Part shown: in pieces, positions 1-64,000 of the stretch | Numbering within the stretch: position 1 is the first letter of the stretch | How the letters are laid out: every line of letters starts with the position of its first letter | Assembly (NCBI GenBank): GCA_944320135.1 | Contig: CALUGI010000004.1 | Location: 1-64,000 of the forward strand | DNA from: an uncultured Phocaeicola sp. | Lineage (GTDB): Bacteria > Bacteroidota > Bacteroidia > Bacteroidales > Bacteroidaceae | Length of the DNA: 64,000 bases | Reading direction: 5' to 3' | Notes under the pieces: generated by a model | The model's database searches: none | What the model saw: the letters and a program-made list of their open reading frames with translations, nothing else | What the model was told of the DNA's origin: nothing | Position numbers and translations under genes: made by a program

Positions 1-41
1 CTTCCTCCGCCCTTTCCGCTACGCTCCAAGGACGGAGGAAG
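1..41. repeat. Imperfect hairpin at window edge
   Basis: The first nine bases (CTTCCTCCG) return as their reverse complement at 33-41, giving a 9-bp stem with a 23-base loop. The stretch up to 187 holds no convincing gene. It may be the edge of a larger element outside the window; nothing more can be said. Confidence 0.35.
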
Positions 42-111
42 GAGGTCGCGGAGTTGCACTTCTAACTTGACGGTAGTAAAAAACTTGCAGCGCTATTGGG
101 CAAAAAATGGG

Positions 112-156
112 GCAAAAGAAAAAGAAAGGCCATCTCAAATTATCTTGAGACAGCCT
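112..156 (-). terminator. Intrinsic terminator after the small acidic protein gene
   Basis: On the minus strand AGGC-TG-TCTCAA pairs with TTTGAGA-TG-GCCT (127-156) and is followed by a T-rich tract (112-126). It lies about 30 bases after the stop of the leftward gene ending at 188. Confidence 0.75.
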
Positions 157-187
157 CTTTCTGAATAAATTCGGAGCTGCTCCATTT

Positions 188-523
188 CTATTGCGCTTCT
201 CCCAATTGATTTCCGTATTCCATTTCACCTTCTACCACAAAGAAGACAGCCTCCGGATCAAACGGGCCCATTCCGTCTTTTGCAGACTCTTTCATAATGT
301 AGTCCACTATTTCATCTTGATCAATGTTGATATATCCCTCGTCATCGGGCTGGGCGTCCAGACACCCGCTGGTGGTGTAATAATCAACGATTACATCAAG
401 AATATAATAAAGATCATCATCCGAGAATGCGCCTTTCATCTCCTGAGGAAGGTAATTCTTGATAAACGCAATGGTCTTCTCGTCATCCTCGTCTTCCAAC
501 AAAAAATCGTTGTTCGTATCCAT
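188..523 (-). CDS. Small acidic hypothetical protein
   Basis: A 111-residue protein starting MDTNNDFLLEDEDDEKT that I do not recognise as a named family. It is strongly acidic, has no signal peptide or membrane segment, and looks like a small soluble cytoplasmic protein. The ATG at 521-523 is preferred over an in-frame upstream methionine because that extension would run far into thioredoxin in another frame. It lies 22 bases downstream of trxA on the same strand and is followed by a clear terminator, so it is probably co-transcribed with trxA. Real gene status rests on position, composition and terminator; the function is unknown. Confidence 0.75.
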   Translation of the reverse strand: MDTNNDFLLEDEDDEKTIAFIKNYLPQEMKGAFSDDDLYYILDVIVDYYTTSGCLDAQPDDEGYINIDQDEIVDYIMKESAKDGMGPFDPEAVFFVVEGEMEYGNQLGEAQ

Positions 524-545
524 AGTATTATATGTTTTGATTAGT

Positions 546-860
546 TTAAAGCAAAGCGTCGATTTTGGCTTGCAGAACTGACTTTGTGAGGGCGCCCACT
601 TGCTTGTCGACAACTTCACCGCTTTTGATGAACAGAATGGTCGGGATATTGCGTATGCCGAAACGTGCAGGCAAGTCGCTGTTCTCATCTACATCGCATT
701 TACCGACATTCACCTTGTCCTTATACGCCTCAGCCATTTCTTCAACATAAGGAGCGATTTGGCGGCAAGGTCCGCACCAAGTAGCCCAGAAATCAAGTAC
801 GACAGGTTTCCCTTCGGCTACAATTGCCTCAAAATTCTCATCTGTAATGTTCAATGCCAT
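546..860 (-). CDS. trxA: Thioredoxin
   Basis: A 104-residue single-domain thioredoxin, the normal length for the family. The active-site motif WCGPC follows the usual FWAT sequence at about residue 30, and a cis-proline region (NIPT) lies near residue 75. It reduces protein disulfides in the cytoplasm. The start MALNITDENF is chosen over a methionine ten codons upstream, which lies between a TATATTTG promoter element (890-897) and this ATG. The small acidic gene follows; dnaE lies upstream on the same strand, but trxA appears to have its own promoter. Confidence 0.96.
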   Translation of the reverse strand: MALNITDENFEAIVAEGKPVVLDFWATWCGPCRQIAPYVEEMAEAYKDKVNVGKCDVDENSDLPARFGIRNIPTILFIKSGEVVDKQVGALTKSVLQAKIDALL

Positions 861-889
861 AATAGTATGTTTTAAAAAGATTTCATGCA

Positions 890-920
890 CAAATATAGGC
901 TAATTTATTTTATACTCCAA
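890..920 (-). promoter_or_regulatory. Bacteroides-type promoter of trxA
   Basis: The minus strand reads TTG (918-920), 20 bases, TATATTTG (890-897). This matches the Bacteroides TTG / TAnnTTTG consensus. It overlaps the last codons of dnaE, so trxA can be transcribed separately. Confidence 0.6.
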
Positions 921-3900
921 CTGCGGTTGGCCTTTTAAATAGTCGATTAAATCTTTTTGAACCGACACCTTTACCGAACGCGAACTCAAGCAGACGTGCA
1001 TCTGTCCGTTTTCGTCATGTACAAGGAAACACAGCTCGGCATTTCCCGGACTGGCCTTTACTTTAGACGAAAACTCCATAACCATCTGATCGTCGAGAAC
1101 CGCCAAAGGGACGCTGACCGTAATCTTGCTGATAGCCTTTTCTTTTACGTCAGACAGAAGCTCGATAGTGTTTATCTTCACCTCCAGTTCATCCTGACGC
1201 CATTGCTTGGGCTGGCATTTCCCATGCATGAACAAAAACATTCCTTCAGCAAAGTAGTTTTTCTTTCTTACCCACTCGTCACCGAAGAAAGCGAACTCCG
1301 CAGAGCCGGAATAATCCTCTATCTTGGCTACTCCGAACGGCTTTTTCGTTTTTGTAAACCCTTCGCGCACGCTCGTTACGATTCCTCCAAGAATCAAGTC
1401 CCGGTTCTGAAGCGGAGCGAGGTCGGCAAGTTCAATCATTCGCACGTTGCACACGTTCTCAAGTATCACGGCAAACTCATCCAGCGGATGGGCGGAAAGA
1501 TAGATGCCCACTAAGTCGCGTTCCTTGTTCAAGCGCTCCAAGTCGCTCCACGAAGGAGCATGTATGATTTCCGGAGTCGCAACTTCCACTTCAAACGTAT
1601 CTCCGAACAACGAATTGGCCGCAGCCGACTTGTCTGCCTGAAACTTAACTCCATATCGTACCAATGTCTCCGCAAAAGTTTCTTCCTTTGAATTCTTCTG
1701 AAAGAAGTCTTCACGCTTTATCTCCGTGAAGCTGTCGAAGCCTCCCGCAAGAGCTATATTTTCAATGTTTTTCCGGTTGCAGGCCGAAAGGTTGACCCGC
1801 TGCACGAAATCGAAGATTCCTTTGAAAGGGCCGTTCTTCTTCCGTTCTTCCAATATGCTTTGCACGGCAGACTCACCTACGCCCTTCACTGCCCCCAGCC
1901 CGAAACGGATGTCTCCATGATGGTTGACAGAGAACTTCAAGCTACTTTCGTTTACGTCCGGTCCAAGCACGCGAATCCCCGTAGCCTTACATTCGTCCAT
2001 CAGCTTGGTGATTTCTGTGATGTTCGAAATGTTCCGACTCATGGCTCCGGCCATATACTCCGAAGGATAGTTGGCTTTCAGATAAGCTGTCTGGTAAGCC
2101 ACCCAAGAATAACAGGTCGCGTGCGACTTGTTGAACGCATAAGAGGCGAACTTTTCCCAGTCAGCCCAAATTTTTTCCAGCACATCCGGATCATGTCCGT
2201 TCTTCCTTCCGCCTTCGATGAACTTCGGCTTCATGTGATCCAGCTTGTCGCGCAACTTCTTGCCCATCGCCTTGCGGAGAGCGTCTGATTCCCCGCGAGT
2301 GAAGTCGGCAAGCAAACGGGAAAGAAGCATCACCTGTTCCTGATAAACCGTAATCCCATACGTGTCTTTCAGATATTTCTCCATGACAGGGATATCATAC
2401 TCGATAGGCTTGCGTCCGTGCTTGCGGTCGATAAAGTCAGGGATATAATCCATCGGCCCCGGACGATAGAGAGCGTTCATGGCAATAAGGTCTTCGAACG
2501 TGGAAGGCTGAAGTTCGCGCAGATACTTTTGCATACCCGCCGACTCAAATTGGAACGTACCTACGGTTCGCCCCTCGCTATACAGTTTGTAAGTGGCAGG
2601 ATCATCGATAGGAATGTTGTCAATGTTCAGTTCGATGCCCTTGCTCTGGCGGATGTTCTCAACAGCTTCCTTGATGACGGACAATGTTTTAAGCCCCAGA
2701 AAGTCCATCTTGATAAGCCCGGTGTCTTCTATGACCGACCCTTCATACTGGGTGACAAGCATTTTCTCGCCTGTCTCCTTGTCATCGGCCGTACTTACAG
2801 GCACCCAATCGGTGATATCGTCACGGCAAATAATGGTACCACAGGCATGCACTCCCGTATTGCGCACGTTGCCTTCAAGCATCTTGGCATATTTGATTGT
2901 ATCGCGCAATACAGGATCGGAAGAAGCCTCCGCCTCCTGAAGTTCCGGCACGTATGCGATGGCATTAGGGAGATTCAGTTTCTTGTCGGGTATCTTGTCA
3001 GGAATCAACTTGCACAAACGGTCTGATTCGGAAAGAGGGAGTTTTTGCACGCGCGCCACATCCTTGATGGCGAGTTTGGTGGCCATCGTACCATACGTGA
3101 TGATGTGCGCCACCTTCTCCTGCCCGTACTTTTCCGTCACCCAATTCAACACCCGTCCCCGTCCGTCGTCATCGAAATCCACGTCGATATCGGGGAGGGA
3201 GATACGGTCAGGGTTCAAGAAACGTTCGAAAAGGAGGTCGTATTTGATGGGGTCGATTTGAGTGATTCCCAAGCAATAAGCCACGGCAGACCCCGCAGCA
3301 GAACCGCGTCCCGGCCCTACAGAGACATCGAGCTGGTTTCGGGCTGCATTGATAAAGTCCTGCACGATAAGGAAGTATCCGGGGAAACCCATTGTCTTCA
3401 TGATGTAAAGCTCAAACTTAAGGCGCTCCTTTGTTTCATCGTCCATGTTTTCCCCATATCGGCGGACGGCCCCTTCGTATGCCAGTTTCGCCAAATAATC
3501 CGCTTCCAGCTTGATGCGGTACAGTTTGTCGTACCCGCCCAAACGCTCAATCTTGGCTTTGGCCGATGCCTCGTCCATCACCACGTTTCCGTTTTCATCG
3601 CGGGTGAACTCATTGAACAAGTCTTCTTCCGTGAATCTCTTGCGATATTCTTCTTCCGTGCCGAACGATTCAGGGATAGAAAACGTCGGCATAATCGGGG
3701 CGTGGTCAATCGAATAAAATTCCACCTTGTCGCATACCTCCGTCGTATTGGCCAGAGCCTCCGGAATGTCGGCAAATATCTCGTTCATTTCCTCGCGCGT
3801 CTTCATCCATTCCTGCTTGGTATAAAGCATACGGTTCGGATCATCCAAATCCTTTCCCGTGCTCAAGCAAATCAGACGGTCGTGAGCCTCAGCGTTTTCT

Positions 3901-4697
3901 TCATCCACAAAATGCACGTCGTTCGTGCAAACCAGTTTGATGCCATATTTCTTGGAATACTCTACCAGCTTCTCGTTAACCGCCTGCTGCAGTTTGTACG
4001 TCTCGTGATTGGCGCGGGGCACGGTAGCTTTGTGGCGTTGAAGTTCCAGATAATAATCGTCTCCAAACAAGTTCTTGTACCATCGTATGGCTTCTTCCGC
4101 CTCATCCAGTCGGCCTGCCGTTATCTTTCTGGGCACTTCCCCTCCCAGACAAGCCGAACATACAATCAGCCCCTCATGATACTTTTCAAGTTCGGCACGA
4201 TCGGTACGGGGACGCATGTAGAATCCTTTCGTCCACGCCTTCGACACCAGTTTTATCAGGTTGTGATAGCCTTTCAGATTCTTGGCAAGCACCACCAGAT
4301 GGTAGCCGCTCTGGTCTTGCTTCCCTTCCTTGTCTTCCATGTTCCGGCGGGCCACGTACATCTCGCAACCGAATATAGGCTTGAAAAGCCTTTTCTTCGC
4401 TTCTTCCAGCTGTTGCTTGCAGGACGCTATTTCCGCCTCAGGATTGTCGGTTTCTTCCTTCCCGCTCTCCAATGCGGAGATGCGTTTCTTCAAATCCTTG
4501 ATTTCTCCGTTCGTACCTCCGTTCTTCTTGTTTACATAATTGAAGAACTCCTTGATGCCGAACATGTCTCCGTGGTCGGTTACGGCGATTCCGCGCATTC
4601 CGTTCGCTATGGCTTTGTCTACCAAACGAGGAATGGACGCCTGTCCGTCAAGAATCGAATATTGTGTATGTACATGTAAATGAACAAAGTCTTGCAT
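900..4697 (-). CDS. dnaE: DNA polymerase III subunit alpha
   Basis: A 1265-residue replicative polymerase of the DnaE1 type. The N-terminal PHP domain opens with FVHLHVHTQYSILDG and carries a charged coiled insertion at about 55-100. The palm domain has GPGRGSAAGSAVAY, then PDIDVDFDDDGR near residue 500 with the catalytic aspartates. Helix-hairpin-helix and OB-fold regions occupy the C-terminal third. Together with the clamp and proofreading subunits it copies the chromosome. The start MQDFVHLHVH is chosen over a methionine 30 codons upstream because a promoter (TATCTTTG at 4729-4736) lies between them. The length is usual for Bacteroidetes. Confidence 0.97.
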   Translation of the reverse strand: MQDFVHLHVHTQYSILDGQASIPRLVDKAIANGMRGIAVTDHGDMFGIKEFFNYVNKKNGGTNGEIKDLKKRISALESGKEETDNPEAEIASCKQQLEEAKKRLFKPIFGCEMYVARRNMEDKEGKQDQSGYHLVVLAKNLKGYHNLIKLVSKAWTKGFYMRPRTDRAELEKYHEGLIVCSACLGGEVPRKITAGRLDEAEEAIRWYKNLFGDDYYLELQRHKATVPRANHETYKLQQAVNEKLVEYSKKYGIKLVCTNDVHFVDEENAEAHDRLICLSTGKDLDDPNRMLYTKQEWMKTREEMNEIFADIPEALANTTEVCDKVEFYSIDHAPIMPTFSIPESFGTEEEYRKRFTEEDLFNEFTRDENGNVVMDEASAKAKIERLGGYDKLYRIKLEADYLAKLAYEGAVRRYGENMDDETKERLKFELYIMKTMGFPGYFLIVQDFINAARNQLDVSVGPGRGSAAGSAVAYCLGITQIDPIKYDLLFERFLNPDRISLPDIDVDFDDDGRGRVLNWVTEKYGQEKVAHIITYGTMATKLAIKDVARVQKLPLSESDRLCKLIPDKIPDKKLNLPNAIAYVPELQEAEASSDPVLRDTIKYAKMLEGNVRNTGVHACGTIICRDDITDWVPVSTADDKETGEKMLVTQYEGSVIEDTGLIKMDFLGLKTLSVIKEAVENIRQSKGIELNIDNIPIDDPATYKLYSEGRTVGTFQFESAGMQKYLRELQPSTFEDLIAMNALYRPGPMDYIPDFIDRKHGRKPIEYDIPVMEKYLKDTYGITVYQEQVMLLSRLLADFTRGESDALRKAMGKKLRDKLDHMKPKFIEGGRKNGHDPDVLEKIWADWEKFASYAFNKSHATCYSWVAYQTAYLKANYPSEYMAGAMSRNISNITEITKLMDECKATGIRVLGPDVNESSLKFSVNHHGDIRFGLGAVKGVGESAVQSILEERKKNGPFKGIFDFVQRVNLSACNRKNIENIALAGGFDSFTEIKREDFFQKNSKEETFAETLVRYGVKFQADKSAAANSLFGDTFEVEVATPEIIHAPSWSDLERLNKERDLVGIYLSAHPLDEFAVILENVCNVRMIELADLAPLQNRDLILGGIVTSVREGFTKTKKPFGVAKIEDYSGSAEFAFFGDEWVRKKNYFAEGMFLFMHGKCQPKQWRQDELEVKINTIELLSDVKEKAISKITVSVPLAVLDDQMVMEFSSKVKASPGNAELCFLVHDENGQMHVCLSSRSVKVSVQKDLIDYLKGQPQLEYKIN

Positions 4698-4728
4698 GGC
4701 CTCAATTGTTTTTTTACTCGAAAGCAGA

Positions 4729-4759
4729 CAAAGATACTTATCTTTTGAAGAACGGCCAA
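4729..4759 (-). promoter_or_regulatory. Promoter of dnaE
   Basis: The minus strand shows TTG (4757-4759), 20 bases, TATCTTTG (4729-4736), placing the transcript start about 25 bases before the dnaE ATG at 4697. It decides between two possible start codons. Confidence 0.65.
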
Positions 4760-4794
4760 TGCCGAACAGCGAAAAAATTCCCTGCATCCAAAAA

Positions 4795-4845
4795 ACAAAG
4801 ACAAAAGGCGGCAGCTTCGAATCCTGCGTTTCTGAAGCAGCCGCC
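4795..4845 (-). terminator. Intrinsic terminator after the ECF-like gene
   Basis: GGCGGC-A-GCTTC (4807-4818) pairs with GAAGC-A-GCCGCC (4834-4845). On the minus strand the stem is followed by TTTTGTCTTTG. It separates the ECF-like gene from dnaE. Confidence 0.75.
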
Positions 4846-4859
4846 TCCCGTCATAAACG

Positions 4860-4881
4860 GCAAAAAGCCGTCCGTTTTTTC
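4860..4881. repeat. Single 22-bp A-tract/T-tract unit
   Basis: GC, five A, a GC-rich core (GCCGTCCG), six T, C: exactly 22 bases and the same layout as the units of the intergenic arrays elsewhere in the window. It sits seven bases after the stop of the ECF-like gene. Confidence 0.5.
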
Positions 4882-4887
4882 TGCGCC

Positions 4888-5397
4888 TTATTTCCGGATG
4901 ATATACTTGATGACTCCATATCCGCCCAGCACCTGCAACAACATGCCCGGAAGTCCGATACGGAAATCCTGCACAGCGCTGAAAAAACTGCCCGACATGG
5001 CCCATTCGCCAAGCGTGCCCAAAACCTGATAAGAAAGCACTACGGCCAAAAGCAGCGGCAGCGTCACTTTCCGGAAACGACGGGCTACAAAACCTGCGGC
5101 TAAGGCCAGAATCACCGATTTCAGCAGAATGGCGGGAAGCACGGCAGGAAGAGGCATGCCGAACAGCCACGAGTTGAGCAACGGCGAAGCGACAGCAGTC
5201 AGCACCCCGGCCTTCCAGCCGTATTTGTAAGCGCCGACCAACGTGAAGAAATAGATAGGCAGCCATATCATGCCTCCTTGCGGAAACAGATGGAAGAACT
5301 GCGGCAACGCCAAATTGCCTGCCGCAAACAGCAGAGCGGCCAGATAGGTTTTCGTATCATTGTAAGAAAGCGAATAAAGTTTGACGGTTGTTTCCAT
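4888..5397 (-). CDS. ECF transporter S component-like membrane protein
   Basis: A 169-residue protein with five or six hydrophobic segments and short loops (for example the stretches around residues 16-35, 42-58, 62-80, 84-105 and 110-130). It resembles substrate-binding S components of ECF vitamin transporters, which are about this size. The substrate cannot be read from the sequence. No ECF ATPase or T component lies nearby; solitary S-type transporters such as BtuM are known, so it may work alone. It is preceded by a promoter and a folded leader of about 160 bases and followed by a terminator, so it is a single-gene unit. It is divergent from the DUF362 gene. Confidence 0.7.
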   Translation of the reverse strand: METTVKLYSLSYNDTKTYLAALLFAAGNLALPQFFHLFPQGGMIWLPIYFFTLVGAYKYGWKAGVLTAVASPLLNSWLFGMPLPAVLPAILLKSVILALAAGFVARRFRKVTLPLLLAVVLSYQVLGTLGEWAMSGSFFSAVQDFRIGLPGMLLQVLGGYGVIKYIIRK

Positions 5398-5447
5398 AAT
5401 AACAATGCTTTAGATATGAATATAAAGAATTATCTGTCAAGTTTGCG

Positions 5448-5550
5448 GATGAAGGTTTTTTGCTTCCGAAACAGCGGCGGCATTCGCACACGCCTTTTAT
5501 GCCTAAAATGCCATTTGCCATTTCACGGCAAAAGCGAATAAACCAACATC
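5448..5550 (-). promoter_or_regulatory. Structured leader, possible riboswitch, of the ECF-like gene
   Basis: On the minus strand GATG-TT-GGTTT pairs with AAACC-TT-CATC and closes the element. Inside, ATTCGC pairs with GCGAAT, TTTGCC pairs with GGCAAA around a 7-base loop, and further GC-rich stretches (GCCGCCGCTGT) follow. The element lies between a TATTTTTG promoter element and the ATG at 5397. The closed multi-stem layout before a transporter gene suggests a ligand-sensing RNA. GCCGCCGCTGT recalls part of cobalamin riboswitches, but the other conserved boxes are not seen. Confidence 0.45.
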
Positions 5551-5563
5551 TCGTTTCCGGTTA

Positions 5564-5571
5564 CAAAAATA
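5564..5571 (-). promoter_or_regulatory. -7 promoter element of the ECF-like gene
   Basis: TATTTTTG on the minus strand, about 167 bases before the ATG. No good TTG is seen at the usual distance. It implies a long leader that contains the folded element at 5448-5550. Confidence 0.5.
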
Positions 5572-5723
5572 AGAGGATATTTTGATTTTGCCACTACCTA
5601 TATTACTGATTAAACGAACAAACTTACAGACATCCCCCGAAAATGCGCAAAAAGAACCTTTCATATCCGTAAAAATGATAGCTTTATCTGTAATTTATCT
5701 ACCCCTGAACAAAAAAGATGCGC

Positions 5724-5731
5724 TACCTTTG
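5724..5731 (+). promoter_or_regulatory. -7 promoter element of the DUF362 gene
   Basis: TACCTTTG fits TAnnTTTG and lies about 74 bases before the ATG at 5805. The rest of the 5398-5804 gap holds this promoter, the opposite leader and no gene. Confidence 0.5.
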
Positions 5732-5804
5732 TTATACAAAAATATCGGGGCTGAACGCCGACGGAAACTCTTGAGAAAAACAAACCAGATAAAAAACGAA
5801 TGCA

Positions 5805-6791
5805 ATGAAAAAGATTTTTAGAACGCTGCTGTGCGCAACAATCGCATTGTCGGGAACAGCCGGTTGCGCAATGGCCCAACAGTCGGATACGAAAGCGGAA
5901 GAATCCGACGGAAGGCTGCCAAAGGTGTATATGTTCAAGGAAATCAACTCAGAGAACTTAGTGAAAATCTATCAGGCTTTAGGACGTGAAGCCAAAGGGA
6001 AAGTGGCGGTAAAGCTGAGCACCGGGGAGCCGGGCGGACACAACTTCCTGCAACCTTCGCTGATAAAGGAGCTGGTGCAGACGGTGAACGGAACCATTGT
6101 GGAATGCAACACGGCATACGGCGGAGGACGCGCCGACACGGAAAGCCATCTGAAAGCAGCAAAAGACCACGGATTCACCGCTGTCGCTCCGGTGGACATC
6201 ATGGACGCGGACGGAGAAGCGGCGCTTCCGGTGAAAGGCGGCAAGCATCTGAAAGAGGATTTCGTGGGGAAAAACTATCTGAACTACGATTTCACAGTGG
6301 TGCTCTCCCATTTCAAGGGCCATGCGATGGGCGGCTTCGGAGGGGCTATCAAGAACATTTCTATCGGCATCGCCTCGTCGAAAGGGAAAGCATGGATTCA
6401 TTCTGCCGGAAAGAGCAAGAACCAGGCTGGGGTATGGGACAACCTGCCTGCACAAGACGACTTCTTGGAGTCGATGGCCGAGGCCGCAAAAGCCATAGCC
6501 GACCATTGCGGCGAAAATATCCTCTATATCAATGTGGCAAACAACCTGTCGGTGGATTGCGACTGCGACTCGTCTCCCGAAGACCCCAAGATGGGAGACA
6601 TCGGCATCCTCGCCTCGCTCGATCCTGTAGCTTTGGACAAAGCCTGCACCGACTTGGTGCGTTCTTCGGACGACCACGGGAAAATCCATCTGATTGAGCG
6701 CATCGATTCGCGCCACGGAATGCACACGCTCGACTATGCAGAGCAATTGGGTATAGGCAGCCAGAAATATGAGTTAGTGCGCTTAGACTGA
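5805..6791 (+). CDS. DUF362 domain protein with signal peptide
   Basis: A 328-residue exported protein. The N terminus (MKKIFRTLLCATIALSG...AMAQQ) is a signal peptide, probably cut after AMA; a cysteine in TAGC could instead make it a lipoprotein. The body carries the DUF362 family pattern: VAVKLSTGEPGG near residue 65, NTAYGGGR near 105, SHFKGHAMGGFGGAIKNISIG near 170, and DPVALDKACTDL near 275. No ferredoxin-type cysteine clusters are seen, although DUF362 domains are often next to them. The molecular role of the family is unsettled. It is transcribed divergently from the ECF-like gene and ends in a bidirectional hairpin. Confidence 0.85.
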   Translation: MKKIFRTLLCATIALSGTAGCAMAQQSDTKAEESDGRLPKVYMFKEINSENLVKIYQALGREAKGKVAVKLSTGEPGGHNFLQPSLIKELVQTVNGTIVECNTAYGGGRADTESHLKAAKDHGFTAVAPVDIMDADGEAALPVKGGKHLKEDFVGKNYLNYDFTVVLSHFKGHAMGGFGGAIKNISIGIASSKGKAWIHSAGKSKNQAGVWDNLPAQDDFLESMAEAAKAIADHCGENILYINVANNLSVDCDCDSSPEDPKMGDIGILASLDPVALDKACTDLVRSSDDHGKIHLIERIDSRHGMHTLDYAEQLGIGSQKYELVRLD

Positions 6792-6792
6792 A

Positions 6793-6879
6793 CAGAAACG
6801 CCCGCCTTTCAAACAAAACGTCCGCATGTTTCGGCTGAAACGTGCGGACGTTTTGCGTAAAGGCGGCGAGATTCCGAAC
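6793..6879. repeat. 22-bp unit array A, also a bidirectional terminator
   Basis: Four units start at 6793, 6814, 6836 and 6858 (steps of 21, 22 and 22). Each has an A-tract, a GC-rich core and, in most, a T-tract. Cores of units two and three are reverse complements with one mismatch, so AAAACGTCCGCA (6815-6826) pairs with TGCGGACGTTTT (6843-6854); an outer stem CCGCCTTT/AAAGGCGG extends it. It lies between two convergent genes and would stop transcription from both sides. Confidence 0.7.
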
Positions 6880-6881
6880 GG

Positions 6882-8102
6882 TCAAAGTTCGCCCTTCCTG
6901 ATGGCCTCCATCACGTTGGCCGGCGCGCGCTGCGCCAGATATTCTTTTTTCATGAAGTCCATGTACGGAGCTGCGTGGGCGAAAAACCGATGATAGCCCT
7001 CGCAGAGGTAGTTCAGCCCCGGCTCTCCGGATGCAGTGCGCGCAAAACGGTTTTTCGGACATTCCCCGTTGCAGGCAAACAGGAACTCGCATTCCCGGCA
7101 TTGCGCCGGAAGCCCCTCCTGCTTCATCCGTCCGAACTGCTGCTGCCTTTCGCTGTACATCATCTCCACGAGCGTCTTTTCGTAAATGTTGCCGAGCTTG
7201 AACTCAGGAAACACGAAATGGTCGCACGAATACACGTCGCCGTTGAACTCCATCACCCCCGCGTGTCCGCACCATTTTCCCAACGTGCATACGCCCGGTT
7301 GTTCGCCTACCCAGTTGGCGAGAGTGGAATCGAAAAGCTGGATAAAATACTTTCCCACGTCATTCCGCACCCATTCGTCGAAGATGGCGCAGAGGAAGTT
7401 GCCCCATTGTTCGGGAGAAACGGAAAAACCGGCCAGCTTCTCGTTTTCCTCAAGCGGCGTGGCCAGATGCCGTCCGTCGGCATGAGGGCTTATCCGCTCC
7501 ACGATGGGAGTAAACTGGATATAGCGGCAGTTTATTTCCTTGAAGAAGCGATAGAAATCAAGCGGATAGTCTCCGTTGAAGTCGTTCACCACGGCCAACG
7601 CATTCCATTCCACCCCGTGTTTGTTGAGCAGGCGTATTCCCTGCATCACCTTCACGAACGAAGGTCTTCCCTGACGGTTCTTCCGATACTCGTCGTGAAA
7701 CTCCTGCGGCCCGTCGACGGACACTCCCACTAACCAGTTGTTCGCACGGAAGAACTCGCACCATTCGTCAGTAAGCAGCGTGCCGTTGGTCTGGATGCTG
7801 TTGTCGACGGTACGCCCTCCCGCATACATTTTTTGCAGTTCCACCACCCGCTTGTAGAAACTCAGCGGACGCATCAGCGTCTCTCCGCCGTGCCAAGTGA
7901 ACAGCACCTGCGGCATGGTCTGCGCCTCTATGTACTCTCGAATGAACTTTTCCAGCAGTTCGTCGCTCATTACGTGCTTGGCAAGGTTCTTATACAGGTT
8001 CGATTTTTCCAGATAATAGCAATAGTCGCAAGCCAAGTTGCACACGGCGCCCACAGGCTTGGCCATGACATACATAGGTTTGGCAAAAGGAGCGGTAATC
8101 AT
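6882..8102 (-). CDS. Radical SAM/SPASM protein, anaerobic sulfatase-maturase type
   Basis: A 406-residue radical SAM enzyme. The cluster motif CNLACDYCYYLE (CxxxCxxC) is at about residues 18-29. A SPASM-type cysteine-rich C-terminal half follows (CTLGKWCGHAGVMEFNGDVYSC near 270, then CRECEFLFACNGECPKNR near 335). Family members oxidise an active-site Cys or Ser of sulfatases to formylglycine. The closest type is anSME (chuR in Bacteroides). No sulfatase of the formylglycine type lies in the window, so it must act on proteins encoded elsewhere. It is the last gene of a leftward operon that begins with priA, 22 bases after the phosphatase gene. Confidence 0.9.
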   Translation of the reverse strand: MITAPFAKPMYVMAKPVGAVCNLACDYCYYLEKSNLYKNLAKHVMSDELLEKFIREYIEAQTMPQVLFTWHGGETLMRPLSFYKRVVELQKMYAGGRTVDNSIQTNGTLLTDEWCEFFRANNWLVGVSVDGPQEFHDEYRKNRQGRPSFVKVMQGIRLLNKHGVEWNALAVVNDFNGDYPLDFYRFFKEINCRYIQFTPIVERISPHADGRHLATPLEENEKLAGFSVSPEQWGNFLCAIFDEWVRNDVGKYFIQLFDSTLANWVGEQPGVCTLGKWCGHAGVMEFNGDVYSCDHFVFPEFKLGNIYEKTLVEMMYSERQQQFGRMKQEGLPAQCRECEFLFACNGECPKNRFARTASGEPGLNYLCEGYHRFFAHAAPYMDFMKKEYLAQRAPANVMEAIRKGEL

Positions 8103-8124
8103 TTCGGTAATATGAGCTAAACGG

Positions 8125-8619
8125 TTAATAATTGACGGCAGACGACTTTATTTCTTCCAGCAGTCCCTGACATGCGTCTTCCAGAATGTCGAGAACGTTT
8201 TCAAATCCTTGTGCGCCGCCATAATAAGGGTCGGGCACATGGTCGGCTGTTTTCGCGCGGCAGAAATCGGTCATGCGGCGGATTTTCTTTTCAGTCTCCG
8301 TATCGGGAGCCTTGTCATGCAGCGCATCGACATTGCTGTCGTCCATACCCAAAATCAAGTCGAAGCGGTAAAAATCGTCGGTTCTTACCGGGCGCGAACG
8401 GTGCGTCAGCGCATATCCTCTGCGGGCGGCGTGCGCACGCATTCTTGCATCCGGCAAATCGCCCTCATGATAGCCGCTGATACCGGCCGAATCCACTTCG
8501 ATTTCATTCTCCATCCCCGCTCTTTTCACGAACGTCCGCATGATTTCTTCAGCGGATGCCGAACGGCAAATGTTTCCCAGGCACACAAAAAGTATTTTAT
8601 ATTTCATTGTATATTTCAT
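8125..8619 (-). CDS. Low-molecular-weight protein tyrosine phosphatase
   Basis: A 164-residue enzyme of the usual family size. The P-loop CLGNICRS (CX5R then S) lies at residues 13-20, and the general-acid loop DPYYGG is near residue 135. It removes phosphate from tyrosine; in many bacteria the partner is a tyrosine kinase of capsule export, but none is present here. Two start codons are possible, MKYTMKYK (8619) and MKYK (8607); the first is given. It lies 8 bases after the PHP gene, within the priA operon. Confidence 0.93.
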   Translation of the reverse strand: MKYTMKYKILFVCLGNICRSASAEEIMRTFVKRAGMENEIEVDSAGISGYHEGDLPDARMRAHAARRGYALTHRSRPVRTDDFYRFDLILGMDDSNVDALHDKAPDTETEKKIRRMTDFCRAKTADHVPDPYYGGAQGFENVLDILEDACQGLLEEIKSSAVNY

Positions 8620-8627
8620 ATCGGCAA

Positions 8628-9353
8628 TTAACGGTTAAGGCTTGACATCCCCAAATATTCCTTGAATTTCTTTACACTCGCATTCATAATCAATTCTTCC
8701 GGGAACTCCGTTTCATTTACAAGTTCCAACGCGAAATTGTATGTAGCGATGTCGAACGAGATATGCGCGTCACTCCCCAAGATAACAGGCACCTCATAAC
8801 GCTTGCACAAGCGGAGTATCTCCAAGTTGTTGGGGCGAGCCTCTGTCTTGTGACGGTTGGGACGCAACGAGCTGTTGTTGATTTCGAGCAACGTATGATG
8901 CTCTTTGGCTGCCTGCACGACAGGTTCGAACAACAACTTGGCCGTTCCGTCCCCCGGATGGCTGATGATGTGTATATACGGGTTGCATATTGCATTGACC
9001 ATGCCGTGCGTGTTTTCCTCAATCGTTCCTTGCGCATAGCAAAGCGAGTGGATGCCTGCAATGCGGATGTCCAGCATCTTCAAATAATCTTCGTCCATAT
9101 CCAGCGTCCCTTTGGTGTCAAGAATATTGATTTCAGCCCCCAAAAGCAGTTCAATGCCGTACATTTGTCGCGGAACGACGTAAAGATTCCGGAAATAAAT
9201 CGGGGCGCAGCTTCCCGGAATGCCGGAAGAATGTTCGGTAATTCCCAACAGTTTCAATCCTTTTCCGGCGGCAGCCTGAGCCATCTCCTGCAATGTGCTG
9301 AAAGCATGTCCGCTGGCAATGGTGTGCGTGTGTACGTCTAATTCTATTTTCAT
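8628..9353 (-). CDS. PHP-domain phosphatase, YcdX type
   Basis: A 241-residue stand-alone PHP-domain hydrolase. It opens with the metal-binding motif DVHTHTIASGHA and carries further ligands in GITEHS (about 38), IHIISHPGD (about 130), LEINNSS and GSDAH (about 195). YcdX-type proteins bind a trinuclear metal site and hydrolyse phosphate esters; the substrate here is not known. It lies 9 bases from priA and 8 from the phosphatase gene, so it belongs to the same operon. Confidence 0.9.
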   Translation of the reverse strand: MKIELDVHTHTIASGHAFSTLQEMAQAAAGKGLKLLGITEHSSGIPGSCAPIYFRNLYVVPRQMYGIELLLGAEINILDTKGTLDMDEDYLKMLDIRIAGIHSLCYAQGTIEENTHGMVNAICNPYIHIISHPGDGTAKLLFEPVVQAAKEHHTLLEINNSSLRPNRHKTEARPNNLEILRLCKRYEVPVILGSDAHISFDIATYNFALELVNETEFPEELIMNASVKKFKEYLGMSSLNR

Positions 9354-9362
9354 AACGGTTAT

Positions 9363-11825
9363 TTACATAGGGTCTACATCATAATATACGTTTACGGTAC
9401 GGAAGCGTTCGTCTGCCGCGATAGCGCGTTGCACCTCCGCCAAATATTGTCTTATCTTTCCCGCCGATGCCTCTTGCTCTACCTTGACAACAATCTTTCT
9501 GATGAACAGAGACTGTATGCGGCCTACCGGCGGCTTGTCCGGGCCAAGCGTCCGGTCTCCCAACCCGCTGCGCAAATAGGCAGCCATCTGTGCGGCCGCC
9601 TGTTCAAGCACGTCCTCTTTGCGATGCTTCAGGTACACGTAAATGAGACGATAGAAAGGAGGATATCTGAACAATCGCCGTTCTGCCAGCTGGTCTTCAT
9701 AGAGCTGCATATAATTGTTGTCCATCACTTGCCGGATGAGAGGAAGGTCGGGCGATTTGGTTTGCAGCACCACTATCCCTTGCTTGTCCTTCCTTCCTGC
9801 CCGTCCCGCCACTTGAGCCATGAGCTGGAAGGCCCGTTCGTATGAACGGAAGTCAGGATAGTTGAGCATTGAGTCCGCGTTCAGAATGCCGACCACGCTC
9901 ACCCGGTCAAAGTCAAGCCCTTTCGACACCATTTGAGTGCCTATCAGGATGTCCGTTTTCCCGTCCTCGAAATCAGCGATGATTCTTTCGTAGGCAGTAC
10001 GGGTGCGAGTTGTGTCCAAATCCATGCGAGCCACACGCGCTTCAGGGAACAGACGGCAGATGTCGTCTTCAATCTTTTCGGTTCCGAAGCCCCGGTTCGT
10101 CAGATTGGATTCGCCGCAAGCCGGACATACGGCGGGCACCTGAACGGTATAGCCGCAATAGTGGCAAGTCAACTGGTTAAGCCTTTTATGCCAAGTCAGG
10201 CTCACGTCGCAGTTTCTGCAACGGGGCACCCATCCGCACGTGCGGCATTCAATCATCGGAGCGAACCCCCTCCGGTTCTGAAACAAGATTATCTGCTCTT
10301 TGTTGTCCAACGCTTCCTTTATCTTTTGCAGAAGAAAAGGAGAGAACTGAGCCGTAGCCATCCGTTTCTTGCGCGCCAATTCCTTGATATCTACCAGCTC
10401 GATATGGGGAAGCTGTACGTTCCGATGACGTTCGGTCAGCTCCACCAGCCCATATTTCCCTTGCCGGGCATTGTAATAAGTCTCGATGCTGGGGGTAGCG
10501 GTGCCCAACAAGGTTTTTGCGCCGAACATGGACGCCAGCACGATGGCCGCATTCCTTGCATGATAGCGCGGAGCGGGGTCCTGCTGCTTGTAAGAGTTTT
10601 CGTGTTCTTCATCGACGATAACAAGCCCCAGCCTCCGGAACGGAAGAAAGACGGAAGAACGGACGCCCAGAATCACGTCATAACTTTGTTCGGAAAGCTG
10701 CTTCTGCCAGATTTCCACCCGCTCGGCATCAGGGAACTTGGAATGATACACTCCCAACCGATTGCCGAACACTTTTCTGAGTCGTTCGGTGATTTGGACG
10801 GTCAATGCGATTTCGGGCAACAGATAGAGCACCTGCTTCCCGGCTTGCAACGCCTGCTGTATCAGGTGTATATAGATTTCAGTCTTGCCGCTTGCGGTAA
10901 CTCCGTGAAGCAAGCACACGTTCTTTTGCCCGAACGTGCGGAGTATTCCGTCGAAAGCCGCCTGCTGGACAGGGCTGAGCACGCTTGCGGGCACTGCCTT
11001 TTCCGAAACGCGATTCAATCTGCCCGTTTCGCAACGGCAAACCTCCAAAACGCCTTTCGACACCAATTCGTTCAATGCGGCGGACGATGCTCCGGCAGCT
11101 TCCATCAGCTGTGCGCGGGGCACCTCCTTAGAGGGTTTTCCTTCTTCCCACTCCGAGAGTTCGAGATACTTCAGGAGCAACGCCTTTTGCTTGGCAGCTC
11201 GCGAGAGCAAATCCAGCTGAAGATGGACGCTTCGTTCATTCCGCATTGCCTCCGCCAACCGTATCCGCGTCTCCATACGCGGCTTATAGCTCCGTTTCAC
11301 TTCTTCCTTAATGCGGACGGCTTCTTTTTCGAGAAGCGATTTGACCACGGGAAGCAGGTTTCCGACTCCGACCGACTTCTCCAATTCGGCAATTCTCTGC
11401 GCCTTCCCGCCGGAAAGCGCGTCCATCACCATCTGTTCTTTTTCCGACAGGGGAACCGAAGCCTCGAAATCGGCATTGCCCTCCACCCAGGTTTCGCTTT
11501 CCAGCTTCATGCCTGAAGGCACGGCCGCGTTATACACGTCGCCCAACGTACACAGATAATAATCGGACAGCCACTTCCAGAAAGCATACTGATGCCTCAA
11601 CAGAACAGGACGAGCGTCGAGCACCTCCAGCACTTCCTTGGTTTCATATTTTTCAGGAGGCGCGGAATCCGTTTGCACGACGATGCCGGCATAGTATTTT
11701 CTGGCGCCGAAAGGCACGATGACACGGCACCCCCATTGCACTTTGCCCTCCAAGTCTTCTGGAACGGAGTAAGTGAATTGGCCCGCAACGGGCAACGGCA
11801 CTATGACATCCACATATTTTTTCAT
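9363..11825 (-). CDS. priA: Primosomal protein N', replication restart helicase
   Basis: An 820-residue PriA. The N-terminal 3'-DNA-binding domain starts MKKYVDVIVPLPVAGQFTY. The helicase core has GVTASGKTEIY (Walker A, about residue 308) and VIVDEEHENSYKQ (about 405). Eight cysteines in four CxxC-like pairs (about 528-576) bind two zinc ions. It reloads the replisome at stalled forks. In-frame sequence runs upstream to 12320 but crosses tRNA-Gln, so the ATG at 11825 is correct. A TATCTTTG element ends only four bases before that ATG, which suggests a leaderless or nearly leaderless message. It heads the leftward operon. Confidence 0.96.
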   Translation of the reverse strand: MKKYVDVIVPLPVAGQFTYSVPEDLEGKVQWGCRVIVPFGARKYYAGIVVQTDSAPPEKYETKEVLEVLDARPVLLRHQYAFWKWLSDYYLCTLGDVYNAAVPSGMKLESETWVEGNADFEASVPLSEKEQMVMDALSGGKAQRIAELEKSVGVGNLLPVVKSLLEKEAVRIKEEVKRSYKPRMETRIRLAEAMRNERSVHLQLDLLSRAAKQKALLLKYLELSEWEEGKPSKEVPRAQLMEAAGASSAALNELVSKGVLEVCRCETGRLNRVSEKAVPASVLSPVQQAAFDGILRTFGQKNVCLLHGVTASGKTEIYIHLIQQALQAGKQVLYLLPEIALTVQITERLRKVFGNRLGVYHSKFPDAERVEIWQKQLSEQSYDVILGVRSSVFLPFRRLGLVIVDEEHENSYKQQDPAPRYHARNAAIVLASMFGAKTLLGTATPSIETYYNARQGKYGLVELTERHRNVQLPHIELVDIKELARKKRMATAQFSPFLLQKIKEALDNKEQIILFQNRRGFAPMIECRTCGWVPRCRNCDVSLTWHKRLNQLTCHYCGYTVQVPAVCPACGESNLTNRGFGTEKIEDDICRLFPEARVARMDLDTTRTRTAYERIIADFEDGKTDILIGTQMVSKGLDFDRVSVVGILNADSMLNYPDFRSYERAFQLMAQVAGRAGRKDKQGIVVLQTKSPDLPLIRQVMDNNYMQLYEDQLAERRLFRYPPFYRLIYVYLKHRKEDVLEQAAAQMAAYLRSGLGDRTLGPDKPPVGRIQSLFIRKIVVKVEQEASAGKIRQYLAEVQRAIAADERFRTVNVYYDVDPM

Positions 11826-11829
11826 ACGA

Positions 11830-11837
11830 CAAAGATA
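11830..11837 (-). promoter_or_regulatory. -7 promoter element of priA
   Basis: TATCTTTG on the minus strand with only four bases to the priA ATG. Transcription would begin at or next to the start codon. No TTG is placed clearly at the usual distance. Confidence 0.45.
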
Positions 11838-11908
11838 CGAAGAAAGTAGAACAATTGCGGAAATAAAGCCCCGCGCAAGGAAATAAAGTGAAAAAAACAG
11901 GCAATTAT

Positions 11909-11940
11909 TTGGAGCGTATCCGGAAAAACCTTTATCTTTG
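11909..11940 (+). promoter_or_regulatory. Promoter of tRNA-Gln
   Basis: TTG (11909-11911), 21 bases, TATCTTTG (11933-11940), ending 30 bases before the tRNA. Confidence 0.65.
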
Positions 11941-11970
11941 CAGCGTTTTCTGAGGAAAACATCTGGAGTT

Positions 11971-12041
11971 TGGACTATGGTGTAATGGCAGCACAACAGG
12001 TTTTGGTTCTGTTTGTCTAGGTTCGAATCCTGGTAGTCCAA
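11971..12041 (+). tRNA. tRNA-Gln (UUG)
   Basis: A complete cloverleaf of 71 bases. The acceptor TGGACTA pairs with TAGTCCA, the anticodon arm is ACAGG-TTTTGGT-TCTGT with anticodon TTG, and the T arm is CTAGG-TTCGAAT-CCTGG. The discriminator is A. CCA is not encoded, as is common in Bacteroidetes. Confidence 0.95.
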
Positions 12042-12045
12042 CGAT

Positions 12046-12084
12046 AATCCCCAAAAAGCCGAGCGGTTTCTTGGGGATTTTTTA
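12046..12084 (+). terminator. Terminator of tRNA-Gln
   Basis: AATCCCCAA (12046-12054) pairs with TTGGGGATT (12071-12079), followed by a T tract. Confidence 0.85.
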
Positions 12085-12121
12085 TTCTCCCTCCCGACGG
12101 GATGCAATCTGCGAGCAGGGT

Positions 12122-12211
12122 TGCAGAATTTCCGGCGGGGTTTCCATGAAAGTTCCGCCGCTTTTCCACGGAAACGCCGCCGATTTTTCAGCAACGTTAC
12201 AACATGGCTGC
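12122..12211. repeat. 22-bp unit array B
   Basis: Clear 22-bp units at 12146-12167 and 12168-12189, with weaker ones before (12122) and after (12190). Each runs A-tract, GCCGCC-like core, T-tract. A further longer unit (about 12222-12248) ends in TTTTTCTTG, the same junction seen before the promoters of arrays C and D. It lies between tRNA-Gln and the alkaline phosphatase. Confidence 0.6.
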
Positions 12212-12281
12212 ATGACGGCAAGCGCAAAAACGCGCCGCCCGATTTTTCTTGTTTCCGTTTTCGCAATCGGACAATATGCTT

Positions 12282-12289
12282 TATATTTG
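12282..12289 (+). promoter_or_regulatory. -7 promoter element of alkaline phosphatase
   Basis: TATATTTG, about 50 bases before the ATG. The bases before it (GCAATCG, then TATGCTT) match the promoters at 17699 and 22858, so the three promoters are probably related. Confidence 0.55.
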
Positions 12290-12339
12290 CCGTATAAAAA
12301 AACCGGACCTTATCATTCAAACCATAAACTGAAAGAATT

Positions 12340-13722
12340 ATGAAACGATTGTTTTATTTGTGTGCGTTGCTGCTGGTTCACGTGTGCATATACGCCCAGC
12401 AAGCCAAATACGTGTTCTTCTTTATCGGCGACGGTATGGGAGTGAACCAAGTGAATGTCACCGAGATGTATCGGGCAGCCGTGCAGGGGCGCATCGGCGT
12501 GGAGAGACTGACTTTCGGCGATTTTCCGGCAGCCGGCATCGCCACCTCCTATTCCGCCTCAAACCCGATTACCGACTCTGCCGCCGGAGGCACCGCTCTG
12601 GCCACCGGAACGAAGACGTACAACGGAGCTATCGGGGTGGACGCCGACAAGCAGCCGTTGCAGAGCATCGCGCAGCGTGCCAAAGCAAGCGGGAAAAAGG
12701 TAGCCATACTCACTACGGTAGGCATCAACCACGCTACTCCCGCCGCCTTCTACGGACATCAGCCCAAACGCAGCATGTATGACGAAATTGCGCGCGAACT
12801 GCCCGCCAGCGGCTTCGACTTCTTCGCAGGCGCAGGCATCCTGAGGTCGAAAAAGAAAGACGTTCCCTCGCTGGAGCCCGTCATCGAGGAAGGCGGATAC
12901 GCCATAGCTCACGGAATGGACGAATATGCCTCAAAATCGGCTGATGCAAACAAAATCCTTCTCATCCAAAAGGAAGAAACAAACGACGGCAGCCTCCCTT
13001 ATGCAATCGACCGAAAAGAAAGCGACATGACTTTGGCGCAAATGACGGAAAGTGCCATCTCATTCCTGATGAAAGAGAAAAACAAGGGATTTTTCCTGAT
13101 GGCGGAAGGCGGAAAAATCGACTGGGCCTGCCACAACAACGATTTAGGAACGGCAGTCAACGAAATAATCGACTTTGACAATGCCGTGAAAGTGGCTTAT
13201 GAATTTTACAAGAAACATCCAAAAGAAACGCTGATTGTCATCTCGGCCGACCATGAAACGGGCGGCTTGGGCATGGGCACAAGCGGCTACAAGATAAATC
13301 TGAAGGCATTGGAGTGCCAGCGCGTATCGCAAGAGGAGCTTTCACGCCGCATCACCACCCTCCGGAAAGACAAAGACGTAACGTGGGAACAGGTGAAAGC
13401 GCTGCTTTCCGAAACGATGGGATTCTGGGACGAACTGCCTTTGACATGGAGCCAGGAACGTGCATTGCGCGACGAGTTCGAAAAGTCATTCGTGCAACAC
13501 AAAACCGTATTCACCGAAACGCTGTACGCCCGTTCGGAATCGTTGGCGGCTGCGGCGATAGAAGTGATGAGCCGCATCGCGCGATTGGGATGGACTACAG
13601 GCAGCCATTCGGCAGAATACGTGCCTGTATATGCCATAGGAGCGGAAGCGGAACTGTTCATGGGCAAGATGGACAATACGGACATTCCGAAACGTATCGC
13701 CAAAGCAGGAGGATACAAATAA
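12340..13722 (+). CDS. Alkaline phosphatase, secreted
   Basis: A 460-residue member of the PhoA-like alkaline phosphatase family. A signal peptide (MKRLFYLCALLLVHVCIYAQQ) directs it to the periplasm. Metal and active-site motifs are FFIGDGMGVNQ (about residue 30), TDSAAGGTALATG with the serine nucleophile (about 84-96), EGGKIDWACHNND (about 255) and SADHETGG (about 304). It releases phosphate from organic esters using two zinc and one magnesium ion. It is a single-gene unit, downstream of array B, and shares a strong bidirectional terminator with the tricorn-like gene. Confidence 0.93.
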   Translation: MKRLFYLCALLLVHVCIYAQQAKYVFFFIGDGMGVNQVNVTEMYRAAVQGRIGVERLTFGDFPAAGIATSYSASNPITDSAAGGTALATGTKTYNGAIGVDADKQPLQSIAQRAKASGKKVAILTTVGINHATPAAFYGHQPKRSMYDEIARELPASGFDFFAGAGILRSKKKDVPSLEPVIEEGGYAIAHGMDEYASKSADANKILLIQKEETNDGSLPYAIDRKESDMTLAQMTESAISFLMKEKNKGFFLMAEGGKIDWACHNNDLGTAVNEIIDFDNAVKVAYEFYKKHPKETLIVISADHETGGLGMGTSGYKINLKALECQRVSQEELSRRITTLRKDKDVTWEQVKALLSETMGFWDELPLTWSQERALRDEFEKSFVQHKTVFTETLYARSESLAAAAIEVMSRIARLGWTTGSHSAEYVPVYAIGAEAELFMGKMDNTDIPKRIAKAGGYK

Positions 13723-13770
13723 AGAAACGGGGGAGGCGCGCCGCATCTTGAACGCGCCTCCCCGTTTCTT
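13722..13770. terminator. Strong bidirectional terminator
   Basis: AAGAAACGGGG...GAGGCGCG (13722-13740) pairs with CGCGCCTCCCCGTTTCTT (13753-13770). It lies between the convergent alkaline phosphatase and tricorn-like genes and overlaps the phosphatase stop codon by one base. Confidence 0.85.
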
Positions 13771-13788
13771 CGCGGAAACAGCCTCCTT

Positions 13789-16700
13789 TTACTGCAACTC
13801 TTTCAGCAATTCTTCCACAGCCGCTCTCAATTGCGTGTCCTCTCCTTCCACTACAGTTTCAGGCGCATTCAGCACATAGATGTCAGGCTCAAGCTGTTTG
13901 TTCTCCAAATAGCTCCCGTCGGGCAAGCGGTAGCCTACCACCGGAATGCCGAATATCAGTGACGGGTCTTGCATCCGCACCCAATTGACGCTGGTCATCG
14001 TGCCAGGCACGGGCGCTCCCACCAACTTTCCTATATTCTGATGCTTGTAAACCCACGGAGTGCCGTGCGCATTAGAGTAATTGGCTTCGCACTGCACCAT
14101 GACAGAAGGCTTGTTCCAACGGCGGCTCGGCATGTCGCACGACTCCCGGCCGCGAATCACCTGAGTGAGGTACTTCTTTCCGCTGAACAGCACTTCGATG
14201 TCTTCATGCAGACGTCCTCCGCCATTGAACCGGGTATCGATTACGATGCCTTCGCAATCGTTATATTTCCCCAGAATGTCGGAATAAACCGTCCGGAAAC
14301 TCCCGTCGTCCATCGACTCAATATGCACATAACCCAAACGTCCGTCCGACCACTTCTCCACATCGGCAGCACGCTGCTTCACCCAACGTTTGTAAAGCAA
14401 TTCGCCCATCACGCTCCCGCTCACAGGCTTCACCGTTTCATTCCAGCGCTGTTTGGTGGCAGGATTATAGAGAGAAACGAGCATCTTCTTCCCGGCTTTT
14501 CCGTTCAGCAATGCCGTATAGTCAGCATCGGCCAGTTCCGTTCCGTCAATTTTCTCTATCACCACCCCGGCTTCCACGCGAGAAGACTTCCGATCGAACG
14601 GACCTTTCTCTACCACCTCGGCCACTTTCAAACCGTCGCCCGTATAAGTCCAGTCATACAGCAGGCCGAAACTTGCAGTCGCTTCGCCAGACGATTTGCG
14701 GTAACGTCCCCCCGTATGCGACACGTTCAGTTCGCCAAGCCATTCGCTCAACAATTCAGCAAAATCATCGTTGTTGTTGATGTGCGGGAGGAACTTGCGA
14801 TAAGCATCGGTCATAGCTTCCCAGTCTACGCCGTGCATTTTCACGTCATAAAAACGCTTCTTTTCTTCTTTGTACACATAATCGAACATAAAGCGGCGTT
14901 CCGCATCCAAGTCCATCTTCATTTCCGCACGATACGTAATCGGAGCAAGGGCATCCGAAGCCAACGACATTTTCTGCATAGAACTTCCTCCCAGGACAAA
15001 GAGGTTGCTTTCGTCCTTGTCCAGCTCCATGTCTGCCCATCCTGCATCCATTTTGTGAATCAGCTTCGTTTCATGTTTGCGGAGGTCCATCTTCCACATG
15101 TCGAACCCCTTCTCAAAAGCAGACAAATAGTAGAGCGACTCTCCGTCTTTCGGGATAATGGCCGAAGCGATGCTCGAAGAGTTGGGAGTCAGGCGCACGA
15201 TACGGTCTTCAATGCCATCAAGTTCTACCGTTATATTCTTCGACTTTTCCGCTTCAGCCGACCGGTCTTTGCCTTCATCTTTTCGTTTTTTGCCCTTATC
15301 TTTGCCGGCATCAGCCTTTGCCTTTTCCTGTTCTTCTTCAAGCTCCTTCTGCAATTCATAGTCTTCCTTGCTCAAACGGAACTTGTCGTATGCATCCTGA
15401 TTGACAAAGGCAAGCATCACGTCATCGAGCGAACCCCAAGAAGCATGGTTGCGCATACCGTAGCGTTCGGTCGTAAACAGGATGGCGTTTCCGCCCATTA
15501 CCCATTTCGGAGAGCTGCTGGTATAGCCGCTATTGGTCAGGTTCACCAAAGCGCCTTTCCCGTCCGCACTCACCAACGCGATGTCCGTGTACGGGTCATG
15601 GCGATGGGCTACGAACTCAAGGGCGAACCACTTCCCGTCCGGCGACCACGAATAGCTGAATCCGCTTCCCAAGCTGTACCAAGCGGTTCCGTCCGTTATC
15701 TGGCGCACTTTCTTCGATTTCAGGTTCACCACCTTCAAACGAGTGCGGTCTTCAATGAAGGCCACTTCCTTTCCGTCCGGAGAGAAAGCGGGATACATCC
15801 TTTCCACCGTTTTTGACGGAAGCAGGACTTCTTCTTCAATCAACGTCGCATTAGGGAAATTCCGGTCTTCCTCGCGTGAAATCTTGGCCGTGTACAGTTC
15901 CCAATTGCCGTTGCGGAAACTGGAATAGACAAGCGTGCGGTTGTCCGCGCCAAACGAAACTCCCGCCTCCGCTTCGGGGGTATGGGTGATTTGCTTGGTA
16001 GTGCCGTACTCGACCGAAGCGACAAACACCTCTCCCCTCACGACAAACGCCACTTGCTTGCCGTCCGGAGAGACCGCAGCTTCGCTTGCTCCCTTGACGA
16101 AACTCAACGAAGCGGGTATGCTTTCATCGTCGCAAGTGAGAGAGATTTTCACCTTTTCCGGCTTTCCGCCGATACGCTGCGTATAGATTTCTCCGTCATA
16201 GGCGTAGCACAGCTTTCCGCCTCCCGTTGAAAGGAAGCGCACCGGATGAGTTTTGAACGAAGTCAGGCGTTCCGCCTCTTTCGGATTGTCGAGCGACGTT
16301 CTATAGACATTGAACGAGCCTCCGTCGCGTTCGCTCAGGAAGTAGAAGCCGCTTTCGTCCTCGGCCCACACAGGGTTGCGGTCTTCTCCCGAACGGAGGG
16401 TCAGGTTGGTATGCTTTCCGGTCGCTGTGTCATACAGCCATACGTCGCGCGTAATGGAAGACGTATGATGTTTTCGCCATTCATCCTCGAAGCCTTTCCG
16501 GTCTTGATAAAGAAACTTGTCGCCTGTTCTGTTGAAACAAACCATTTCGGCGGGAGTTCCCAGAACCTGCTCGATTTTCCCTCCGTCGGTCGGCACCAGA
16601 TAAAGTTCCGTCATGGCCGAAGTGGGGAAAAGCGCGCTGGAGACAGGGTCTTGTATGCTTGCCGAGAACGCCACATGCTTCCCGTCACGAGTGAAAGCCG

Positions 16701-17034
16701 AAGGAGTTTCCGCCGCCGAGTTGGACGTAAGCCTGCGCGCCGGACCTCCATCAGCCGACATCACGAACACGTCCGGATTTCCATACCTGTCGCTTGAAAA
16801 GGCAATCTGCTTTCCGTCGGGCGACCACACGGGCGAAGCCTCATACGACTCTTGGGAAGTAAGCCTTACCGCCTCTCCCCCTGAAGCGTCTACCTTATAA
16901 ATATCCCCTTTGTAACAAAACGCGATTTCCTTCCCGTCGGGAGAAATGCGCACGTCGCGCATCCAGAGCGGAGTGATGCCTGCGGCGCCTGCCGCAACGC
17001 TTCCGAGCGCAAGGCTCAACAACAATTTTTTCAT
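13789..17034 (-). CDS. Tricorn-type S41 protease with beta-propellers
   Basis: A 1081-residue exported protease. A signal peptide (MKKLLLSLALGSVAAGAAG) is followed by many repeats ending in SPDGK (residues 25 to about 560), which form WD40-like propellers. A lysine/glutamate-rich linker lies near 570-600. A PDZ-like domain (about 770-860) and an S41 catalytic domain (to 1075) follow, with VIDTRFNGGGRLHED and the likely nucleophile serine in ANYSNAHGTP. Tricorn proteases trim peptides produced by other proteases. The ATG at 17034 is chosen because it opens a normal signal peptide; the longer reading has a poor N terminus. It is transcribed alone. Confidence 0.92.
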   Translation of the reverse strand: MKKLLLSLALGSVAAGAAGITPLWMRDVRISPDGKEIAFCYKGDIYKVDASGGEAVRLTSQESYEASPVWSPDGKQIAFSSDRYGNPDVFVMSADGGPARRLTSNSAAETPSAFTRDGKHVAFSASIQDPVSSALFPTSAMTELYLVPTDGGKIEQVLGTPAEMVCFNRTGDKFLYQDRKGFEDEWRKHHTSSITRDVWLYDTATGKHTNLTLRSGEDRNPVWAEDESGFYFLSERDGGSFNVYRTSLDNPKEAERLTSFKTHPVRFLSTGGGKLCYAYDGEIYTQRIGGKPEKVKISLTCDDESIPASLSFVKGASEAAVSPDGKQVAFVVRGEVFVASVEYGTTKQITHTPEAEAGVSFGADNRTLVYSSFRNGNWELYTAKISREEDRNFPNATLIEEEVLLPSKTVERMYPAFSPDGKEVAFIEDRTRLKVVNLKSKKVRQITDGTAWYSLGSGFSYSWSPDGKWFALEFVAHRHDPYTDIALVSADGKGALVNLTNSGYTSSSPKWVMGGNAILFTTERYGMRNHASWGSLDDVMLAFVNQDAYDKFRLSKEDYELQKELEEEQEKAKADAGKDKGKKRKDEGKDRSAEAEKSKNITVELDGIEDRIVRLTPNSSSIASAIIPKDGESLYYLSAFEKGFDMWKMDLRKHETKLIHKMDAGWADMELDKDESNLFVLGGSSMQKMSLASDALAPITYRAEMKMDLDAERRFMFDYVYKEEKKRFYDVKMHGVDWEAMTDAYRKFLPHINNNDDFAELLSEWLGELNVSHTGGRYRKSSGEATASFGLLYDWTYTGDGLKVAEVVEKGPFDRKSSRVEAGVVIEKIDGTELADADYTALLNGKAGKKMLVSLYNPATKQRWNETVKPVSGSVMGELLYKRWVKQRAADVEKWSDGRLGYVHIESMDDGSFRTVYSDILGKYNDCEGIVIDTRFNGGGRLHEDIEVLFSGKKYLTQVIRGRESCDMPSRRWNKPSVMVQCEANYSNAHGTPWVYKHQNIGKLVGAPVPGTMTSVNWVRMQDPSLIFGIPVVGYRLPDGSYLENKQLEPDIYVLNAPETVVEGEDTQLRAAVEELLKELQ

Positions 17035-17117
17035 ACTACTGTTTTCTTTTAATTTGCATTGTAACATACGGCAAGTTATCAAGAAAATCCGGAATATGCA
17101 AACGGGCGACACGCACG

Positions 17118-17501
17118 TCACGGCTTTGCAACAGTCCTTTTCCTGTCTTCCATTATCGAATCCATGTTCTCCATTGCCCACTCTATAAGCCCGTTGATAT
17201 GCGGGAGCAATGATTTCGCCCTCGGCGTCAGGGCATATTCCACGCGCGGAGGCACTTCAGGATAAACCGTGCGGGTCACATAGCCGTCTTCCTCCAACGT
17301 CCGGAGCGTCGCGGCCAGCATCTTCTGGGAAATGTCTGCAATCTCGCGCTGCAATTCCTTGAAACGCAGCTTTTCTTTGCCCGACCTGTCAAGCGTGTAA
17401 ATCACCAGAAGCGACCATTTGTCGCTGATGCGTGCCAGAATGTTCCTTATCGGACAATCCGGATACAACGTGCTTTCAATCGTAGTCTTGTCCATCATCA
17501 T
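17118..17501 (-). CDS. HxlR-family winged-helix regulator
   Basis: A 127-residue regulator of the MarR-like HxlR family, usual size. The signature CPIRNILARISDKWSLLVIYTL is near the N terminus (a cysteine that often senses redox or aldehyde stress), followed by LRFKELQREIADISQKMLAATLRTLEEDG, the DNA-binding helices. Three consecutive methionines at 17493-17501 make the exact start uncertain. HxlR regulators commonly control the divergent neighbour. Upstream here are array C, a promoter and what looks like the remnant of a small gene, so its original target may be lost. Confidence 0.9.
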   Translation of the reverse strand: MMMDKTTIESTLYPDCPIRNILARISDKWSLLVIYTLDRSGKEKLRFKELQREIADISQKMLAATLRTLEEDGYVTRTVYPEVPPRVEYALTPRAKSLLPHINGLIEWAMENMDSIMEDRKRTVAKP

Positions 17502-17609
17502 ATCATGCCTTTGCCTTACAAAGGTAAGCAAACTTCTTTTTAACAGCAAGAGAATGCGCCTGTCAGTATCTTCACTTTGTCAGACAAAACGTCTGCTCTC
17601 GGCCTGTCC

Positions 17610-17675
17610 GCAAAACGCCGCCGCTTTACGAAGGAAACGCCGGAACGTTACGGGAAAAATCTTGCGGCGTTTTTC
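17610..17675. repeat. 22-bp unit array C
   Basis: Three exact 22-bp units (17610-17631, 17632-17653, 17654-17675). The first core (AAACGCCGC) and the last (GCGGCGTTT) are complementary and could close a 66-bp hairpin. The array ends directly at the TTG of the next promoter. The array plus promoter is nearly the same as that at 22770-22865. Confidence 0.7.
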
Positions 17676-17706
17676 TTGCACAATCGTGCCTTTATGCTTA
17701 CATTTG
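17676..17706 (+). promoter_or_regulatory. Promoter after array C
   Basis: TTG (17676-17678), 20 bases, TACATTTG (17699-17706), a good Bacteroides promoter. It probably transcribes the DUF4254 and GT9 genes through the remnant at 17740-17831. Confidence 0.7.
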
Positions 17707-17739
17707 TAAAAATCAAAACAAAACCATAAAGAAAGAAAT

Positions 17740-17831
17740 ATGATTACCTGACAATGAGTGCCGGACTGTTCGGCTCGGCGTTTGCGCATGAGACCGAACT
17801 CGCAGGAATACCATATTGGCAAAAAGACTAA
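17740..17831 (+). pseudogene. Possible remnant of a small exported-protein gene
   Basis: An ATG at 17740 is stopped after three codons. In the next frame 25 codons (17754-17831) read MSAGLFGSAFAHETELAGIP and onward to a stop. If one base is restored the two join into a start that looks like a short signal peptide. It sits 34 bases after a good promoter. It may be a decayed gene or chance; the rest of the 17502-17879 gap is array C and its promoter. Confidence 0.3.
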
Positions 17832-17879
17832 AAGCCCCATAACTATACATTGTTCTCACCATTTTAGAATAGAAACGAT

Positions 17880-18485
17880 ATGACTTTTACAGAATTGAGC
17901 AACCCTATCTTCGTGCAGACTATCGACGATTACCATAAGTCCGACTGTGTGGATACCCCGATTGCGAACCCTTATCCGCTGAGGAGCGTCGAGTACTACC
18001 TGTATCTGAAGTGCTGGATTGACACGGTGCAGTGGCACTTGGAGGATTTGATCCGCAATCCGGAGATTGACCCGGCGGAGGCCCTCGCGCTGAAACGCCG
18101 CATCGACAAGTCGAACCAGGACCGCACGGACTTGGTGGAGCTGATCGACAGCTATTTCCTCGACAAGTATAAAGACGTGAAGGCGTGTCCCGACGCCGCC
18201 ATCAACACGGAAAGCCCCGCATGGGCGGTCGACCGCCTGTCTATCCTGGCGCTGAAGATTTACCACATGCGCAAGGAAGCGGAACGTGCGGACACCGACG
18301 AAACGCACAAGTCGCAGTGCGAGGCCAAGCTGGACGTGCTGCTTGAGCAGCAGAAAGACCTGTCGGCCGCTATCGACCGTCTGATTGCCGACATCGAGGC
18401 GGGACGGAAATACATGAAGGTGTACAAGCAGATGAAAATGTACAACGACCCGGCATTGAACCCCGTCCTTTACGGCAAGAAATAG
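17880..18485 (+). CDS. DUF4254 domain protein
   Basis: A 201-residue soluble protein that I recognise as DUF4254, a Bacteroidetes family usually found beside a GT9 glycosyltransferase, as here. It is mostly helical and rich in charged residues, with no signal peptide or membrane span. Conserved-looking features are TIDDYHKSD near residue 15, PYPLRSVEYYLYLKCWIDTVQWHLED near 32-57 and the IDKSNQDRTDLVE stretch. The biochemical role is unknown; the steady pairing suggests a helper in lipopolysaccharide core or surface-glycan synthesis. The GT9 gene starts 6 bases after its stop, so they are co-transcribed. Confidence 0.88.
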   Translation: MTFTELSNPIFVQTIDDYHKSDCVDTPIANPYPLRSVEYYLYLKCWIDTVQWHLEDLIRNPEIDPAEALALKRRIDKSNQDRTDLVELIDSYFLDKYKDVKACPDAAINTESPAWAVDRLSILALKIYHMRKEAERADTDETHKSQCEAKLDVLLEQQKDLSAAIDRLIADIEAGRKYMKVYKQMKMYNDPALNPVLYGKK

Positions 18486-18491
18486 GTTATA

Positions 18492-19514
18492 ATGGCAAAA
18501 ATACTGGTTATCCGTTTCTCTGCATTGGGGGATGTCGCTATGGCTGTTCCTGTGCTTTACTCGTTTGCAAAAGCCTATCCGCAACATCAGCTGGTAGTGC
18601 TGAGCAGAAAAGCGATGGCTCCATTGTTTTCATTTGCCCCCGCAAACCTTCAATTCAAGGGAATTGACCTGAAAAATGACTGCAAGGGCGTGAAAGGTCT
18701 TATGCGCATCTATTCGGAACTGCATAAAGAAAAATTCGATGCCGTTGCCGATTTGCACGATGTGCTCCGCACCAAGATTCTCCGCTTGCGCTTTCGGATG
18801 AACGGTGTCCGTGTTCGTCATATAAACAAAGGAAGAAAAGAAAAAAGGAATCTGATATTCCAAAAGGCCAAGACGCCTCTGAAAACTTCTTTCCGGCGCT
18901 ATCAGGAAGTATTTGAGGCATTGGGATATCCGTTCCCCGTGCGGTTCAATTCAATTTTCGAATCTTGCAACCCGCCGAGTCCGCCTCAGACGCTTGCAGG
19001 CCGCAAGAAGGGAAACAAATGGATAGGCATCGCCCCGTTTGCCGCACATAAAGGGAAGATATATCCGCTGCCGCTTCAGCATGAAGTGGTCCGCCAATTA
19101 TCTGCAATGGACAATGTACACATCTTCTTATTCGGCGGAGGCAACAAAGAAAAAGAAATATCGGACACATGGGAAAAGGAGTTTTCTCATGTCACGTCCG
19201 TAGTCGGACGGCTGCAGATGGAAGAAGAACTGGCACTGATGAGCAAACTGGATGTCATGCTGGCGATGGATTCAAGCAACATGCACCTTGCCTCCTTAAC
19301 CGGCACGCCTGTCGTGTCAATATGGGGAGCCACACATCCATACGCCGGCTTTATGGGATGGGGACAGGATGAAGCAAACATTATCCAGCTGGATTTGCCT
19401 TGCCGCCCCTGCTCCATCTATGGCAACAAACCCTGCCGATGGAAGGACTACCGCTGCCTGACAAACATCCGTCCGGAAACGATTGTCGGACGAATACGCT
19501 CTTTGATAAGATAA
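18492..19514 (+). CDS. Glycosyltransferase family 9 (heptosyltransferase-like)
   Basis: A 340-residue GT-B enzyme. It begins AKILVIRFSALGDVAMAVPVLYSFAKAYP, the GT9 N-terminal pattern, and has the donor-binding region near residues 250-290 (LDVMLAMDSSNMHLASLTGTPVVSIWGATHP) with the conserved DSSxMHLA motif. GT9 enzymes add heptose or a related sugar to the lipid A core on the inner face of the cytoplasmic membrane. The cysteine-rich C terminus (CRPCSIYGNKPC) is typical of Bacteroidetes members. It is second in the DUF4254 operon and is followed by a 555-bp non-coding gap. Confidence 0.93.
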   Translation: MAKILVIRFSALGDVAMAVPVLYSFAKAYPQHQLVVLSRKAMAPLFSFAPANLQFKGIDLKNDCKGVKGLMRIYSELHKEKFDAVADLHDVLRTKILRLRFRMNGVRVRHINKGRKEKRNLIFQKAKTPLKTSFRRYQEVFEALGYPFPVRFNSIFESCNPPSPPQTLAGRKKGNKWIGIAPFAAHKGKIYPLPLQHEVVRQLSAMDNVHIFLFGGGNKEKEISDTWEKEFSHVTSVVGRLQMEEELALMSKLDVMLAMDSSNMHLASLTGTPVVSIWGATHPYAGFMGWGQDEANIIQLDLPCRPCSIYGNKPCRWKDYRCLTNIRPETIVGRIRSLIR

Positions 19515-19814
19515 AAGCCGGAATGACATTTTGACAGAATGCACATCCGGAACGTTGAGAATGCGCCGTTTCGGACAGAAAGAAGGCTTGGCCGGAGAAA
19601 CGCAGAGAGAAGTTTTTGAAGAATAACACTTTGTTTTCCCAAAGAAAAGAACTGCATCCTTTTGCTTTCTTGACGAAGTTGAAAGGCATCCCAAAGCGCG
19701 GAACAAGCAATATCCGCATCTTTCCGAAACTTTGAAACAAGAGTTTTCGAGAACGCTTCCACGCACAATGGCAACCGCATTCCCGTGAAAAACGCCGTTT
19801 CTCTCCGACCCGTC

Positions 19815-19902
19815 TGGAAAGTCCAGGAAGTTTTGCGGAAAAGCGCGGACGTTTTCCAGCAAAAGTCAGCACGTTTTTCCGCAAAAGCACCCGCCTTTTA
19901 CC
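19815..19902. repeat. 22-bp unit array E
   Basis: Four exact 22-bp units start at 19815, 19837, 19859 and 19881. Each has three or four A, a GC-rich core and three to five T, ending in two or three C or G. Cores differ between units. The array lies in the 19515-20069 gap between two convergent glycan genes. The remainder of that gap shows decayed A/T-tract sequence and no convincing gene; the readable frames there are low-quality. Confidence 0.65.
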
Positions 19903-20069
19903 CCTCCGCAAGCCTTCTGGAACGGGGTCATGCGGTTGCTTTCGCCAGAAAACGTCTCTGAAACGCGAAAATATCCACAGGGTACTGTTATGAAAAGAGG
20001 CCGTTTCATTTCCTTTTGAAAGGACTTTCCGGATATTGACGTCCGAAAATCATTGACCAAAAGCCGATG

Positions 20070-20941
20070 TCACTTATTCTTTTTAAAGAGATTTCCTAAC
20101 TTCCTCTTGAGTTTCTCTTTCAAATCGCCTTTCCAGCTATGCGCACACAGGTGAATGGCGTATGACGCAGGAGTCACCTCATGCTTGTTTCCGTTTATTG
20201 TTTTGCTTTTGATGTCCAAGAAGTGACATGTCGGCAGTGTGATATATAATATTGTTCCTCTTCCGACAAGTTGGAAGAGTCCGCATACCATGGCAAATGT
20301 TCAGCTTGATAAGGATATGCAGTGCGATAGGCTTCTACGCTTCGACTACGACTTAATCCGATGCCGGGGCGATATAAAGCAAATGTTGTGTCAATAGGAG
20401 CCCGATATAAGCCATCTTTCAGATGCATATAATATTTTTTTTCTGCCTGTATTACTTCTTTTTTATACGCATAACAATCCGGCAGGTTGTCAATGCGCAA
20501 AGAGAAACCTATTTTACGTGCAAACGGATGTTTCTTCAGTTGAACTAAAAAATAATCAAGGAAATTGTCAGGGCAATATGGAGCCGGAACAACATCCGAG
20601 TCAGTGTAGACAAAAAAATCCTTGCAGAGCCGCTTGTTAAGTCCGGATTTCCACAATGCTTTGAATCCAAGATTCTCTTTCAACCGGAACACCTTATAGG
20701 GACACTGCTTATAATAATCAAGCAAAGGCGGGTAAGTGGAAGCATTGTCTATGATGTATATGTTATCATAACCTCGGCTCTGCAATGCTTCGATAAGATT
20801 GAGCAGTGTCGCAAAGCGGTTGAAATTATTAATGATTATAGGAATATCCTTCCCTTCCCTGATTGTCGGCGGATTGCATTTTTCTCGCACAAAATAATAG
20901 AATGAAACGCACGAGCTCATTAAGTATTTGAATATATTCAT
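20070..20941 (-). pseudogene. Glycosyltransferase family 2-like, frameshifted near the C terminus
   Basis: The main frame starts MNIFKYLMSSCVSFYYFVRE at 20941 and reads a GT-A fold: IPIIINNFNRFATLLNLIEAL, IYIIDNAST, RLKENLGFKALWKSG and the metal-binding FVYTDSDVVP. It runs to a stop at 20195. Just before that the protein becomes unlike a glycosyltransferase, whereas another frame continues with CHFLDIKSKTINGN...YAIHLCAHSWKGDL and ends at 20070, which resembles the usual tryptophan/histidine C-terminal part. One base seems to be missing near 20230-20260, next to a TATTATATAT stretch. It may be a pseudogene, a slippage switch or a sequencing error. The DUF5672 gene lies 25 bases upstream. Confidence 0.7.
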
Positions 20942-20966
20942 AGTCTCAAATTGTGAAAAGGGTGTT

Positions 20967-21752
20967 TTATAATAATAAAGTTTCCCAATTAATAATATGC
21001 TTCCAAAACCGATACATGTGCGGTTTGGACCAACTATGGCATCCAAAAGGCAATTGTCCGCCATTAAGTTTCATACAATATTCAGGATGCCTGTCGAAAG
21101 AGAAACACAAGGCTTCCCTTTCCGAAGGATAAGAAAATTCTTGCGGAATAGTTGCCCAAAAAACATCTTCGTTGTAATAATGCTTTTTTTGCCCTTGATA
21201 ATCTTTTATCTTCTCCGCATAGTTTATGCAAGCCTCCGCAAAAGCCTTTGTCCGTCTCAATGACAAACCGCCATTCCCAATCTTTCCATAAAGCGACTGA
21301 CGGCAAAACATCCCTTTGGCAGTTTTATATTGCGTCATCAAGTCCATATACTGTTTAATTATCGGAAGATTATATATAGGACGTCTAATCCACGGGGCTG
21401 CAACACAATCATAACCCTTATTGCACCAATCTTCCAATTCGTCACGGAAAATCCACGCGTCCGTATGACAAATCAGCAAATATTCAGTGTCGGCAAACCG
21501 TTGATAGAATTCATTGGAAAGCATCATCTGGTTATACCCTGCTATTCCGTTCCGAAGTCCTAACCATTCACTACTGACCGGCATGTAACCGACTTTACCT
21601 TTTCCGGGAATATCAGCAACAGACATACCCTCAGGATACAGGATTATAATCGGATAGCGGTTCAATATATATATCGTTTCCAGAAGTGAGGCCTTTTCCA
21701 TAGGGGAAAGTGCCGGACGATACACAGGAACGATTACTTTCACTAAATCCAT
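20967..21752 (-). CDS. DUF5672 protein, glycosyltransferase-like
   Basis: A 261-residue protein of the DUF5672 family, which is found in surface-glycan loci and is thought to have a glycosyltransferase-like fold. Recognisable parts are VKVIVPVYRPALSPMEKASLLET at the start, YNQMMLSNEFYQRFADTEYLLICHTDAWIF near 75-105 with an aspartate pair position, VAAPWIRRP near 118, GNGGLSLRR near 160 and NEDVFW near 190. The C terminus (PFGCHSWSKP) has the histidine/tryptophan motif of such enzymes. No signal peptide is present. It lies between the sugar-kinase gene (9 bases) and the frameshifted glycosyltransferase, all leftward. Confidence 0.85.
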   Translation of the reverse strand: MDLVKVIVPVYRPALSPMEKASLLETIYILNRYPIIILYPEGMSVADIPGKGKVGYMPVSSEWLGLRNGIAGYNQMMLSNEFYQRFADTEYLLICHTDAWIFRDELEDWCNKGYDCVAAPWIRRPIYNLPIIKQYMDLMTQYKTAKGMFCRQSLYGKIGNGGLSLRRTKAFAEACINYAEKIKDYQGQKKHYYNEDVFWATIPQEFSYPSEREALCFSFDRHPEYCMKLNGGQLPFGCHSWSKPHMYRFWKHIINWETLLL

Positions 21753-21761
21753 AACTTGAAC

Positions 21762-22505
21762 TTATTTGTTGAACAATTTTTTCCATTTATATTTTCGGGC
21801 ACGTCTGCGTTCGAACTCATGCAAAAGACTTTCTACTTTACAGCAGCATTCTTCTGCGTCCCATCCCCTTTCCTGAGCATATGACGTGATGATGTCACGG
21901 AGCAAATCAACCCGATGTGTTACGCGCATCAGATTGTGCAGGCACTCGCTTTGTGAAGGGGCATCCATGAATTTCGAGCGGTTTATGTCGATGACGGTAA
22001 AATGGTAGCCGTCCTTTTCTTTTCTGTATAGTATGTTGGCCAGATTTAAATCTCCGTGCAGAAAACCTTTGGCATGTAAACCTACCAGAAAATGCGCGAA
22101 CGATTTCGCTATTGTCCTGTTATAATCGGGTGTTTCCACAAGGACAGGAAACAAAGACTCATCCCCGCATCGTGTGGATATGAACCAACTGTCCCAAAGC
22201 CCCCCCCAACGACATTTTTCTACACAGGCGACTGCCTCTGGAGTATCAATGTTCATCTCAGCCAAACGTAAAGCATATAAATACGCTCGTTTCGCTTTTG
22301 AAGGGCGTATCCATCGGTAGGCTATTTTTTGAACAAAATTGGGATGCTTATAATGTTTCACTACGATTTCAGTGTCTTGTACGACGAAAGCCTTTATTTG
22401 ATTTCTGCCTTGATGTAAAGTTTCTCCCCCGATTCCAAATCTTTTAGGAATACTTTCAATGAAACCGAACAAATATCTGTATTTAGAGTTGATTATGATT
22501 TTCAT
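21762..22505 (-). CDS. Lipopolysaccharide kinase, InaA/Kdo-kinase family
   Basis: A 247-residue protein with a small protein-kinase-like fold. The catalytic-loop motif HGDLNLANIL is near residue 145, followed by TVIDINRSKF (the DFG-like metal site) near 165. The glycine-rich start (FGIGGETLHQGRNQIKAF) and the lysine in IVVKHYKHP fit the ATP site. Family members phosphorylate Kdo or heptose in the inner lipopolysaccharide core. The ATG at 22505 is preferred over one eleven codons upstream. The message begins about 70 bases before it, at a TAATTTTG element. It heads the leftward three-gene unit of the glycan locus. Confidence 0.88.
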   Translation of the reverse strand: MKIIINSKYRYLFGFIESIPKRFGIGGETLHQGRNQIKAFVVQDTEIVVKHYKHPNFVQKIAYRWIRPSKAKRAYLYALRLAEMNIDTPEAVACVEKCRWGGLWDSWFISTRCGDESLFPVLVETPDYNRTIAKSFAHFLVGLHAKGFLHGDLNLANILYRKEKDGYHFTVIDINRSKFMDAPSQSECLHNLMRVTHRVDLLRDIITSYAQERGWDAEECCCKVESLLHEFERRRARKYKWKKLFNK

Positions 22506-22525
22506 TTTGCATTCTACATTTAAAT

Positions 22526-22708
22526 ATGCGCATACCAATTTCTCGTCTTCAATTCATTATCCAAATATTGATTCACGTTACAAAATTATACAAGCATCAA
22601 TGCTTTCCTCATGCTGTAATTGCCCAATCCCGTAAAGTTCTGTATGGCCCTCTTGGCGTCGAATCCTATACGCATGATGTATATAATTGGTCATCGGCAC
22701 AAAAATAG
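22526..22708 (+). pseudogene. Possible C-terminal gene fragment
   Basis: The frame ending at 22708 reads VLYGPLGVESYTHDVYNWSS and a stop, which looks protein-like although no start, promoter or upstream domain is present. It may be the end of a lost glycan gene or chance. It lies in the 22506-22898 gap, whose other contents are a leftward promoter element (22581-22588) and array D. Confidence 0.2.
22581..22588 (-). promoter_or_regulatory. -7 promoter element of the leftward kinase unit
   Basis: TAATTTTG on the minus strand fits TAnnTTTG, 76 bases before the kinase ATG. Confidence 0.45.
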
Positions 22709-22769
22709 GGAATATTTTGCAGTAAAAAAATGATAACGCAGATAGTTTTGCAAAAACGCAACCGCAACC

Positions 22770-22834
22770 GCAAAACGCCGCCGCTTTATAAAGGAAACGC
22801 CGGGGTGTTGCAAAAAAATCTCGCGGCGTTTTTC
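22770..22834. repeat. 22-bp unit array D
   Basis: Units 22770-22791, 22792-22813 and 22814-22834 (22, 22 and 21 bases). It is nearly identical to array C over the whole array and the promoter that follows. First and last cores (AAACGCCGC / GCGGCGTTT) are complementary. It ends directly at the promoter TTG. Confidence 0.7.
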
Positions 22835-22865
22835 TTGCGCAATCGTGCCTTTATGCTTACATTTG
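22835..22865 (+). promoter_or_regulatory. Promoter after array D
   Basis: TTG (22835-22837), 20 bases, TACATTTG (22858-22865). The spacer differs from that of the array C promoter by very few bases. It lies 33 bases before the GT90 start. Confidence 0.72.
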
Positions 22866-22898
22866 TAGAAGAAGCAAAAATGCCAAATACAAAAAACG

Positions 22899-23873
22899 AT
22901 GAAGAAACTATTGTATATATTCAGAAGCGGAAAGAATCCCAAGTTCATTTATTACGGCATCAACATGTTCAGGCAGCTGATTCCAAGAATCTGTTTCCAA
23001 ACAAGGCTGCGCCACAGGCTATCTTCCCTCGAAAAGCGGAAAGACAAAGACTACATCAAACAAAGAGTAGACTATTACAACAAACTCTCAGAAAAAAACA
23101 TGCTGCCGGAGTCTGCCCGCCCGTTGTCAGAACATAAAATAAAGAAACCAAAAGTATATTATTTCGACACGTATGAGTTCATCCGTTGGTTTCCGTCTTC
23201 ACTCAAATGGTGTTTCTGCCCCGGAGATGTCACCTTCGTGCCTTCTTGCCCTTCTATCGTGAAGAGCCGTCCTTTGGTAGAACACAATGAAAACTCGATT
23301 GTCATGAAACTGGACAAGGTGCGGCATTTCATTTTTGTCAATGACAAGAAAGATTTTGCCTCGAAAAAGGACATGATTATCTTTCGGGGAAAAGTGAAGG
23401 GCAAGGAATCCCGCAAGAAATTCATGCAAATGTATTTCGGACACCCGATGTGCGACCTGGGCGACGTGAGCAAGAACACCACCGATCCGGCTGAATGGAG
23501 AACGGAAAAGAAAACGATTCCGGAACATTTAGACTACAAGTTCATCATGGCACTTGAGGGGAATGACGTAGCCAGCAACCTAAAATGGGTGATGTCGTCC
23601 AACTCAATCGCGGTCATGCCGCGCCCCACATGCGAAACATGGTTCATGGAGGGTAAATTGATTCCGAATTATCACTACATCGAAATCAAGTCCGACTTCT
23701 CCGACTTGATAGAAAGAATAAACTACTACATCAAGCACACCGATGAAGCACACGACATAATCAGACACGCGCACGAGTACGTCTCCCAATTCAGAGACAA
23801 GAAAAGGGAAAACCTCATATCTTTGCTGGTGCTCGACAAATACTTCCGGATGACGGGACAAAAGGACAGATAA
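22899..23873 (+). CDS. Glycosyltransferase family 90 (CAP10/LpsA-like)
   Basis: A 324-residue cytoplasmic enzyme of the CAP10/GT90 type. The start MKKLLYIFRSGKNPKFIYYG has no true signal peptide. Family features are KPKVYYFDTYEFIRWFP near residue 85, MIIFRGKVKGKESRKKFMQMYFGHPMCDLGDV (about 165-195), LDYKFIMALEGNDVASNLKWVMSSNS (about 215-240) and the CETWFMEGKLIPNYHYIEIKSDFSDL motif near 250-275. Bacterial members add a sugar to the lipopolysaccharide core. It is transcribed from the array D promoter and ends 6 bases before the stop of the convergent GT9 gene. Confidence 0.9.
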   Translation: MKKLLYIFRSGKNPKFIYYGINMFRQLIPRICFQTRLRHRLSSLEKRKDKDYIKQRVDYYNKLSEKNMLPESARPLSEHKIKKPKVYYFDTYEFIRWFPSSLKWCFCPGDVTFVPSCPSIVKSRPLVEHNENSIVMKLDKVRHFIFVNDKKDFASKKDMIIFRGKVKGKESRKKFMQMYFGHPMCDLGDVSKNTTDPAEWRTEKKTIPEHLDYKFIMALEGNDVASNLKWVMSSNSIAVMPRPTCETWFMEGKLIPNYHYIEIKSDFSDLIERINYYIKHTDEAHDIIRHAHEYVSQFRDKKRENLISLLVLDKYFRMTGQKDR

Positions 23874-23879
23874 TGGCTT

Positions 23880-24938
23880 TTACTTAGGAATCTTTGTCCG
23901 GGGAAGATAAACATCCAACATGCCTTTCAGCTGCTTCCAGACATCTTCTTCGGGAATCAAGCCGAGGCGTGCGGCATAATCCATACCCTTTTGCTGCTCT
24001 TGCGGCACATAGTCGGCAGGCGATATGCCCCTGAAACGGGAGTCATTCCCCGGAAGCCAGAACTTTTTCGATATGTCGGGAGAATAAATGGCGAAAGAGG
24101 GTACATCGAATGCTTGCGCGATGTGACGAGGACCACCCTCATTCCCGAAAAAGAACGCAGAGTTACATACAAGCGCGCACAGTTCGCGCAGCCCGTTGGC
24201 TTGTATGTTCAGAAACACATGCGGGTCTTTACCCAGACTTTCCCATATAGACCGGGCAGCCTGCGCCTCCACTTCCCCTGAATAGTTGAACACAAGTTGC
24301 ACGTCAAACGTGTCAATCATTTTTTTCAACACCCGCGTCATACGGTCATACGGCCAAATTTTGTGCGCCAGCCTTGCCGTTACAGCACACAAGACGACAG
24401 GCTTGCCGAAATCGATGCCCTGCTCTACCATATACCGCCTATACATATCCTTTTCCTCATCCGTAATATACAGTCTGAAGTGAGGGTTCGGATGCAATTC
24501 GCCTTCTCCAGCCAAAGGAGTCATAAGGCGCAAATTATTCTGAACACAGTCATCCTCAGCAACCGGCCTGATCCGATAATTATGAGTGAAGGAATTGTAC
24601 TTCTTATAGCGCACGATTCGATATTTCGTCCGAAGAGACAACAGGGAAAAAAGCGAAGTCTTCATCGTGCTGTATATGTCTATTATTGCATCATAACGAG
24701 TGTCTCTTACCGTTTTCCACACCTTCTTTATATAGGCACATCCATGATTCTCCCGCTCAGAGAAAGGAATCACCTTGTCGATGTCGGGATGCCCGTAATA
24801 AAGCGGCGCAATGTTCTCATTAATGACAAAGTGTACCTCTGCTTTCGGAAAACTTTCTTTCAGACTGCGGCACAAGGCGGTGGCAATGACCGAATCGCCC
24901 ACGCGCCGGAAACGGATAACTAATATTTTGCGTATCAC
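23880..24938 (-). CDS. Glycosyltransferase family 9, GTG start
   Basis: A 352-residue GT-B enzyme: IRKILVIRFRRVGDSVIATALCRSLKESFPKAEVHFV at the N terminus, and VCNSAFFFGNEGGPRHIAQAFDVPSFAIYSPD near 275-305 with the donor-binding GNEGGPRH motif. It transfers heptose or a similar sugar in core synthesis. The proper start is the GTG at 24936-24938: the ATG 13 codons upstream overlaps the TATTTTTG promoter element (24962-24969), so the message would begin after it. It diverges from the GT2 gene and converges with the GT90 gene. Confidence 0.9.
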   Translation of the reverse strand: MIRKILVIRFRRVGDSVIATALCRSLKESFPKAEVHFVINENIAPLYYGHPDIDKVIPFSERENHGCAYIKKVWKTVRDTRYDAIIDIYSTMKTSLFSLLSLRTKYRIVRYKKYNSFTHNYRIRPVAEDDCVQNNLRLMTPLAGEGELHPNPHFRLYITDEEKDMYRRYMVEQGIDFGKPVVLCAVTARLAHKIWPYDRMTRVLKKMIDTFDVQLVFNYSGEVEAQAARSIWESLGKDPHVFLNIQANGLRELCALVCNSAFFFGNEGGPRHIAQAFDVPSFAIYSPDISKKFWLPGNDSRFRGISPADYVPQEQQKGMDYAARLGLIPEEDVWKQLKGMLDVYLPRTKIPK

Positions 24939-24961
24939 GGAAATATATTTTATTGCTGATG

Positions 24962-25010
24962 CAAAAATAGCAAACAAATCGTTTCTTGTTTTATTTATTT
25001 CCTATTTTTG
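24962..25010. promoter_or_regulatory. Divergent promoter pair, GT9 and GT2
   Basis: TATTTTTG is present on both strands: 24962-24969 leftward and 25003-25010 rightward, facing away from each other with 33 bases between. The upstream parts of the two promoters overlap, so binding at one should affect the other. Leaders are about 18 and 10 bases. Confidence 0.5.
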
Positions 25011-25025
25011 CAAAAAAAAGTTCTT

Positions 25026-25823
25026 ATGATAAAAATAGCTTCTGAAATATCTCTGGTGATTACCACGTACAACAGTCCTGTATTCTTAGAGATTGTTCTG
25101 AAAAGCGTATTGCGGCAGCATGTCTTTCCGAGGGAAGTGATTATCGCAGACGACGGTTCGGGCGAAGAAACCCGCAGTCTTATCGAACGGTACAAGGAGA
25201 TTATGCCGGTGCCGCTGGTGCATTCTTGGATACCGGACGAGGGGTTCCGTGTAGCAAAGTCGCGCAACGTTGCAATATCGAAGGCATCAGGCGACTATAT
25301 CGTACTGATTGACGGAGACATGGTACTGACCCCGCACTTCATAAAAGACCACCGCTCTTTGATGAAACGCGAACAGTTTGTCGCAGGAAGCCGGGCGCGC
25401 TTGAAGAAAAAGGCCACTGAAAGAATCTGCGCCCACAAAGACCAACGCATCCATATTTGGACAAAAGGTTTGGGACGCCGCCTGGTGCTGCTAAGAATAC
25501 CTTTCATGCACCGCCTGATTAAAGGAAAAACAGGATTGGCACATGCAAGAAGCTGTCACTTGGCATTCTGGAAAAGCGATTTCATGGCGGTCAACGGTTT
25601 TGAAGAAAAGTTCGTAGGCTGGGGATATGAAGACTCCGAATTTGTCCAACGCCTTTACAACAACGGCCTCCAACGAAAGAATGCAAAGCTCTTGGCCGGA
25701 GCAGTCCATCTATACCATGAAGGGAAAGCTATGAACCACGCCGACAACAACCTTGAAATGCTGAAACAAACCGTTGCTTCCGGCAGGAAACGCGCGGAAT
25801 GCGGAGTAGACCAGTATATATAA
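25026..25823 (+). CDS. Glycosyltransferase family 2
   Basis: A 265-residue GT-A enzyme. EISLVITTYNSPVFLEIVLKSV opens the fold, VIIADDGSGEET is the nucleotide site (about 40-51), and VLIDGDMVLTPHFIKDH carries the metal-binding DGD (about 95-105). The C-terminal part has GWGYEDSEFVQRLYNNG (about 198-214) with the ED pair of the catalytic base region. It adds a sugar from a nucleotide donor in surface-glycan synthesis. The ATG at 25026 is used; the TTG at 25008 lies inside the promoter element. It ends the glycan locus and has its own strong terminator. Confidence 0.92.
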   Translation: MIKIASEISLVITTYNSPVFLEIVLKSVLRQHVFPREVIIADDGSGEETRSLIERYKEIMPVPLVHSWIPDEGFRVAKSRNVAISKASGDYIVLIDGDMVLTPHFIKDHRSLMKREQFVAGSRARLKKKATERICAHKDQRIHIWTKGLGRRLVLLRIPFMHRLIKGKTGLAHARSCHLAFWKSDFMAVNGFEEKFVGWGYEDSEFVQRLYNNGLQRKNAKLLAGAVHLYHEGKAMNHADNNLEMLKQTVASGRKRAECGVDQYI

Positions 25824-25830
25824 CCACATA

Positions 25831-25880
25831 AGAAGAAAGGATGCGCCGAATCCAACGCATCCTTTCTTCTTTTTTATATT
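25831..25880 (+). terminator. Terminator of the GT2 gene
   Basis: AGAAGAAAGGATGCG (25831-25845) pairs perfectly with CGCATCCTTTCTTCT (25856-25870), then a run of T. The A-rich 5' side could also serve the leftward typA gene. Confidence 0.88.
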
Positions 25881-25887
25881 AGCAAAA

Positions 25888-27690
25888 TCAGTTCTTATTC
25901 GCCCGCTTGCGTTCCGTTTCGTCCAGAATGACTTTGCGCATACGCATACTCTTTGGAGTGACTTCTACATACTCGTCTTCCTTGATATATTCGAGCGCTT
26001 CTTCCAGAGAGAACACTACGGGAGGAATGATACGCGCCTTGTCGTCGGAACCGGAGGCGCGCATGTTGGTCAGTTTCTTCGATTTGGTTACGTTGATTAC
26101 CAGGTCGTTCTCGTGAACGTGCTCGCCTACCACCTGGCCTGCATATACTTCTTCCTGCGGATAGATGAAGAAGCGTCCGCGATCTTGCAGCTTGTCGATG
26201 GCGTATGCAAACGCCGTTCCGCTCTCCATCGCAATCATCGAGCCGTTGGTGCGGCGCGGAATGTCGCCCTTGTAAGGCTGGTATTCCTTGAAACGGTGAG
26301 CCATGATCGCCTCTCCTTGGGATGCGGTCAGCACGTTGGTGCGCAGGCCGATGATTCCGCGTGAAGGAATGTTGAACTCGATGTTCACGCGGTCGCCCTG
26401 AGTCTCCATCGACACCATCTCTCCCTTGCGGCGGGTCACCATATCAATCATCTTGCTTGAAAACTCTTCCGGAACGCTGATAGTCAGTTCTTCAACCGGC
26501 TCGCACTTCACTCCGTCGATGTCCTTGAAGATAACCTGGGGCTGGCCTACCTGAAGCTCGTATCCCTCGCGGCGCATGGTCTCAATCAATACGGACAGGT
26601 GGAGCACGCCTCGTCCCGACACAATCCACTTGCCGTCCTCGTTCTCCGTCTTGCGCACCCGCAGGGCGAGGTTCTTGTCGAGTTCCTTCATCAGACGGTC
26701 GTGTATGTGGCGTGAAGTCACGTATTTTCCTTCCTTGCCGAAGAAAGGAGAATCGTTGATGGTGAACAACATGCTCATGGTCGGCTCGTCGATGGCGATA
26801 GGCGGCAAGGGTTCGGGATTCTCGAAGTCGCAGATAGTGTCGCCGATTTCGAAGCCTTCCACGCCGATGATGGCACAGATGTCACCGGACGATACAGACT
26901 CCACCTTCTTGCGGCCCAACCCTTCAAACGTATGCACTTCCTTTATTTTCGATTTGAGCATCCGCCCGTCACGTTTCGCCAGCGTGATGTTCATGCCTTC
27001 GCTGATGGTCCCGCGATGCACGCGCCCCACGGCGATACGTCCCGTGTACGACGAATAGTCGAGCGAAGTGATGAGCATCTGCGGCGTACCCTCCAGTTGC
27101 TGGGGCGCCGGGATGTATTTCACGATAGCGTCGAGCAGGGGTTCGATGGTGCCCGTAGGAGTTTTCCAGTCCTCGCCCATCCAGTTGTTTTTAGCCGAGC
27201 CGTAGAGCACGGGGAAGTCAAGCTGGTCTTCCGTGGCATTGAGGCTGAACATCAGGTCGAACACCATTTCATACACCTCTTCCGGACGGCAGTTGGGCTT
27301 GTCCACCTTGTTGACTACCACGATCGGCTTCAAGCCAATCTGCAACGCCTTCTGAAGCACGAAGCGCGTCTGCGGCATCGGGCCTTCGAAAGCGTCCACA
27401 AGCAGGATGCACCCGTCGGCCATGTTCAGCACGCGCTCCACCTCGCCTCCGAAGTCGGCGTGTCCCGGAGTATCGATGATATTGATTTTCGTACCTTTGT
27501 AATTGATGGATACGTTTTTCGAGAGGATTGTGATTCCCCTCTCCCGCTCCAAGTCGTTGTTATCCAAAACCAGCTCGCCGTTGGTCTGGTCGTTGCGGAA
27601 CAGATGTCCCGCCAGCATCATTTTATCCACCAGCGTCGTCTTTCCGTGGTCCACGTGGGCGATGATGGCAATGTTTCTAATATCTTGCAT
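25888..27690 (-). CDS. typA: Ribosome-associated GTPase TypA/BipA
   Basis: A 600-residue translational GTPase of normal length. G1 is [14 protein letters not shown] at about residue 11, followed by [14 protein letters not shown] (switch I), [13 protein letters not shown] (G3, about 73) and VVNKVDKP (G4, about 127). Domains II, III and V resemble EF-G, and the C terminus is basic (KRANKN). It binds ribosomes and aids their assembly and stress adaptation. The ATG at 27690 ([16 protein letters not shown]) is chosen over one eight codons upstream, which overlaps the promoter element. It is divergent from rpsO. Confidence 0.97.
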
Positions 27691-27711
27691 ACTATACCTA
27701 TTATTTGCGCG

Positions 27712-27719
27712 CAAAGTTA
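27712..27719 (-). promoter_or_regulatory. -7 promoter element of typA
   Basis: TAACTTTG on the minus strand, 21 bases before the typA ATG. Confidence 0.5.
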
Positions 27720-27741
27720 CTACTTTTTTCCGAAAAACGCA

Positions 27742-27771
27742 TTGCTGTTTAGAAGATTATCCTTACCTTTG
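27742..27771 (+). promoter_or_regulatory. Promoter of rpsO
   Basis: TTG (27742-27744), 19 bases, TACCTTTG (27764-27771). It lies 41 bases before the rpsO ATG and fits the Bacteroides consensus. Confidence 0.7.
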
Positions 27772-27812
27772 CGCCGCAAATCAAAGTTTACAAATTATTT
27801 AAAGTCAAATTT

Positions 27813-28082
27813 ATGTATTTAGATCCAGCTAAAAAGCAAGAAATCTTTGGAAAGTACGGGAAGTCTAACACTGATACTGGCTCGCCTGAAGCGCAGATAG
27901 CATTGTTTTCATACCGTATTTCTCATCTGACAGAGCACTTGAAGCTCCACAGAAAAGATTATACTACGGAAAGGTCTCTGACCAAACTGGTGGGCAAGCG
28001 CCGTGCATTGCTCAACTACCTGAAGGATCGCGACATCGAGAGATACCGCGCTATCGTGAAGGCTCTTGGTCTGCGCAAGTAA
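27813..28082 (+). CDS. rpsO: 30S ribosomal protein S15
   Basis: An 89-residue S15 of the usual length. It has the family signature [49 protein letters not shown] and ends [14 protein letters not shown]. It binds 16S rRNA in the central domain. The gene is monocistronic with its own promoter and terminator. The leader before the ATG is only about 35 bases, too short for the large autoregulatory fold known in Escherichia coli. Confidence 0.97.
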
Positions 28083-28102
28083 CCTCTTGCGGAACGAACT
28101 GA

Positions 28103-28150
28103 AATCCGGGCCGTTTTCCTGAAACACGGAAGACAGCCCGGATTGTTTTT
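28103..28150 (+). terminator. Terminator of rpsO
   Basis: AATCCGGGC (28103-28111) pairs with GCCCGGATT (28136-28144), with a smaller CCG/CGG pair inside, followed by GTTTTT. Confidence 0.85.
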
Positions 28151-28159
28151 GCCGGTTTC

Positions 28160-28271
28160 CCGAAACCGCCCGGAAAACCTGTCCTCAAAACCCGGCGGAC
28201 TTCAGCGCAAAGGTCTGCCGGGTTTTGCGCCAAAGTCCGCCGGGTTGTCCGCACAAGTCCGAGGGGAGTTA
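28160..28271. repeat. 22-bp unit array F
   Basis: Units at 28184-28205, 28206-28227, 28228-28249 and 28250-28271, all exactly 22 bases, plus a 24-base relative before them. The cores of the first and third units (ACCCGGCGGACT and AGTCCGCCGGGT) are perfect reverse complements. The A- and T-tracts are shorter than in the other arrays. It lies between rpsO and the AT-rich surface-protein island. Confidence 0.65.
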
Positions 28272-28286
28272 TTGTGAGGAGATTAC

Positions 28287-30704
28287 TTATCTATTCATAA
28301 CAAAAGGAATAGGTTCTGTTTGATGAGGTATTCCTGTCACTGAATTGACATTTTCATTGTACTTAACTCCCGTGATAGTATTAAGGTTACCACTATCAAA
28401 TGTACCGTCCAATACGCACGTTACATAAGTGGTTACAGACCCTCCAAATACAACTGTCTTTCTTATTGAGCATTCATTCTTCTGCACAGTCCAACTACCG
28501 CCATTAAAACTTTCATTGACATCTTCTGTTTCAATGACACCTCCTCCTTCTGTAAGTATCAAGGTTCTGACCTTATCTTCTCCATCAATATTTAGAGTCC
28601 ATGTTCCAGACAAATCTACAGGTTTGGTTGTAAACGATTGTACATTTCCCTTTATAGTTTTCCCGTCATACCCTATATACGCATAATAGCTGTATGCAGT
28701 GGAAGGCTTCAGATTTGGCAATCTGATGTCGTACTCCCCGTCTTTATAGTCTGTTGCAAAATTTAATGTTCCCTCATCACTCGACAGCACAATACCGCAT
28801 GTAGCACTCTGAGGAACATTTTCGTATGTGCATCTTACTGTCGCCGTTTTATCCGTAACATTAACGCACTCTCCGGTACTGCAAGCGGGAGTAAGCGTTG
28901 TAAAAGATTTCACATCCCCTTTTACGGTTTTCCCGTCATACTCTATATACGCATAATAACTGTATGCAGTGGAAGGCTTCAGGTTTGACAGGTTGATACC
29001 GTGTTCTCCGTCTCTATTGTCTGTCGTGAAATTTAGCATTCCATAATCGCTTGACAACGCAACACCGCATACTGCACTCTGAGGGACATTCTCGTATATG
29101 CATCTTACCGTTGCCGTTTCAACGCCAATATAGACATACTCTCCGGTACTGCAAGCGGGAGCAAGCGTTGTAAAAGATTTCACATCCCCTTTTATGGTTT
29201 TCCCGTCATACTCTATATACGCATAATAACTGTATGCAGTGGAAGGCTTCAAATTTGGCAGGTTAATGTCGCGCTCCCCGTCTTTATTGTCTGTCGTGAT
29301 ATTTAATGTCCCGTAATTGCTTGACAACGCAACACCGCATGTGGCGTTCTGTGGAACATTCTCGTATGTACATTTTACCGTTGCCGTTTCAACGCCAATA
29401 TTGGAACACTCTCCGGTACTGCAAGTTGGAGAACCGGTTTTGAATGTTTGTTTATCGGATTTGTATGTAAACTCAAGATTATTTACTTTGCATTTGTATA
29501 TTACAAAATAAGTATATTCAGTATCCGGTTTAAGTTCTTTTTCCGTAGCTGTTAATATATAATCATCTTTCCCTTCAGTATTTTCCGTTATGGCAGGAAT
29601 TTCTTTTTCCTTATCCGATTCATCGGCTGGGCTTAAAAGAAAGTAAGTTTTCCCACGCTTAGTTATTTCTGTTGTATGCAATTCCCCTTTTAAAGTGACA
29701 TTGGTTTGAACTTCTTCTATTTCAGGAGGCAATGCTATTAGGTTAATGCCATATTTTTTCCCATAATAATTTTTATATGCTTCAGCCTGTTTCGATTTTG
29801 GATTTTTTTCCTGGAGTTTCTTCTTTGCTTCTTCTCCTTTTTTCTTTACTGTAACAATATACAAGATGAAAGCGTCATCTCCGGGACTTCCTGATATTTC
29901 TTCTAATGAAGCCGTCACTCCGATTTCATCATCCTTTTCAAAACAATTGTCTGTAATTAATATTTCATCTTTCAATTCTGCATTATCTTGTATTCTGATT
30001 ATTGTATTGAGAAAAAATGCAATGCTTTGCTTAGCGATTTTACTCCATCCGTTGATTTCAACGTTGTTTTCCTCAAATGCGTTCAACAGTCTTTGAACAT
30101 TTGAACAAAATATACGAACTTTATTCCCTCTTTCTACATCAGATTCTTCTTGTTCCAGATTCAAAGATATACTTTCGCCTGCAGCATTAAAGACATCACT
30201 CCCTTCATCTTTTCCATTATAATGAATGAAATAAAGCTGTTCGCCATCAAAAACGCTTGCAATATTGCCTTCTTCATCTGTGCAGATTAAGTATTCAAAT
30301 CTATAGAAGGCAGAAGCTAATAGAATAGTATCATTTGCTGCAAATGTTCCTGCATTGCTTGCCATCATAACACTTCGATTGTCTGAATAGATTTTATTGA
30401 ACGGAATATTCGCATCATTGATTTCATAAAGTCTATAACCTTCCGTTTCACATCTTCCAATATTTGACTTTTCAAATATTACACTGTCAACTTTTTCTGT
30501 AACAATGTTATAAACCAAATCATCAATGCGTGTTTGCGATACGATTTTCCCGTTCTCTACACAATATGTAATGCTATCGATACTCTCTGTATAAAAGCCA
30601 TTGAAACTTTTGTCGTTCATGTGATAACGCATAAATTTCTGCGCAGTCATAATGTTTATACAGAAAACGGAAAACATTATGGCAAAAAGAAGTTTCTTAA
30701 TCAT
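28287..30704 (-). CDS. Large secreted protein with fibronectin III-like repeats
   Basis: An 805-residue exported protein with signal peptide MIKKLLFAIMFSVFCINIMTAQ. The N-terminal half (25-330) is not recognised. A diverged Fn3-like stretch (about 330-430) is followed by three 90-residue repeats (about 430-690), each with the pattern CSTGE..ATV.C.YENVPQ.A.CG and STAYSYYAYI.YDGKT. The repeats are also 270-bp DNA repeats. The last 100 residues (LSGTWTLNIDGEDKVRTLIL) look like a lipocalin-type or beta-sandwich domain. The likely location is the cell surface or periplasm. The DNA is far more AT-rich than its neighbours. It is the last gene of the island. Confidence 0.8.
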   Translation of the reverse strand: MIKKLLFAIMFSVFCINIMTAQKFMRYHMNDKSFNGFYTESIDSITYCVENGKIVSQTRIDDLVYNIVTEKVDSVIFEKSNIGRCETEGYRLYEINDANIPFNKIYSDNRSVMMASNAGTFAANDTILLASAFYRFEYLICTDEEGNIASVFDGEQLYFIHYNGKDEGSDVFNAAGESISLNLEQEESDVERGNKVRIFCSNVQRLLNAFEENNVEINGWSKIAKQSIAFFLNTIIRIQDNAELKDEILITDNCFEKDDEIGVTASLEEISGSPGDDAFILYIVTVKKKGEEAKKKLQEKNPKSKQAEAYKNYYGKKYGINLIALPPEIEEVQTNVTLKGELHTTEITKRGKTYFLLSPADESDKEKEIPAITENTEGKDDYILTATEKELKPDTEYTYFVIYKCKVNNLEFTYKSDKQTFKTGSPTCSTGECSNIGVETATVKCTYENVPQNATCGVALSSNYGTLNITTDNKDGERDINLPNLKPSTAYSYYAYIEYDGKTIKGDVKSFTTLAPACSTGEYVYIGVETATVRCIYENVPQSAVCGVALSSDYGMLNFTTDNRDGEHGINLSNLKPSTAYSYYAYIEYDGKTVKGDVKSFTTLTPACSTGECVNVTDKTATVRCTYENVPQSATCGIVLSSDEGTLNFATDYKDGEYDIRLPNLKPSTAYSYYAYIGYDGKTIKGNVQSFTTKPVDLSGTWTLNIDGEDKVRTLILTEGGGVIETEDVNESFNGGSWTVQKNECSIRKTVVFGGSVTTYVTCVLDGTFDSGNLNTITGVKYNENVNSVTGIPHQTEPIPFVMNR
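28627..29436 (-). repeat. Three 270-bp tandem coding repeats
   Basis: Three copies beginning near 28627, 28897 and 29167, each 270 bases and encoding a 90-residue Fn3-like unit. The copies at 28897 and 29167 are the most alike, so copy-number change by recombination is possible. Confidence 0.8.
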
Positions 30705-30715
30705 GATGTTAGATT

Positions 30716-31042
30716 CTAATTATTTGCAATGTCTTTATAAATAAATTTGTCGATATCCGATAACGCATATTTTGCTTCTTTTCCATCAGTTGTCACTATC
30801 ATATCCTCAGAAGTGAATGTAATCTTAGAATTGACAGTCAATTCAATAGGAATGTTTATTCCATCTTGAGTTACAATTCCACATATTAGCAAAATATTAG
30901 AGTCAGTTATTCCGCTGTCTTCTATTATATCGTCTTGAGAAATTGGTTGTTCATCTTTATTGTTGCAAGATAAAATACACAAAAGCATGAGACTTTGCAT
31001 AAAAGCAAATAAGCTGATATTAAAAAATCTGTTCATATTCAT
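30716..31042 (-). CDS. Small lipoprotein
   Basis: A 108-residue protein that I do not recognise. The N terminus (MNMNRFFNISLFAFMQSLMLLCILSC) is a lipoprotein signal with lipobox ILSC, so it is probably membrane-anchored. The mature part is acidic then beta-rich and ends EAKYALSDIDKFIYKDIANN, a pattern common at the end of Bacteroides surface proteins, where it places the residue before a PorSS- or Fn3-like neighbour. Two starts (31042 and 31036) are possible. It is 11 bases upstream of the large Fn3 protein gene, so the two are co-transcribed and perhaps act together. Confidence 0.7.
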   Translation of the reverse strand: MNMNRFFNISLFAFMQSLMLLCILSCNNKDEQPISQDDIIEDSGITDSNILLICGIVTQDGINIPIELTVNSKITFTSEDMIVTTDGKEAKYALSDIDKFIYKDIANN

Positions 31043-31061
31043 TTCATCTATTTCATTAAAA

Positions 31062-31472
31062 TTACAGTCGCCCGCTCCCTTTACAGCTGGGACATTTCCC
31101 ACTCCCATTACAAACGATGCATGGGTCTACCCAACGAGAATTGCCGAAAGAAGTATCATAATATTTTCCTTTGCCATTACACTTAGAGCAAACTCCATTA
31201 CCGTTGCAATGTGCATTATCTGAGGCTGAAGACTTTCGGCAGATTCTGGATGAGGCACGCGAAGATGAGTTGCCATAGTTTGTAGATGCATTGCCGCTCG
31301 TCGATTTCCCTTTCAACTCTAACCATTCCTGTTTAGTGTAGTTGCTTCCATCAGACTTCTTATTATAACGGCAAAAATCCTGATATTCTTGTTCCCATTC
31401 AGCATTAACCTGATTTATACTTTGTGTGGCTATCGTGCCGAATATCTGATTGTATTGGTTTTGCTGAGCCAT
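31062..31472 (-). CDS. Zinc-ribbon (DnaJ-like CxxCxGxG) protein, second half of a split gene
   Basis: A 136-residue reading frame starting MAQQNQYNQIFGTIATQ. Its C-terminal 50 residues carry four cysteine/glycine motifs (HCNGNG, CSKCNGKG, CIVCNGSG, CPSCKGSG), like the zinc-binding centre of DnaJ. It has no signal peptide of its own. It is in the same frame as the small lipoprotein frame just upstream, separated by one TAA and one codon. Together they would make a lipoprotein of about 204 residues, a form I believe occurs in other Bacteroides. It may therefore be untranslated, re-initiated or cytoplasmic. The function is unknown. Confidence 0.65.
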   Translation of the reverse strand: MAQQNQYNQIFGTIATQSINQVNAEWEQEYQDFCRYNKKSDGSNYTKQEWLELKGKSTSGNASTNYGNSSSRASSRICRKSSASDNAHCNGNGVCSKCNGKGKYYDTSFGNSRWVDPCIVCNGSGKCPSCKGSGRL

Positions 31473-31475
31473 TGT

Positions 31476-31673
31476 TTACATAATGGCATAATTAGGATCA
31501 AGCAGATAATTCATATTTCCGCCATACATATTGGCCCCATAACCGCCATAACCTCCCAAACCTGTCATAAAACCTTGCCCGAAACTTCCGCATGATACGA
31601 AAGAAACAGCACCTCCGAATAATATTATCGCATATACTAGTGCTTTCGTTTGCGCTATCAATTTTGTTTTCAT
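31476..31673 (-). CDS. Small glycine/tyrosine-rich lipoprotein, first half of a split gene
   Basis: A 65-residue frame with signal sequence MKTKLIAQTKALVYAIILFGG and lipobox FVSC, then a glycine-, tyrosine- and asparagine-rich stretch (GFMTGLGGYGGYGANMYGG). The stop TAA at 31476-31478 is followed in the same frame by ACA and the ATG of the zinc-ribbon frame. It is probably the anchor half of an interrupted lipoprotein, though a short lipoprotein of this kind could also be functional alone. Confidence 0.6.
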   Translation of the reverse strand: MKTKLIAQTKALVYAIILFGGAVSFVSCGSFGQGFMTGLGGYGGYGANMYGGNMNYLLDPNYAIM

Positions 31674-31720
31674 TTGAGTATAAATCGTTACAATTAGATT
31701 AAAGCCTATTTCATTGATAA

Positions 31721-32122
31721 TTACTTCTCATAATAATGCCTAGTCCTACCATTCATTTCTATTTCAAGTGTAGAACCGTCACATGAATATTCATACATAG
31801 CACCATCAATATATAAATATTCATCATTTACTGTATACCATTTTATATCATCATCTTCATTGACCCAATCTATATCAGGTTCGTATGAGCCATGTATACC
31901 AGTTCCATCTGAATAAAAACAATAGTAATCAAAGATATATCTATTATCGCTATCTTCGACCCATTCACCATAAAGTGTCCCATCATACTCTTTGTTTAAC
32001 AATTCATTATCGGCATCATCAGTATCATCACTACATGACATCATATTTGTTCCCATAAGAAGGACGAAAATGGCTAGAAATGCCGACTTGTAAAATCTTA
32101 CATTTTTCATTTTTCTTTTCAT
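31721..32122 (-). CDS. Lipoprotein with lipocalin-like domain
   Basis: A 133-residue protein. The N terminus (KNVRFYKSAFLAIFVLLMGTNMMSC) is a lipoprotein signal with lipobox MMSC. The mature part is very acidic (SDDTDDADNE) and then reads LYGEWVEDSDNRYIFDYYCFYSDGTG...EYSCDGSTLEIEMNG, the GxW start and beta-strand pattern of small lipocalin-like proteins of Bacteroides. Such domains are often found on the outer membrane but have no settled role. An alternative start four codons later (MKNVRF) is possible. It belongs to the AT-rich island and has no close homologue that I can name. Confidence 0.75.
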   Translation of the reverse strand: MKRKMKNVRFYKSAFLAIFVLLMGTNMMSCSDDTDDADNELLNKEYDGTLYGEWVEDSDNRYIFDYYCFYSDGTGIHGSYEPDIDWVNEDDDIKWYTVNDEYLYIDGAMYEYSCDGSTLEIEMNGRTRHYYEK

Positions 32123-32156
32123 TATGATTTAATATTATAGTTTTCAATATACTTGC

Positions 32157-32915
32157 CTAAAAATAAACACCCGCTCTAAAGCCGCAACTCAGTTCAGAGT
32201 TTTCTTGAAATCCTATTGTGAATTGAGGTCCAATAAACACTCCCCGTTTTCTTCCGGCATAAAAAGTTGGCTCAAGCGACATTCCCCATTGACTCTTTGT
32301 ATCACTCCCTTCAAAATACACATTGCAAACAGCATTAAGCGACATCGCTATAAATATCTTTGGAGTAAAATAATATCCAATTGCAGGTCCAAACTTAATT
32401 ACATCTGACACGTAATCACTATCAACTAATCCACAATTAATGTTGAACGGAGAAATATTCATTCCGACATAAGTATTTGTATAGACTTTCCAAGGAAGTG
32501 CAAGCATTGACATGCCATAACTGCCGGAAAGTTTAACATCTTCAAACGTTGATGCAGCATAGCCTATTTCACCTACAACAACTTTACGTTCTTCTTCAAA
32601 ATCATTTTGTTGATACTTTGCAACGCTATGATTTTGTCCTGTATGATTTAATGTAATATTAGTTTGAGTTACGACCTTAGTATCATTAAACTCTTTTTCA
32701 GGAATGCTCAACTCCATCCCCACATACACAAATTGTGCGGCATCCGGGTTCAGTTGAATAATTTCTTCCTGCGTAACTCCATACCGGCTTGCGATGGAAG
32801 CAAGCGTTTCTCCACGATCTACGATGTGTTTTCTCACCGTTTGTCCTGATACGGACATTGCATGAAACAGCACGATTGCACATGCTGCAATCAATTTGGC
32901 TCTAATGTTTCTCAT
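32157..32915 (-). CDS. Secreted LysM protein with beta-barrel-like C terminus
   Basis: A 252-residue exported protein. Signal peptide MRNIRAKLIAACAIVLFHAMSVSGQ is followed by one LysM domain (KHIVDRGETLASIASRYGV...LSIP, about 29-72), which binds peptidoglycan-like glycans. A linker (75-115) leads to a C-terminal region of alternating hydrophobic strands that ends in an aromatic residue (GFRAGVYF), as in small outer-membrane beta-barrels. The design would tether the outer membrane to the cell wall. It lies 32 bases after the coiled-coil lipoprotein gene in the same leftward group. Confidence 0.78.
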   Translation of the reverse strand: MRNIRAKLIAACAIVLFHAMSVSGQTVRKHIVDRGETLASIASRYGVTQEEIIQLNPDAAQFVYVGMELSIPEKEFNDTKVVTQTNITLNHTGQNHSVAKYQQNDFEEERKVVVGEIGYAASTFEDVKLSGSYGMSMLALPWKVYTNTYVGMNISPFNINCGLVDSDYVSDVIKFGPAIGYYFTPKIFIAMSLNAVCNVYFEGSDTKSQWGMSLEPTFYAGRKRGVFIGPQFTIGFQENSELSCGFRAGVYF

Positions 32916-32947
32916 TTCGTAATAATTTGAGTGATGAATGATTTTAT

Positions 32948-33799
32948 TTAATTAGTCTGTATAATCAGATAATTGGATACGCTCCAGAACTCAGCAGGGT
33001 CAATGATGTGCAGAATCGTTCCGCCTCCCACGCTCTCAAGCCGATAGGAGCCTTTGGGCATAGCGGTCAGTATTTTGGGGCGTTGGGAGTTGATAGTTAT
33101 TTCTTTAAACTGACGTATGTCTACTTTAGCGAATTGCTCTTTATTCAAGTTGGAATAATTAATTTTCTTTCTCAATATTCCGCCAGTGAGCAAGTTTGCC
33201 TGTTGAAGCTCTTTTCTGGTTCCTATTCTGACATAACATTCGTTGAGCATCTCATTTTGTATGTCCAATGCCTTCAATTGAGCCTGATTCTTTTGTTCCA
33301 AATCCGATATATCTCCCTGCAATGCGTTTACATGCGACTGAAGGCGGGAGATACTTCTGTTCTTTTGAGACAAGTCTTGAGTAAGTTCCTGTATAGTCTT
33401 GTCTTTCTCGGCCAGTTGCTGGTCAAGGAAAGCAATAACCTTATTCAGCTTTTCTATCATAGGGGTTCCGGCCTGCCGAAGCGAATCCTGCAATACATTT
33501 ATCTGCTTGCGCTGCCGTTCAAGCAATCCTTCAAAAAAGTGCAGATTTTCCAGCACTTGCCGTTTGGACAAAGGCGTTCCTTCTTGCGAGAAATATATCA
33601 GCCGTTCTTGCTGGGCGATACTGTCAAGACTCGCAGAGATAATGTTCATAGTAGAAGTAAGAGCTTCCAGTTCTTGCCTCTGCCGCTGATTTATATTCAT
33701 GACAGAATCCCGTTCTGCACGAAACTTCGACTCTGAATCTTGATTTCCACAAGCCGACAATATAAAACCAGGGATTAGAAGCAATAAAATCCTTTTCAT
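32948..33799 (-). CDS. Coiled-coil lipoprotein
   Basis: A 283-residue protein. The signal MKRILLLLIPGFILSACGNQ has lipobox LSAC. From about residue 30 to 200 it is almost wholly heptad-rich coiled coil (EALTSTMNIISASLDSIAQQ, LNKVIAFLDQQLAEKDKTIQEL, LQSHVNALQGDISDLEQKNQ). The C-terminal 80 residues are a small beta-rich domain (RPKILTAMPKGSYRLESVGGGTILHIIDP). It looks like a periplasmic spacer or scaffold anchored in the membrane. It is the first gene of the AT-rich island and directly follows the folded region at 33856-34135. Confidence 0.78.
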   Translation of the reverse strand: MKRILLLLIPGFILSACGNQDSESKFRAERDSVMNINQRQRQELEALTSTMNIISASLDSIAQQERLIYFSQEGTPLSKRQVLENLHFFEGLLERQRKQINVLQDSLRQAGTPMIEKLNKVIAFLDQQLAEKDKTIQELTQDLSQKNRSISRLQSHVNALQGDISDLEQKNQAQLKALDIQNEMLNECYVRIGTRKELQQANLLTGGILRKKINYSNLNKEQFAKVDIRQFKEITINSQRPKILTAMPKGSYRLESVGGGTILHIIDPAEFWSVSNYLIIQTN

Positions 33800-33855
33800 A
33801 TCCTAAGCTGTTCATGCTTATAGCCTCCCCGGATTCAGCTTGTAACAAATAAAAA

Positions 33856-34135
33856 GGCATGGGAGTCTGTACTCTTGCTTATCCCACGCTCAGGCCTTCG
33901 CATTGCCCATCTACAAGGATAAGCAACGCAGCTAGCCCACGCCGAGATGATATATAAACAGTACTATAAGGACATAGCACCCCCATATAACACCCTGTGG
34001 ACGCTTCCGTTGCCTTATCTTCCTGTAGATCAAAGTTGCGAAGTTTGAGCGTAGAAGATAACGTTCCGTAAACGCCTTTCTCTTATAAAAAAGAACCTCT
34101 TTCCCCCTAACCCTCCGGCTAGCTGAGATTCTTTT
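33856..34135 (-). ncRNA. Candidate structured RNA upstream of the island
   Basis: Three strong inverted repeats lie in a gene-free 422-bp stretch. (1) GGCATGGG (33856) with CCCACGCC (33936), enclosing TTGCTTATCC (33875) with GGATAAGCAA (33917). (2) TTATCTTC (34015) with GAAGATAA (34054) inside a longer imperfect stem. (3) AAAAGAACCTC (34089) with GAGATTCTTTT (34125). On the minus strand hairpin 1 is followed by TTTTTATTT, like a terminator, so an RNA of about 280 bases reading leftward is proposed. The strand is not certain, and a mobile-element end is the alternative. Confidence 0.4.
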
Positions 34136-34169
34136 GCAAAAGAAATGAAATTATGCTTAGAAAACAAAC

Positions 34170-34216
34170 AATAAGGAATGATTTTTATGTTTATATGTTG
34201 AAAATCATTCCTTATT
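34170..34216 (-). terminator. Terminator of the GH3 gene
   Basis: A perfect 16-bp stem: AATAAGGAATGATTTT (34170-34185) and AAAATCATTCCTTATT (34201-34216), loop of 15. It starts six bases after the GH3 stop codon and works on either strand. Confidence 0.8.
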
Positions 34217-34221
34217 CAGAT

Positions 34222-37065
34222 TTATTCCTTCCTCAGCTCCGGCAATTTCACTTCCGCTATTTCCGCTTTCCCGTTGGTGATGAGGATGCGGATGTCGCTT
34301 CCGCCGGTCAGGTTGAATTGGATGTCATCGTCCGTGTTCGGCTTGACCGTACCAGACTGTACGGGGAGGAACTGACCGCCGCCGCTTGAGACCTGTATTT
34401 CGTAGGTTGAACCGGCATCCGCATTCTTCCATGTCACTAAGATGTGGTTGAGCTTCGCGTTTTCGGCAAGCTCGAACGAGATGTATTCGCCTTTGTCGCC
34501 CGTCCATGTGGTCGAGTAGTCACCGTCCACCACGTGGATGATGTGGCTTGCGTTCTTGCTCGCGCTGATGAAGTCAGTCGGGTCGGACTCGATGATTTCG
34601 TTGGTCGCCCCCTTGCCGTATGCCCTTATTTCAAGACCTTTTTTCAGACGGATGTCTTCGGATGAAGCCCCTATCATCAGTTGGAACATGCCCGGTTCTG
34701 TCACCCAGCGCTTGTCTGCGTTCAGAAGTTGGAAATCACGGGGAAGCAGCTCGAACTTCACTTCCTTTGTTTCCCCCGGTTCCAGATGGACGCGCTCGAA
34801 TCCGCGCAGGTTCTTCTCGTATGTGGTTACGGAGCTGATGACATCACGCATATAGAGCTGTACCACTTCGTCTCCCGTGCGTCCTCCGGTGTTCGTCACC
34901 TTGCAGGTTACCGTAACCGGTTGCCGGTCGGTGATGACGGAAGAAGAAAGCTGCATGTCGGAGTACTCGAATGTGGTGTAGCTCAGCCCGTAACCGAACG
35001 GATAGAGCGGCCCGTTGATGCGCGCCTGGTTGCCTTCCATTCCCGGAGTCTGACCCCCGTCAACCTGCGATGCAGGTTTGGCCGGGAAGTTGAACGGAAT
35101 CTGCCCTACGGTTTTCGGGAAAGTTACCGTGAGCTTTCCGCCCGGATTATAGTCGCCGAACAGGGCTTCCGCTATGGCTGTACCGCCTTGCGAACCGGGA
35201 TACCACGCTTCCAGAATGGCCGGAACGAACTTGTCCGCCCAGTTGATGCTTAAAGGACGGCCGTTTATCAGCACAAGTACGACAGGTTTCCCCGTTTCCA
35301 TCACCGCTTCGAGCAGTTCCTGCTGGCGGCCTGGCAGGTCAAGGCTGGTGCGCGACTTGTTCTCGCCGCACGTGCGGATTCCTCCTCCTAAAACGACTAC
35401 GGCTACATCGCTCTGTTTCACCTTTTCTACGGCTTCCGCTATACCTTTCTTTTCTTCATCGGTGAGCGGATAGTCGATGATTTCCGATTCGGGCCAGTTG
35501 GGGTCGACAAGGTCGCATCCTTTTGCATAGACCACTTCCGTGCTTTCGGGTACGGTGGCCTTGATGCCCTCCAATACGGTTGTAACTTCCACCGCTACCG
35601 GTCCGTAGTGCGTGAGAGCGAACGATTCTTCGTCCGCATTGGGGCCGCATACGGCGATGCGCTTGATTTTCCACTTGTCCAACGGGAGCAGGTTGTTCCG
35701 ATTCTTCAGCAGAACAAGTCCTTCGCGCGACGCTTGGAGGGCAACCTCCTGGTGTTCCGCGCTGTTCACTTCCTTGTCGGCCAACGCAAGGTCGGTCTGA
35801 TAAGGATTGTCGAACATGCCGAGCAGGAACTTCACACGAAGAATGTCGCGCACACGGTTGTCAATGGTTTCCATGCTGATGCCGCCTTCCTTGATTAGTT
35901 CACGGAGCGGAAGCACATACGAATCGGGCGAGCGGAACGTACACCGCACGTTCAGGCCGGCCTCCACGCTCTGGCGGACCGCTTCCTTCATGTCCTTGGC
36001 CGTCTTGTGCTTGCTGTAAAGGTATTCCACGGCATCACTGTCCGAAACCACATAGCCTCGGAAGCCCATGTCCCTGCGCAGGCGTCGGGTGAGCCAGTAG
36101 TAGCTTCCCTGAATCGGGAAACCGTCATAATCATTATACGAGCTCATGACGCCCAAGATGCCCGCTTCGCGGATTACTCTCGCAAACGGATAGACGTGGA
36201 TGTTCTCCACTTCCCGCCATGACATCTGCGGGTCTACACGGGAAAAACCTTCACGTGCGCCCTTGTTGTTACTGTATGCCACGAAATGTTTTGCGGTCGA
36301 AGCCACTTGCAGGTTCGTCTGCAGTCCTTTGGCCATCTCGATACCCAGTTCGGCCACCAAATAAGGGCTTTCGCCGTACACTTCCTCATACCGTCCCCAA
36401 CGTTGGTCGCGCCCCACGTCGAGGATGGGAGCATACACGTTGGTATAACCGAGCAGGCGTGCCTCCCGTCCCGTAATGTAGCCCACCTTATGCACAAGGT
36501 CACGGTTCCACGAGTGTCCTAAGGCAAGCTGCGTGGGAAAGTTGGTGGCGATATAGTTCTCCACTCCCCTGATGCCCTCGTTCGTGAAGTCCGCCGGGAT
36601 TCCGAGACGGGTTTCTTCCACAAAGAAACGCTGCACCTCGTTCAGCGCCCACGCATGGTTGGATGCCGGCCACACCAGTTCGTTCTTGAGCGGCGGCACT
36701 CCCCATCCCCGGAACGAGTTCAGGTGCTCGTCGATGGCACCGATACCGTCTTTCCACAACTGGGTTTTCCACTCCGCCGTGGGGAGCGAATCTTTCAGCA
36801 CCCGCTGGTAGCCGTAGAGCGTCACCATCTGGCAGGTTTTCTCTTCCATCGTCATTTGGGAAAGCAGGTCCTCAATACGGTCATTGATGTCCGCGTCCGG
36901 GTCTTCGTAAACGTCTTTCTTCCCGTTCTTGTTGAAGTCAATCCATTCCTTGTGGTACATGCCTTTGTTTTTCGGAACATACGTCTTCGGAACATCGAGC
37001 GCGTATGCTTCCGTATGGCAGAGCGACATGCCCGCCAGAATACAATAAAGAAGCTGTTTTCTCAT
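34222..37065 (-). CDS. Glycoside hydrolase family 3, secreted
   Basis: A 947-residue exported glycosidase. Signal peptide MRKQLLYCILAGMSLCHTEAYA. After a short dockerin-like EF stretch (DFNKNGKKDVYEDPDADINDRI, about 44-65) comes the GH3 barrel with RLGIPADFTNEGIRG, KHFVAYSNN and the nucleophile aspartate in GYVVSDSDAVEYLY (about 345-358). The second domain (KNRNNLLPLDK, about 475; acid/base region about 550-600) and a C-terminal Fn3-like domain (VTNTGGRTGDEVVQLYMRD) follow. The last 120 residues resemble an F5/8 type C (discoidin) sugar-binding domain. GH3 acts on beta-glucosides, beta-xylosides or arabinosides; the substrate is not fixed by sequence. It is transcribed alone. Confidence 0.93.
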   Translation of the reverse strand: MRKQLLYCILAGMSLCHTEAYALDVPKTYVPKNKGMYHKEWIDFNKNGKKDVYEDPDADINDRIEDLLSQMTMEEKTCQMVTLYGYQRVLKDSLPTAEWKTQLWKDGIGAIDEHLNSFRGWGVPPLKNELVWPASNHAWALNEVQRFFVEETRLGIPADFTNEGIRGVENYIATNFPTQLALGHSWNRDLVHKVGYITGREARLLGYTNVYAPILDVGRDQRWGRYEEVYGESPYLVAELGIEMAKGLQTNLQVASTAKHFVAYSNNKGAREGFSRVDPQMSWREVENIHVYPFARVIREAGILGVMSSYNDYDGFPIQGSYYWLTRRLRRDMGFRGYVVSDSDAVEYLYSKHKTAKDMKEAVRQSVEAGLNVRCTFRSPDSYVLPLRELIKEGGISMETIDNRVRDILRVKFLLGMFDNPYQTDLALADKEVNSAEHQEVALQASREGLVLLKNRNNLLPLDKWKIKRIAVCGPNADEESFALTHYGPVAVEVTTVLEGIKATVPESTEVVYAKGCDLVDPNWPESEIIDYPLTDEEKKGIAEAVEKVKQSDVAVVVLGGGIRTCGENKSRTSLDLPGRQQELLEAVMETGKPVVLVLINGRPLSINWADKFVPAILEAWYPGSQGGTAIAEALFGDYNPGGKLTVTFPKTVGQIPFNFPAKPASQVDGGQTPGMEGNQARINGPLYPFGYGLSYTTFEYSDMQLSSSVITDRQPVTVTCKVTNTGGRTGDEVVQLYMRDVISSVTTYEKNLRGFERVHLEPGETKEVKFELLPRDFQLLNADKRWVTEPGMFQLMIGASSEDIRLKKGLEIRAYGKGATNEIIESDPTDFISASKNASHIIHVVDGDYSTTWTGDKGEYISFELAENAKLNHILVTWKNADAGSTYEIQVSSGGGQFLPVQSGTVKPNTDDDIQFNLTGGSDIRILITNGKAEIAEVKLPELRKE

Positions 37066-37211
37066 ACGATTTTAAAGTTTGATAATAAATTCCGAGTGTA
37101 AAGATAGGCTTATTCATCAAAAATGAAGGGCAAAATTGTCCACAAAACATCCGCCTGCGTATAAAAGATAAAACTCCGCCCTCTTTTCTTCTGTCCGTGC
37201 GGGAATTATGC

Positions 37212-37233
37212 GGCAAACGCCCCGGCGTTTTCA
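37212..37233. repeat. Single 22-bp unit G
   Basis: GGCAAACGCC then CCGGCGTTTTCA: one exact 22-bp unit with a self-palindromic core, near the 3' end of the small-RNA candidate. The rest of the 37066-37415 gap holds that RNA and the upstream region of the GH3 gene. Confidence 0.45.
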
Positions 37234-37251
37234 GAGCTGGCGCACGGGCAT

Positions 37252-37315
37252 AAAAAAAGGAGTACCGCTGTACTCCAACCTTTGTTAACCTTAAAATCTA
37301 ATACTATGAAAAACA
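37252..37315 (-). ncRNA. Candidate small RNA after sufS
   Basis: On the minus strand a complete promoter is followed by about 60 bases with no reading frame of note and an intrinsic terminator: GGAGTAC (loop AGCG) GTACTCC at 37259-37276, then seven T. The body contains TTAAGGTTAACAAAGG. It reads as an independent short RNA rather than the end of sufS, which lies 90 bases upstream. The start is estimated from the promoter. Confidence 0.6.
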
Positions 37316-37320
37316 CGTTG

Positions 37321-37350
37321 CAAAGATACGGACTTTTCGGTAAACTCCAA
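37321..37350 (-). promoter_or_regulatory. Promoter of the small RNA
   Basis: The minus strand reads TTG (37348-37350), 19 bases, TATCTTTG (37321-37328), a consensus-like promoter that aims away from sufS and into the small RNA. Confidence 0.68.
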
Positions 37351-37415
37351 GCATCCGCCCTTTGTTTTTGTGTTTTATAACATCTTTTATGGCATTAAAA
37401 ATTTTTTCGCCTTTC

Positions 37416-38633
37416 TCACCGCAACATCTTGCACGCCCTTTCGATGCCTTCGGCAAGCGCGTCAACTTCGCTCATGGTGTTGTAGAGCGCAAAAGAAGCC
37501 CGCACGGTGCCTTCCACGCCCATCCTCCGCATGAGCGGTTCAGCGCAATGGTGTCCCGTGCGCACGGCAATTCCCATCCGGTCGAGCAAAGTGCCCATAT
37601 CGAGCGGATGCACGCCGTCCACAAGGAAAGAAACCACCCCGCTCCGATGCTCGGCCTCTCCGAAGATTCTCATGCCGGGAATCGATTTCAGACGGGAAAG
37701 GGCATACAGAGTAAGGCCGCGCTCGTGACGCTCGATGTCTTCCATGCCGAGCGCGGACACGTAATCAAGGGCGCGGGCCAATGCGGTAGAGCCGATATAG
37801 TCGGGCGTGCCGGCCTCGAACTTGAAAGGAAGTTCGTTGAACGTGGTTTTTTCAAAACTTACATTCTTTATCATTTCTCCCCCGCCCTGATAAGGAGGCA
37901 GGCGGTCGAGCCACTCTTCCCGCCCGTAAAGCACGCCGATACCGGTCGGTCCGTACACCTTATGCCCGCTGAACACGTAAAAGTCCGCGCCGAGGGCCTG
38001 CACGTCGACAGGAGTGTGGGGGATGCTCTGCGCTCCGTCTATCAATACGGGCACATCGTGCGCATGGGCAATCCGAATCAGTTCTGCCACCGGATTAACT
38101 GTCCCCAGCACGTTCGACACGTGAGCAACCGACACGATGCGGGTGCGCGGGGTAAAAAGTTTCTCGTACTCGTCGAGCAGCAACTCCCCCTGGTCGTTCA
38201 TCGGAATCACCTTCAGCACGATTCCTTTGCGGGCGGCCTGCAATTGCCAGGACACGATGTTGCTATGGTGCTCCATCACGGAAACTATCACCTCGTCACC
38301 CGCCTGCATTTGACTGTCGGCAAAGGAAGATGCCACGAGATTGACGCTCTCGGTGGTGCCTCTCGTAAAGACGATTTCAGAAGCGGAACGCGCGTTGATG
38401 AAGCGGCGCACGGTTTCGCGCGAGTTTTCGTGCAGTTCCGTCGCCTGTTGGGAAAGGAAATGCACCCCCCTGTGTACGTTGGCATTGACGGAATAATACT
38501 CGTTGACAATCGATTCCACCACGCAACGGGGCTTCTGTGTAGTGGCCGCATTGTCGAGATAGACAAGCGGACGGCCATAAACCGTGCGGGAAAGAATCGG
38601 GAAATCTTCTCTTGTTTTGACTGTATCGTACAT
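37416..38633 (-). CDS. sufS: Cysteine desulfurase SufS
   Basis: A 405-residue PLP-dependent enzyme of the SufS/CsdA class, usual length. Key parts are YLDNAATTQKP (about 25-35), MEHHSNIVSWQ (about 120), the PLP lysine in FSGHKVYGPTGIGVLYG (about 222-238), and the sulfur-carrying cysteine in RTGHHCAEPLMRRM (about 360-373). It takes sulfur from cysteine and passes it to the SufBCD scaffold. No sufE or sufU gene lies in the cluster. It is the last gene of the Suf group, 27 bases after sufD. Confidence 0.96.
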   Translation of the reverse strand: MYDTVKTREDFPILSRTVYGRPLVYLDNAATTQKPRCVVESIVNEYYSVNANVHRGVHFLSQQATELHENSRETVRRFINARSASEIVFTRGTTESVNLVASSFADSQMQAGDEVIVSVMEHHSNIVSWQLQAARKGIVLKVIPMNDQGELLLDEYEKLFTPRTRIVSVAHVSNVLGTVNPVAELIRIAHAHDVPVLIDGAQSIPHTPVDVQALGADFYVFSGHKVYGPTGIGVLYGREEWLDRLPPYQGGGEMIKNVSFEKTTFNELPFKFEAGTPDYIGSTALARALDYVSALGMEDIERHERGLTLYALSRLKSIPGMRIFGEAEHRSGVVSFLVDGVHPLDMGTLLDRMGIAVRTGHHCAEPLMRRMGVEGTVRASFALYNTMSEVDALAEGIERACKMLR

Positions 38634-38660
38634 TGCTTTTATACCTATTGAACCGACGTT

Positions 38661-40004
38661 TCATTTACATATCGCGCATCCCCGGCATTTGCTGAGCTCT
38701 CCACGGAAACGTTTCTCCACCAACAGATGGAGACGGTCTTTCAACGCATCCATACGGATGTGGTCGACCACCTCATTGACGAAGGCGAACATCAGCAGCA
38801 GACGCGCTTCTTTAAGGGAAATGCCGCGCTGCTGCATGTAGAACAATGCGTCTTCGTCCAATTGGCCCACCGTAGCCCCATGAGAACATTTCACGTCGTC
38901 GGCATAAATCTCCAGCTGGGGCTGGGTGTACATGCGCGCCTCGCGTGTAGCGCACAAATTGCGGTTGGTTTGTCTGGAAGAGGTATGCTGCGCTCCTTCG
39001 CGCACCAGCACTTTGCCTGCAAATGCACCCACGGCCTGCCCGTCGAGCACATACTTGAACAGTTCGTTGCTCGTGCAGTCGGGCACCTGGTGGTCAATGA
39101 AAGTATGGTTGTCCACTTGCTCGTTCTTGTCGGCAATGGCCATTCCGCACAGGCTGACTTCCGCCCCACGCCCGGACAGCTGCACCTCAACGGTGTTGCG
39201 GGTAGTGCCGTTATGCAAAGTGATTCCGTTCAAAAGCACATTGCTGTTTGCTTCTTGCTTCACGTAAAGATTATTGAAACGCACGGTGCTGTTATGGGTT
39301 TCTTCCAGTTCATACAAATCAAACACGGAGTTCTCTCCGGCAAACACCTCGACAACCTGGGTAGAAAGGAAGTTCACTTCATCCATTGCATGGTCGCACA
39401 CTAAAAGCCGGGCCTGCGCTCCTTCTTCAAGCACAATCAGGATACGCCGGTTCACCATGAAGTTCACGTCCGCACGCAAGATATTCACCAACTGGACAGG
39501 GCGTTCCACCACAGTATTCTTAGGTACGTACATCAGCACCCCGTCCTGCGCGAACATTGTATTGAGTGCAGTAACGGCATCTTTCGAGGTATCCGCCAGT
39601 TTTCCGTAATACTTCCTCACCAACTCCGGATGTTCGGCAGCTATATCTTTCAAACTCCCGAACAAAACCCCTTCGGGCAACTTGGCCGAAGGATGGACAT
39701 GCTTGTCGAACGAGTCGTTCACCACAAAATAAAGCGAAGTGCTCATGTTAGGCACATCGCACTTGAACACCTCATACGGGTTGACAGGAAACTCCAAACG
39801 ATTCAGGTTCAACCCGTAATCAGGAGCGAAATATTTGTCAACATCCGTGTATCTGTACTTTTCATCCTTCCGCGTTGGAAATCCTAACCGCTCAAAGTCA
39901 GCGAAAGCCTTCGCTCGCGGAGCGTTCAGCACTTCCGCGCTTTTTCGGCAGACCAACGCCTCACATTGCGTAAAAAGGTCGATGTATTGCTGTTCCGCTT
40001 TCAT
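38661..40004 (-). CDS. sufD: Fe-S cluster assembly protein SufD
   Basis: A 447-residue SufD of normal length with the right-handed beta-helix core typical of SufB/SufD. Recognisable parts are PKNTVVERPVQLVNIL (about 170), LEEGAQARLLVCDHAMD (about 195), CSHGATVGQLDEDALFYMQQRGISLKEARLLLMFAF (about 375-410), the family signature. The C terminus is cysteine-rich (CRGCAICK). It partners with SufB and SufC in cluster assembly. It begins one base after the sufC stop, so they are translationally linked. Confidence 0.95.
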   Translation of the reverse strand: MKAEQQYIDLFTQCEALVCRKSAEVLNAPRAKAFADFERLGFPTRKDEKYRYTDVDKYFAPDYGLNLNRLEFPVNPYEVFKCDVPNMSTSLYFVVNDSFDKHVHPSAKLPEGVLFGSLKDIAAEHPELVRKYYGKLADTSKDAVTALNTMFAQDGVLMYVPKNTVVERPVQLVNILRADVNFMVNRRILIVLEEGAQARLLVCDHAMDEVNFLSTQVVEVFAGENSVFDLYELEETHNSTVRFNNLYVKQEANSNVLLNGITLHNGTTRNTVEVQLSGRGAEVSLCGMAIADKNEQVDNHTFIDHQVPDCTSNELFKYVLDGQAVGAFAGKVLVREGAQHTSSRQTNRNLCATREARMYTQPQLEIYADDVKCSHGATVGQLDEDALFYMQQRGISLKEARLLLMFAFVNEVVDHIRMDALKDRLHLLVEKRFRGELSKCRGCAICK

Positions 40005-40005
40005 G

Positions 40006-40758
40006 CTATTCTCCCAATTCTTTCTTAATCCAGTCGTAACCCTTTTCTTCGAGCTCCAAAGCCAGTTCAGGACCGGCTGTCTTCACGATACGCCCCTTAT
40101 AGAGCACATGCACGACATCGGGCTTGATATAGTCTAAAAGACGCTGGTAATGCGTAATGACAATGCAGCTGGTTTCAGGGGTTTTCAGTTTGTTTACCCC
40201 CTCTGCCACGATGCGCAGCGCATCGATGTCAAGCCCGGAGTCGGTTTCATCGAGAATGCTCAGTTTCGGTTCGAGCATGGCCATCTGGAAGATTTCATTG
40301 CGCTTCTTCTCCCCTCCGGAGAACCCTTCGTTGACAGAACGGTTGGCCAGCTTGCTGTCTAATTCCACAACCTCGCGTTTCTGGCGCATCAGCTTCAGGA
40401 ACTCTCCGGCTGTAAGCGCAGGAAGTCCTTTGTACTTGCGCTGCTCGTTGACCGCCGTGCGCATAAAGTTGACCATGCTCACTCCCGGAATCTCCACCGG
40501 ATACTGAAACGAAAGGAACAGCCCCTCGTGACTGCGGTCTGCCGGAGACATTGCCAGCAAGTCCTTCCCGCCGAACGTAACCGTCCCTTTGGTCACTTCG
40601 TATGCGGGATGTCCTACCAGCACGTTGCTCAACGTGCTTTTTCCGGAACCGTTCGGCCCCATTATCGCGTGTACCTCGCCTGACTTCACTGTCAGGTTGA
40701 TACCTTTCAATATCTCTTTGCCATTGATAGAGGCATGCAAATCTTTTATCTCTAACAT
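40006..40758 (-). CDS. sufC: Fe-S cluster assembly ATPase SufC
   Basis: A 250-residue ABC-type ATPase of normal size. Walker A is [12 protein letters not shown] (about 34-45), the signature is [10 protein letters not shown] (about 147-156), and Walker B is [13 protein letters not shown] (about 167-179), the TDSGLD form being specific for SufC. It drives conformational change in the SufB-SufD scaffold. It lies between sufB (68 bases upstream) and sufD (one base downstream). Confidence 0.96.
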
Positions 40759-40826
40759 CGTTCCTAAGTTTATTCTTCAATCGACAAGGTCTCGAATGCC
40801 GAGTCTTGCCGGCCTGTTACTTGTCT

Positions 40827-42281
40827 TTATCCCACGCTTCCCTCCAGCGAAACCGACAACAGTTTCTGGGCTTCCACGGCAAACTCCATCGGGAGCTTGT
40901 TGAGCACCTCCTTCGCGTAGCCGTTCACAATCAGGCCCACGGCATCCTCGGTAGAGATTCCCCGCTGGTTGCAGTAGAATATCTGGTCTTCCGATATCTT
41001 GGAAGTCGTAGCCTCGTGCTCCACGACCGCCGTTTCGTTGTGTACGTCCATATAAGGGAAAGTATGCGCTCCGCAGAGGCTTCCCAAAAGCAAGGAGTCG
41101 CACTGGCTGTAGTTGCGCGCATTGTCGGCCTTTTCAGCCACGCGCACCAGTCCGCGATAAGAGTTCTGGCTCCTGCCTGCGCTGATGCCCTTGCTTACGA
41201 TGGTGGAACGGGTGTTCTTTCCGAGATGAATCATCTTCGTACCCGTGTCGGCCTGCTGGAAATTGTTGGTCACTGCCACGGAATAAAATTCAGCAGTGGA
41301 GTTGTCGCCGCTCAGGATGCAGCTCGGATACTTCCACGTAATGGCGGAACCGGTCTCCACCTGAGTCCACGAGAGCTTGCTCCCTTCACCCTTGCAGTTG
41401 CCGCGTTTGGTGACGAAGTTGTACACTCCGCCCTTCCCCTCGGCATCGCCCGGATACCAATTCTGCACGGTGGAGTACTTCACCTCCGCACGGTCGAGCA
41501 CCACGATTTCCACGATTGCTGCATGGAGCTGGTTCTCGTCGCGCATCGGGGCAGTACACCCTTCCAGATAAGACACGTAGCTGTCATCGTCTGCAACAAT
41601 CAACGTGCGTTCAAACTGGCCGGTGTTTGCGGCATTGATGCGGAAATAAGTGGAAAGCTCCATCGGACAACGCACTCCTTTCGGGATATAGACAAAGGAA
41701 CCGTCGCTGAACACGGCAGAATTGAGAGCCGCAAAAAAGTTGTCGCGGTAGCCCACAACCGAACCGAGATACTTCCTCACCAAGTCGGGATGCTCCCGCA
41801 CGGCCTCGCTGATGGAACAGAAGATGATTCCCTTCTCCATCAAGGTCTCTTTGAACGTGGTCTTCACCGATACCGAATCCATCACCGCATCCACGGCCAT
41901 GCCGCTCAACGCCAGACGTTCTTCCAAAGGGATGCCCAGCTTGTCGAACGTCTTGAGCAGTTCCGGATCGATGTCGTCCACCGACTTCGGCCCGTCCTTC
42001 TTCTTCGCGGTCGGGTCTGCATAATATGAAATGGCCTGATAGTCGATATCAGGTATATTCAGATGCGCCCACTCCGGCATATCCATTGTCTGCCAATGGC
42101 GGAAAGCCTTCAGGCGAAATTCCAGCAGCCAGTCCGGCTCGCCCTTCCGCGATGAAATCAGCCGGACCACATCCTCATTCAGACCCTTCTCTATGATATC
42201 CGTATGAATGTCCGTAGTGAAGCCATACTTGTACTTCTCCTGCGTCAATTCCTTCACATATTTGTTGGGTTCTATCTGCAT
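40827..42281 (-). CDS. sufB: Fe-S cluster assembly protein SufB
   Basis: A 484-residue SufB of normal size. It opens [20 protein letters not shown] and holds family sequences [43 protein letters not shown] (about 190-235), [23 protein letters not shown] (about 255-277), and [20 protein letters not shown] (about 393-412). It carries the cysteine that receives sulfur and, with SufC and SufD, builds Fe-S clusters. It begins 9 bases after the cvpA stop, linking the Suf group to the rimP-nusA-infB series. Confidence 0.96.
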
Positions 42282-42290
42282 ATCTTTATA

Positions 42291-42812
42291 TTATAAATCT
42301 GTAGTTTCAATCAGTTCCTGCGCTGCCTTCTTGACGGCAGGATAAAAGACATCCGAAAATTCCGCTATCGGACAATACAACAAAGAACGTTGCTTTACGG
42401 TTTGATGAATCAAGACATTTTCCGAATCGGCGAACTCCACGAAATGAATCGCCAAACTGACTATAAGCGCAAACTTGGCAAGTCCCAAGCACGCCCCGAA
42501 CAGACGGTTGACGAATCCTAAACGCACGGCCTCGGCCGCCCTTGTCAGCAGGGAGGCCAACACAGAGAGCGCGACCGGCACCAATATCCAGATAAGGAAA
42601 AAGGAAAGTATCCGCGCGAACGTGACGGAAGCGCCTGCCGCATCGGCCACATATTCGCCCGCACGGGCAAACAGGGCGCGTGCCACGAACAACCCCGCCA
42701 CCAGCCCCGTCAGGGAAGCCAGCTGCTTGAAAAAGCCTTTCACGAAGCCCGCCACGGCGCCGAGGCCCAGAATCGCCACAATAATCCAGTCCAAAGGAAT
42801 CATACGCTCCAT
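42291..42812 (-). CDS. CvpA family membrane protein
   Basis: A 173-residue inner-membrane protein. It has four hydrophobic segments at about 5-25 (WIIVAILGLGAVAGFVKGFF), 28-48, 62-85 (ILSFFLIWILVPVALSVLAS) and 100-125. The family includes colicin V production protein CvpA, needed for production of colicin V in Escherichia coli; its precise action is not known. Two starts (42812 and 42803) are possible; the longer frame to 42842 would include decayed 22-bp-unit sequence. It lies between infB and sufB. Confidence 0.85.
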   Translation of the reverse strand: MERMIPLDWIIVAILGLGAVAGFVKGFFKQLASLTGLVAGLFVARALFARAGEYVADAAGASVTFARILSFFLIWILVPVALSVLASLLTRAAEAVRLGFVNRLFGACLGLAKFALIVSLAIHFVEFADSENVLIHQTVKQRSLLYCPIAEFSDVFYPAVKKAAQELIETTDL

Positions 42813-42824
42813 AAGCAGCAGGCC

Positions 42825-42868
42825 GCAAAACTTCCCGCACAATCCGCGAAGTCCGTGCGGCCCGCACC
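42825..42868. repeat. Two decayed 22-bp units
   Basis: Two 22-base steps beginning GCAAAACTTCCCGCAC and CGAAGTCCGTGCGG. The A-tract and GC core are recognisable but the T-tracts are gone. It lies between infB and cvpA and may be an old array. Confidence 0.3.
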
Positions 42869-42894
42869 TGCCTTTGTCATTTGTCTTTCTTGAA

Positions 42895-45747
42895 TCAGAG
42901 AGTCTGTTTCACCTCCACTTCTTCGTATGTTTCAATCACGTCGTTTACTTTCAGGTCGTTGCAGTTCGTCAGGCTGATACCGCACTCGAAGTTGGTGCCG
43001 ACTTCCTTCACGTCGTCCTTGAAGCGCTTCAGCGCATTGATGGAGCCTGTGTAGACCACGATGCCGTCGCGGATAAGGCGGGCCTTGTCCGTGCGCTTCA
43101 CTTTTCCGGTCTTCACCATCGCTCCGGCCACCATTCCGACCTTGCTGATGTTGAACACTTCGCGCACTTCGATTGTCGCCGTCACCTGCTCCTTCAGCGT
43201 CGGAGCCAGCATTCCTTCCATCGCCGCCTTCACTTCCTCTATTGCGTCATAGATGATGGAATACTTGCGGATGTCCACGCCTTCTTGTTCCGCCAATTTC
43301 GCCGCGCTGTTTGACGGACGCACCTGGAAGCCGACGATAATCGCATCCGAAGCGGCCGCCAGCGACACGTCCGATTCCGAAATCTGGCCCACTCCCTTGT
43401 GGATTACGTTCACCTGAATCTGCTCGGTCGACAGTTTGATCAGCGAATCGCTCAAAGCCTCCACCGATCCGTCCACGTCGCCCTTCACAATGATGTTCAG
43501 TTCGTGGAAGTCTCCCAAAGCCAAGCGGCGGCCCACCTCGTCAAGAGTAAGCATCTTCTGAGTGCGCAAGCCCTGTTCGCGCTGCAGCTGCTCGCGTCTG
43601 TTGGCGATTTCGCGCGCTTCCTGCTCCGTTTCAAACACGTGGAACGTATCGCCGGCAGCCGGAGCGCCGTTCAACCCCAATATCAGCACAGGCTCCGACG
43701 GACCGGCCTGCTTCAGACGCTGGTTGCGCTCGTTGAACATGGCTTTCACTTTTCCGTAAGAAGTGCCGGCCAACACGATGTCGCCCACATGCAGCGTTCC
43801 GTTAGACACGAGCACTGTAGCCACATATCCGCGCCCTCTGTCCAGCGACGACTCGATAATGGAGCCGGTAGCCTTGCGGTTCGGGTTCGCCTTCAGGTCG
43901 AGCATTTCCGCCTCAAGCAACACCTTTTCAAGCAGTTCTTTCACGCCGATGCCCTTCTTGGCAGAGATGTCTTGCGACTGGTACTTGCCGCCCCATTCCT
44001 CCACGAGGAAATTCATGCCGGCCAGTTCCTCCTTTATCTTGTCCGGATTGGCGTTCGGCTTGTCTATCTTGTTGATTGCAAAAACGATGGGCACGTTTGC
44101 CGCCATCGCGTGATTGATGGCCTCCTTCGTCTGAGGCATCACGTCGTCGTCTGCCGCCACAATGATGATGGCCACGTCCGTCACTTTCGCGCCTCTGGCA
44201 CGCATAGCCGTAAACGCCTCGTGTCCGGGAGTGTCGAGGAAAGTGATGTGCCTTCCGTCTTCCAGCTGCACGTTGTAGGCACCGATATGCTGCGTGATTC
44301 CTCCGGCTTCGCCTGCAATCACGTTTGCTTTACGAATATAGTCGAGCAAGGAAGTCTTTCCGTGGTCTACGTGTCCCATCACAGTCACGATAGGCGGACG
44401 CGGCAGCAGGTCTTCTTCGGCATCAGCTTCTTCTTCCACCGCCTGCGCCACGTCGGCGCTGACATACTCGGTCCGATAGCCGAACTCTTCAGCCACCAGG
44501 TTGATGGTTTCGGCATCCAGACGCTGGTTGATAGAGACCATAATGCCGACGCTCATGCAGGTAGAAATCACCTGAGTGACCGGCACGTTCATCATGCTTG
44601 CCAATTCGTTGGCAGTCACGAACTCGGTCAGCTTCAATATCTTGCTTTCTTCCTGTTCCATTTCCTCCTGCTCAAGCTGGCGGCTCTGTATGCTCTCGCG
44701 TTTTTCCTTGCGATATTTGGAAGCCTTGCTCTTTCCCTTGTTCGTGAGCCGGGCCAAAGTCTCCCTCACTTGCTTTGCAACATCCTCGTCGCTTACCTCC
44801 TGCTTCACGACAGGCTTTTTCGCGCGGTCTTTGCCGTGCTTTCCTCCGCCGCCTTGCGCAGAAGCGCCTTTGCCTGTTCTGTCGCCCTTCAATGCAGACA
44901 CCGCTCCCACCGCGCCGATGTCCACCCGCTCTTTGTTGATGCGGTTGCGCTTCTTTTTCTTCGCTCCGCCTTCGTCAGAAGCGGCAGCCTTGTCGCGGCC
45001 GTCGTCTCCCTTGCGGATTTCTTTCATGATGGCATCCTTCATCTGCTTGCGCTGTTCCTCGCGTTGGCGGTCTTTTTCCTCGCGCTCCTTTCTTTTCTCT
45101 TCTTTCGATTTCTTTCTGGGGCGCGTAGACTGGTTGAGAGCCGCCAAGTCAATCTGCCCTACCACGTTGATGCGCGACTTGAATTCTGTGGGGCGGAGTT
45201 TGAACACCCCGTCGTCTTTCGCCTCTGCTGCGGCAGGAGTTTCCTGCGTCTTCGGTTCCGGTTCTGCCGCCGCCGGATTTTTTCCCGGAGCCTCGGCGTT
45301 TTGAGAAGACCGCGCCGGGGCTTGCGGCTCGGCAGGGCGTTCCGGCTCAGCAGGAGAAACGGCGACCTTTTCTGCCGGTTCCTGCTTTTTCACATATTTC
45401 CCTTCCGCCGCATCCAAATCAATGTGCCCTACGGTTTTCAGCTTCGGGCGTATATCTTCGGGAACGACCGTCTTTACAGTCTCGACCGGTTTCGCTTCCG
45501 CGCGCGTTTCTCCCGCTGCGGCAAACGATTTCATGCGGTCTCTGTTCTGCCGCCCTCGGATTATCTTCTCGGACTCCGTTTTCAGATCCTTGTCCTTGCC
45601 GAACTCTTTCATCAGTTCGGCATATTGTTCGTCAGTTATCTTTGCGTTGGGACTGGCCTCCACCTCGTGCCCTTTCTTCCGAAGGAAGTCGACTACGGTG
45701 GAGATGCCCACGTTGAGGTCTCTTGTCACTTTGTTCAATCTTATCAT
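42895..45747 (-). CDS. infB: Translation initiation factor IF-2
   Basis: A 950-residue IF-2 of the long type. The N-terminal helical domain starts [31 protein letters not shown] long low-complexity region rich in K, E, P and A (about 60-340) separates it from the conserved core. G1 is [18 protein letters not shown] (about 453-470), G3 [15 protein letters not shown] (about 500), G4 AINKIDKP. Domains II to IV end in [10 protein letters not shown]. It places initiator tRNA on the ribosome. The ATG at 45747 is chosen over an in-frame ATG 34 codons upstream that opens in unlikely sequence. Confidence 0.96.
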
Positions 45748-45849
45748 AAGCGTTCTAATTTTAAAAAAAACAGAGTCCGGGAAAGACATGCTCCCGGCGG
45801 CGGATTCCTGTAAAGGCTGCGTGCGGCTCCGCTTGCGCGTTCCAAACAT

Positions 45850-47106
45850 TTACTTCTCGAACTCGGCCTTCAACACCTTTATCACCTCATCGACAGTGCT
45901 TTCCTCCAAATCGGCCCGTTCGATAAGCATTTCGCGGGGCGCGTTGAGCACCGCCTTGGCCGTCTCCAGCCCGATACCCTTGATGGCATCAATCACCCAC
46001 TTGTCGATTTCGTCAGAGAACTCGTCCAGATAGATGTCTTCGTCGGAGGCTTCGCCGTCCAATTCACGGTACACGTCGATGGTGTATTCAGTAAGCATAC
46101 TGGCCAGCTTGATGTTCATTCCGCCTTTTCCGATGGCAAGCGACACTTCTTCCGGCTTGAGGTAAACCTCCGCCCGCTTCTCGTCCTCGTGAAGCGTAAT
46201 AGAAGACACCTTGGCCGGACTGAGCGCGCGCTGAATGAAAAGCTGCAAGTTTGACGTGTAGTTTATCACGTCGATATTCTCGTTGCGCAGCTCGCGAACG
46301 ATGCCGTGAATACGCGAACCCTTCACGCCCACGCACGCGCCCACCGGATCGATGCGCTCGTCATACGACTCGACAGCAATCTTGGCCCTTTCTCCAGGAA
46401 TGCGGGCAATGCGGCGGATGGTAATCAGCCCGTCGTTGATTTCGGGCACTTCCTGCTCAAAGAGCCTTTGCAGGAACATAGGGGAAGTGCGGCTCAATAT
46501 AATCTTGGGATTGTTGTTCTGGTTGTCCACGCGGGCCACCACCGCTCTGGCCGTCTCTCCCTTGCGGTAGAAGTCGCCCGGAATCTGTTCCGTCTTGGGC
46601 AGCAGCAGTTCGTTGCCCTCATCGTCGAGCAGAAGGATTTCTTTTTTCCATATCTGGTACACTTCGGCGCTGATTACGGTTCCTACGCGGTCGATATACT
46701 TGTTGTAGAGCGTGTCTTTCTCCAGTTCCAGTATCTTCGCCGCCAGCGTTTGCCGCAAGTTGAGGATGGCACGCCGCCCGAACTTCTCGAAAAACACCTC
46801 GTCGGTCACTTCTTCTCCCGGTTCATACGACGCGTCGATCTGCCTCGCCTCGGAAAGCGGAATCTGCATATTGGGGTTAGTCAGCTCGTCGTCGTTCACC
46901 ACCTCGCGGTTTCTCCATATTTCGAAGTCGCCTTTGTCAGGGTTCACTATCACGTCGTAGTTCTCGTCCGTGCCGAACATCTTGGCTATCACGCTGCGGA
47001 ACGACTCTTCCAGTACGCTCACCATCGTGGTACGGTCGATGTTCTTCAGCTCCTTGAACTCGGCGAACGTATCGACCAGGCTTGCACTTGAATCTTTCTT
47101 GGCCAT
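45850..47106 (-). CDS. nusA: Transcription termination/antitermination factor NusA
   Basis: A 418-residue NusA. The N-terminal RNA-polymerase binding domain is about 1-130, S1 domain about 135-200 (GTVISAEVYQIWKKEILLL), and KH domains about 205-350 (GVKGSRIHGIVRELRNENIDVINY and AIGKGGMNIKLASMLTEYTIDV). The C-terminal 70 residues are acidic, with a helix-hairpin-helix-like end. It modulates pausing and termination. It lies 5 bases after rimP and 102 before infB. Confidence 0.96.
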   Translation of the reverse strand: MAKKDSSASLVDTFAEFKELKNIDRTTMVSVLEESFRSVIAKMFGTDENYDVIVNPDKGDFEIWRNREVVNDDELTNPNMQIPLSEARQIDASYEPGEEVTDEVFFEKFGRRAILNLRQTLAAKILELEKDTLYNKYIDRVGTVISAEVYQIWKKEILLLDDEGNELLLPKTEQIPGDFYRKGETARAVVARVDNQNNNPKIILSRTSPMFLQRLFEQEVPEINDGLITIRRIARIPGERAKIAVESYDERIDPVGACVGVKGSRIHGIVRELRNENIDVINYTSNLQLFIQRALSPAKVSSITLHEDEKRAEVYLKPEEVSLAIGKGGMNIKLASMLTEYTIDVYRELDGEASDEDIYLDEFSDEIDKWVIDAIKGIGLETAKAVLNAPREMLIERADLEESTVDEVIKVLKAEFEK

Positions 47107-47111
47107 AATTA

Positions 47112-47579
47112 TTATTTCATGCTTAGTGAATATTTCGTATACTTTATGTCGTCATAACTGAAAGTCATGTCCCTTTCTTCCAACCGGGGGCGTTTCGCTC
47201 CTTCGGGTTTCACCTTCACCTCCACCGTCACGGTGAAACCGGCGTCGGAAACGTCTTTGAGGACTCCCGTCCATTTCTTCTTGTCCTTGTCGAGCACCTC
47301 TACCGGATCGCCGATGTGAATCCGATACTGCTCGACCACTCTGAACGGTTGCCCGATGCCTGCCGAACCCACTTCAAGCTCGTAGTCTTCTTCTTCGCGG
47401 TTGAGCTTCGACTCGATGTAGCGGCTAAGCTCCACGCAGTCGTCAATCCACACTCCCCCGGCCTGGTCGATTTCCACTGCAATCCTGTCGTCGGGACTGA
47501 CGGCAAGCGACACCAGAAAATAGTCCTTACCTTCTAACCATTCGTTTACAATTTGCGTTACAACGTTCTTGTCTATCAT
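47112..47579 (-). CDS. rimP: Ribosome maturation factor RimP
   Basis: A 155-residue RimP of normal length. Recognisable parts are LVSLAVSPDDRIAVEIDQAGGVWIDDCVELSRYIESKL (about 23-60) and LEVGSAGIGQPFRVVEQYRIHIG (about 67-90), then an Sm-like beta-barrel (residues 95-150). It helps 30S assembly. It is the first gene of the leftward rimP-nusA-infB-cvpA-suf series. The region between it and tRNA-Pro holds no gene. Confidence 0.95.
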   Translation of the reverse strand: MIDKNVVTQIVNEWLEGKDYFLVSLAVSPDDRIAVEIDQAGGVWIDDCVELSRYIESKLNREEEDYELEVGSAGIGQPFRVVEQYRIHIGDPVEVLDKDKKKWTGVLKDVSDAGFTVTVEVKVKPEGAKRPRLEERDMTFSYDDIKYTKYSLSMK

Positions 47580-47761
47580 GCGCTAACTATTAAGAATAAA
47601 AAAAGGGCTTGACCGCCCCTCCACCTTTCATCCATTCGGCACAAAGATACGAATAATCCGTTGCCGTGCAAAATAATAGGGTAAAATTCGCATACATGCC
47701 CGAAAAATGAAAGGCGTCAAAAGCAAAGCGAAGACCGGATTGCTCCAATCTTCGCTTCGTG

Positions 47762-47834
47762 TCGGAATGAGGCGACTCGAACGCCCGACCCCTACGTCCC
47801 GAACGTAGTGCGCTACCAACTGCGCTACATTCCG
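47762..47834 (-). tRNA. tRNA-Pro (CGG)
   Basis: A 73-base cloverleaf on the minus strand. Acceptor CGGAATG pairs with CATTCCG, anticodon arm CTACG-TTCGGGA-CGTAG carries anticodon CGG, T arm GGGCG-TTCGAGT-CGCCT. Discriminator A; CCA is not encoded. Confidence 0.95.
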
Positions 47835-47864
47835 ATTGCACCCGACTTTCCTCGTTTGCGTTTG

Positions 47865-47894
47865 CAAAGGTAGGCATTTTTTTTAACCCCGCAA
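47865..47894 (-). promoter_or_regulatory. Promoter of tRNA-Pro
   Basis: The minus strand reads TTG (47892-47894), 19 bases, TACCTTTG (47865-47872), 30 bases before the tRNA. Confidence 0.7.
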
Positions 47895-48055
47895 AGAATT
47901 TCCGAGTTTTTTTCGTCATTTCCCATAAATTCCACGGTTTTTCACTCAAAATACGATTCTTTCCAACATGTTATTGCCCGTAGGGGCGGACCCGTGTGTC
48001 CGCCCGAACACATTGACTGGCGTTATCCCGTGCGTGTTTTCGCCCTCCTTTTTGC

Positions 48056-48165
48056 CCGAAAACGCCGCCGCGTTCCGAAAAAACGTGCGGACGTTTCGCC
48101 GAAAACGTCCGCACGTTTGCAAAAAAGCGCAGCCGGTTTTTCACAAAAGCGGCTGCGCCCAAAGT
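48056..48165. repeat. 22-bp unit array H
   Basis: Five successive units of exactly 22 bases (48056, 48078, 48100, 48122, 48144). Cores of units two and three (ACGTGCGGACGT and ACGTCCGCACGT) are exact reverse complements, as nearly are those of four and five. It fills most of the gap between tRNA-Pro and the BACON lipoprotein gene; the rest (47895-48055) shows no feature. Confidence 0.75.
48121..48158 (-). terminator. Terminator of the SusCD operon
   Basis: On the minus strand GCGCAGCCG (48150-48158) pairs with CGGCTGCGC (48127-48135), followed by TTTTTT. It is formed by units four and five of array H and lies 33 bases after the last gene of the operon. Confidence 0.75.
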
Positions 48166-48190
48166 TTATAGTCAAACTTTTAAAGAGAGG

Positions 48191-49198
48191 TTATTGTATT
48201 TGTTTGGTGATGGTGAAGTTGTAATAATGTTCAAGCCAACCGGCAGACTGCATGGTGCTCGGATTGATAGCATACAAAGAAAAGTAGAAAGAAGACGAAT
48301 CACCGGCATTTATGACAAACCTTCCGTCCGCCCAATAGAGAGACACCACAAGCTGTCCATTGAGTGAAGTTCTGCCATTCTGGGTGATTCCCGTCATCAT
48401 ATAATAACGGTTCGCATACACACCCACTATCTGGCCGCCCAGAATCGCAAATTGCCCGTTTGAGAAATCAACAGGTATCTGCGCTCCAAAAGTCAGTTCC
48501 CCCATAAGGTATCCTCCATATTGCTGGTCTTCTTCAATCTGAATCTGTCCGCTCATTTCACTTCCGTCCCCTCCAATATAAGAGCAATCCCAAGTGCCAA
48601 GAATATCGGCAGTCTCCATCTGGATTACATTCAAGCTATATACATTGCTCCCGAAGCGAACCTCCAAGCTGGTTGCCCTACAAGCTGCACTCGGCTCAAC
48701 ATTGAAAACGAACTGAGTTTTTCCACTTTCCGGATTGACTTCTTCACTATAGGATATCCAATCTTTCACTTCTTCCGGGATTTCTATTGAATAGTCAGTA
48801 TTCGTTCCTATGGTGAATGTACCCCCGTCATAACCAAAAATACGGTTCAAGGCACCTATGTCTGATATCAATCCCGCTTGCACGACAGGCACCTCCACAG
48901 ACTCGCCCTCTGCCGAAATTGTAACTATAGCCGAACGGCTTGTTACCTCTTGGGATTCCAAGACCGTTACATGCACCGTCGTCCCTTCCACTCTCACCTC
49001 GCACCAATCTCGGTTCGACACGGCCGTAATCCAGCCGAATCCGTCCACCGTAATGCTCCCTTCACCGCCCGCAGCCGTGAAGTTCAAGTCCGTGCTTTCT
49101 ATCTTCTCTATTCCGCCTTCTGCCGGCGTGTAGTCATCGCTACACCCCACCAACCCCGCACAAAGGAAAGGCATCAAAAAGTATAGTATCTTCTTCAT
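48191..49198 (-). CDS. BACON-domain lipoprotein
   Basis: A 335-residue surface lipoprotein. Signal MKKILYFLMPFLCAGLVGC, lipobox LVGC. One clear BACON domain (about 37-112: LNFTAAGGEGSITVDGFGWITAVSNRDWCEV...VEVPVVQAG) and a second related domain (about 115-200), then a beta-rich C-terminal domain (ILGTWDCSYIGGDGSEMSGQIQIEED...). BACON domains bind glycans or mucin and act as spacers in surface enzymes. Here there is no catalytic domain, so it is probably a surface glycan- or protein-binding member of the operon. It is the last gene, 21 bases after the DUF4302 gene. Confidence 0.87.
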   Translation of the reverse strand: MKKILYFLMPFLCAGLVGCSDDYTPAEGGIEKIESTDLNFTAAGGEGSITVDGFGWITAVSNRDWCEVRVEGTTVHVTVLESQEVTSRSAIVTISAEGESVEVPVVQAGLISDIGALNRIFGYDGGTFTIGTNTDYSIEIPEEVKDWISYSEEVNPESGKTQFVFNVEPSAACRATSLEVRFGSNVYSLNVIQMETADILGTWDCSYIGGDGSEMSGQIQIEEDQQYGGYLMGELTFGAQIPVDFSNGQFAILGGQIVGVYANRYYMMTGITQNGRTSLNGQLVVSLYWADGRFVINAGDSSSFYFSLYAINPSTMQSAGWLEHYYNFTITKQIQ

Positions 49199-49219
49199 AA
49201 TTCAAACTCATTGTCTTTA

Positions 49220-50512
49220 TTAACCAATTTTCGTAAGAGTAAAGTCTGTCCACATCTCCACAATGCTGGAACTGATGAACAGCAATGACTCCCCTTCATT
49301 CCCTTCAGGCGCCCTAAACGAAATAGTCAACGCACCTGACGGCCCTACAGACTCCACTCCTTCCATTCTGAAAGAATGTGACGGGATATAACTGAAATAT
49401 CCATCATTCCCTTCGTGCCCTAAATACATCACGATAGACTCACCATCGCTGTCTACACCCATTTTATTGTTCCCGTCAATATAAAGCATATCTTTCTCTA
49501 TATCATAATTGAACAGGAACTGGAAATTGACAGTAAATCCGCCACTATAGCTAACGCCTAACTCATAAGAATAAAGCCTCCCCTTCTTGTAAGGCGTCAA
49601 CTCTATATAATCGACAAGCTGATTCATAATCATTGTTCCTTGCGGCACATAGATTCCCGCATACCGGTCAAATCCTTCAGGATGCTCATACGCCAAAGAA
49701 ACATTCGAGCCTTCATCTGTGCAGACAAAAGTCTCTGTATCGGCATTCCACTTCAGATTCTGCATAGTGGCACCGCCAATAGTCAACGGCTCCATCAAAT
49801 GAATCCCTTCTTCCGTGCAGATAAAAGGATAATATACGGTTTCCATACTACCGTCTTCCGAGTTCTCTGTCATGAAGAAAGAGCGTTCAATGTACGACCT
49901 CTCTATCTGCCCAACCTTCTGGCCGCCAACCATGACATTATATCTCGGCAGGTCTGACTCGTCGGCAATCCGTGATGTGTTCTGCAAATAAGCCGTCCAA
50001 TCCACATCGTCGGCAAGGCGTGTCATCACCATCTCCACCCCGTGCTTCTTTCCAGTCAGCGTAATGGTATTCGACGTAGTGTCGCGCACGATAAACTCAT
50101 AGTCGCCAATCAGTCCCGGCTCGTTATACCCTTCGGGCTCGCAAAAGGAATGGAGGATTTCGTTGTAAGAATCGAAACTCAGCTCTGTGCCCTGATATGC
50201 CTGCACCTTGTAAAGCGATTTGCACTCCGCTCCCGGCGCATAATTGCCCGTGGCATAGTCTGAAGCCATCGTCACATCGGTTTCGTCAAACCTCAGGAAA
50301 ATATTGGACACTCCCCATTTGCCGTCCTCACCGTAACGATACTCCAAGTTCCAGCCATTCTCGGCGCTCATCAGCAAAGCCTTTATTCCTGCTACAGAAG
50401 CGTTGTCTCTTTCTGCCGACGACTGCTCGAACACGTCCTCTTCACTGAAAAGGCACGACTGCATCGTCCAACTGAGACACGCCAACAAACTATATAAGAA
50501 TATTCTTTTCAT
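49220..50512 (-). CDS. DUF4302 lipoprotein
   Basis: A 430-residue lipoprotein that I recognise as DUF4302 by its start (SSAERDNASVAGIKALLMSAENGWNLEYRYGEDGKWGVSNIFLRF). Signal MKRIFLYSLLACLSWTMQSC, lipobox MQSC. The family is found with SusC/SusD pairs and a zinc metallopeptidase, as here, and probably lies on the cell surface; its role is not known. The sequence is beta-rich throughout. It is 14 bases after the metallopeptidase gene. Confidence 0.88.
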   Translation of the reverse strand: MKRIFLYSLLACLSWTMQSCLFSEEDVFEQSSAERDNASVAGIKALLMSAENGWNLEYRYGEDGKWGVSNIFLRFDETDVTMASDYATGNYAPGAECKSLYKVQAYQGTELSFDSYNEILHSFCEPEGYNEPGLIGDYEFIVRDTTSNTITLTGKKHGVEMVMTRLADDVDWTAYLQNTSRIADESDLPRYNVMVGGQKVGQIERSYIERSFFMTENSEDGSMETVYYPFICTEEGIHLMEPLTIGGATMQNLKWNADTETFVCTDEGSNVSLAYEHPEGFDRYAGIYVPQGTMIMNQLVDYIELTPYKKGRLYSYELGVSYSGGFTVNFQFLFNYDIEKDMLYIDGNNKMGVDSDGESIVMYLGHEGNDGYFSYIPSHSFRMEGVESVGPSGALTISFRAPEGNEGESLLFISSSIVEMWTDFTLTKIG

Positions 50513-50526
50513 GTCAACCTAAAAAC

Positions 50527-51426
50527 TTAATTAAACAACAAATTGATTTCACTCTGCCGACGCTGCACCACCTCGCGCAGTTCGTTCAGGTCGATTCCCC
50601 ACGAATCCTGCATGTACTTGTACACGATGTCGAACTTCTGTTCCAGAATGGCACGTCCGTTCACTTCCGCATCCGGGTCTACAGGCTCGGCCGCCTGCAA
50701 GAAGCTCTCCCACGTGGCAGCCGTATTCGTCACATAGATGGAAACCATCTCGGCAAAGTCCTCCGAACCGCGATCCATCGCATACGGCGAGATAAAGCCT
50801 TTCTGCAATGCCTCGGCATCCATAATCATATACCAGTCGGAACCTATATAGTCGCCTTCCGTAATCCGGTCGTAAGCCGGATCGTATGCCTTCGTCTGGT
50901 TCAGGATGTGCGTGAACTCATGGTGCATAGTCTTGAAGTAATATTCGTTGAGCATGGCCATATCCAGATTGTTCACGTCTAAACTGTTCACCATGAACAG
51001 CATCACCTTCATGCCCTCTTCCGCCTGACCGAGAATCATGCCGGATTCGGTGTATGCCACGTTACCAACCATCTGAATCGTTTTCGGCACATAAGTGCGC
51101 GTGGTTTCGATGCCCCACACTTCGTCGTATGCTTCCATCCAGACATACTTCACAATCCTCGCCAACGCAAAGGCTTTGTCATAATCGGCCGGCACCAAAT
51201 CATATTCGACATCCGTCTCTTTGTCGTCCAAGCGGTACTTCACTTGCACATTGTACGGATAAATATAGTTCTCCAGCAGCCATTGGTCGAACTCGTTCAT
51301 CTCCGCATCATCCGCAGAGTCCTCAAAAATGCTGTTCGCTGTATCCACCTCGTTATCTTCGTTGCTGCACGACATCAACGCCGCAGGCAACAAAAACATA
51401 CACAGATATATCAAATGTTTTTTCAT
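50527..51426 (-). CDS. Putative zinc-binding metallopeptidase lipoprotein
   Basis: A 299-residue lipoprotein with signal MKKHLIYLCMFLLPAALMSC (lipobox LMSC). The catalytic zinc motif HEFTH is at residues 169-173 (TMHHEFTHILNQ), and a further ligand may be in GSEDFAEMVSIY (about 233), so it is of the gluzincin or a related class. It belongs to the zinc-binding metallopeptidase family that accompanies SusD. It would cut protein or glycoprotein at the cell surface. Position between susD and the DUF4302 gene, all with 14-19-base gaps, shows one operon. Confidence 0.88.
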   Translation of the reverse strand: MKKHLIYLCMFLLPAALMSCSNEDNEVDTANSIFEDSADDAEMNEFDQWLLENYIYPYNVQVKYRLDDKETDVEYDLVPADYDKAFALARIVKYVWMEAYDEVWGIETTRTYVPKTIQMVGNVAYTESGMILGQAEEGMKVMLFMVNSLDVNNLDMAMLNEYYFKTMHHEFTHILNQTKAYDPAYDRITEGDYIGSDWYMIMDAEALQKGFISPYAMDRGSEDFAEMVSIYVTNTAATWESFLQAAEPVDPDAEVNGRAILEQKFDIVYKYMQDSWGIDLNELREVVQRRQSEINLLFN

Positions 51427-51444
51427 AACTTACTTCTTGCTTAG

Positions 51445-53040
51445 TTAATTGTTTCTGGGATTAGGTTGCATTCCCGCACTGATTACATCGCTCGGAATCT
51501 GAACGGCGCGGCGCGGGTCGGAAGCATCCATCTGATCCGTCACCTCAATGCCTCCGTCATCCCTCATCAAACGGCGATACACGGTAATGCCGAAACGCTT
51601 GATGTCTAACCACCGCAGCCCCTCGTGCAAGGTCATGATGCGGCGTGCCTGCAACACACAATGAATCAGGTTTTCCTGAGTGCCCGCTTCAACGGCAAAG
51701 TCCGGATGCAGCTCTTTCTTCACCGTAGGCACCGTAGGAGTATAATAGGCAAGAGCATTATAGAAATCGTTTACGCTGGTTTCAGTCAGCGGAGCGGCAG
51801 CCTTCGTATAAGCCCCTTGCCAATAATTCAAATCAGCCAAAGCGTTCACATAATCCTTCTTCATTATATAAGCCTCCGCACGGTTAAGCAGAAGATCGTC
51901 CATCGTGAATGCAGCGTTGACAATGTATCCGTATCCCGTCCCGGCCACTGCATCGATAACTTGCATATACGGCCATATTTTCATCGAAAGCACCTTGGTA
52001 GGAAGTGCAGACGAGTTGCTCCAGATGCCGGTATAATAGACATTATCGTCCTCATTCGCACTGTAACTTCCCCACGGTCCGGTAGAGCGGTTCGTCTCGT
52101 AAGAAACCACCGGGCCATGCGAATAACGTTCTCCCGTAGAGTAAGGAGACACAGTATATCCCCAATAAGACTTCGCGCTAATCAGCAGCAAATTAGCCGT
52201 ATTGTCTGCATTCACATACTCGTTCGGCTGCACTTCTCCGTTCATCGAAAGCGTACCCAAATACTCCCAATCGCGCAGATTGCTGGAAGGATTCGTTCCA
52301 AGCGCCATCGTCGCATACTCTATCACCTTGTCATAGTTGGACAAATCCGCCTGCACATAGTTCAGATAGAAGCGTGCCGCAAAAGCATAAGCCGCATTCT
52401 TCGTGAAGCGATATTTAGGCACAGCATATTTGCTGTCATCTATCAAAGGTATTCCCTCCAGCAAATCCTTTTCAATGTTCTTGTACGTCTCTTCCAATGT
52501 GCCTCTCTCGTAAGACGGAGAAACCGAAGTTTCCAACTCCTTCATGTACGGGATTCCCAATTCGGTAGAAGCAGCAGACGTATAAGGCATACAGAACGTA
52601 GTAGCCAGCAAGAAATGATTATAAGCACGGCATACCAACGCTTCACCTTTCTGCGCATCCATAGAAGAAGGGTCTTCCAAACCGGCTATCACGTTCAGCA
52701 CCTGATTCGCCGACGCTATCGACTTGTAACAACTCTCCCACAGATCAGCAGGCGAGTCCTGTTCGCCCTGAGACGTGTCTTCCCACTTATACAAATCGTC
52801 CTGCAAACGGTTGAATGAGGCAAAACGGTTAGGATAAGCGTCCGAGTTGTCGCTATACAATTCATATATTTCACATGGCACAGTTTCCGGATAGGCAGCA
52901 ACCAACAAATACTCTGCGTTATCCTCTGTCAGTTCCGTCCGCGAGTCCGGCATTTCGTCCAAGAAGTCACTGCACGAAACCAACCCAATCGAAGCACTGG
53001 CCAAACTTATCATTAAAAATTTCTTACTTTTCATCTTCAT
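51445..53040 (-). CDS. RagB/SusD family nutrient-binding lipoprotein
   Basis: A 531-residue SusD-like protein. Signal MKMKSKKFLMISLASASIGLVSC, lipobox LVSC, then DFLDEMPDSRTEL, the usual SusD start. The helical TPR scaffold is recognisable (ALVCRAYNHFLLATTFCMPY about 135-155; LLNRAEAYIMKKDYVNALADLNYW about 385-410) and the C terminus has TLHEGLRWLDIKRFG, common to the family. It sits on the outer membrane and hands substrate to the SusC pore. It is encoded 16 bases after susC. Confidence 0.95.
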   Translation of the reverse strand: MKMKSKKFLMISLASASIGLVSCSDFLDEMPDSRTELTEDNAEYLLVAAYPETVPCEIYELYSDNSDAYPNRFASFNRLQDDLYKWEDTSQGEQDSPADLWESCYKSIASANQVLNVIAGLEDPSSMDAQKGEALVCRAYNHFLLATTFCMPYTSAASTELGIPYMKELETSVSPSYERGTLEETYKNIEKDLLEGIPLIDDSKYAVPKYRFTKNAAYAFAARFYLNYVQADLSNYDKVIEYATMALGTNPSSNLRDWEYLGTLSMNGEVQPNEYVNADNTANLLLISAKSYWGYTVSPYSTGERYSHGPVVSYETNRSTGPWGSYSANEDDNVYYTGIWSNSSALPTKVLSMKIWPYMQVIDAVAGTGYGYIVNAAFTMDDLLLNRAEAYIMKKDYVNALADLNYWQGAYTKAAAPLTETSVNDFYNALAYYTPTVPTVKKELHPDFAVEAGTQENLIHCVLQARRIMTLHEGLRWLDIKRFGITVYRRLMRDDGGIEVTDQMDASDPRRAVQIPSDVISAGMQPNPRNN

Positions 53041-53056
53041 AGTTTTTCATTTCTAA

Positions 53057-56000
53057 TTACAACCCTAATCTCAATGTAAACGTAAACTGACGCGGAACAG
53101 GCGAAGCCACACCACCGGCATTGAAGAATTCCGGGTCTTGTCCGTTCAATTTCTTGTCTGCATAAATCAAGAACAGATTCGTTGCCTGCACTTTCAGTGA
53201 CAGGCTGGAGACTTTAAGCGGCGCAATCCACTGCTTCGGGAAATCATACGACAAAGAAATCTCTTTCATACGGATGAAATCACCTTTCGCTACACGCGCA
53301 TCTGAATAGTTGTAAGCATTATACGCATAACGGTAATCCGGATTTTCTTCATACATACGCGATGAAATGATTGCAGGAATATTGGTTCTGGCTTCATCAC
53401 CCGGCAAAGTCCAACGGTTCTTGAACTCACGAGTCATTGCACTCATATCTGAATACTGCGCACTGAAAACCGGGTTCAAACGAACCACATTGCCAAACGA
53501 ATAGGTCATAAACACGTTCAAACGGAAGCCTTTATAAGTAAATTCGTTGCCGAAGCTACCAGTAATTGTCGGGTCTGTAGGTCCTTCATAAATCAAGAAA
53601 TCCACATTGTCGCGCTCTTGGAAATCAATGCTTGTGCTTGTAATCTCTCCATCTTCATTCTCAATCAAAGGAATACCGTTCTTGTCCAAACCTTTGAAAG
53701 GAATAGAGAACAGACCGCGTACCGGATAACCCTCACGAGCAAATCCTGTTCCATAAACCAATTCCATCACATTGGAGTTCTGCTCCAACTCGGTCACCTC
53801 ATTCTTAGCATTCGAGAAGATGAAGTTTGTACGCCAATTGAAGTCTTCCGTCTTAATATTATGAGTAGATAAAGTAAACTCAAGACCATGCGACTTCATA
53901 CTTGCCACATTAGCATACTTCAATATCTGTCCGCCGACTCCCTGCGTATTCACGACACCTATCAAGTCATAGTTGTTACGCTTGTACCAATCCATCGCCA
54001 GATTAATCCGGTTATTCAGGAAACCGACATCCACCCCGATGTTCAACTCATGTTTCTTTTCATACGTCAGTTCGCTATTTTCCAAATCCACAATCTGCAA
54101 TCCCGGCTCCTGAATATCAGCAAACGGACGGTAAGGAATGTAGCTGTTGATGATTACATTAGAGTTCGTCACATCGGCAGGGCCACGGTCAGCAGTCAAT
54201 GAATAAGAAGCCTTGACCGTCAAATGAGACAATGCCGGTTCGAGCGACTTAAAGAAGTTTTCTTCATGCACATTCCATGCGCCGGAAACGTTCCACGTAG
54301 GCAGCCAACGAGCATTGCGGCTCTTTCCCATGCGGTTTGTCCCTTCATAACGGATTGTTCCGTTCACCGAATATCTTCCTTTATAAGAATAGTTGGCATT
54401 TGCAAAGAAAGCGACGCTGCGCACATCCGTATTGTTCAAACTGAAATACTGGTTGCCTTCTTCAATCCCTTTCTTGAAATATTGATATATATAATAAGGA
54501 GTTTCTCCATTGGCGTACTGCATACCCCATCCCTGGAAGTTCGATTTAGTACGGTCAATAGAATTCACTTCCATACCTCCGAAAGCGTTCACAAGATGGA
54601 TGTCATTGAACATCTTGTTCCAGTTCACCGTTCCACGGAAATCATAGCTCATCATCTTATAATCCGTTCTTCTATAAATACCGCCTTCCGGAAGAATAGA
54701 TATAGGCAATGCATAAGGATCATCCGGATTGGTGTACAAGAGCGGATTCTTGTCCATAATGGTTTTGTCGTTCAGACCGGCACGATAGGCTTCCGCTTGG
54801 TTAGAATTGTCCTTGATGTTATGTTCCTGCGAGGTTCCCTGATATTTCACTGCACCCAACGCAGCAAATTCCAATCCTGCAATCGGTTTCCACCTCAACT
54901 CCGCCTGAAACTTCACATCAGCGATATTCAAATCCATATAGTTGTTCTCCAACTCGTTCAGGATGTTGAACGGCGCATAGTTGCTGGTATAATATTCGTT
55001 CGGATCGAGCGTTCTGGAAGTGTTCAGCGCGTATGAGTAAGGGTTGATGTCGAAGTCACGCTTCACTTCGCCGCCTACCACATCCACGTCTTGACTCAAC
55101 GTTCCCGGAGCTTCCTGCTTGCGGTAAGAAGCGTTGGCAATCATATTCAAGCTCAAATGCTTTGAGATGTTGTAAGTGGTATTCAAGTTGGCCGTATAAC
55201 GCTCTACCTTGCTTCTCTTGTACCATCCCGGATCGTACATCGCACTCAACGAAGCATAGAACGAAGCCTTTTCCGTACCGCTGCTGATGCTTACCGAATG
55301 GTTCTGGCTCAAGCTCGGCGAGAACAGCACGTCAAACCAGTCTGTATTTCTCATTTCCGCCTGACGCAGATAAGCGTTTCTGCTGGCCTCCGTATTCGCC
55401 AACATGGGCAGACCTGTATTCGGATCAAACGTATTCATCAATTGATACATTTTGCCGTACACGCCGCTTTCCGCAGCACGAACGGTTTCTGAGAAGTTCA
55501 GCCAACCTTTTTCTTCCATCTGTTTATAAATGCCCATCTGCTCCTGCGAGTTCATGATGTTGAAGTCATTGTAGCTCGGCACTAAGCGTGTGGTAAATTC
55601 GCCCGTATAGTTGACGCGGCTCACACCGGCCTTGCCTTTCTTGGTGGTAACGACAATCACACCGGCCATAGCGCGCGCACCGTATATAGAGGTAGCGGAA
55701 CCGTCTTTCAGAATCTGGAAACTTTCAATGTCGTCTGCGTTCAGCCCTGCAATGGCGGAGCTAATCAAAGTTTCAGCATCACCCGAAGAAAGCTGGTCGG
55801 CGCTGACTTCTATCGCATCTTCCATTATCACTCCGTCTACCACCCACAACGGCTTGGAACTGCCGTAGATAGAGGTAGCTCCACGCACGCGGATTTTCGG
55901 AGCGGTACCGAACGTACCGGATACGTTTTGCACGGACACGCCGGCAGCCTTTCCTTCCAAACCACGGCTGATATCCGCCAAACCGTCCATCTTCACGTCA

Positions 56001-56377
56001 TCTCCCGAAAGCTGTACGGCCGCACCGCTGAACAGTCGCTTGTCTACTCGCTGCATACCCGTTACAACCACTTCACCCAGCACTTCGGAATCTGCTTCCA
56101 TGCGGATTACCATATCTTTTTTCGCCCGCACGGTCTGGGTCTGCATTCCGATATAACTTACTTGCAGTTTGGCACCGTCGGGCACGTTCAGCGTAAACCG
56201 CCCGTCAATGTCCGTAATGGTACCGGTCGTCGTGCCGTCTACTAAGATTGAGGCACCTACCACGGGTTCGTTGTCTTCTACGGACAACACCACTCCCGAA
56301 ATCTTTGAGGACTGAGCCACCGCCCAGCCTATTCCTATCAGCAGATAGAAATAAAACATTAAACACCTTCTCTTCAT
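53057..56377 (-). CDS. SusC/RagA family TonB-linked outer-membrane protein
   Basis: A 1106-residue importer. Signal MKRRCLMFYFYLLIGIGWAVAQ is followed by a carboxypeptidase-regulatory-like domain (ISGVVLSVEDNEPVVGASILVDGTTTGTITDIDGRFTL, about 26-65), the TonB plug (about 115-240, with LWVVDGVIMEDAIEVSADQLSSGDAETLISSAIAGLNADDIESFQILKDGSATSIYGARAMAGV split over several boxes), and a beta-barrel ending FTLRLGL. It imports oligosaccharides or peptides with SusD. The metallopeptidase in the operon suggests a peptide or glycoprotein nutrient. No regulator is adjacent. Confidence 0.95.
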   Translation of the reverse strand: MKRRCLMFYFYLLIGIGWAVAQSSKISGVVLSVEDNEPVVGASILVDGTTTGTITDIDGRFTLNVPDGAKLQVSYIGMQTQTVRAKKDMVIRMEADSEVLGEVVVTGMQRVDKRLFSGAAVQLSGDDVKMDGLADISRGLEGKAAGVSVQNVSGTFGTAPKIRVRGATSIYGSSKPLWVVDGVIMEDAIEVSADQLSSGDAETLISSAIAGLNADDIESFQILKDGSATSIYGARAMAGVIVVTTKKGKAGVSRVNYTGEFTTRLVPSYNDFNIMNSQEQMGIYKQMEEKGWLNFSETVRAAESGVYGKMYQLMNTFDPNTGLPMLANTEASRNAYLRQAEMRNTDWFDVLFSPSLSQNHSVSISSGTEKASFYASLSAMYDPGWYKRSKVERYTANLNTTYNISKHLSLNMIANASYRKQEAPGTLSQDVDVVGGEVKRDFDINPYSYALNTSRTLDPNEYYTSNYAPFNILNELENNYMDLNIADVKFQAELRWKPIAGLEFAALGAVKYQGTSQEHNIKDNSNQAEAYRAGLNDKTIMDKNPLLYTNPDDPYALPISILPEGGIYRRTDYKMMSYDFRGTVNWNKMFNDIHLVNAFGGMEVNSIDRTKSNFQGWGMQYANGETPYYIYQYFKKGIEEGNQYFSLNNTDVRSVAFFANANYSYKGRYSVNGTIRYEGTNRMGKSRNARWLPTWNVSGAWNVHEENFFKSLEPALSHLTVKASYSLTADRGPADVTNSNVIINSYIPYRPFADIQEPGLQIVDLENSELTYEKKHELNIGVDVGFLNNRINLAMDWYKRNNYDLIGVVNTQGVGGQILKYANVASMKSHGLEFTLSTHNIKTEDFNWRTNFIFSNAKNEVTELEQNSNVMELVYGTGFAREGYPVRGLFSIPFKGLDKNGIPLIENEDGEITSTSIDFQERDNVDFLIYEGPTDPTITGSFGNEFTYKGFRLNVFMTYSFGNVVRLNPVFSAQYSDMSAMTREFKNRWTLPGDEARTNIPAIISSRMYEENPDYRYAYNAYNYSDARVAKGDFIRMKEISLSYDFPKQWIAPLKVSSLSLKVQATNLFLIYADKKLNGQDPEFFNAGGVASPVPRQFTFTLRLGL

Positions 56378-56740
56378 AAACTCATAAAATTATTTTGAAT
56401 CGGCCGCTAATGTAAAGACAAAGTTTTATAAAAACAAGAAAAAGATAAAAAACATGTCGTTTCGTAAAAGAAATTTTTCAGAATGCCTGTCTAAACATCC
56501 AGATTGCAGTTTCCAACAATATCATGCAAAATCGCGATGAAATAAAAGAAACAATGCCAATAAAACAATATTAAAGCAGAAATTCACATCAGAAGAGAAC
56601 TGACAAAAAGGCAAGATGCAACGAATATTCCGACAAAAAAGCTAAACAAACCTTACAAAACACCCGCACTTCATTTACATTTTTTACCATATCGACAAAA
56701 TCCGTCCTGCAAACGGGAAAAGAACCGCGCAACGTTTTGC

Positions 56741-56828
56741 CCAAAACGCCGGGGGATAAAAACAAAACGCCCCGGCGTTTCAATCGAAACATGCGGACAA
56801 TTCGATCGAAACGCCGGAGCGTTTTCAA
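56741..56828. repeat. 22-bp unit array I
   Basis: Four exact 22-bp units start at 56741, 56763, 56785 and 56807, with a looser 26-base relative upstream (56715-56740). Cores are mostly self-palindromic (ACGCCCCGGCGT). It ends 18 bases before the KdsD-like gene stop, at the downstream edge of that gene. The rest of 56378-56845 is AT-rich, holds the susC upstream region, and shows no gene. Confidence 0.7.
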
Positions 56829-56845
56829 AAAACCTCGACAAAGGC

Positions 56846-57451
56846 TTACTTGCTCAGTTCGCGGGAACGCTCGCCCAAGTAACCGCCATGATGCCGTTTG
56901 CTGTATTCCTCAATGGTAAAGCCGGTGCGACGCATCGTTTCCACCACCAGAATGTCTCCGATAACGGTCATTACCGTGGTTGAAGTGGTGGGAGTCATGC
57001 CCAACAGACAAACCTCGTCAGGATGTCCGGTTGCCAGACAAATGTCGGCTACACGGGCCAGCGGGCTTTCAGGATTGCCGGTGATGACTATCTTCTTCAG
57101 CGACGAATCCAGATGCGCGGCCAGTTCGGTAAGCTCCACTATCTCGCGAGTCTTTCCGGAATTAGAAATCAGCAGCAGCAAATCGTTCTTCTGCAAGATT
57201 CCCAAGTCGCCGTGCTGGGCTTCGCTCGGATGCAGGAACACGGAAGGTATGCCTGTAGAGCAGAATGTGGTGGCGATATTCATAGCTATCTGTCCGGCTT
57301 TTCCCATGCCGCTCGTCACCAGCTTTCCGCCTTTTCCATGCACCTGCTCCACAATCAGCGACACCGCTTTTTCATACGCATCCGTCACCGGAATATCCAG
57401 CACGGCTTGCGCTTCGCGCTGCAACAGCTCCTTGATATTGTCTACAATCAT
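56846..57451 (-). CDS. SIS-domain sugar isomerase, KdsD-like
   Basis: A 201-residue single SIS-domain protein. GKAGQIAMNIATTFCSTGIPSVFLHPSEAQHGDLGIL (about 48-85) and LLISNSGKTREIVEL match arabinose 5-phosphate isomerases (KdsD/GutQ). The CBS pair found in longer relatives is absent; a single-domain form is known from Bacteroides fragilis. It would convert ribulose 5-phosphate to arabinose 5-phosphate, the first step to Kdo in lipopolysaccharide. This fits the surface-glycan genes of the window. It is 20 bases after the LOG-family gene. Confidence 0.85.
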   Translation of the reverse strand: MIVDNIKELLQREAQAVLDIPVTDAYEKAVSLIVEQVHGKGGKLVTSGMGKAGQIAMNIATTFCSTGIPSVFLHPSEAQHGDLGILQKNDLLLLISNSGKTREIVELTELAAHLDSSLKKIVITGNPESPLARVADICLATGHPDEVCLLGMTPTTSTTVMTVIGDILVVETMRRTGFTIEEYSKRHHGGYLGERSRELSK

Positions 57452-57471
57452 ATTTTTCGGGTTTTAATGGT

Positions 57472-58014
57472 TTATTCGTCAAGCATTGCGGCCAGTTCTT
57501 CAAAAGTATCGGCCGCCAGAATATAGTTCCTTATCGGGCGATGGGCGAAATGCAGTTCTTCAAGTTTGTCGAAGAAACGGAGCATATCGTTCCAGAATCC
57601 GCCTATATTATAGAGAATCACCTTTTTGCCGTGGTACCCGATTGAGGCAGAAGCCGCCACATGAAAAATTTCGTCCAGCGTCCCTATCCCTCCGGGCAAA
57701 GCCACCATCACGTCCGCCTCCTGAAGCATCAAGTCTTTGCGATCGCTCAGGTTCACGGCGTGGAAGTCCACGTCCAGCAAGTCGCTCACCCTCCCGGCCT
57801 CTTCCAACTTAGTGGGCACCACTCCCATCAGCATCGAGCCGTTTTCTTTCGCAGCACGGGCCACCGCGTCCATCAGTCCGGAGTCCGACCCTCCGTAAAC
57901 CACCCTTTTATGATGCTGCCCCAACCATTTGCCCAATTCCTCGGCTTTTTCTTTATAAAAAGAAGGAATCCGGTCGGAAGCCGAACAGAATATACCTATC
58001 TTGTCCATCGTCAT
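57472..58014 (-). CDS. LOG-family Rossmann-fold protein (TIGR00730)
   Basis: A 180-residue protein with the LOG family motif PGGIGTLDEIFHV (about 107-119), preceded by VYGGSDSGLMDAVARAA (about 37-55). Family members split cytokinin ribotides or other nucleoside monophosphates (phosphoribohydrolase). In most bacteria the function is unproven. Starts at MTMDKIG (58014) or MDKIG (58008) are possible. It is co-directional with, and 20 bases before, the KdsD-like gene, and divergent from the M16 peptidase. Confidence 0.9.
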   Translation of the reverse strand: MTMDKIGIFCSASDRIPSFYKEKAEELGKWLGQHHKRVVYGGSDSGLMDAVARAAKENGSMLMGVVPTKLEEAGRVSDLLDVDFHAVNLSDRKDLMLQEADVMVALPGGIGTLDEIFHVAASASIGYHGKKVILYNIGGFWNDMLRFFDKLEELHFAHRPIRNYILAADTFEELAAMLDE

Positions 58015-58125
58015 TCTCCGTCAGTTTATTTGTCTATGCGCTGCAAATATCTGTATTTTTTTGAGGAAAGACAATAAGTATTGTTGTAATTTTGCCCCGT
58101 CAAACCGATTATACGAACGAAAACG

Positions 58126-59355
58126 ATGCCATATTCCACATTCACATTTCCCAACGGGCTGCGGATGATTCATGCAACCAGCCCCACCGACGTAGCTTAT
58201 TGCGGCTTCGCAACAGATGCGGGCACGCGCGACGAACTCCCCCACGAGCAGGGCATGGCTCACTTCGTGGAACACCTTATCTTCAAAGGTACGCGCAAGC
58301 GTCATGCCTGGCACATACTCAACCGGATGGAAAACGTAGGGGGCGATCTGAACGCATACACCAACAAAGAGGAAACCGTCGTATACAGCGCCTTCCTGAA
58401 GGAACATTTCGCGAGGGCCGCCGAACTGCTTGCCGACATCGTTTTCAACAGCACCTTTCCCCAACAGGAAATCGAAAAGGAAGTGGAGGTTATCATCGAT
58501 GAAATCCAAAGCTACGAAGACAGCCCGTCGGAACTCATCTTCGACGATTTTGAGGAACTGATTTTCCCTAACCATCCGTTGGGCAGAAACATTCTCGGCA
58601 GACCGGACTTGCTCCGCAAGTTCAGAAGCGAAGACGCGCTCGACTTCGTGCGCCGCTACTATCGGCCTGACAACATGGTTTTCTTCGTATTCGGAAACAT
58701 TCCGTTTGAAAAAACGGTCCGGACAATGGAAAGCATTCTGGCGCGCACGGACATCGCACCCGCCACGGGAGAAAGAATCGAAAGGACTCCTCCCCTTCCG
58801 TATATACCCCGACACCTTATATTAAATAAAGACACCCACCAGTCGCATGTGATGATCGGCGCACGGGGATACAGCGCATACGACGACCGGCGCACAGGAC
58901 TTTATCTGCTGAACAACATTATAGGAGGCCCCGGCATGAACAGCAGGCTGAACATCGCCTTAAGAGAACAGCGAGGGTTGGTGTACAATGTAGAATCCAA
59001 CCTGACGTCATATACCGACACCGGAGCATTCTGCATCTACTTCGGATGCGACAGGGAAGATGAAGAAAAGTGCATCAAATTGGTGCGCAGGGAATTGCAG
59101 AGGATGTACGAGAAGCCGCTGACCGCTTATCGGCTGAACTCTGCGAAAAAGCAGATTATCGGACAAATCGGCGTGGCCGGAGACAACTTCGAAAGCCATG
59201 CGCTCGACATGGGAAAGTGCTTCCTCCATTACAAGAAATACGAGGAAAAAGAAGAAGTGTTTGAAAGGATAGAAGCACTGACTCCCGAATGCTTGCGCGA
59301 AACAGCGGAAAAAACGTTTTCCGACGACAATCTGTCGACGCTCGTCTACCATTGA
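58126..59355 (+). CDS. M16 family zinc peptidase
   Basis: A 409-residue peptidase of the processing-peptidase type. The inverted zinc motif HFVEH lies at residues 46-50 (GMAHFVEHLIFKGT), the third ligand is the glutamate of VEVIIDEIQSYEDSPSE (about 122-138), and the C-terminal half is the inactive M16 domain. The usual length is 400-430. No signal peptide is present, so it is likely cytoplasmic or membrane-associated. It stands alone between the LOG and AraC-type genes. Confidence 0.93.
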   Translation: MPYSTFTFPNGLRMIHATSPTDVAYCGFATDAGTRDELPHEQGMAHFVEHLIFKGTRKRHAWHILNRMENVGGDLNAYTNKEETVVYSAFLKEHFARAAELLADIVFNSTFPQQEIEKEVEVIIDEIQSYEDSPSELIFDDFEELIFPNHPLGRNILGRPDLLRKFRSEDALDFVRRYYRPDNMVFFVFGNIPFEKTVRTMESILARTDIAPATGERIERTPPLPYIPRHLILNKDTHQSHVMIGARGYSAYDDRRTGLYLLNNIIGGPGMNSRLNIALREQRGLVYNVESNLTSYTDTGAFCIYFGCDREDEEKCIKLVRRELQRMYEKPLTAYRLNSAKKQIIGQIGVAGDNFESHALDMGKCFLHYKKYEEKEEVFERIEALTPECLRETAEKTFSDDNLSTLVYH

Positions 59356-59550
59356 AGCATGAACGTATCGGCAGATATGTCTTTGCAAACGGAATGCGAA
59401 TGCCTTATGAGCAAGAAAATTAAACCAAATAAGCACATTTTTTTGCCGCTTAGTACGCTATACAAACATCATATCTTTTCCCTATGGATTTTCCTCTTTT
59501 CACATTCTTTGAAAAGTCTGTATTTTAGGAAAAATTTTAGAGAGAAGGTT

Positions 59551-59898
59551 ATGATACAAAATACAACTACAAAAAAGAAAATAGAAGACAAGCTGACGGA
59601 ATGGAAAAAACAGAAGCATTACCTCCGCCCCAGACTTACCATCTTGGACCTCAGCAAAATGATAGGCATCAACCGCACATACGTATCCAACTTCATCAAC
59701 GACTCATACGGATTGAGCTTCAACACATGGATCAACCACCTGCGAATAGAAGAAGCGAAAATTAAAATGACTCTCACCAACCGAAGGAACCTGACAGAAA
59801 TAGCGGAACAGGTGGGCTTCACCGACCTGGCGCATTTCAGCAAGCAGTTCAAACTGAAAGAAGGGGTTTCCCCGTCCGAGTGGAGAAGAACTCCCTGA
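59551..59898 (+). CDS. Solitary AraC-type DNA-binding protein
   Basis: A 115-residue protein made of just the AraC helix-turn-helix pair: LTILDLSKMIGINRTYVSNFINDSYGLSFNTWINHLRIEEA (first), NLTEIAEQVGFTDLAHFSKQFKLKEGVSPSEW (second). No sensor or dimerisation domain is present. The start at 59551 has an AGAGAAGG purine run before it. An in-frame extension back to 59359 exists but does not look like protein. In Bacteroides this domain is usually the end of a hybrid two-component sensor, so this may be a fragment. The target is unknown. Confidence 0.8.
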   Translation: MIQNTTTKKKIEDKLTEWKKQKHYLRPRLTILDLSKMIGINRTYVSNFINDSYGLSFNTWINHLRIEEAKIKMTLTNRRNLTEIAEQVGFTDLAHFSKQFKLKEGVSPSEWRRTP

Positions 59899-60034
59899 AA
59901 ACGACGCATTCATTGACACGGAAAAATCTCTCTGCCTGAAACCGACACGGCACTAACGTACTTGCAAGCACTTGCAAAACCGCTTCCTTTGTTAATTATT
60001 AAGCCAAATCCACACTTCCGCACAAGAAAATCGC

Positions 60035-60042
60035 TATCTTTG
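60035..60042 (+). promoter_or_regulatory. -7 promoter element of argS
   Basis: TATCTTTG, 37 bases before the argS ATG. Confidence 0.5.
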
Positions 60043-60079
60043 TCCATTCAAAGATAAACGGACAAAATTTATATCTACG

Positions 60080-61897
60080 ATGAAAATAGAAGACAAACTG
60101 ACTTTCTCCGTAGCGGAAGCCGTAAAAAACCTTTACGGGTGTGAAGTCGCTTCGGGAATGATACAGCTGCAAAAAACGAAAAAAGAGTTCGAGGGGCATC
60201 TTACACTTGTGGTTTTCCCTTTCCTGAAAATGTCGAAGAAAGGTCCTGAACAGACGGCACAGGAAATCGGCGAATATCTGAAACTGCACGAACCTGCAGT
60301 GGCTGCATACAATGTGATCAAAGGTTTCCTGAACATTACTGTCGCTTCGCAGGTGTGGATTGAAATGCTGAACCATATCGACGCCGATCCTGAATGGGGA
60401 CTGACCGAAGCGAAGGAAGACGCGCCGCTGGTGATGATTGAATATTCGTCGCCGAACACCAACAAGCCGTTGCATCTGGGACACATGAGGAACAACCTGC
60501 TGGGCAATGCGCTGGCAAACGTGATGGCAGCGAACGGAAACAAGGTGGTCAAGACCAATATCGTGAACGACAGGGGAATCCATATCTGCAAGTCGATGCT
60601 GGCATGGCTGAAATATGGAAACGGAGAGACTCCTGAATCGTCGGGAAAGAAAGGCGACCATCTTATTGGTGACTATTATGTGGCTTTCGACAAGCATTAC
60701 AAGGCGGAAGTGAAGGAACTTCAGGCTAAATATGAGGCGGACGGCATGGATGCGGAAAAGGCGAAGGCCAAAGCGGAAGAAGAGGCTCCGCTGATGCAGG
60801 AAGCGCGCGAAATGCTCCGCAAATGGGAGGCGAACGACCCGGAAGTGCGTGCCTTGTGGGAAAAGATGAACAACTGGGTGTATGCCGGATTCGACGAGAC
60901 CTACAGGATGATGGGCGTGGGATTCGACAAGATTTACTACGAATCACAGACTTATCTGGAGGGAAAGGAGAAGGTGCTCGAAGGACTTGAGAAAGGGCTG
61001 TTCTACCGCAAGGAGGATGGTTCCGTATGGGCTGACCTCACTCCGGAAGGACTCGACCAGAAACTGCTTCTGCGCAGTGACGGTACGTCGGTCTACATGA
61101 CTCAGGACATCGGTACCGCCAAGATGCGTTTTGAAGACTATCCCATCGACAAGATGATTTATGTGGTAGGCAACGAGCAGAACTATCATTTCCAGGTGCT
61201 TTCCATCCTGCTCGACAAGCTGGGCTTCAAATGGGGAAAAGACTTGATTCATTTCTCTTATGGAATGGTGGAACTGCCGGAAGGCAAGATGAAGAGCCGT
61301 GAAGGTACGGTGGTAGATGCGGACGACCTGATGGCAACGATGATTGACACGGCACGCGAAACCAGTGCGGAACTGGGGAAACTGGATGGACTGAGTAAGG
61401 AAGAGGCTGAAAATGTGGCTCGCATCGTGGGTCTGGGCGCACTGAAATATTTCATTCTGAAGGTGGATGCGCGCAAGAACATGACCTTCAATCCAAAGGA
61501 GTCCATCGACTTCAACGGGAATACCGGTCCGTTCATCCAGTACACTTACGCACGTATCCGCTCCATCCTTCGCAAGGCAAGCGAAGCCGGAATCGGACTG
61601 CCTGCAAATCTTCCGGCTGACATCGAACTGAACACGAAGGAAGAAGACCTGATTCAGAAGCTGGCGGATTTCCGCGTGATGGTGAAGCAGGCCGGAACGG
61701 ATTACAATCCTTCCATATTGGCCAATTACGCATACGACCTGGTGAAAGAATACAACCAGTTCTATCACGATTTCAGCATTCTCCGTGAAGAAGACGAGGC
61801 CCGTAAGGTTTTCCGTCTTGTACTGAGCAAGAATGTCAGCAAGGTAATCAAACTGTCTATGGGACTGCTGGGAATTGAAGTTCCCGAACGTATGTAA
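60080..61897 (+). CDS. argS: Arginine-tRNA ligase
   Basis: A 605-residue class I synthetase of the usual length. The HIGH motif is HLGHMRNN in SSPNTNKPLHLGHMRNNLLG (about 132-151). The KMSKS loop is GKMKSREGTVVDADDL (about 408-423). The N-terminal additional domain (1-110) and the C-terminal anticodon-binding domain ending GLLGIEVPERM are complete. It charges tRNA-Arg. It lies 9 bases upstream of the RNase H gene. Confidence 0.97.
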   Translation: MKIEDKLTFSVAEAVKNLYGCEVASGMIQLQKTKKEFEGHLTLVVFPFLKMSKKGPEQTAQEIGEYLKLHEPAVAAYNVIKGFLNITVASQVWIEMLNHIDADPEWGLTEAKEDAPLVMIEYSSPNTNKPLHLGHMRNNLLGNALANVMAANGNKVVKTNIVNDRGIHICKSMLAWLKYGNGETPESSGKKGDHLIGDYYVAFDKHYKAEVKELQAKYEADGMDAEKAKAKAEEEAPLMQEAREMLRKWEANDPEVRALWEKMNNWVYAGFDETYRMMGVGFDKIYYESQTYLEGKEKVLEGLEKGLFYRKEDGSVWADLTPEGLDQKLLLRSDGTSVYMTQDIGTAKMRFEDYPIDKMIYVVGNEQNYHFQVLSILLDKLGFKWGKDLIHFSYGMVELPEGKMKSREGTVVDADDLMATMIDTARETSAELGKLDGLSKEEAENVARIVGLGALKYFILKVDARKNMTFNPKESIDFNGNTGPFIQYTYARIRSILRKASEAGIGLPANLPADIELNTKEEDLIQKLADFRVMVKQAGTDYNPSILANYAYDLVKEYNQFYHDFSILREEDEARKVFRLVLSKNVSKVIKLSMGLLGIEVPERM

Positions 61898-61906
61898 GCC
61901 AGAAAC

Positions 61907-62527
61907 ATGGCAAAAGCGAAATTCTATACTGTATGGAAAGGCGCCTGCCCGGGGGTATATTCCTCGTGGCAGGAATGCCAACTCCAGATTAAAGGCTTCA
62001 AGGGCGCTTTGTATAAGTCTTTTGACACGAAAGAAGAAGCCGAGAGGGCTTTTAATGAGCCTGCATATCTGCATCGGGGAAAAAAAGTTGAAACGGAGAC
62101 ATCCGTCTGCAAACTCCCGGAGGGGTTTGACACCAACTGTCTTGCTGTGGATGCCGCATGCAGCGGCAATCCGGGAAAGATGGAATATCGTGGGGTTTAC
62201 TTGGGTAACGGGCAGCAGATTTTCCATTATGGCCCCGTGTACGGAACAAACAATATCGGCGAATTTCTGGCCATTGTACATGGACTTGCCCTGCTGAAGC
62301 AGAAGAACCTGCAGATGCCTGTCTATTCCGACAGCCGTAATGCACTGCTTTGGGTAAAGCAGAAAAAATGTAAGACCAAACTGGAGCGGACGCCCAAAAC
62401 CGAGGCATTGTTCCAGCTCATCGAACGGGCCGAGAAATGGCTCAGAGAAAATTCGTACAGCACTCCCGTACTGAAATGGGAAACAGACAGATGGGGGGAG
62501 ATTCCGGCTGATTTCGGAAGGAAATAA
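61907..62527 (+). CDS. RNase H with viroplasmin domain
   Basis: A 206-residue ribonuclease of the RNase HI type. The N-terminal viroplasmin (caulimovirus-like) domain is KFYTVWKGACPGVYSSWQECQLQIKGFKGALYKSFDTKEEAERAF (residues 5-50). The C-terminal RNase H domain has catalytic residues in AVDAACSGNPG (about 79), NIGEFLAIVHGL (about 117) and YSDSRNALLWV (about 140). It removes RNA from RNA-DNA hybrids. It is co-transcribed with argS. Confidence 0.92.
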   Translation: MAKAKFYTVWKGACPGVYSSWQECQLQIKGFKGALYKSFDTKEEAERAFNEPAYLHRGKKVETETSVCKLPEGFDTNCLAVDAACSGNPGKMEYRGVYLGNGQQIFHYGPVYGTNNIGEFLAIVHGLALLKQKNLQMPVYSDSRNALLWVKQKKCKTKLERTPKTEALFQLIERAEKWLRENSYSTPVLKWETDRWGEIPADFGRK

Positions 62528-62530
62528 CGG

Positions 62531-62566
62531 AAGCCTCTCCAAACCTCCCCCGAAAGGAGGCTTTAA
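62531..62566 (+). terminator. Weak hairpin after the RNase H gene
   Basis: AAGCCTC (62531-62537) pairs with GAGGCTT (62557-62563), then TAAAT. The T tract is short, so read-through to the sulfatase gene is likely. Confidence 0.4.
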
Positions 62567-62580
62567 ATCACATTCATATA

Positions 62581-64000
62581 TGAAAAAAAGATTTCTTTAC
62601 ATCGGATTGTTTTTTGTGACGGTTCTTCTGTTGTTCATTTTTCAGAAGCCCCTTTTCATGCTTTACAACGGGAGCATAGATCGGGGAGCGGATTGGGCCG
62701 ACTACTTCCGGGTCATGTGGCACGGGGCAAGTCTCGATGCGGCTGTGGCGGGCTATCTGACCGCCCTTCCGTGGCTTGTCATATTGGTCAGCGTGTGGTT
62801 CAGGAAATTTCCGTTGCGGAAGATTCTGGTCGGATATTATGCGCTGATTGCTCTGACGGCATCGCTTATCTTTGTGGGAGACATGGCCTTATATCCTTTC
62901 TGGAATTTCAAGCTGGACGCTTCGGTGTTCTTTTATCTCGATTCGCCGAAGAATGCGATGGCCAGCGTTTCAGTCGGATTCGTCATTTTGAGACTGTGCT
63001 GTATCCTGCTGCTTTCCGGACTGGGTACCTGGATACTCTTTCGGATTACTCCCAGGGTGCTTCCTCCTGCCACAAAGAAACTGTTGGGCAGCTTGGGATT
63101 AATCCTCACGGGCGGACTTATTTTTATCGTTATCCGTGGTGGAGTGACCGAATCGACTTCAAACATCGGTCAGGTATATTTCTGCAACGACGAGTTTCTG
63201 AACCATTCTGCCGTCAATCCGGCCTTCAGCCTGCTGGCATCAGTCAGCAAGACGAAAGACTATGCGGCACAGTTCGACTACTTTCAAAAGGAAGAATGCG
63301 ATTCACTCTTCAGCGGGCTTTATCCGGCAAAAGGGAAAAACACTGTGGAACTGCTCAACACCAAACGTCCCAATGTGCTGATTATTCTGATGGAAGGTTT
63401 TGGGGGGTCGATGGTCGAATCGCTGGGCGGAGTGAAAGGGGCCAGCCCGAATATTGACCGGCTTTCAAAGGAAGGAATCTGGTTCAGCCGGTGCTACGCG
63501 AACAGTTTCCGCACGGACCGGGGCACGATATGCACTTTCAGCGGCTATCAAAGTTTTCCCGACCTTTCGGTCATGAAGATTCCTGCCAAAAGCCGCACGC
63601 TTCCTTCCATCGCCGGAAAACTGGTAGAGGAGGGATACCAGACGGACTTTCTGTATGGAGGCGACATCAACTTCACCAACATGAAAAGCTATCTTCTGGG
63701 AAGCGGTTACCAGCGTCTTACTGCTGATGTGGACTTTCCGGTCAACCAACGGCAGAATGCATGGGGAGTGAACGATGACATCACGTTCGATTATCTGTAT
63801 GATGAACTGACAGCCGGAAAAGAGTCTCCCTGGCACACTGCGTTCCTGACTCTGAGCAGCCATGAACCGTTTGAAGTGCCTTTTCACAAGCTGAAAGAGG
63901 TGCGTCCGAATGCTTTCGCCTTCACCGACGACTGTCTGGGCCGTTTCGTCGACCGTATCCGCAAGACTCCGGTATGGGACAATCTGTTGATAGTCTGTCT
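62581..64000 (+). CDS. LTA-synthase-like sulfatase, partial
   Basis: A protein open to the end of the window (473 residues seen). It starts MKKRFLYIGLFFVTVLLLFIF and has about five membrane helices in the first 180 residues, then a periplasmic alkaline-phosphatase/sulfatase domain: NVLIILMEGFGGSMVESLGG (metal site, about 266-285), and FRTDRGTICTFSGYQSFPDL with the likely threonine nucleophile (about 309-328). A second site is expected in the missing C terminus. Related proteins add phosphoglycerol or phosphoethanolamine groups to lipids or glycans. It lies 53 bases after the RNase H gene. Confidence 0.88.

What the first reader, a model, noticed from the sequence alone, without database searches (positions are those of the whole stretch)
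48056..48165. A family of intergenic arrays with a strict 22-bp A-tract / GC core / T-tract unit
Eight arrays, in separate gaps, keep a step of 22 bases (two helical turns): 6793-6879, 12146-12211, 17610-17675, 19815-19902, 22770-22834, 28184-28271, 48056-48165 and 56741-56828. Each unit reads about AAAA, eight to ten GC-rich bases, TTTT, then a few spacer bases, putting the A- and T-tracts about 11 bases apart on one face of the helix. What is conserved is spacing and tract layout; the cores differ between arrays. Cores within one array are often reverse complements (units 2 and 3 here; units 1 and 3 at 28184 and 28228). This is the reverse of a CRISPR array, where repeats are constant and spacers vary. 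It suggests binding by an architectural protein, tandem terminators, or a repeat family that spreads by an unknown route.
Basis: seen in the sequence. Interest (0 to 1): 0.85.

Follow-up and report, generated by a model that had tools for sequence, protein, structure and literature searches.

The report
22-base arrays linked to HU proteins
Short palindromes repeated every 22 bases between the genes of this gut bacterium are real, and the same kind of array, each with its own 'word', sits beside genes for a family of histone-like DNA-binding proteins, which suggests a binding code not described in the papers we could search.

Summary
All eight arrays keep a 22-base lattice (steps of 21 occur); six reach scores matched by at most 2 of 1000 shuffles, while 12146 (7) and 28184 (10) are weaker. 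The unit is AAACG-N6-CGTTT plus a 6-bp spacer. Nine unselected stretches of the window's genome (180 kb) gave 8 arrays, reversed control 0. In genus Phocaeicola, 27 of 61 genomes carry the strict two-unit motif, up to 185 times, with no control hit; 394 other sampled genomes of the class lack it.

The arrays favour gene 3' ends, and many can fold as terminator-like hairpins. The wider clue is that genes of the HU-HIG family (PF18291) often carry 22-bp tandem arrays with their own word: 40 of 107 loci against 10 of 400 random places. Of 17 further named records, 11 showed lag 22, 3 more lag 21, and unrelated lags none. In four of seven genomes tested the HU-adjacent word recurs in dispersed arrays.

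Best reading: binding lattices of HU-HIG nucleoid proteins, placed at gene ends and possibly doubling as terminators. The protein that reads the window's arrays is not identified.

The parts
48056..48165 (.). The array of the finding: five 22-bp units; units 2-3 (100% over 16 nt) and units 4-5 (93% over 14 nt) form two hairpins, each running into six U on the - strand. Lies 25 bp past the stop of the BACON-domain gene 48191-49198 (-).
6793..6879 (.). Four-unit array filling the gap between two convergent genes (DUF362 gene 5805-6791 + and radical-SAM/SPASM gene 6882-8102 -)
12146..12211 (.). Weak array, two good units, between tRNA-Gln (11971-12042 +) and the alkaline phosphatase gene (12340-13722 +)
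17610..17675 (.). Three-unit array; shares a 104-bp segment (88%) with the array at 22770
19815..19902 (.). Four-unit array, perfect lattice score (8 of 8)
22770..22834 (.). Three-unit array, duplicate of the 17610 segment; one step of 21
28184..28271 (.). Four-unit array with weaker A/T frame; strong hairpin between units 1 and 3; 15 bp past the stop of gene 28287-30704 (-)
56741..56828 (.). Four-unit array 17 bp past the stop of the SIS-domain gene 56846-57451 (-); the finder saw no array beside the orthologous gene in the 29 other Phocaeicola genomes whose loci were fetched

Best explanation
The arrays are binding lattices for a protein of the HU-HIG family (Pfam PF18291, an HU/IHF-fold nucleoid protein with many paralogues in some Bacteroidota). 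Each unit, a 16-bp near-palindrome AAACG-N6-CGTTT, would take one protein dimer, and the 22-bp step (about two turns) sets neighbouring dimers on the same face so that they bind side by side. HU-HIG paralogues have their own words. Many keep an array of their word next to their own gene, mostly upstream (likely autoregulation), and in some lineages further arrays spread through the genome, mostly just after stop codons. There the bound array would mark or insulate gene ends, and in RNA the same palindromes can fold into terminator-like hairpins. Shown here: the lattice, its genome-wide extent, the association of 22-bp arrays with HU-HIG genes, the sharing of words in four of seven genomes tested, the 3'-end bias and the folding. 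Inferred: binding, autoregulation, the role at gene ends. Not identified: which HU-HIG protein, if any, still reads the arrays of the window's own genome.
For: (1) Motif-free test: in the flanks of 107 distinct loci matching PF18291, 44-bp self-similarity of at least 28 occurs at lag 22 in 40 loci, lag 44 in 27, lag 21 in 15, lag 42 in 6, and at each other lag in 0-5. Controls at lag 22: 0 of 30 loci of an unrelated (SIS) gene, 10 of 400 random places drawn from four Phocaeicola genomes, one of them array-rich; Fisher p 2e-21. (2) In three array-bearing genomes whose HU-HIG loci had not been looked at before: Treponemataceae MAG 3 of 4, Prevotella vespertina 18 of 22 distinct loci (23 of its 28 matches fetched), Paenimyroides 1 of 3. 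(3) Seventeen further named records (Bacteroides, Phocaeicola massiliensis, Parabacteroides distasonis, Prevotella, Treponema; 16 not among earlier loci): lag 22 in 11, lag 21 in 3 more, none at any lag outside 21, 22, 42 and 44; 10 of the 11 lag-22 arrays lie upstream of the HU gene. (4) The word beside HU-HIG is the best match for dispersed arrays in Kaistella chaponensis (one PF18291 match in the genome), Prevotellaceae RUG849, Prevotella veroralis (5 of 6 arrays) and Treponemataceae (a 17-unit array whose first 11 units match, two of them in a tie, one HU-HIG locus and last 6 another). (5) HU-HIG protein similarity and array-word similarity correlate: r 0.21, p 0.009 over 27 loci without recent duplicates. 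(6) In Phocaeicola, 19 of 20 genomes with at least 10 strict pairs have a homologue of one HU-HIG protein at E <= 1.1e-42, against 8 of 41 others, one of those with a stop codon; the threshold was set after seeing the data, and at 1e-37 it is 19 of 20 against 17 of 41 (p 4e-5). (7) Predicted structure HU/IHF-like, pLDDT 93, best PDB match BVU_2165 (4fmr).
Against: The window's own genome has three full HU-HIG genes but no homologue of the protein in point 6, and no lag-22 array was seen beside the two of them that were fetched. A synteny check for loss found nothing and is uninformative. In Phocaeicola the point-6 protein lacks an AAACG array in 29 of 30 loci, and only 3 of 30 of those and 2 of 22 other Phocaeicola HU loci pass at lag 22, so there the link is only co-occurrence and may follow phylogeny. 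Eight genomes have that protein and almost no arrays. Word sharing failed in UBA4361 (0 of 4 arrays) and Paenimyroides (0 of 1); in P. vespertina (0 of 3) the best match was the sister species' HU array. HU-family proteins usually bind with little sequence preference (recalled). No binding data exist. Strong folding and long A/T runs at array ends fit terminators without any protein.
Confidence: 0.6

Rival explanations
1. The arrays are tandem two-way intrinsic terminators and nothing more: palindromic units with A-tract and T-tract flanks make RNA hairpins with U-tails in both directions, and the 22-base step is a by-product of tandem duplication of a terminator.
For: Closer to the upstream stop than to the next start in 16 of 18 (own) and 33 of 41 (named) codirectional arrays, but only 5 of 9 in G008. 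Strong folding: 5 of 7 window arrays tested have z <= -3.5; z <= -3 in 26 of 28, 27 of 28 and 13 of 13 arrays of three relatives, 16 of 36 in the own sample, 5 of 10 in Prevotella. In arrays of three or more units of the named loci, T-runs of 5 or more in 74 of 120 last units against 54 of 441 other units, and A-runs in 72 of 120 first units against 39 of 441. In the window's genome the best unit pair is more complementary than chance, 0 of 500.
Against: 12 of 74 placed arrays lie between divergent genes. In codirectional gaps the U-tract end is hardly favoured: runs of 5 or more at the distal end 26 of 41 against 20 of 41 at the proximal end in named loci, 2 of 18 against 4 of 18 in the own genome. 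Direct, non-complementary units dominate in Kaistella, ADurb.Bin234 and P. veroralis. Cores pair no better than the vocabulary gives in three of five genomes. One-sided stem changes show no sense-strand bias (6 against 4). Arrays of the same step lie upstream of HU-HIG genes.
Confidence: 0.3
2. A REP/BIME-like mobile repeat family, spread by a transposase or by recombination, with no function of its own.
For: Very uneven copy number between species of one genus (0 to 185 strict pairs), a duplicated 104-bp segment in the window, near-identical arrays with the same spacers at different loci in P. barnesiae.
Against: Copies share a lattice and frame but not a sequence; cores and spacers differ between neighbouring arrays of one genome. 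The same lattice with unrelated words recurs beside HU-HIG genes. No target-site duplication or linked transposase was looked for.
Confidence: 0.08
3. Chance A/T runs in AT-richer intergenic DNA.
For: None after the counts.
Against: Control counts of 0-4 per genome against up to 194 matches with the loose motif, 0 in all 61 genomes with the strict motif, 0 in 394 other genomes, 1 or 0 in reversed sequence.
Confidence: 0.01

Closest known systems
HU/IHF superfamily, HU-HIG clade (Pfam PF18291; PDB 4fmr BVU_2165 as nearest solved fold)
   Same: The proteins beside the arrays match PF18291 and the predicted fold is HU/IHF.
   Different: HU is known as a binder with little sequence preference (recalled). 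Here paralogues appear to own specific words in a 22-bp tandem lattice.
REP/BIME elements of enterobacteria (recalled)
   Same: Palindromic units, extragenic, at gene 3' ends, both orientations, tens to hundreds of copies.
   Different: Units of 22 bp with a variable core and species vocabulary; arrays of the same step beside HU-HIG genes; no RAYT transposase link tested.
Rho-independent (two-way) terminators
   Same: A-tract, stem, T-tract, position after stop codons, stable folding.
   Different: Tandem 22-bp step, direct repeats in several genomes, arrays also upstream of HU-HIG genes and in divergent gaps.
Plasmid iterons / operator arrays, for example about 22-bp spaced Rep sites (recalled)
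   Same: Tandem sites at about two helical turns next to the gene of the presumed binding protein.
   Different: One set for each of many HU-HIG paralogues, and dispersed copies elsewhere.
CRISPR arrays
   Same: Regular spacing.
   Different: Inverse logic: frame constant, core variable; units are short palindromes. No cas genes were looked for.

Membership tests
22-bp HU-HIG-linked arrays (kind proposed here) | Tandem near-palindromic units at a 22-bp step | tested here: met
22-bp HU-HIG-linked arrays (kind proposed here) | Same word occurs next to an HU-HIG gene of the same genome | tested here: inconclusive
   Met in Kaistella, RUG849, P. veroralis and Treponemataceae; not met in UBA4361, Paenimyroides and P. 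vespertina. For the window's genome no lag-22 array was seen beside the two of three full HU-HIG genes that were fetched
22-bp HU-HIG-linked arrays (kind proposed here) | The protein binds the array | not testable with these tools
   needs EMSA or ChIP-seq
Intrinsic terminator | Stable hairpin running into a U-run, downstream of a gene | tested here: met
   48056-48165 on the - strand: two hairpins each running into six U; 5 of 7 window arrays folded have z <= -3.5, two do not; across the own sample only 16 of 36 reach -3
Intrinsic terminator | Transcripts end there | not testable with these tools
   needs term-seq
REP/BIME | Conserved repeat sequence linked to a RAYT (Y1) transposase | not tested
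   no RAYT search was made; sequence not conserved between arrays
CRISPR array | Identical repeats with variable spacers | tested here: not met
   in the window, frame of about 10 fixed positions with variable core; no identical direct repeats of 20 bp or more in the arrays
HU-HIG (proteins) | PF18291 match over the curated cut-off | tested here: met
   four array-adjacent proteins and one Phocaeicola homologue, 65-99 bits against a cut-off of 26.2

The most novel reading that the evidence does not exclude
HU-HIG proteins form a paralogue-specific DNA addressing system: a genome can hold as many as 28 PF18291 matches (Prevotella vespertina), most of those tested with a 22-bp-lattice array whose word differs between paralogue groups, and some words are copied to many gene ends, where the protein would build local filaments or loop anchors. 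That would be a bacterial chromatin code in which a histone-like family has become sequence-specific.
Probability: 0.4. Interest if true: 0.93.

Novelty: new variant of a known kind. Interest (0 to 1): 0.8.

Why it matters
HU-family proteins are (recalled) textbook examples of DNA binders with little sequence preference, and our searches of the paper library found no targets for the many HU-HIG paralogues of gut and oral Bacteroidota. If each paralogue reads its own 22-bp array, the targets of dozens of nucleoid proteins can be read straight from the genome and tested one by one. The dispersed arrays at gene ends would also be a new link between nucleoid structure and transcription termination in a major group of gut bacteria.

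Tried and rejected
Chance: rejected by reversed-sequence, reversed-pattern and shuffle controls. Conserved long hairpin as the sole cause of the lattice: the core-complementarity tests show enrichment in the window's genome and SI.B36 but not in P. excrementigallinarum, B. mediterraneensis and CAMFND; the symmetric-pairing measure was below shuffled values in four sets (two of them, G008 and excrementigallinarum, are one species). Sense-strand stem asymmetry: too few cases, 6 against 4. Array next to the Phocaeicola HU-HIG homologue: 1 of 30 loci, so local autoregulation there is not supported. Altered-spelling arrays in G086/G094/G087, which have the homologue but hardly any arrays: in 400 kb only one 5-mer (TGTTC in G086) stood out at lag 22. 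Position on the chromosome: 7 arrays (reversed control 1) in 20 evenly spaced stretches of B. mediterraneensis show no clustering, numbers small. HU-HIG on viral contigs: two single-protein scans confirmed none; two phage records match (not followed). Rfam: no family at the arrays. Literature: searches (search listings and starts of abstracts only; no paper was read) gave nothing on these arrays or on HU-HIG binding; one paper looked up is not held.

Known flaws: gene calls are my own hexamer-scored ORFs. In one search, 35 of 36 (own), 12 of 15 (G008) and 74 of 83 (named) arrays could be placed between called genes; two of the 35 fell inside a called gene. A few HU loci cut at contig ends (L388, L389, L394, L396, L403) had their match position mis-set. 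The side of each lag-22 array was scripted for 33 of 40 (23 up, 10 down); checking by hand against the strands moved one (L388) to downstream and gave all 7 undecided as upstream, so 29 of 40 upstream (p 0.003; the 30 of 40 is superseded). Array L251 may be a 7-bp repeat. Random-place controls come from Phocaeicola genomes only, so for the Prevotella, Treponema and other loci the other lags are the control.

Full report
What is there. The unit is AAACG, six variable bases, CGTTT, then six spacer bases. Against 1000 shuffles of each array the lattice score was reached 0, 7, 2, 0, 1, 10, 0 and 0 times, in window order. In intergenic DNA of the sampled genome the leading autocorrelations are AACG->CGTT at 10 and 32, AACG->AACG at 22 and CGTT->AACG at 12. 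A-tract to T-tract is 14 bases, so the 11-base claim is wrong. Steps of 21 occur. Arrays 17610 and 22770 are one duplicated 104-bp segment.

How many and where. The two-unit motif gives 18 matches over both strands of the window's genome and 0 in the reversed control. Nine unselected 20-kb stretches hold 8 arrays against 0, about 130 per genome. Only steps of 22 (33 arrays) and 21 (10) stand out among steps 16-30. In 61 Phocaeicola genomes (own included), 27 carry the strict pair, from 1 to 185 times, control 0 in all. In a class-wide sample, 0 of 394 other genomes carry a slightly stricter form. The genus is inferred: same-genus handles coincide with contigs of Ca. Phocaeicola excrementigallinarum, P. 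barnesiae, P. plebeius and Bacteroides mediterraneensis.

Vocabulary. Inside a genome the cores come from a small set in both orientations, for example CCTTGA/TCAAGG in P. excrementigallinarum, CACTTG/CAAGTG in B. mediterraneensis and TACCTC/GAGGTA in P. veroralis. The genome of the window has more degenerate units and GC-rich cores.

Position. In the window's genome the array is closer to the upstream stop than to the next start in 16 of 18 codirectional gaps (median 22.5 against 163.5 bp). In the named loci this holds in 33 of 41, in G008 in only 5 of 9. Divergent gaps hold 7 of 35 placed arrays in the own sample, 1 of 12 in G008 and 12 of 74 in the named loci; background gaps there are 40 of 153, 24 of 102 and 64 of 242 (tests, p 0.05 for the named set).

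Folding. Seven of the eight window arrays were folded on the - strand; five have z of -3.5 or lower and two do not. Array 48056 gives two hairpins, each running into six U. In the own sample 16 of 36 arrays reach z -3; in three relatives 26 of 28, 27 of 28 and 13 of 13; in two Prevotella species 5 of 10. Outer A- and T-runs are longer than inner ones in the named loci (74 of 120 against 54 of 441 for T of 5 or more; 72 of 120 against 39 of 441 for A); in the own sample the difference is smaller (9 of 29 against 7 of 73 for T, 4 of 29 against 10 of 73 for A), and codirectional arrays show little preference for the U-tract end. Core pairing above chance was found in the window's genome (0 of 500) and SI.B36 (2 of 500), and not in three other genomes.

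The HU-HIG lead. In low-copy genomes an array lay beside a gene for an HU-like protein: Kaistella, ADurb.Bin234 and RUG849, later P. veroralis and UBA4361. Four of these proteins and a Phocaeicola homologue match PF18291, HU-HIG. Kaistella has a single PF18291 match at E <= 1e-8 and it is the one beside the array. I then asked, in three array-bearing genomes whose HU-HIG loci had not been looked at, whether these genes have arrays: Treponemataceae 3 of 4, Paenimyroides 1 of 3, P. vespertina 2 of 23 with the AAACG frame, and 18 of 22 distinct P. vespertina loci when no frame is assumed.

Motif-free test. For 107 distinct loci (120 fetched, 13 dropped as duplicates) the best 44-base self-match in the flanks was taken at lags 14-45. 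Lag 22 passes in 40, lag 44 in 27, lag 21 in 15, lag 42 in 6, lags 14 and 20 in 5 each, all others in 0-3. Controls: SIS-gene loci 0 of 30, random places 10 of 400. Rates differ by group: P. vespertina 18 of 22, RUG849 4 of 5, ADurb.Bin234 3 of 4, Treponemataceae 3 of 4, P. veroralis 3 of 6, Kaistella 1 of 1, Paenimyroides 1 of 3, P. plebeius 1 of 3, UBA4361 1 of 5, B. mediterraneensis 0 of 2, other Phocaeicola only 3 of 30 and 2 of 22. In 17 further named records, of which 16 were not among the earlier loci, 11 pass at lag 22, 3 more at lag 21, and no lag outside 21, 22, 42 and 44 passes at all; most of these records come from one strain each of B. finegoldii, P. massiliensis and P. distasonis. 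Words are gene-specific and often palindromic: TTCACCATGGTGAA, CCTAAGTATCATACTTAGG, TGAAACGATCGTTTCA, TTTGACTTAAGTTAAA. 14 of 40 consensus units are more palindromic than their shuffles at 0.05, where 2 are expected. Arrays lie mostly upstream: 29 of 40 after checking the scripted sides by hand, and 10 of 11 in the further records.

Linking dispersed arrays to HU-HIG. The word beside the HU-HIG gene is the best match for dispersed arrays in Kaistella (1 of 1), RUG849 (1 of 1), P. veroralis (5 of 6) and Treponemataceae (1 of 1). It is not in UBA4361 (0 of 4), Paenimyroides (0 of 1) or P. vespertina (0 of 3, where the best match is the sister species' HU array). In the Treponemataceae array L159 the first 11 units match best, or tie for best (2 units), the word of one HU-HIG locus and the last 6 another. 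Protein identity and word similarity correlate across 27 loci without recent duplicates (r 0.21, p 0.009; with them r 0.47, p 0.0005). In Phocaeicola, a homologue of one HU-HIG protein at E <= 1.1e-42 is present in 19 of 20 array-rich genomes and 8 of 41 others (Fisher 1e-8); with a looser threshold of 1e-37 it is 19 of 20 against 17 of 41. This ignores phylogeny, the threshold was set afterwards, the window's own genome is the exception, and that protein has no AAACG array in 29 of 30 loci.

Structure. The Kaistella protein is predicted with pLDDT 93 and pTM 0.68 as an HU/IHF fold. Nearest solved chain: BVU_2165, 4fmr, then HU and IHF proteins.

Reading. The lattice belongs to a family of 22-bp arrays tied to HU-HIG genes. 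The window holds dispersed members at gene ends, several of which could also act as terminators. Whether an HU-HIG protein still binds them in this genome is open; degenerate units and the missing homologue would fit decay after loss of the protein, but this is inference and about 7% of the genome is missing.

Literature. Searches named in Tried and rejected returned nothing on the arrays or on HU-HIG binding. The HU-HIG clade was, as I recall, described by Burroughs and colleagues in 2017; that paper was not available and nothing is taken from it.

Noticed in passing
window 47957-48027: A dispersed palindromic repeat (GGGGCGGACCCGTGTGTCCGCCC core) right beside the 48056 array; copies of about 87-89% identity in three other stretches of the genome (L048, L052, L053).
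   Followed up: partly
window 17608-17711 and 22768-22870: A 104-bp intergenic segment duplicated at 88% identity, containing two of the eight arrays.
   Followed up: partly
window 28627-29425: Three 270-bp tandem repeats (83% alike) inside the 805-aa gene 28287-30704 (-), which has a purple acid phosphatase N-terminal domain match.
   Followed up: no
window 37249-37316 (-): A Bacteroidetes FopS small RNA (RF04319) by Rfam.
   Followed up: no
L411-L413 and L407-L409 (Prevotella vespertina): Two groups of three HU-HIG loci with nearly identical arrays within each group; the genome has 28 PF18291 matches at E <= 1e-6.
   Followed up: no
L237-L246: In Phocaeicola an HU-HIG gene next to an N-acetylmuramoyl-L-alanine-amidase-like gene and, in several genomes, a glycosyl-1-phosphate transferase gene (names recalled, no family search made); some (L239, L243) show repeats at lags 14 and 21 upstream instead of 22-bp arrays.
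   Followed up: partly
G078:C52:31590-32018 and L389: HU-HIG matches with an internal stop codon; G078 has no strict arrays.
   Followed up: no
L159 (Treponemataceae MAG): A 17-unit array outside Bacteroidota; the contig is from a metagenome bin and its assignment was not checked.
   Followed up: no
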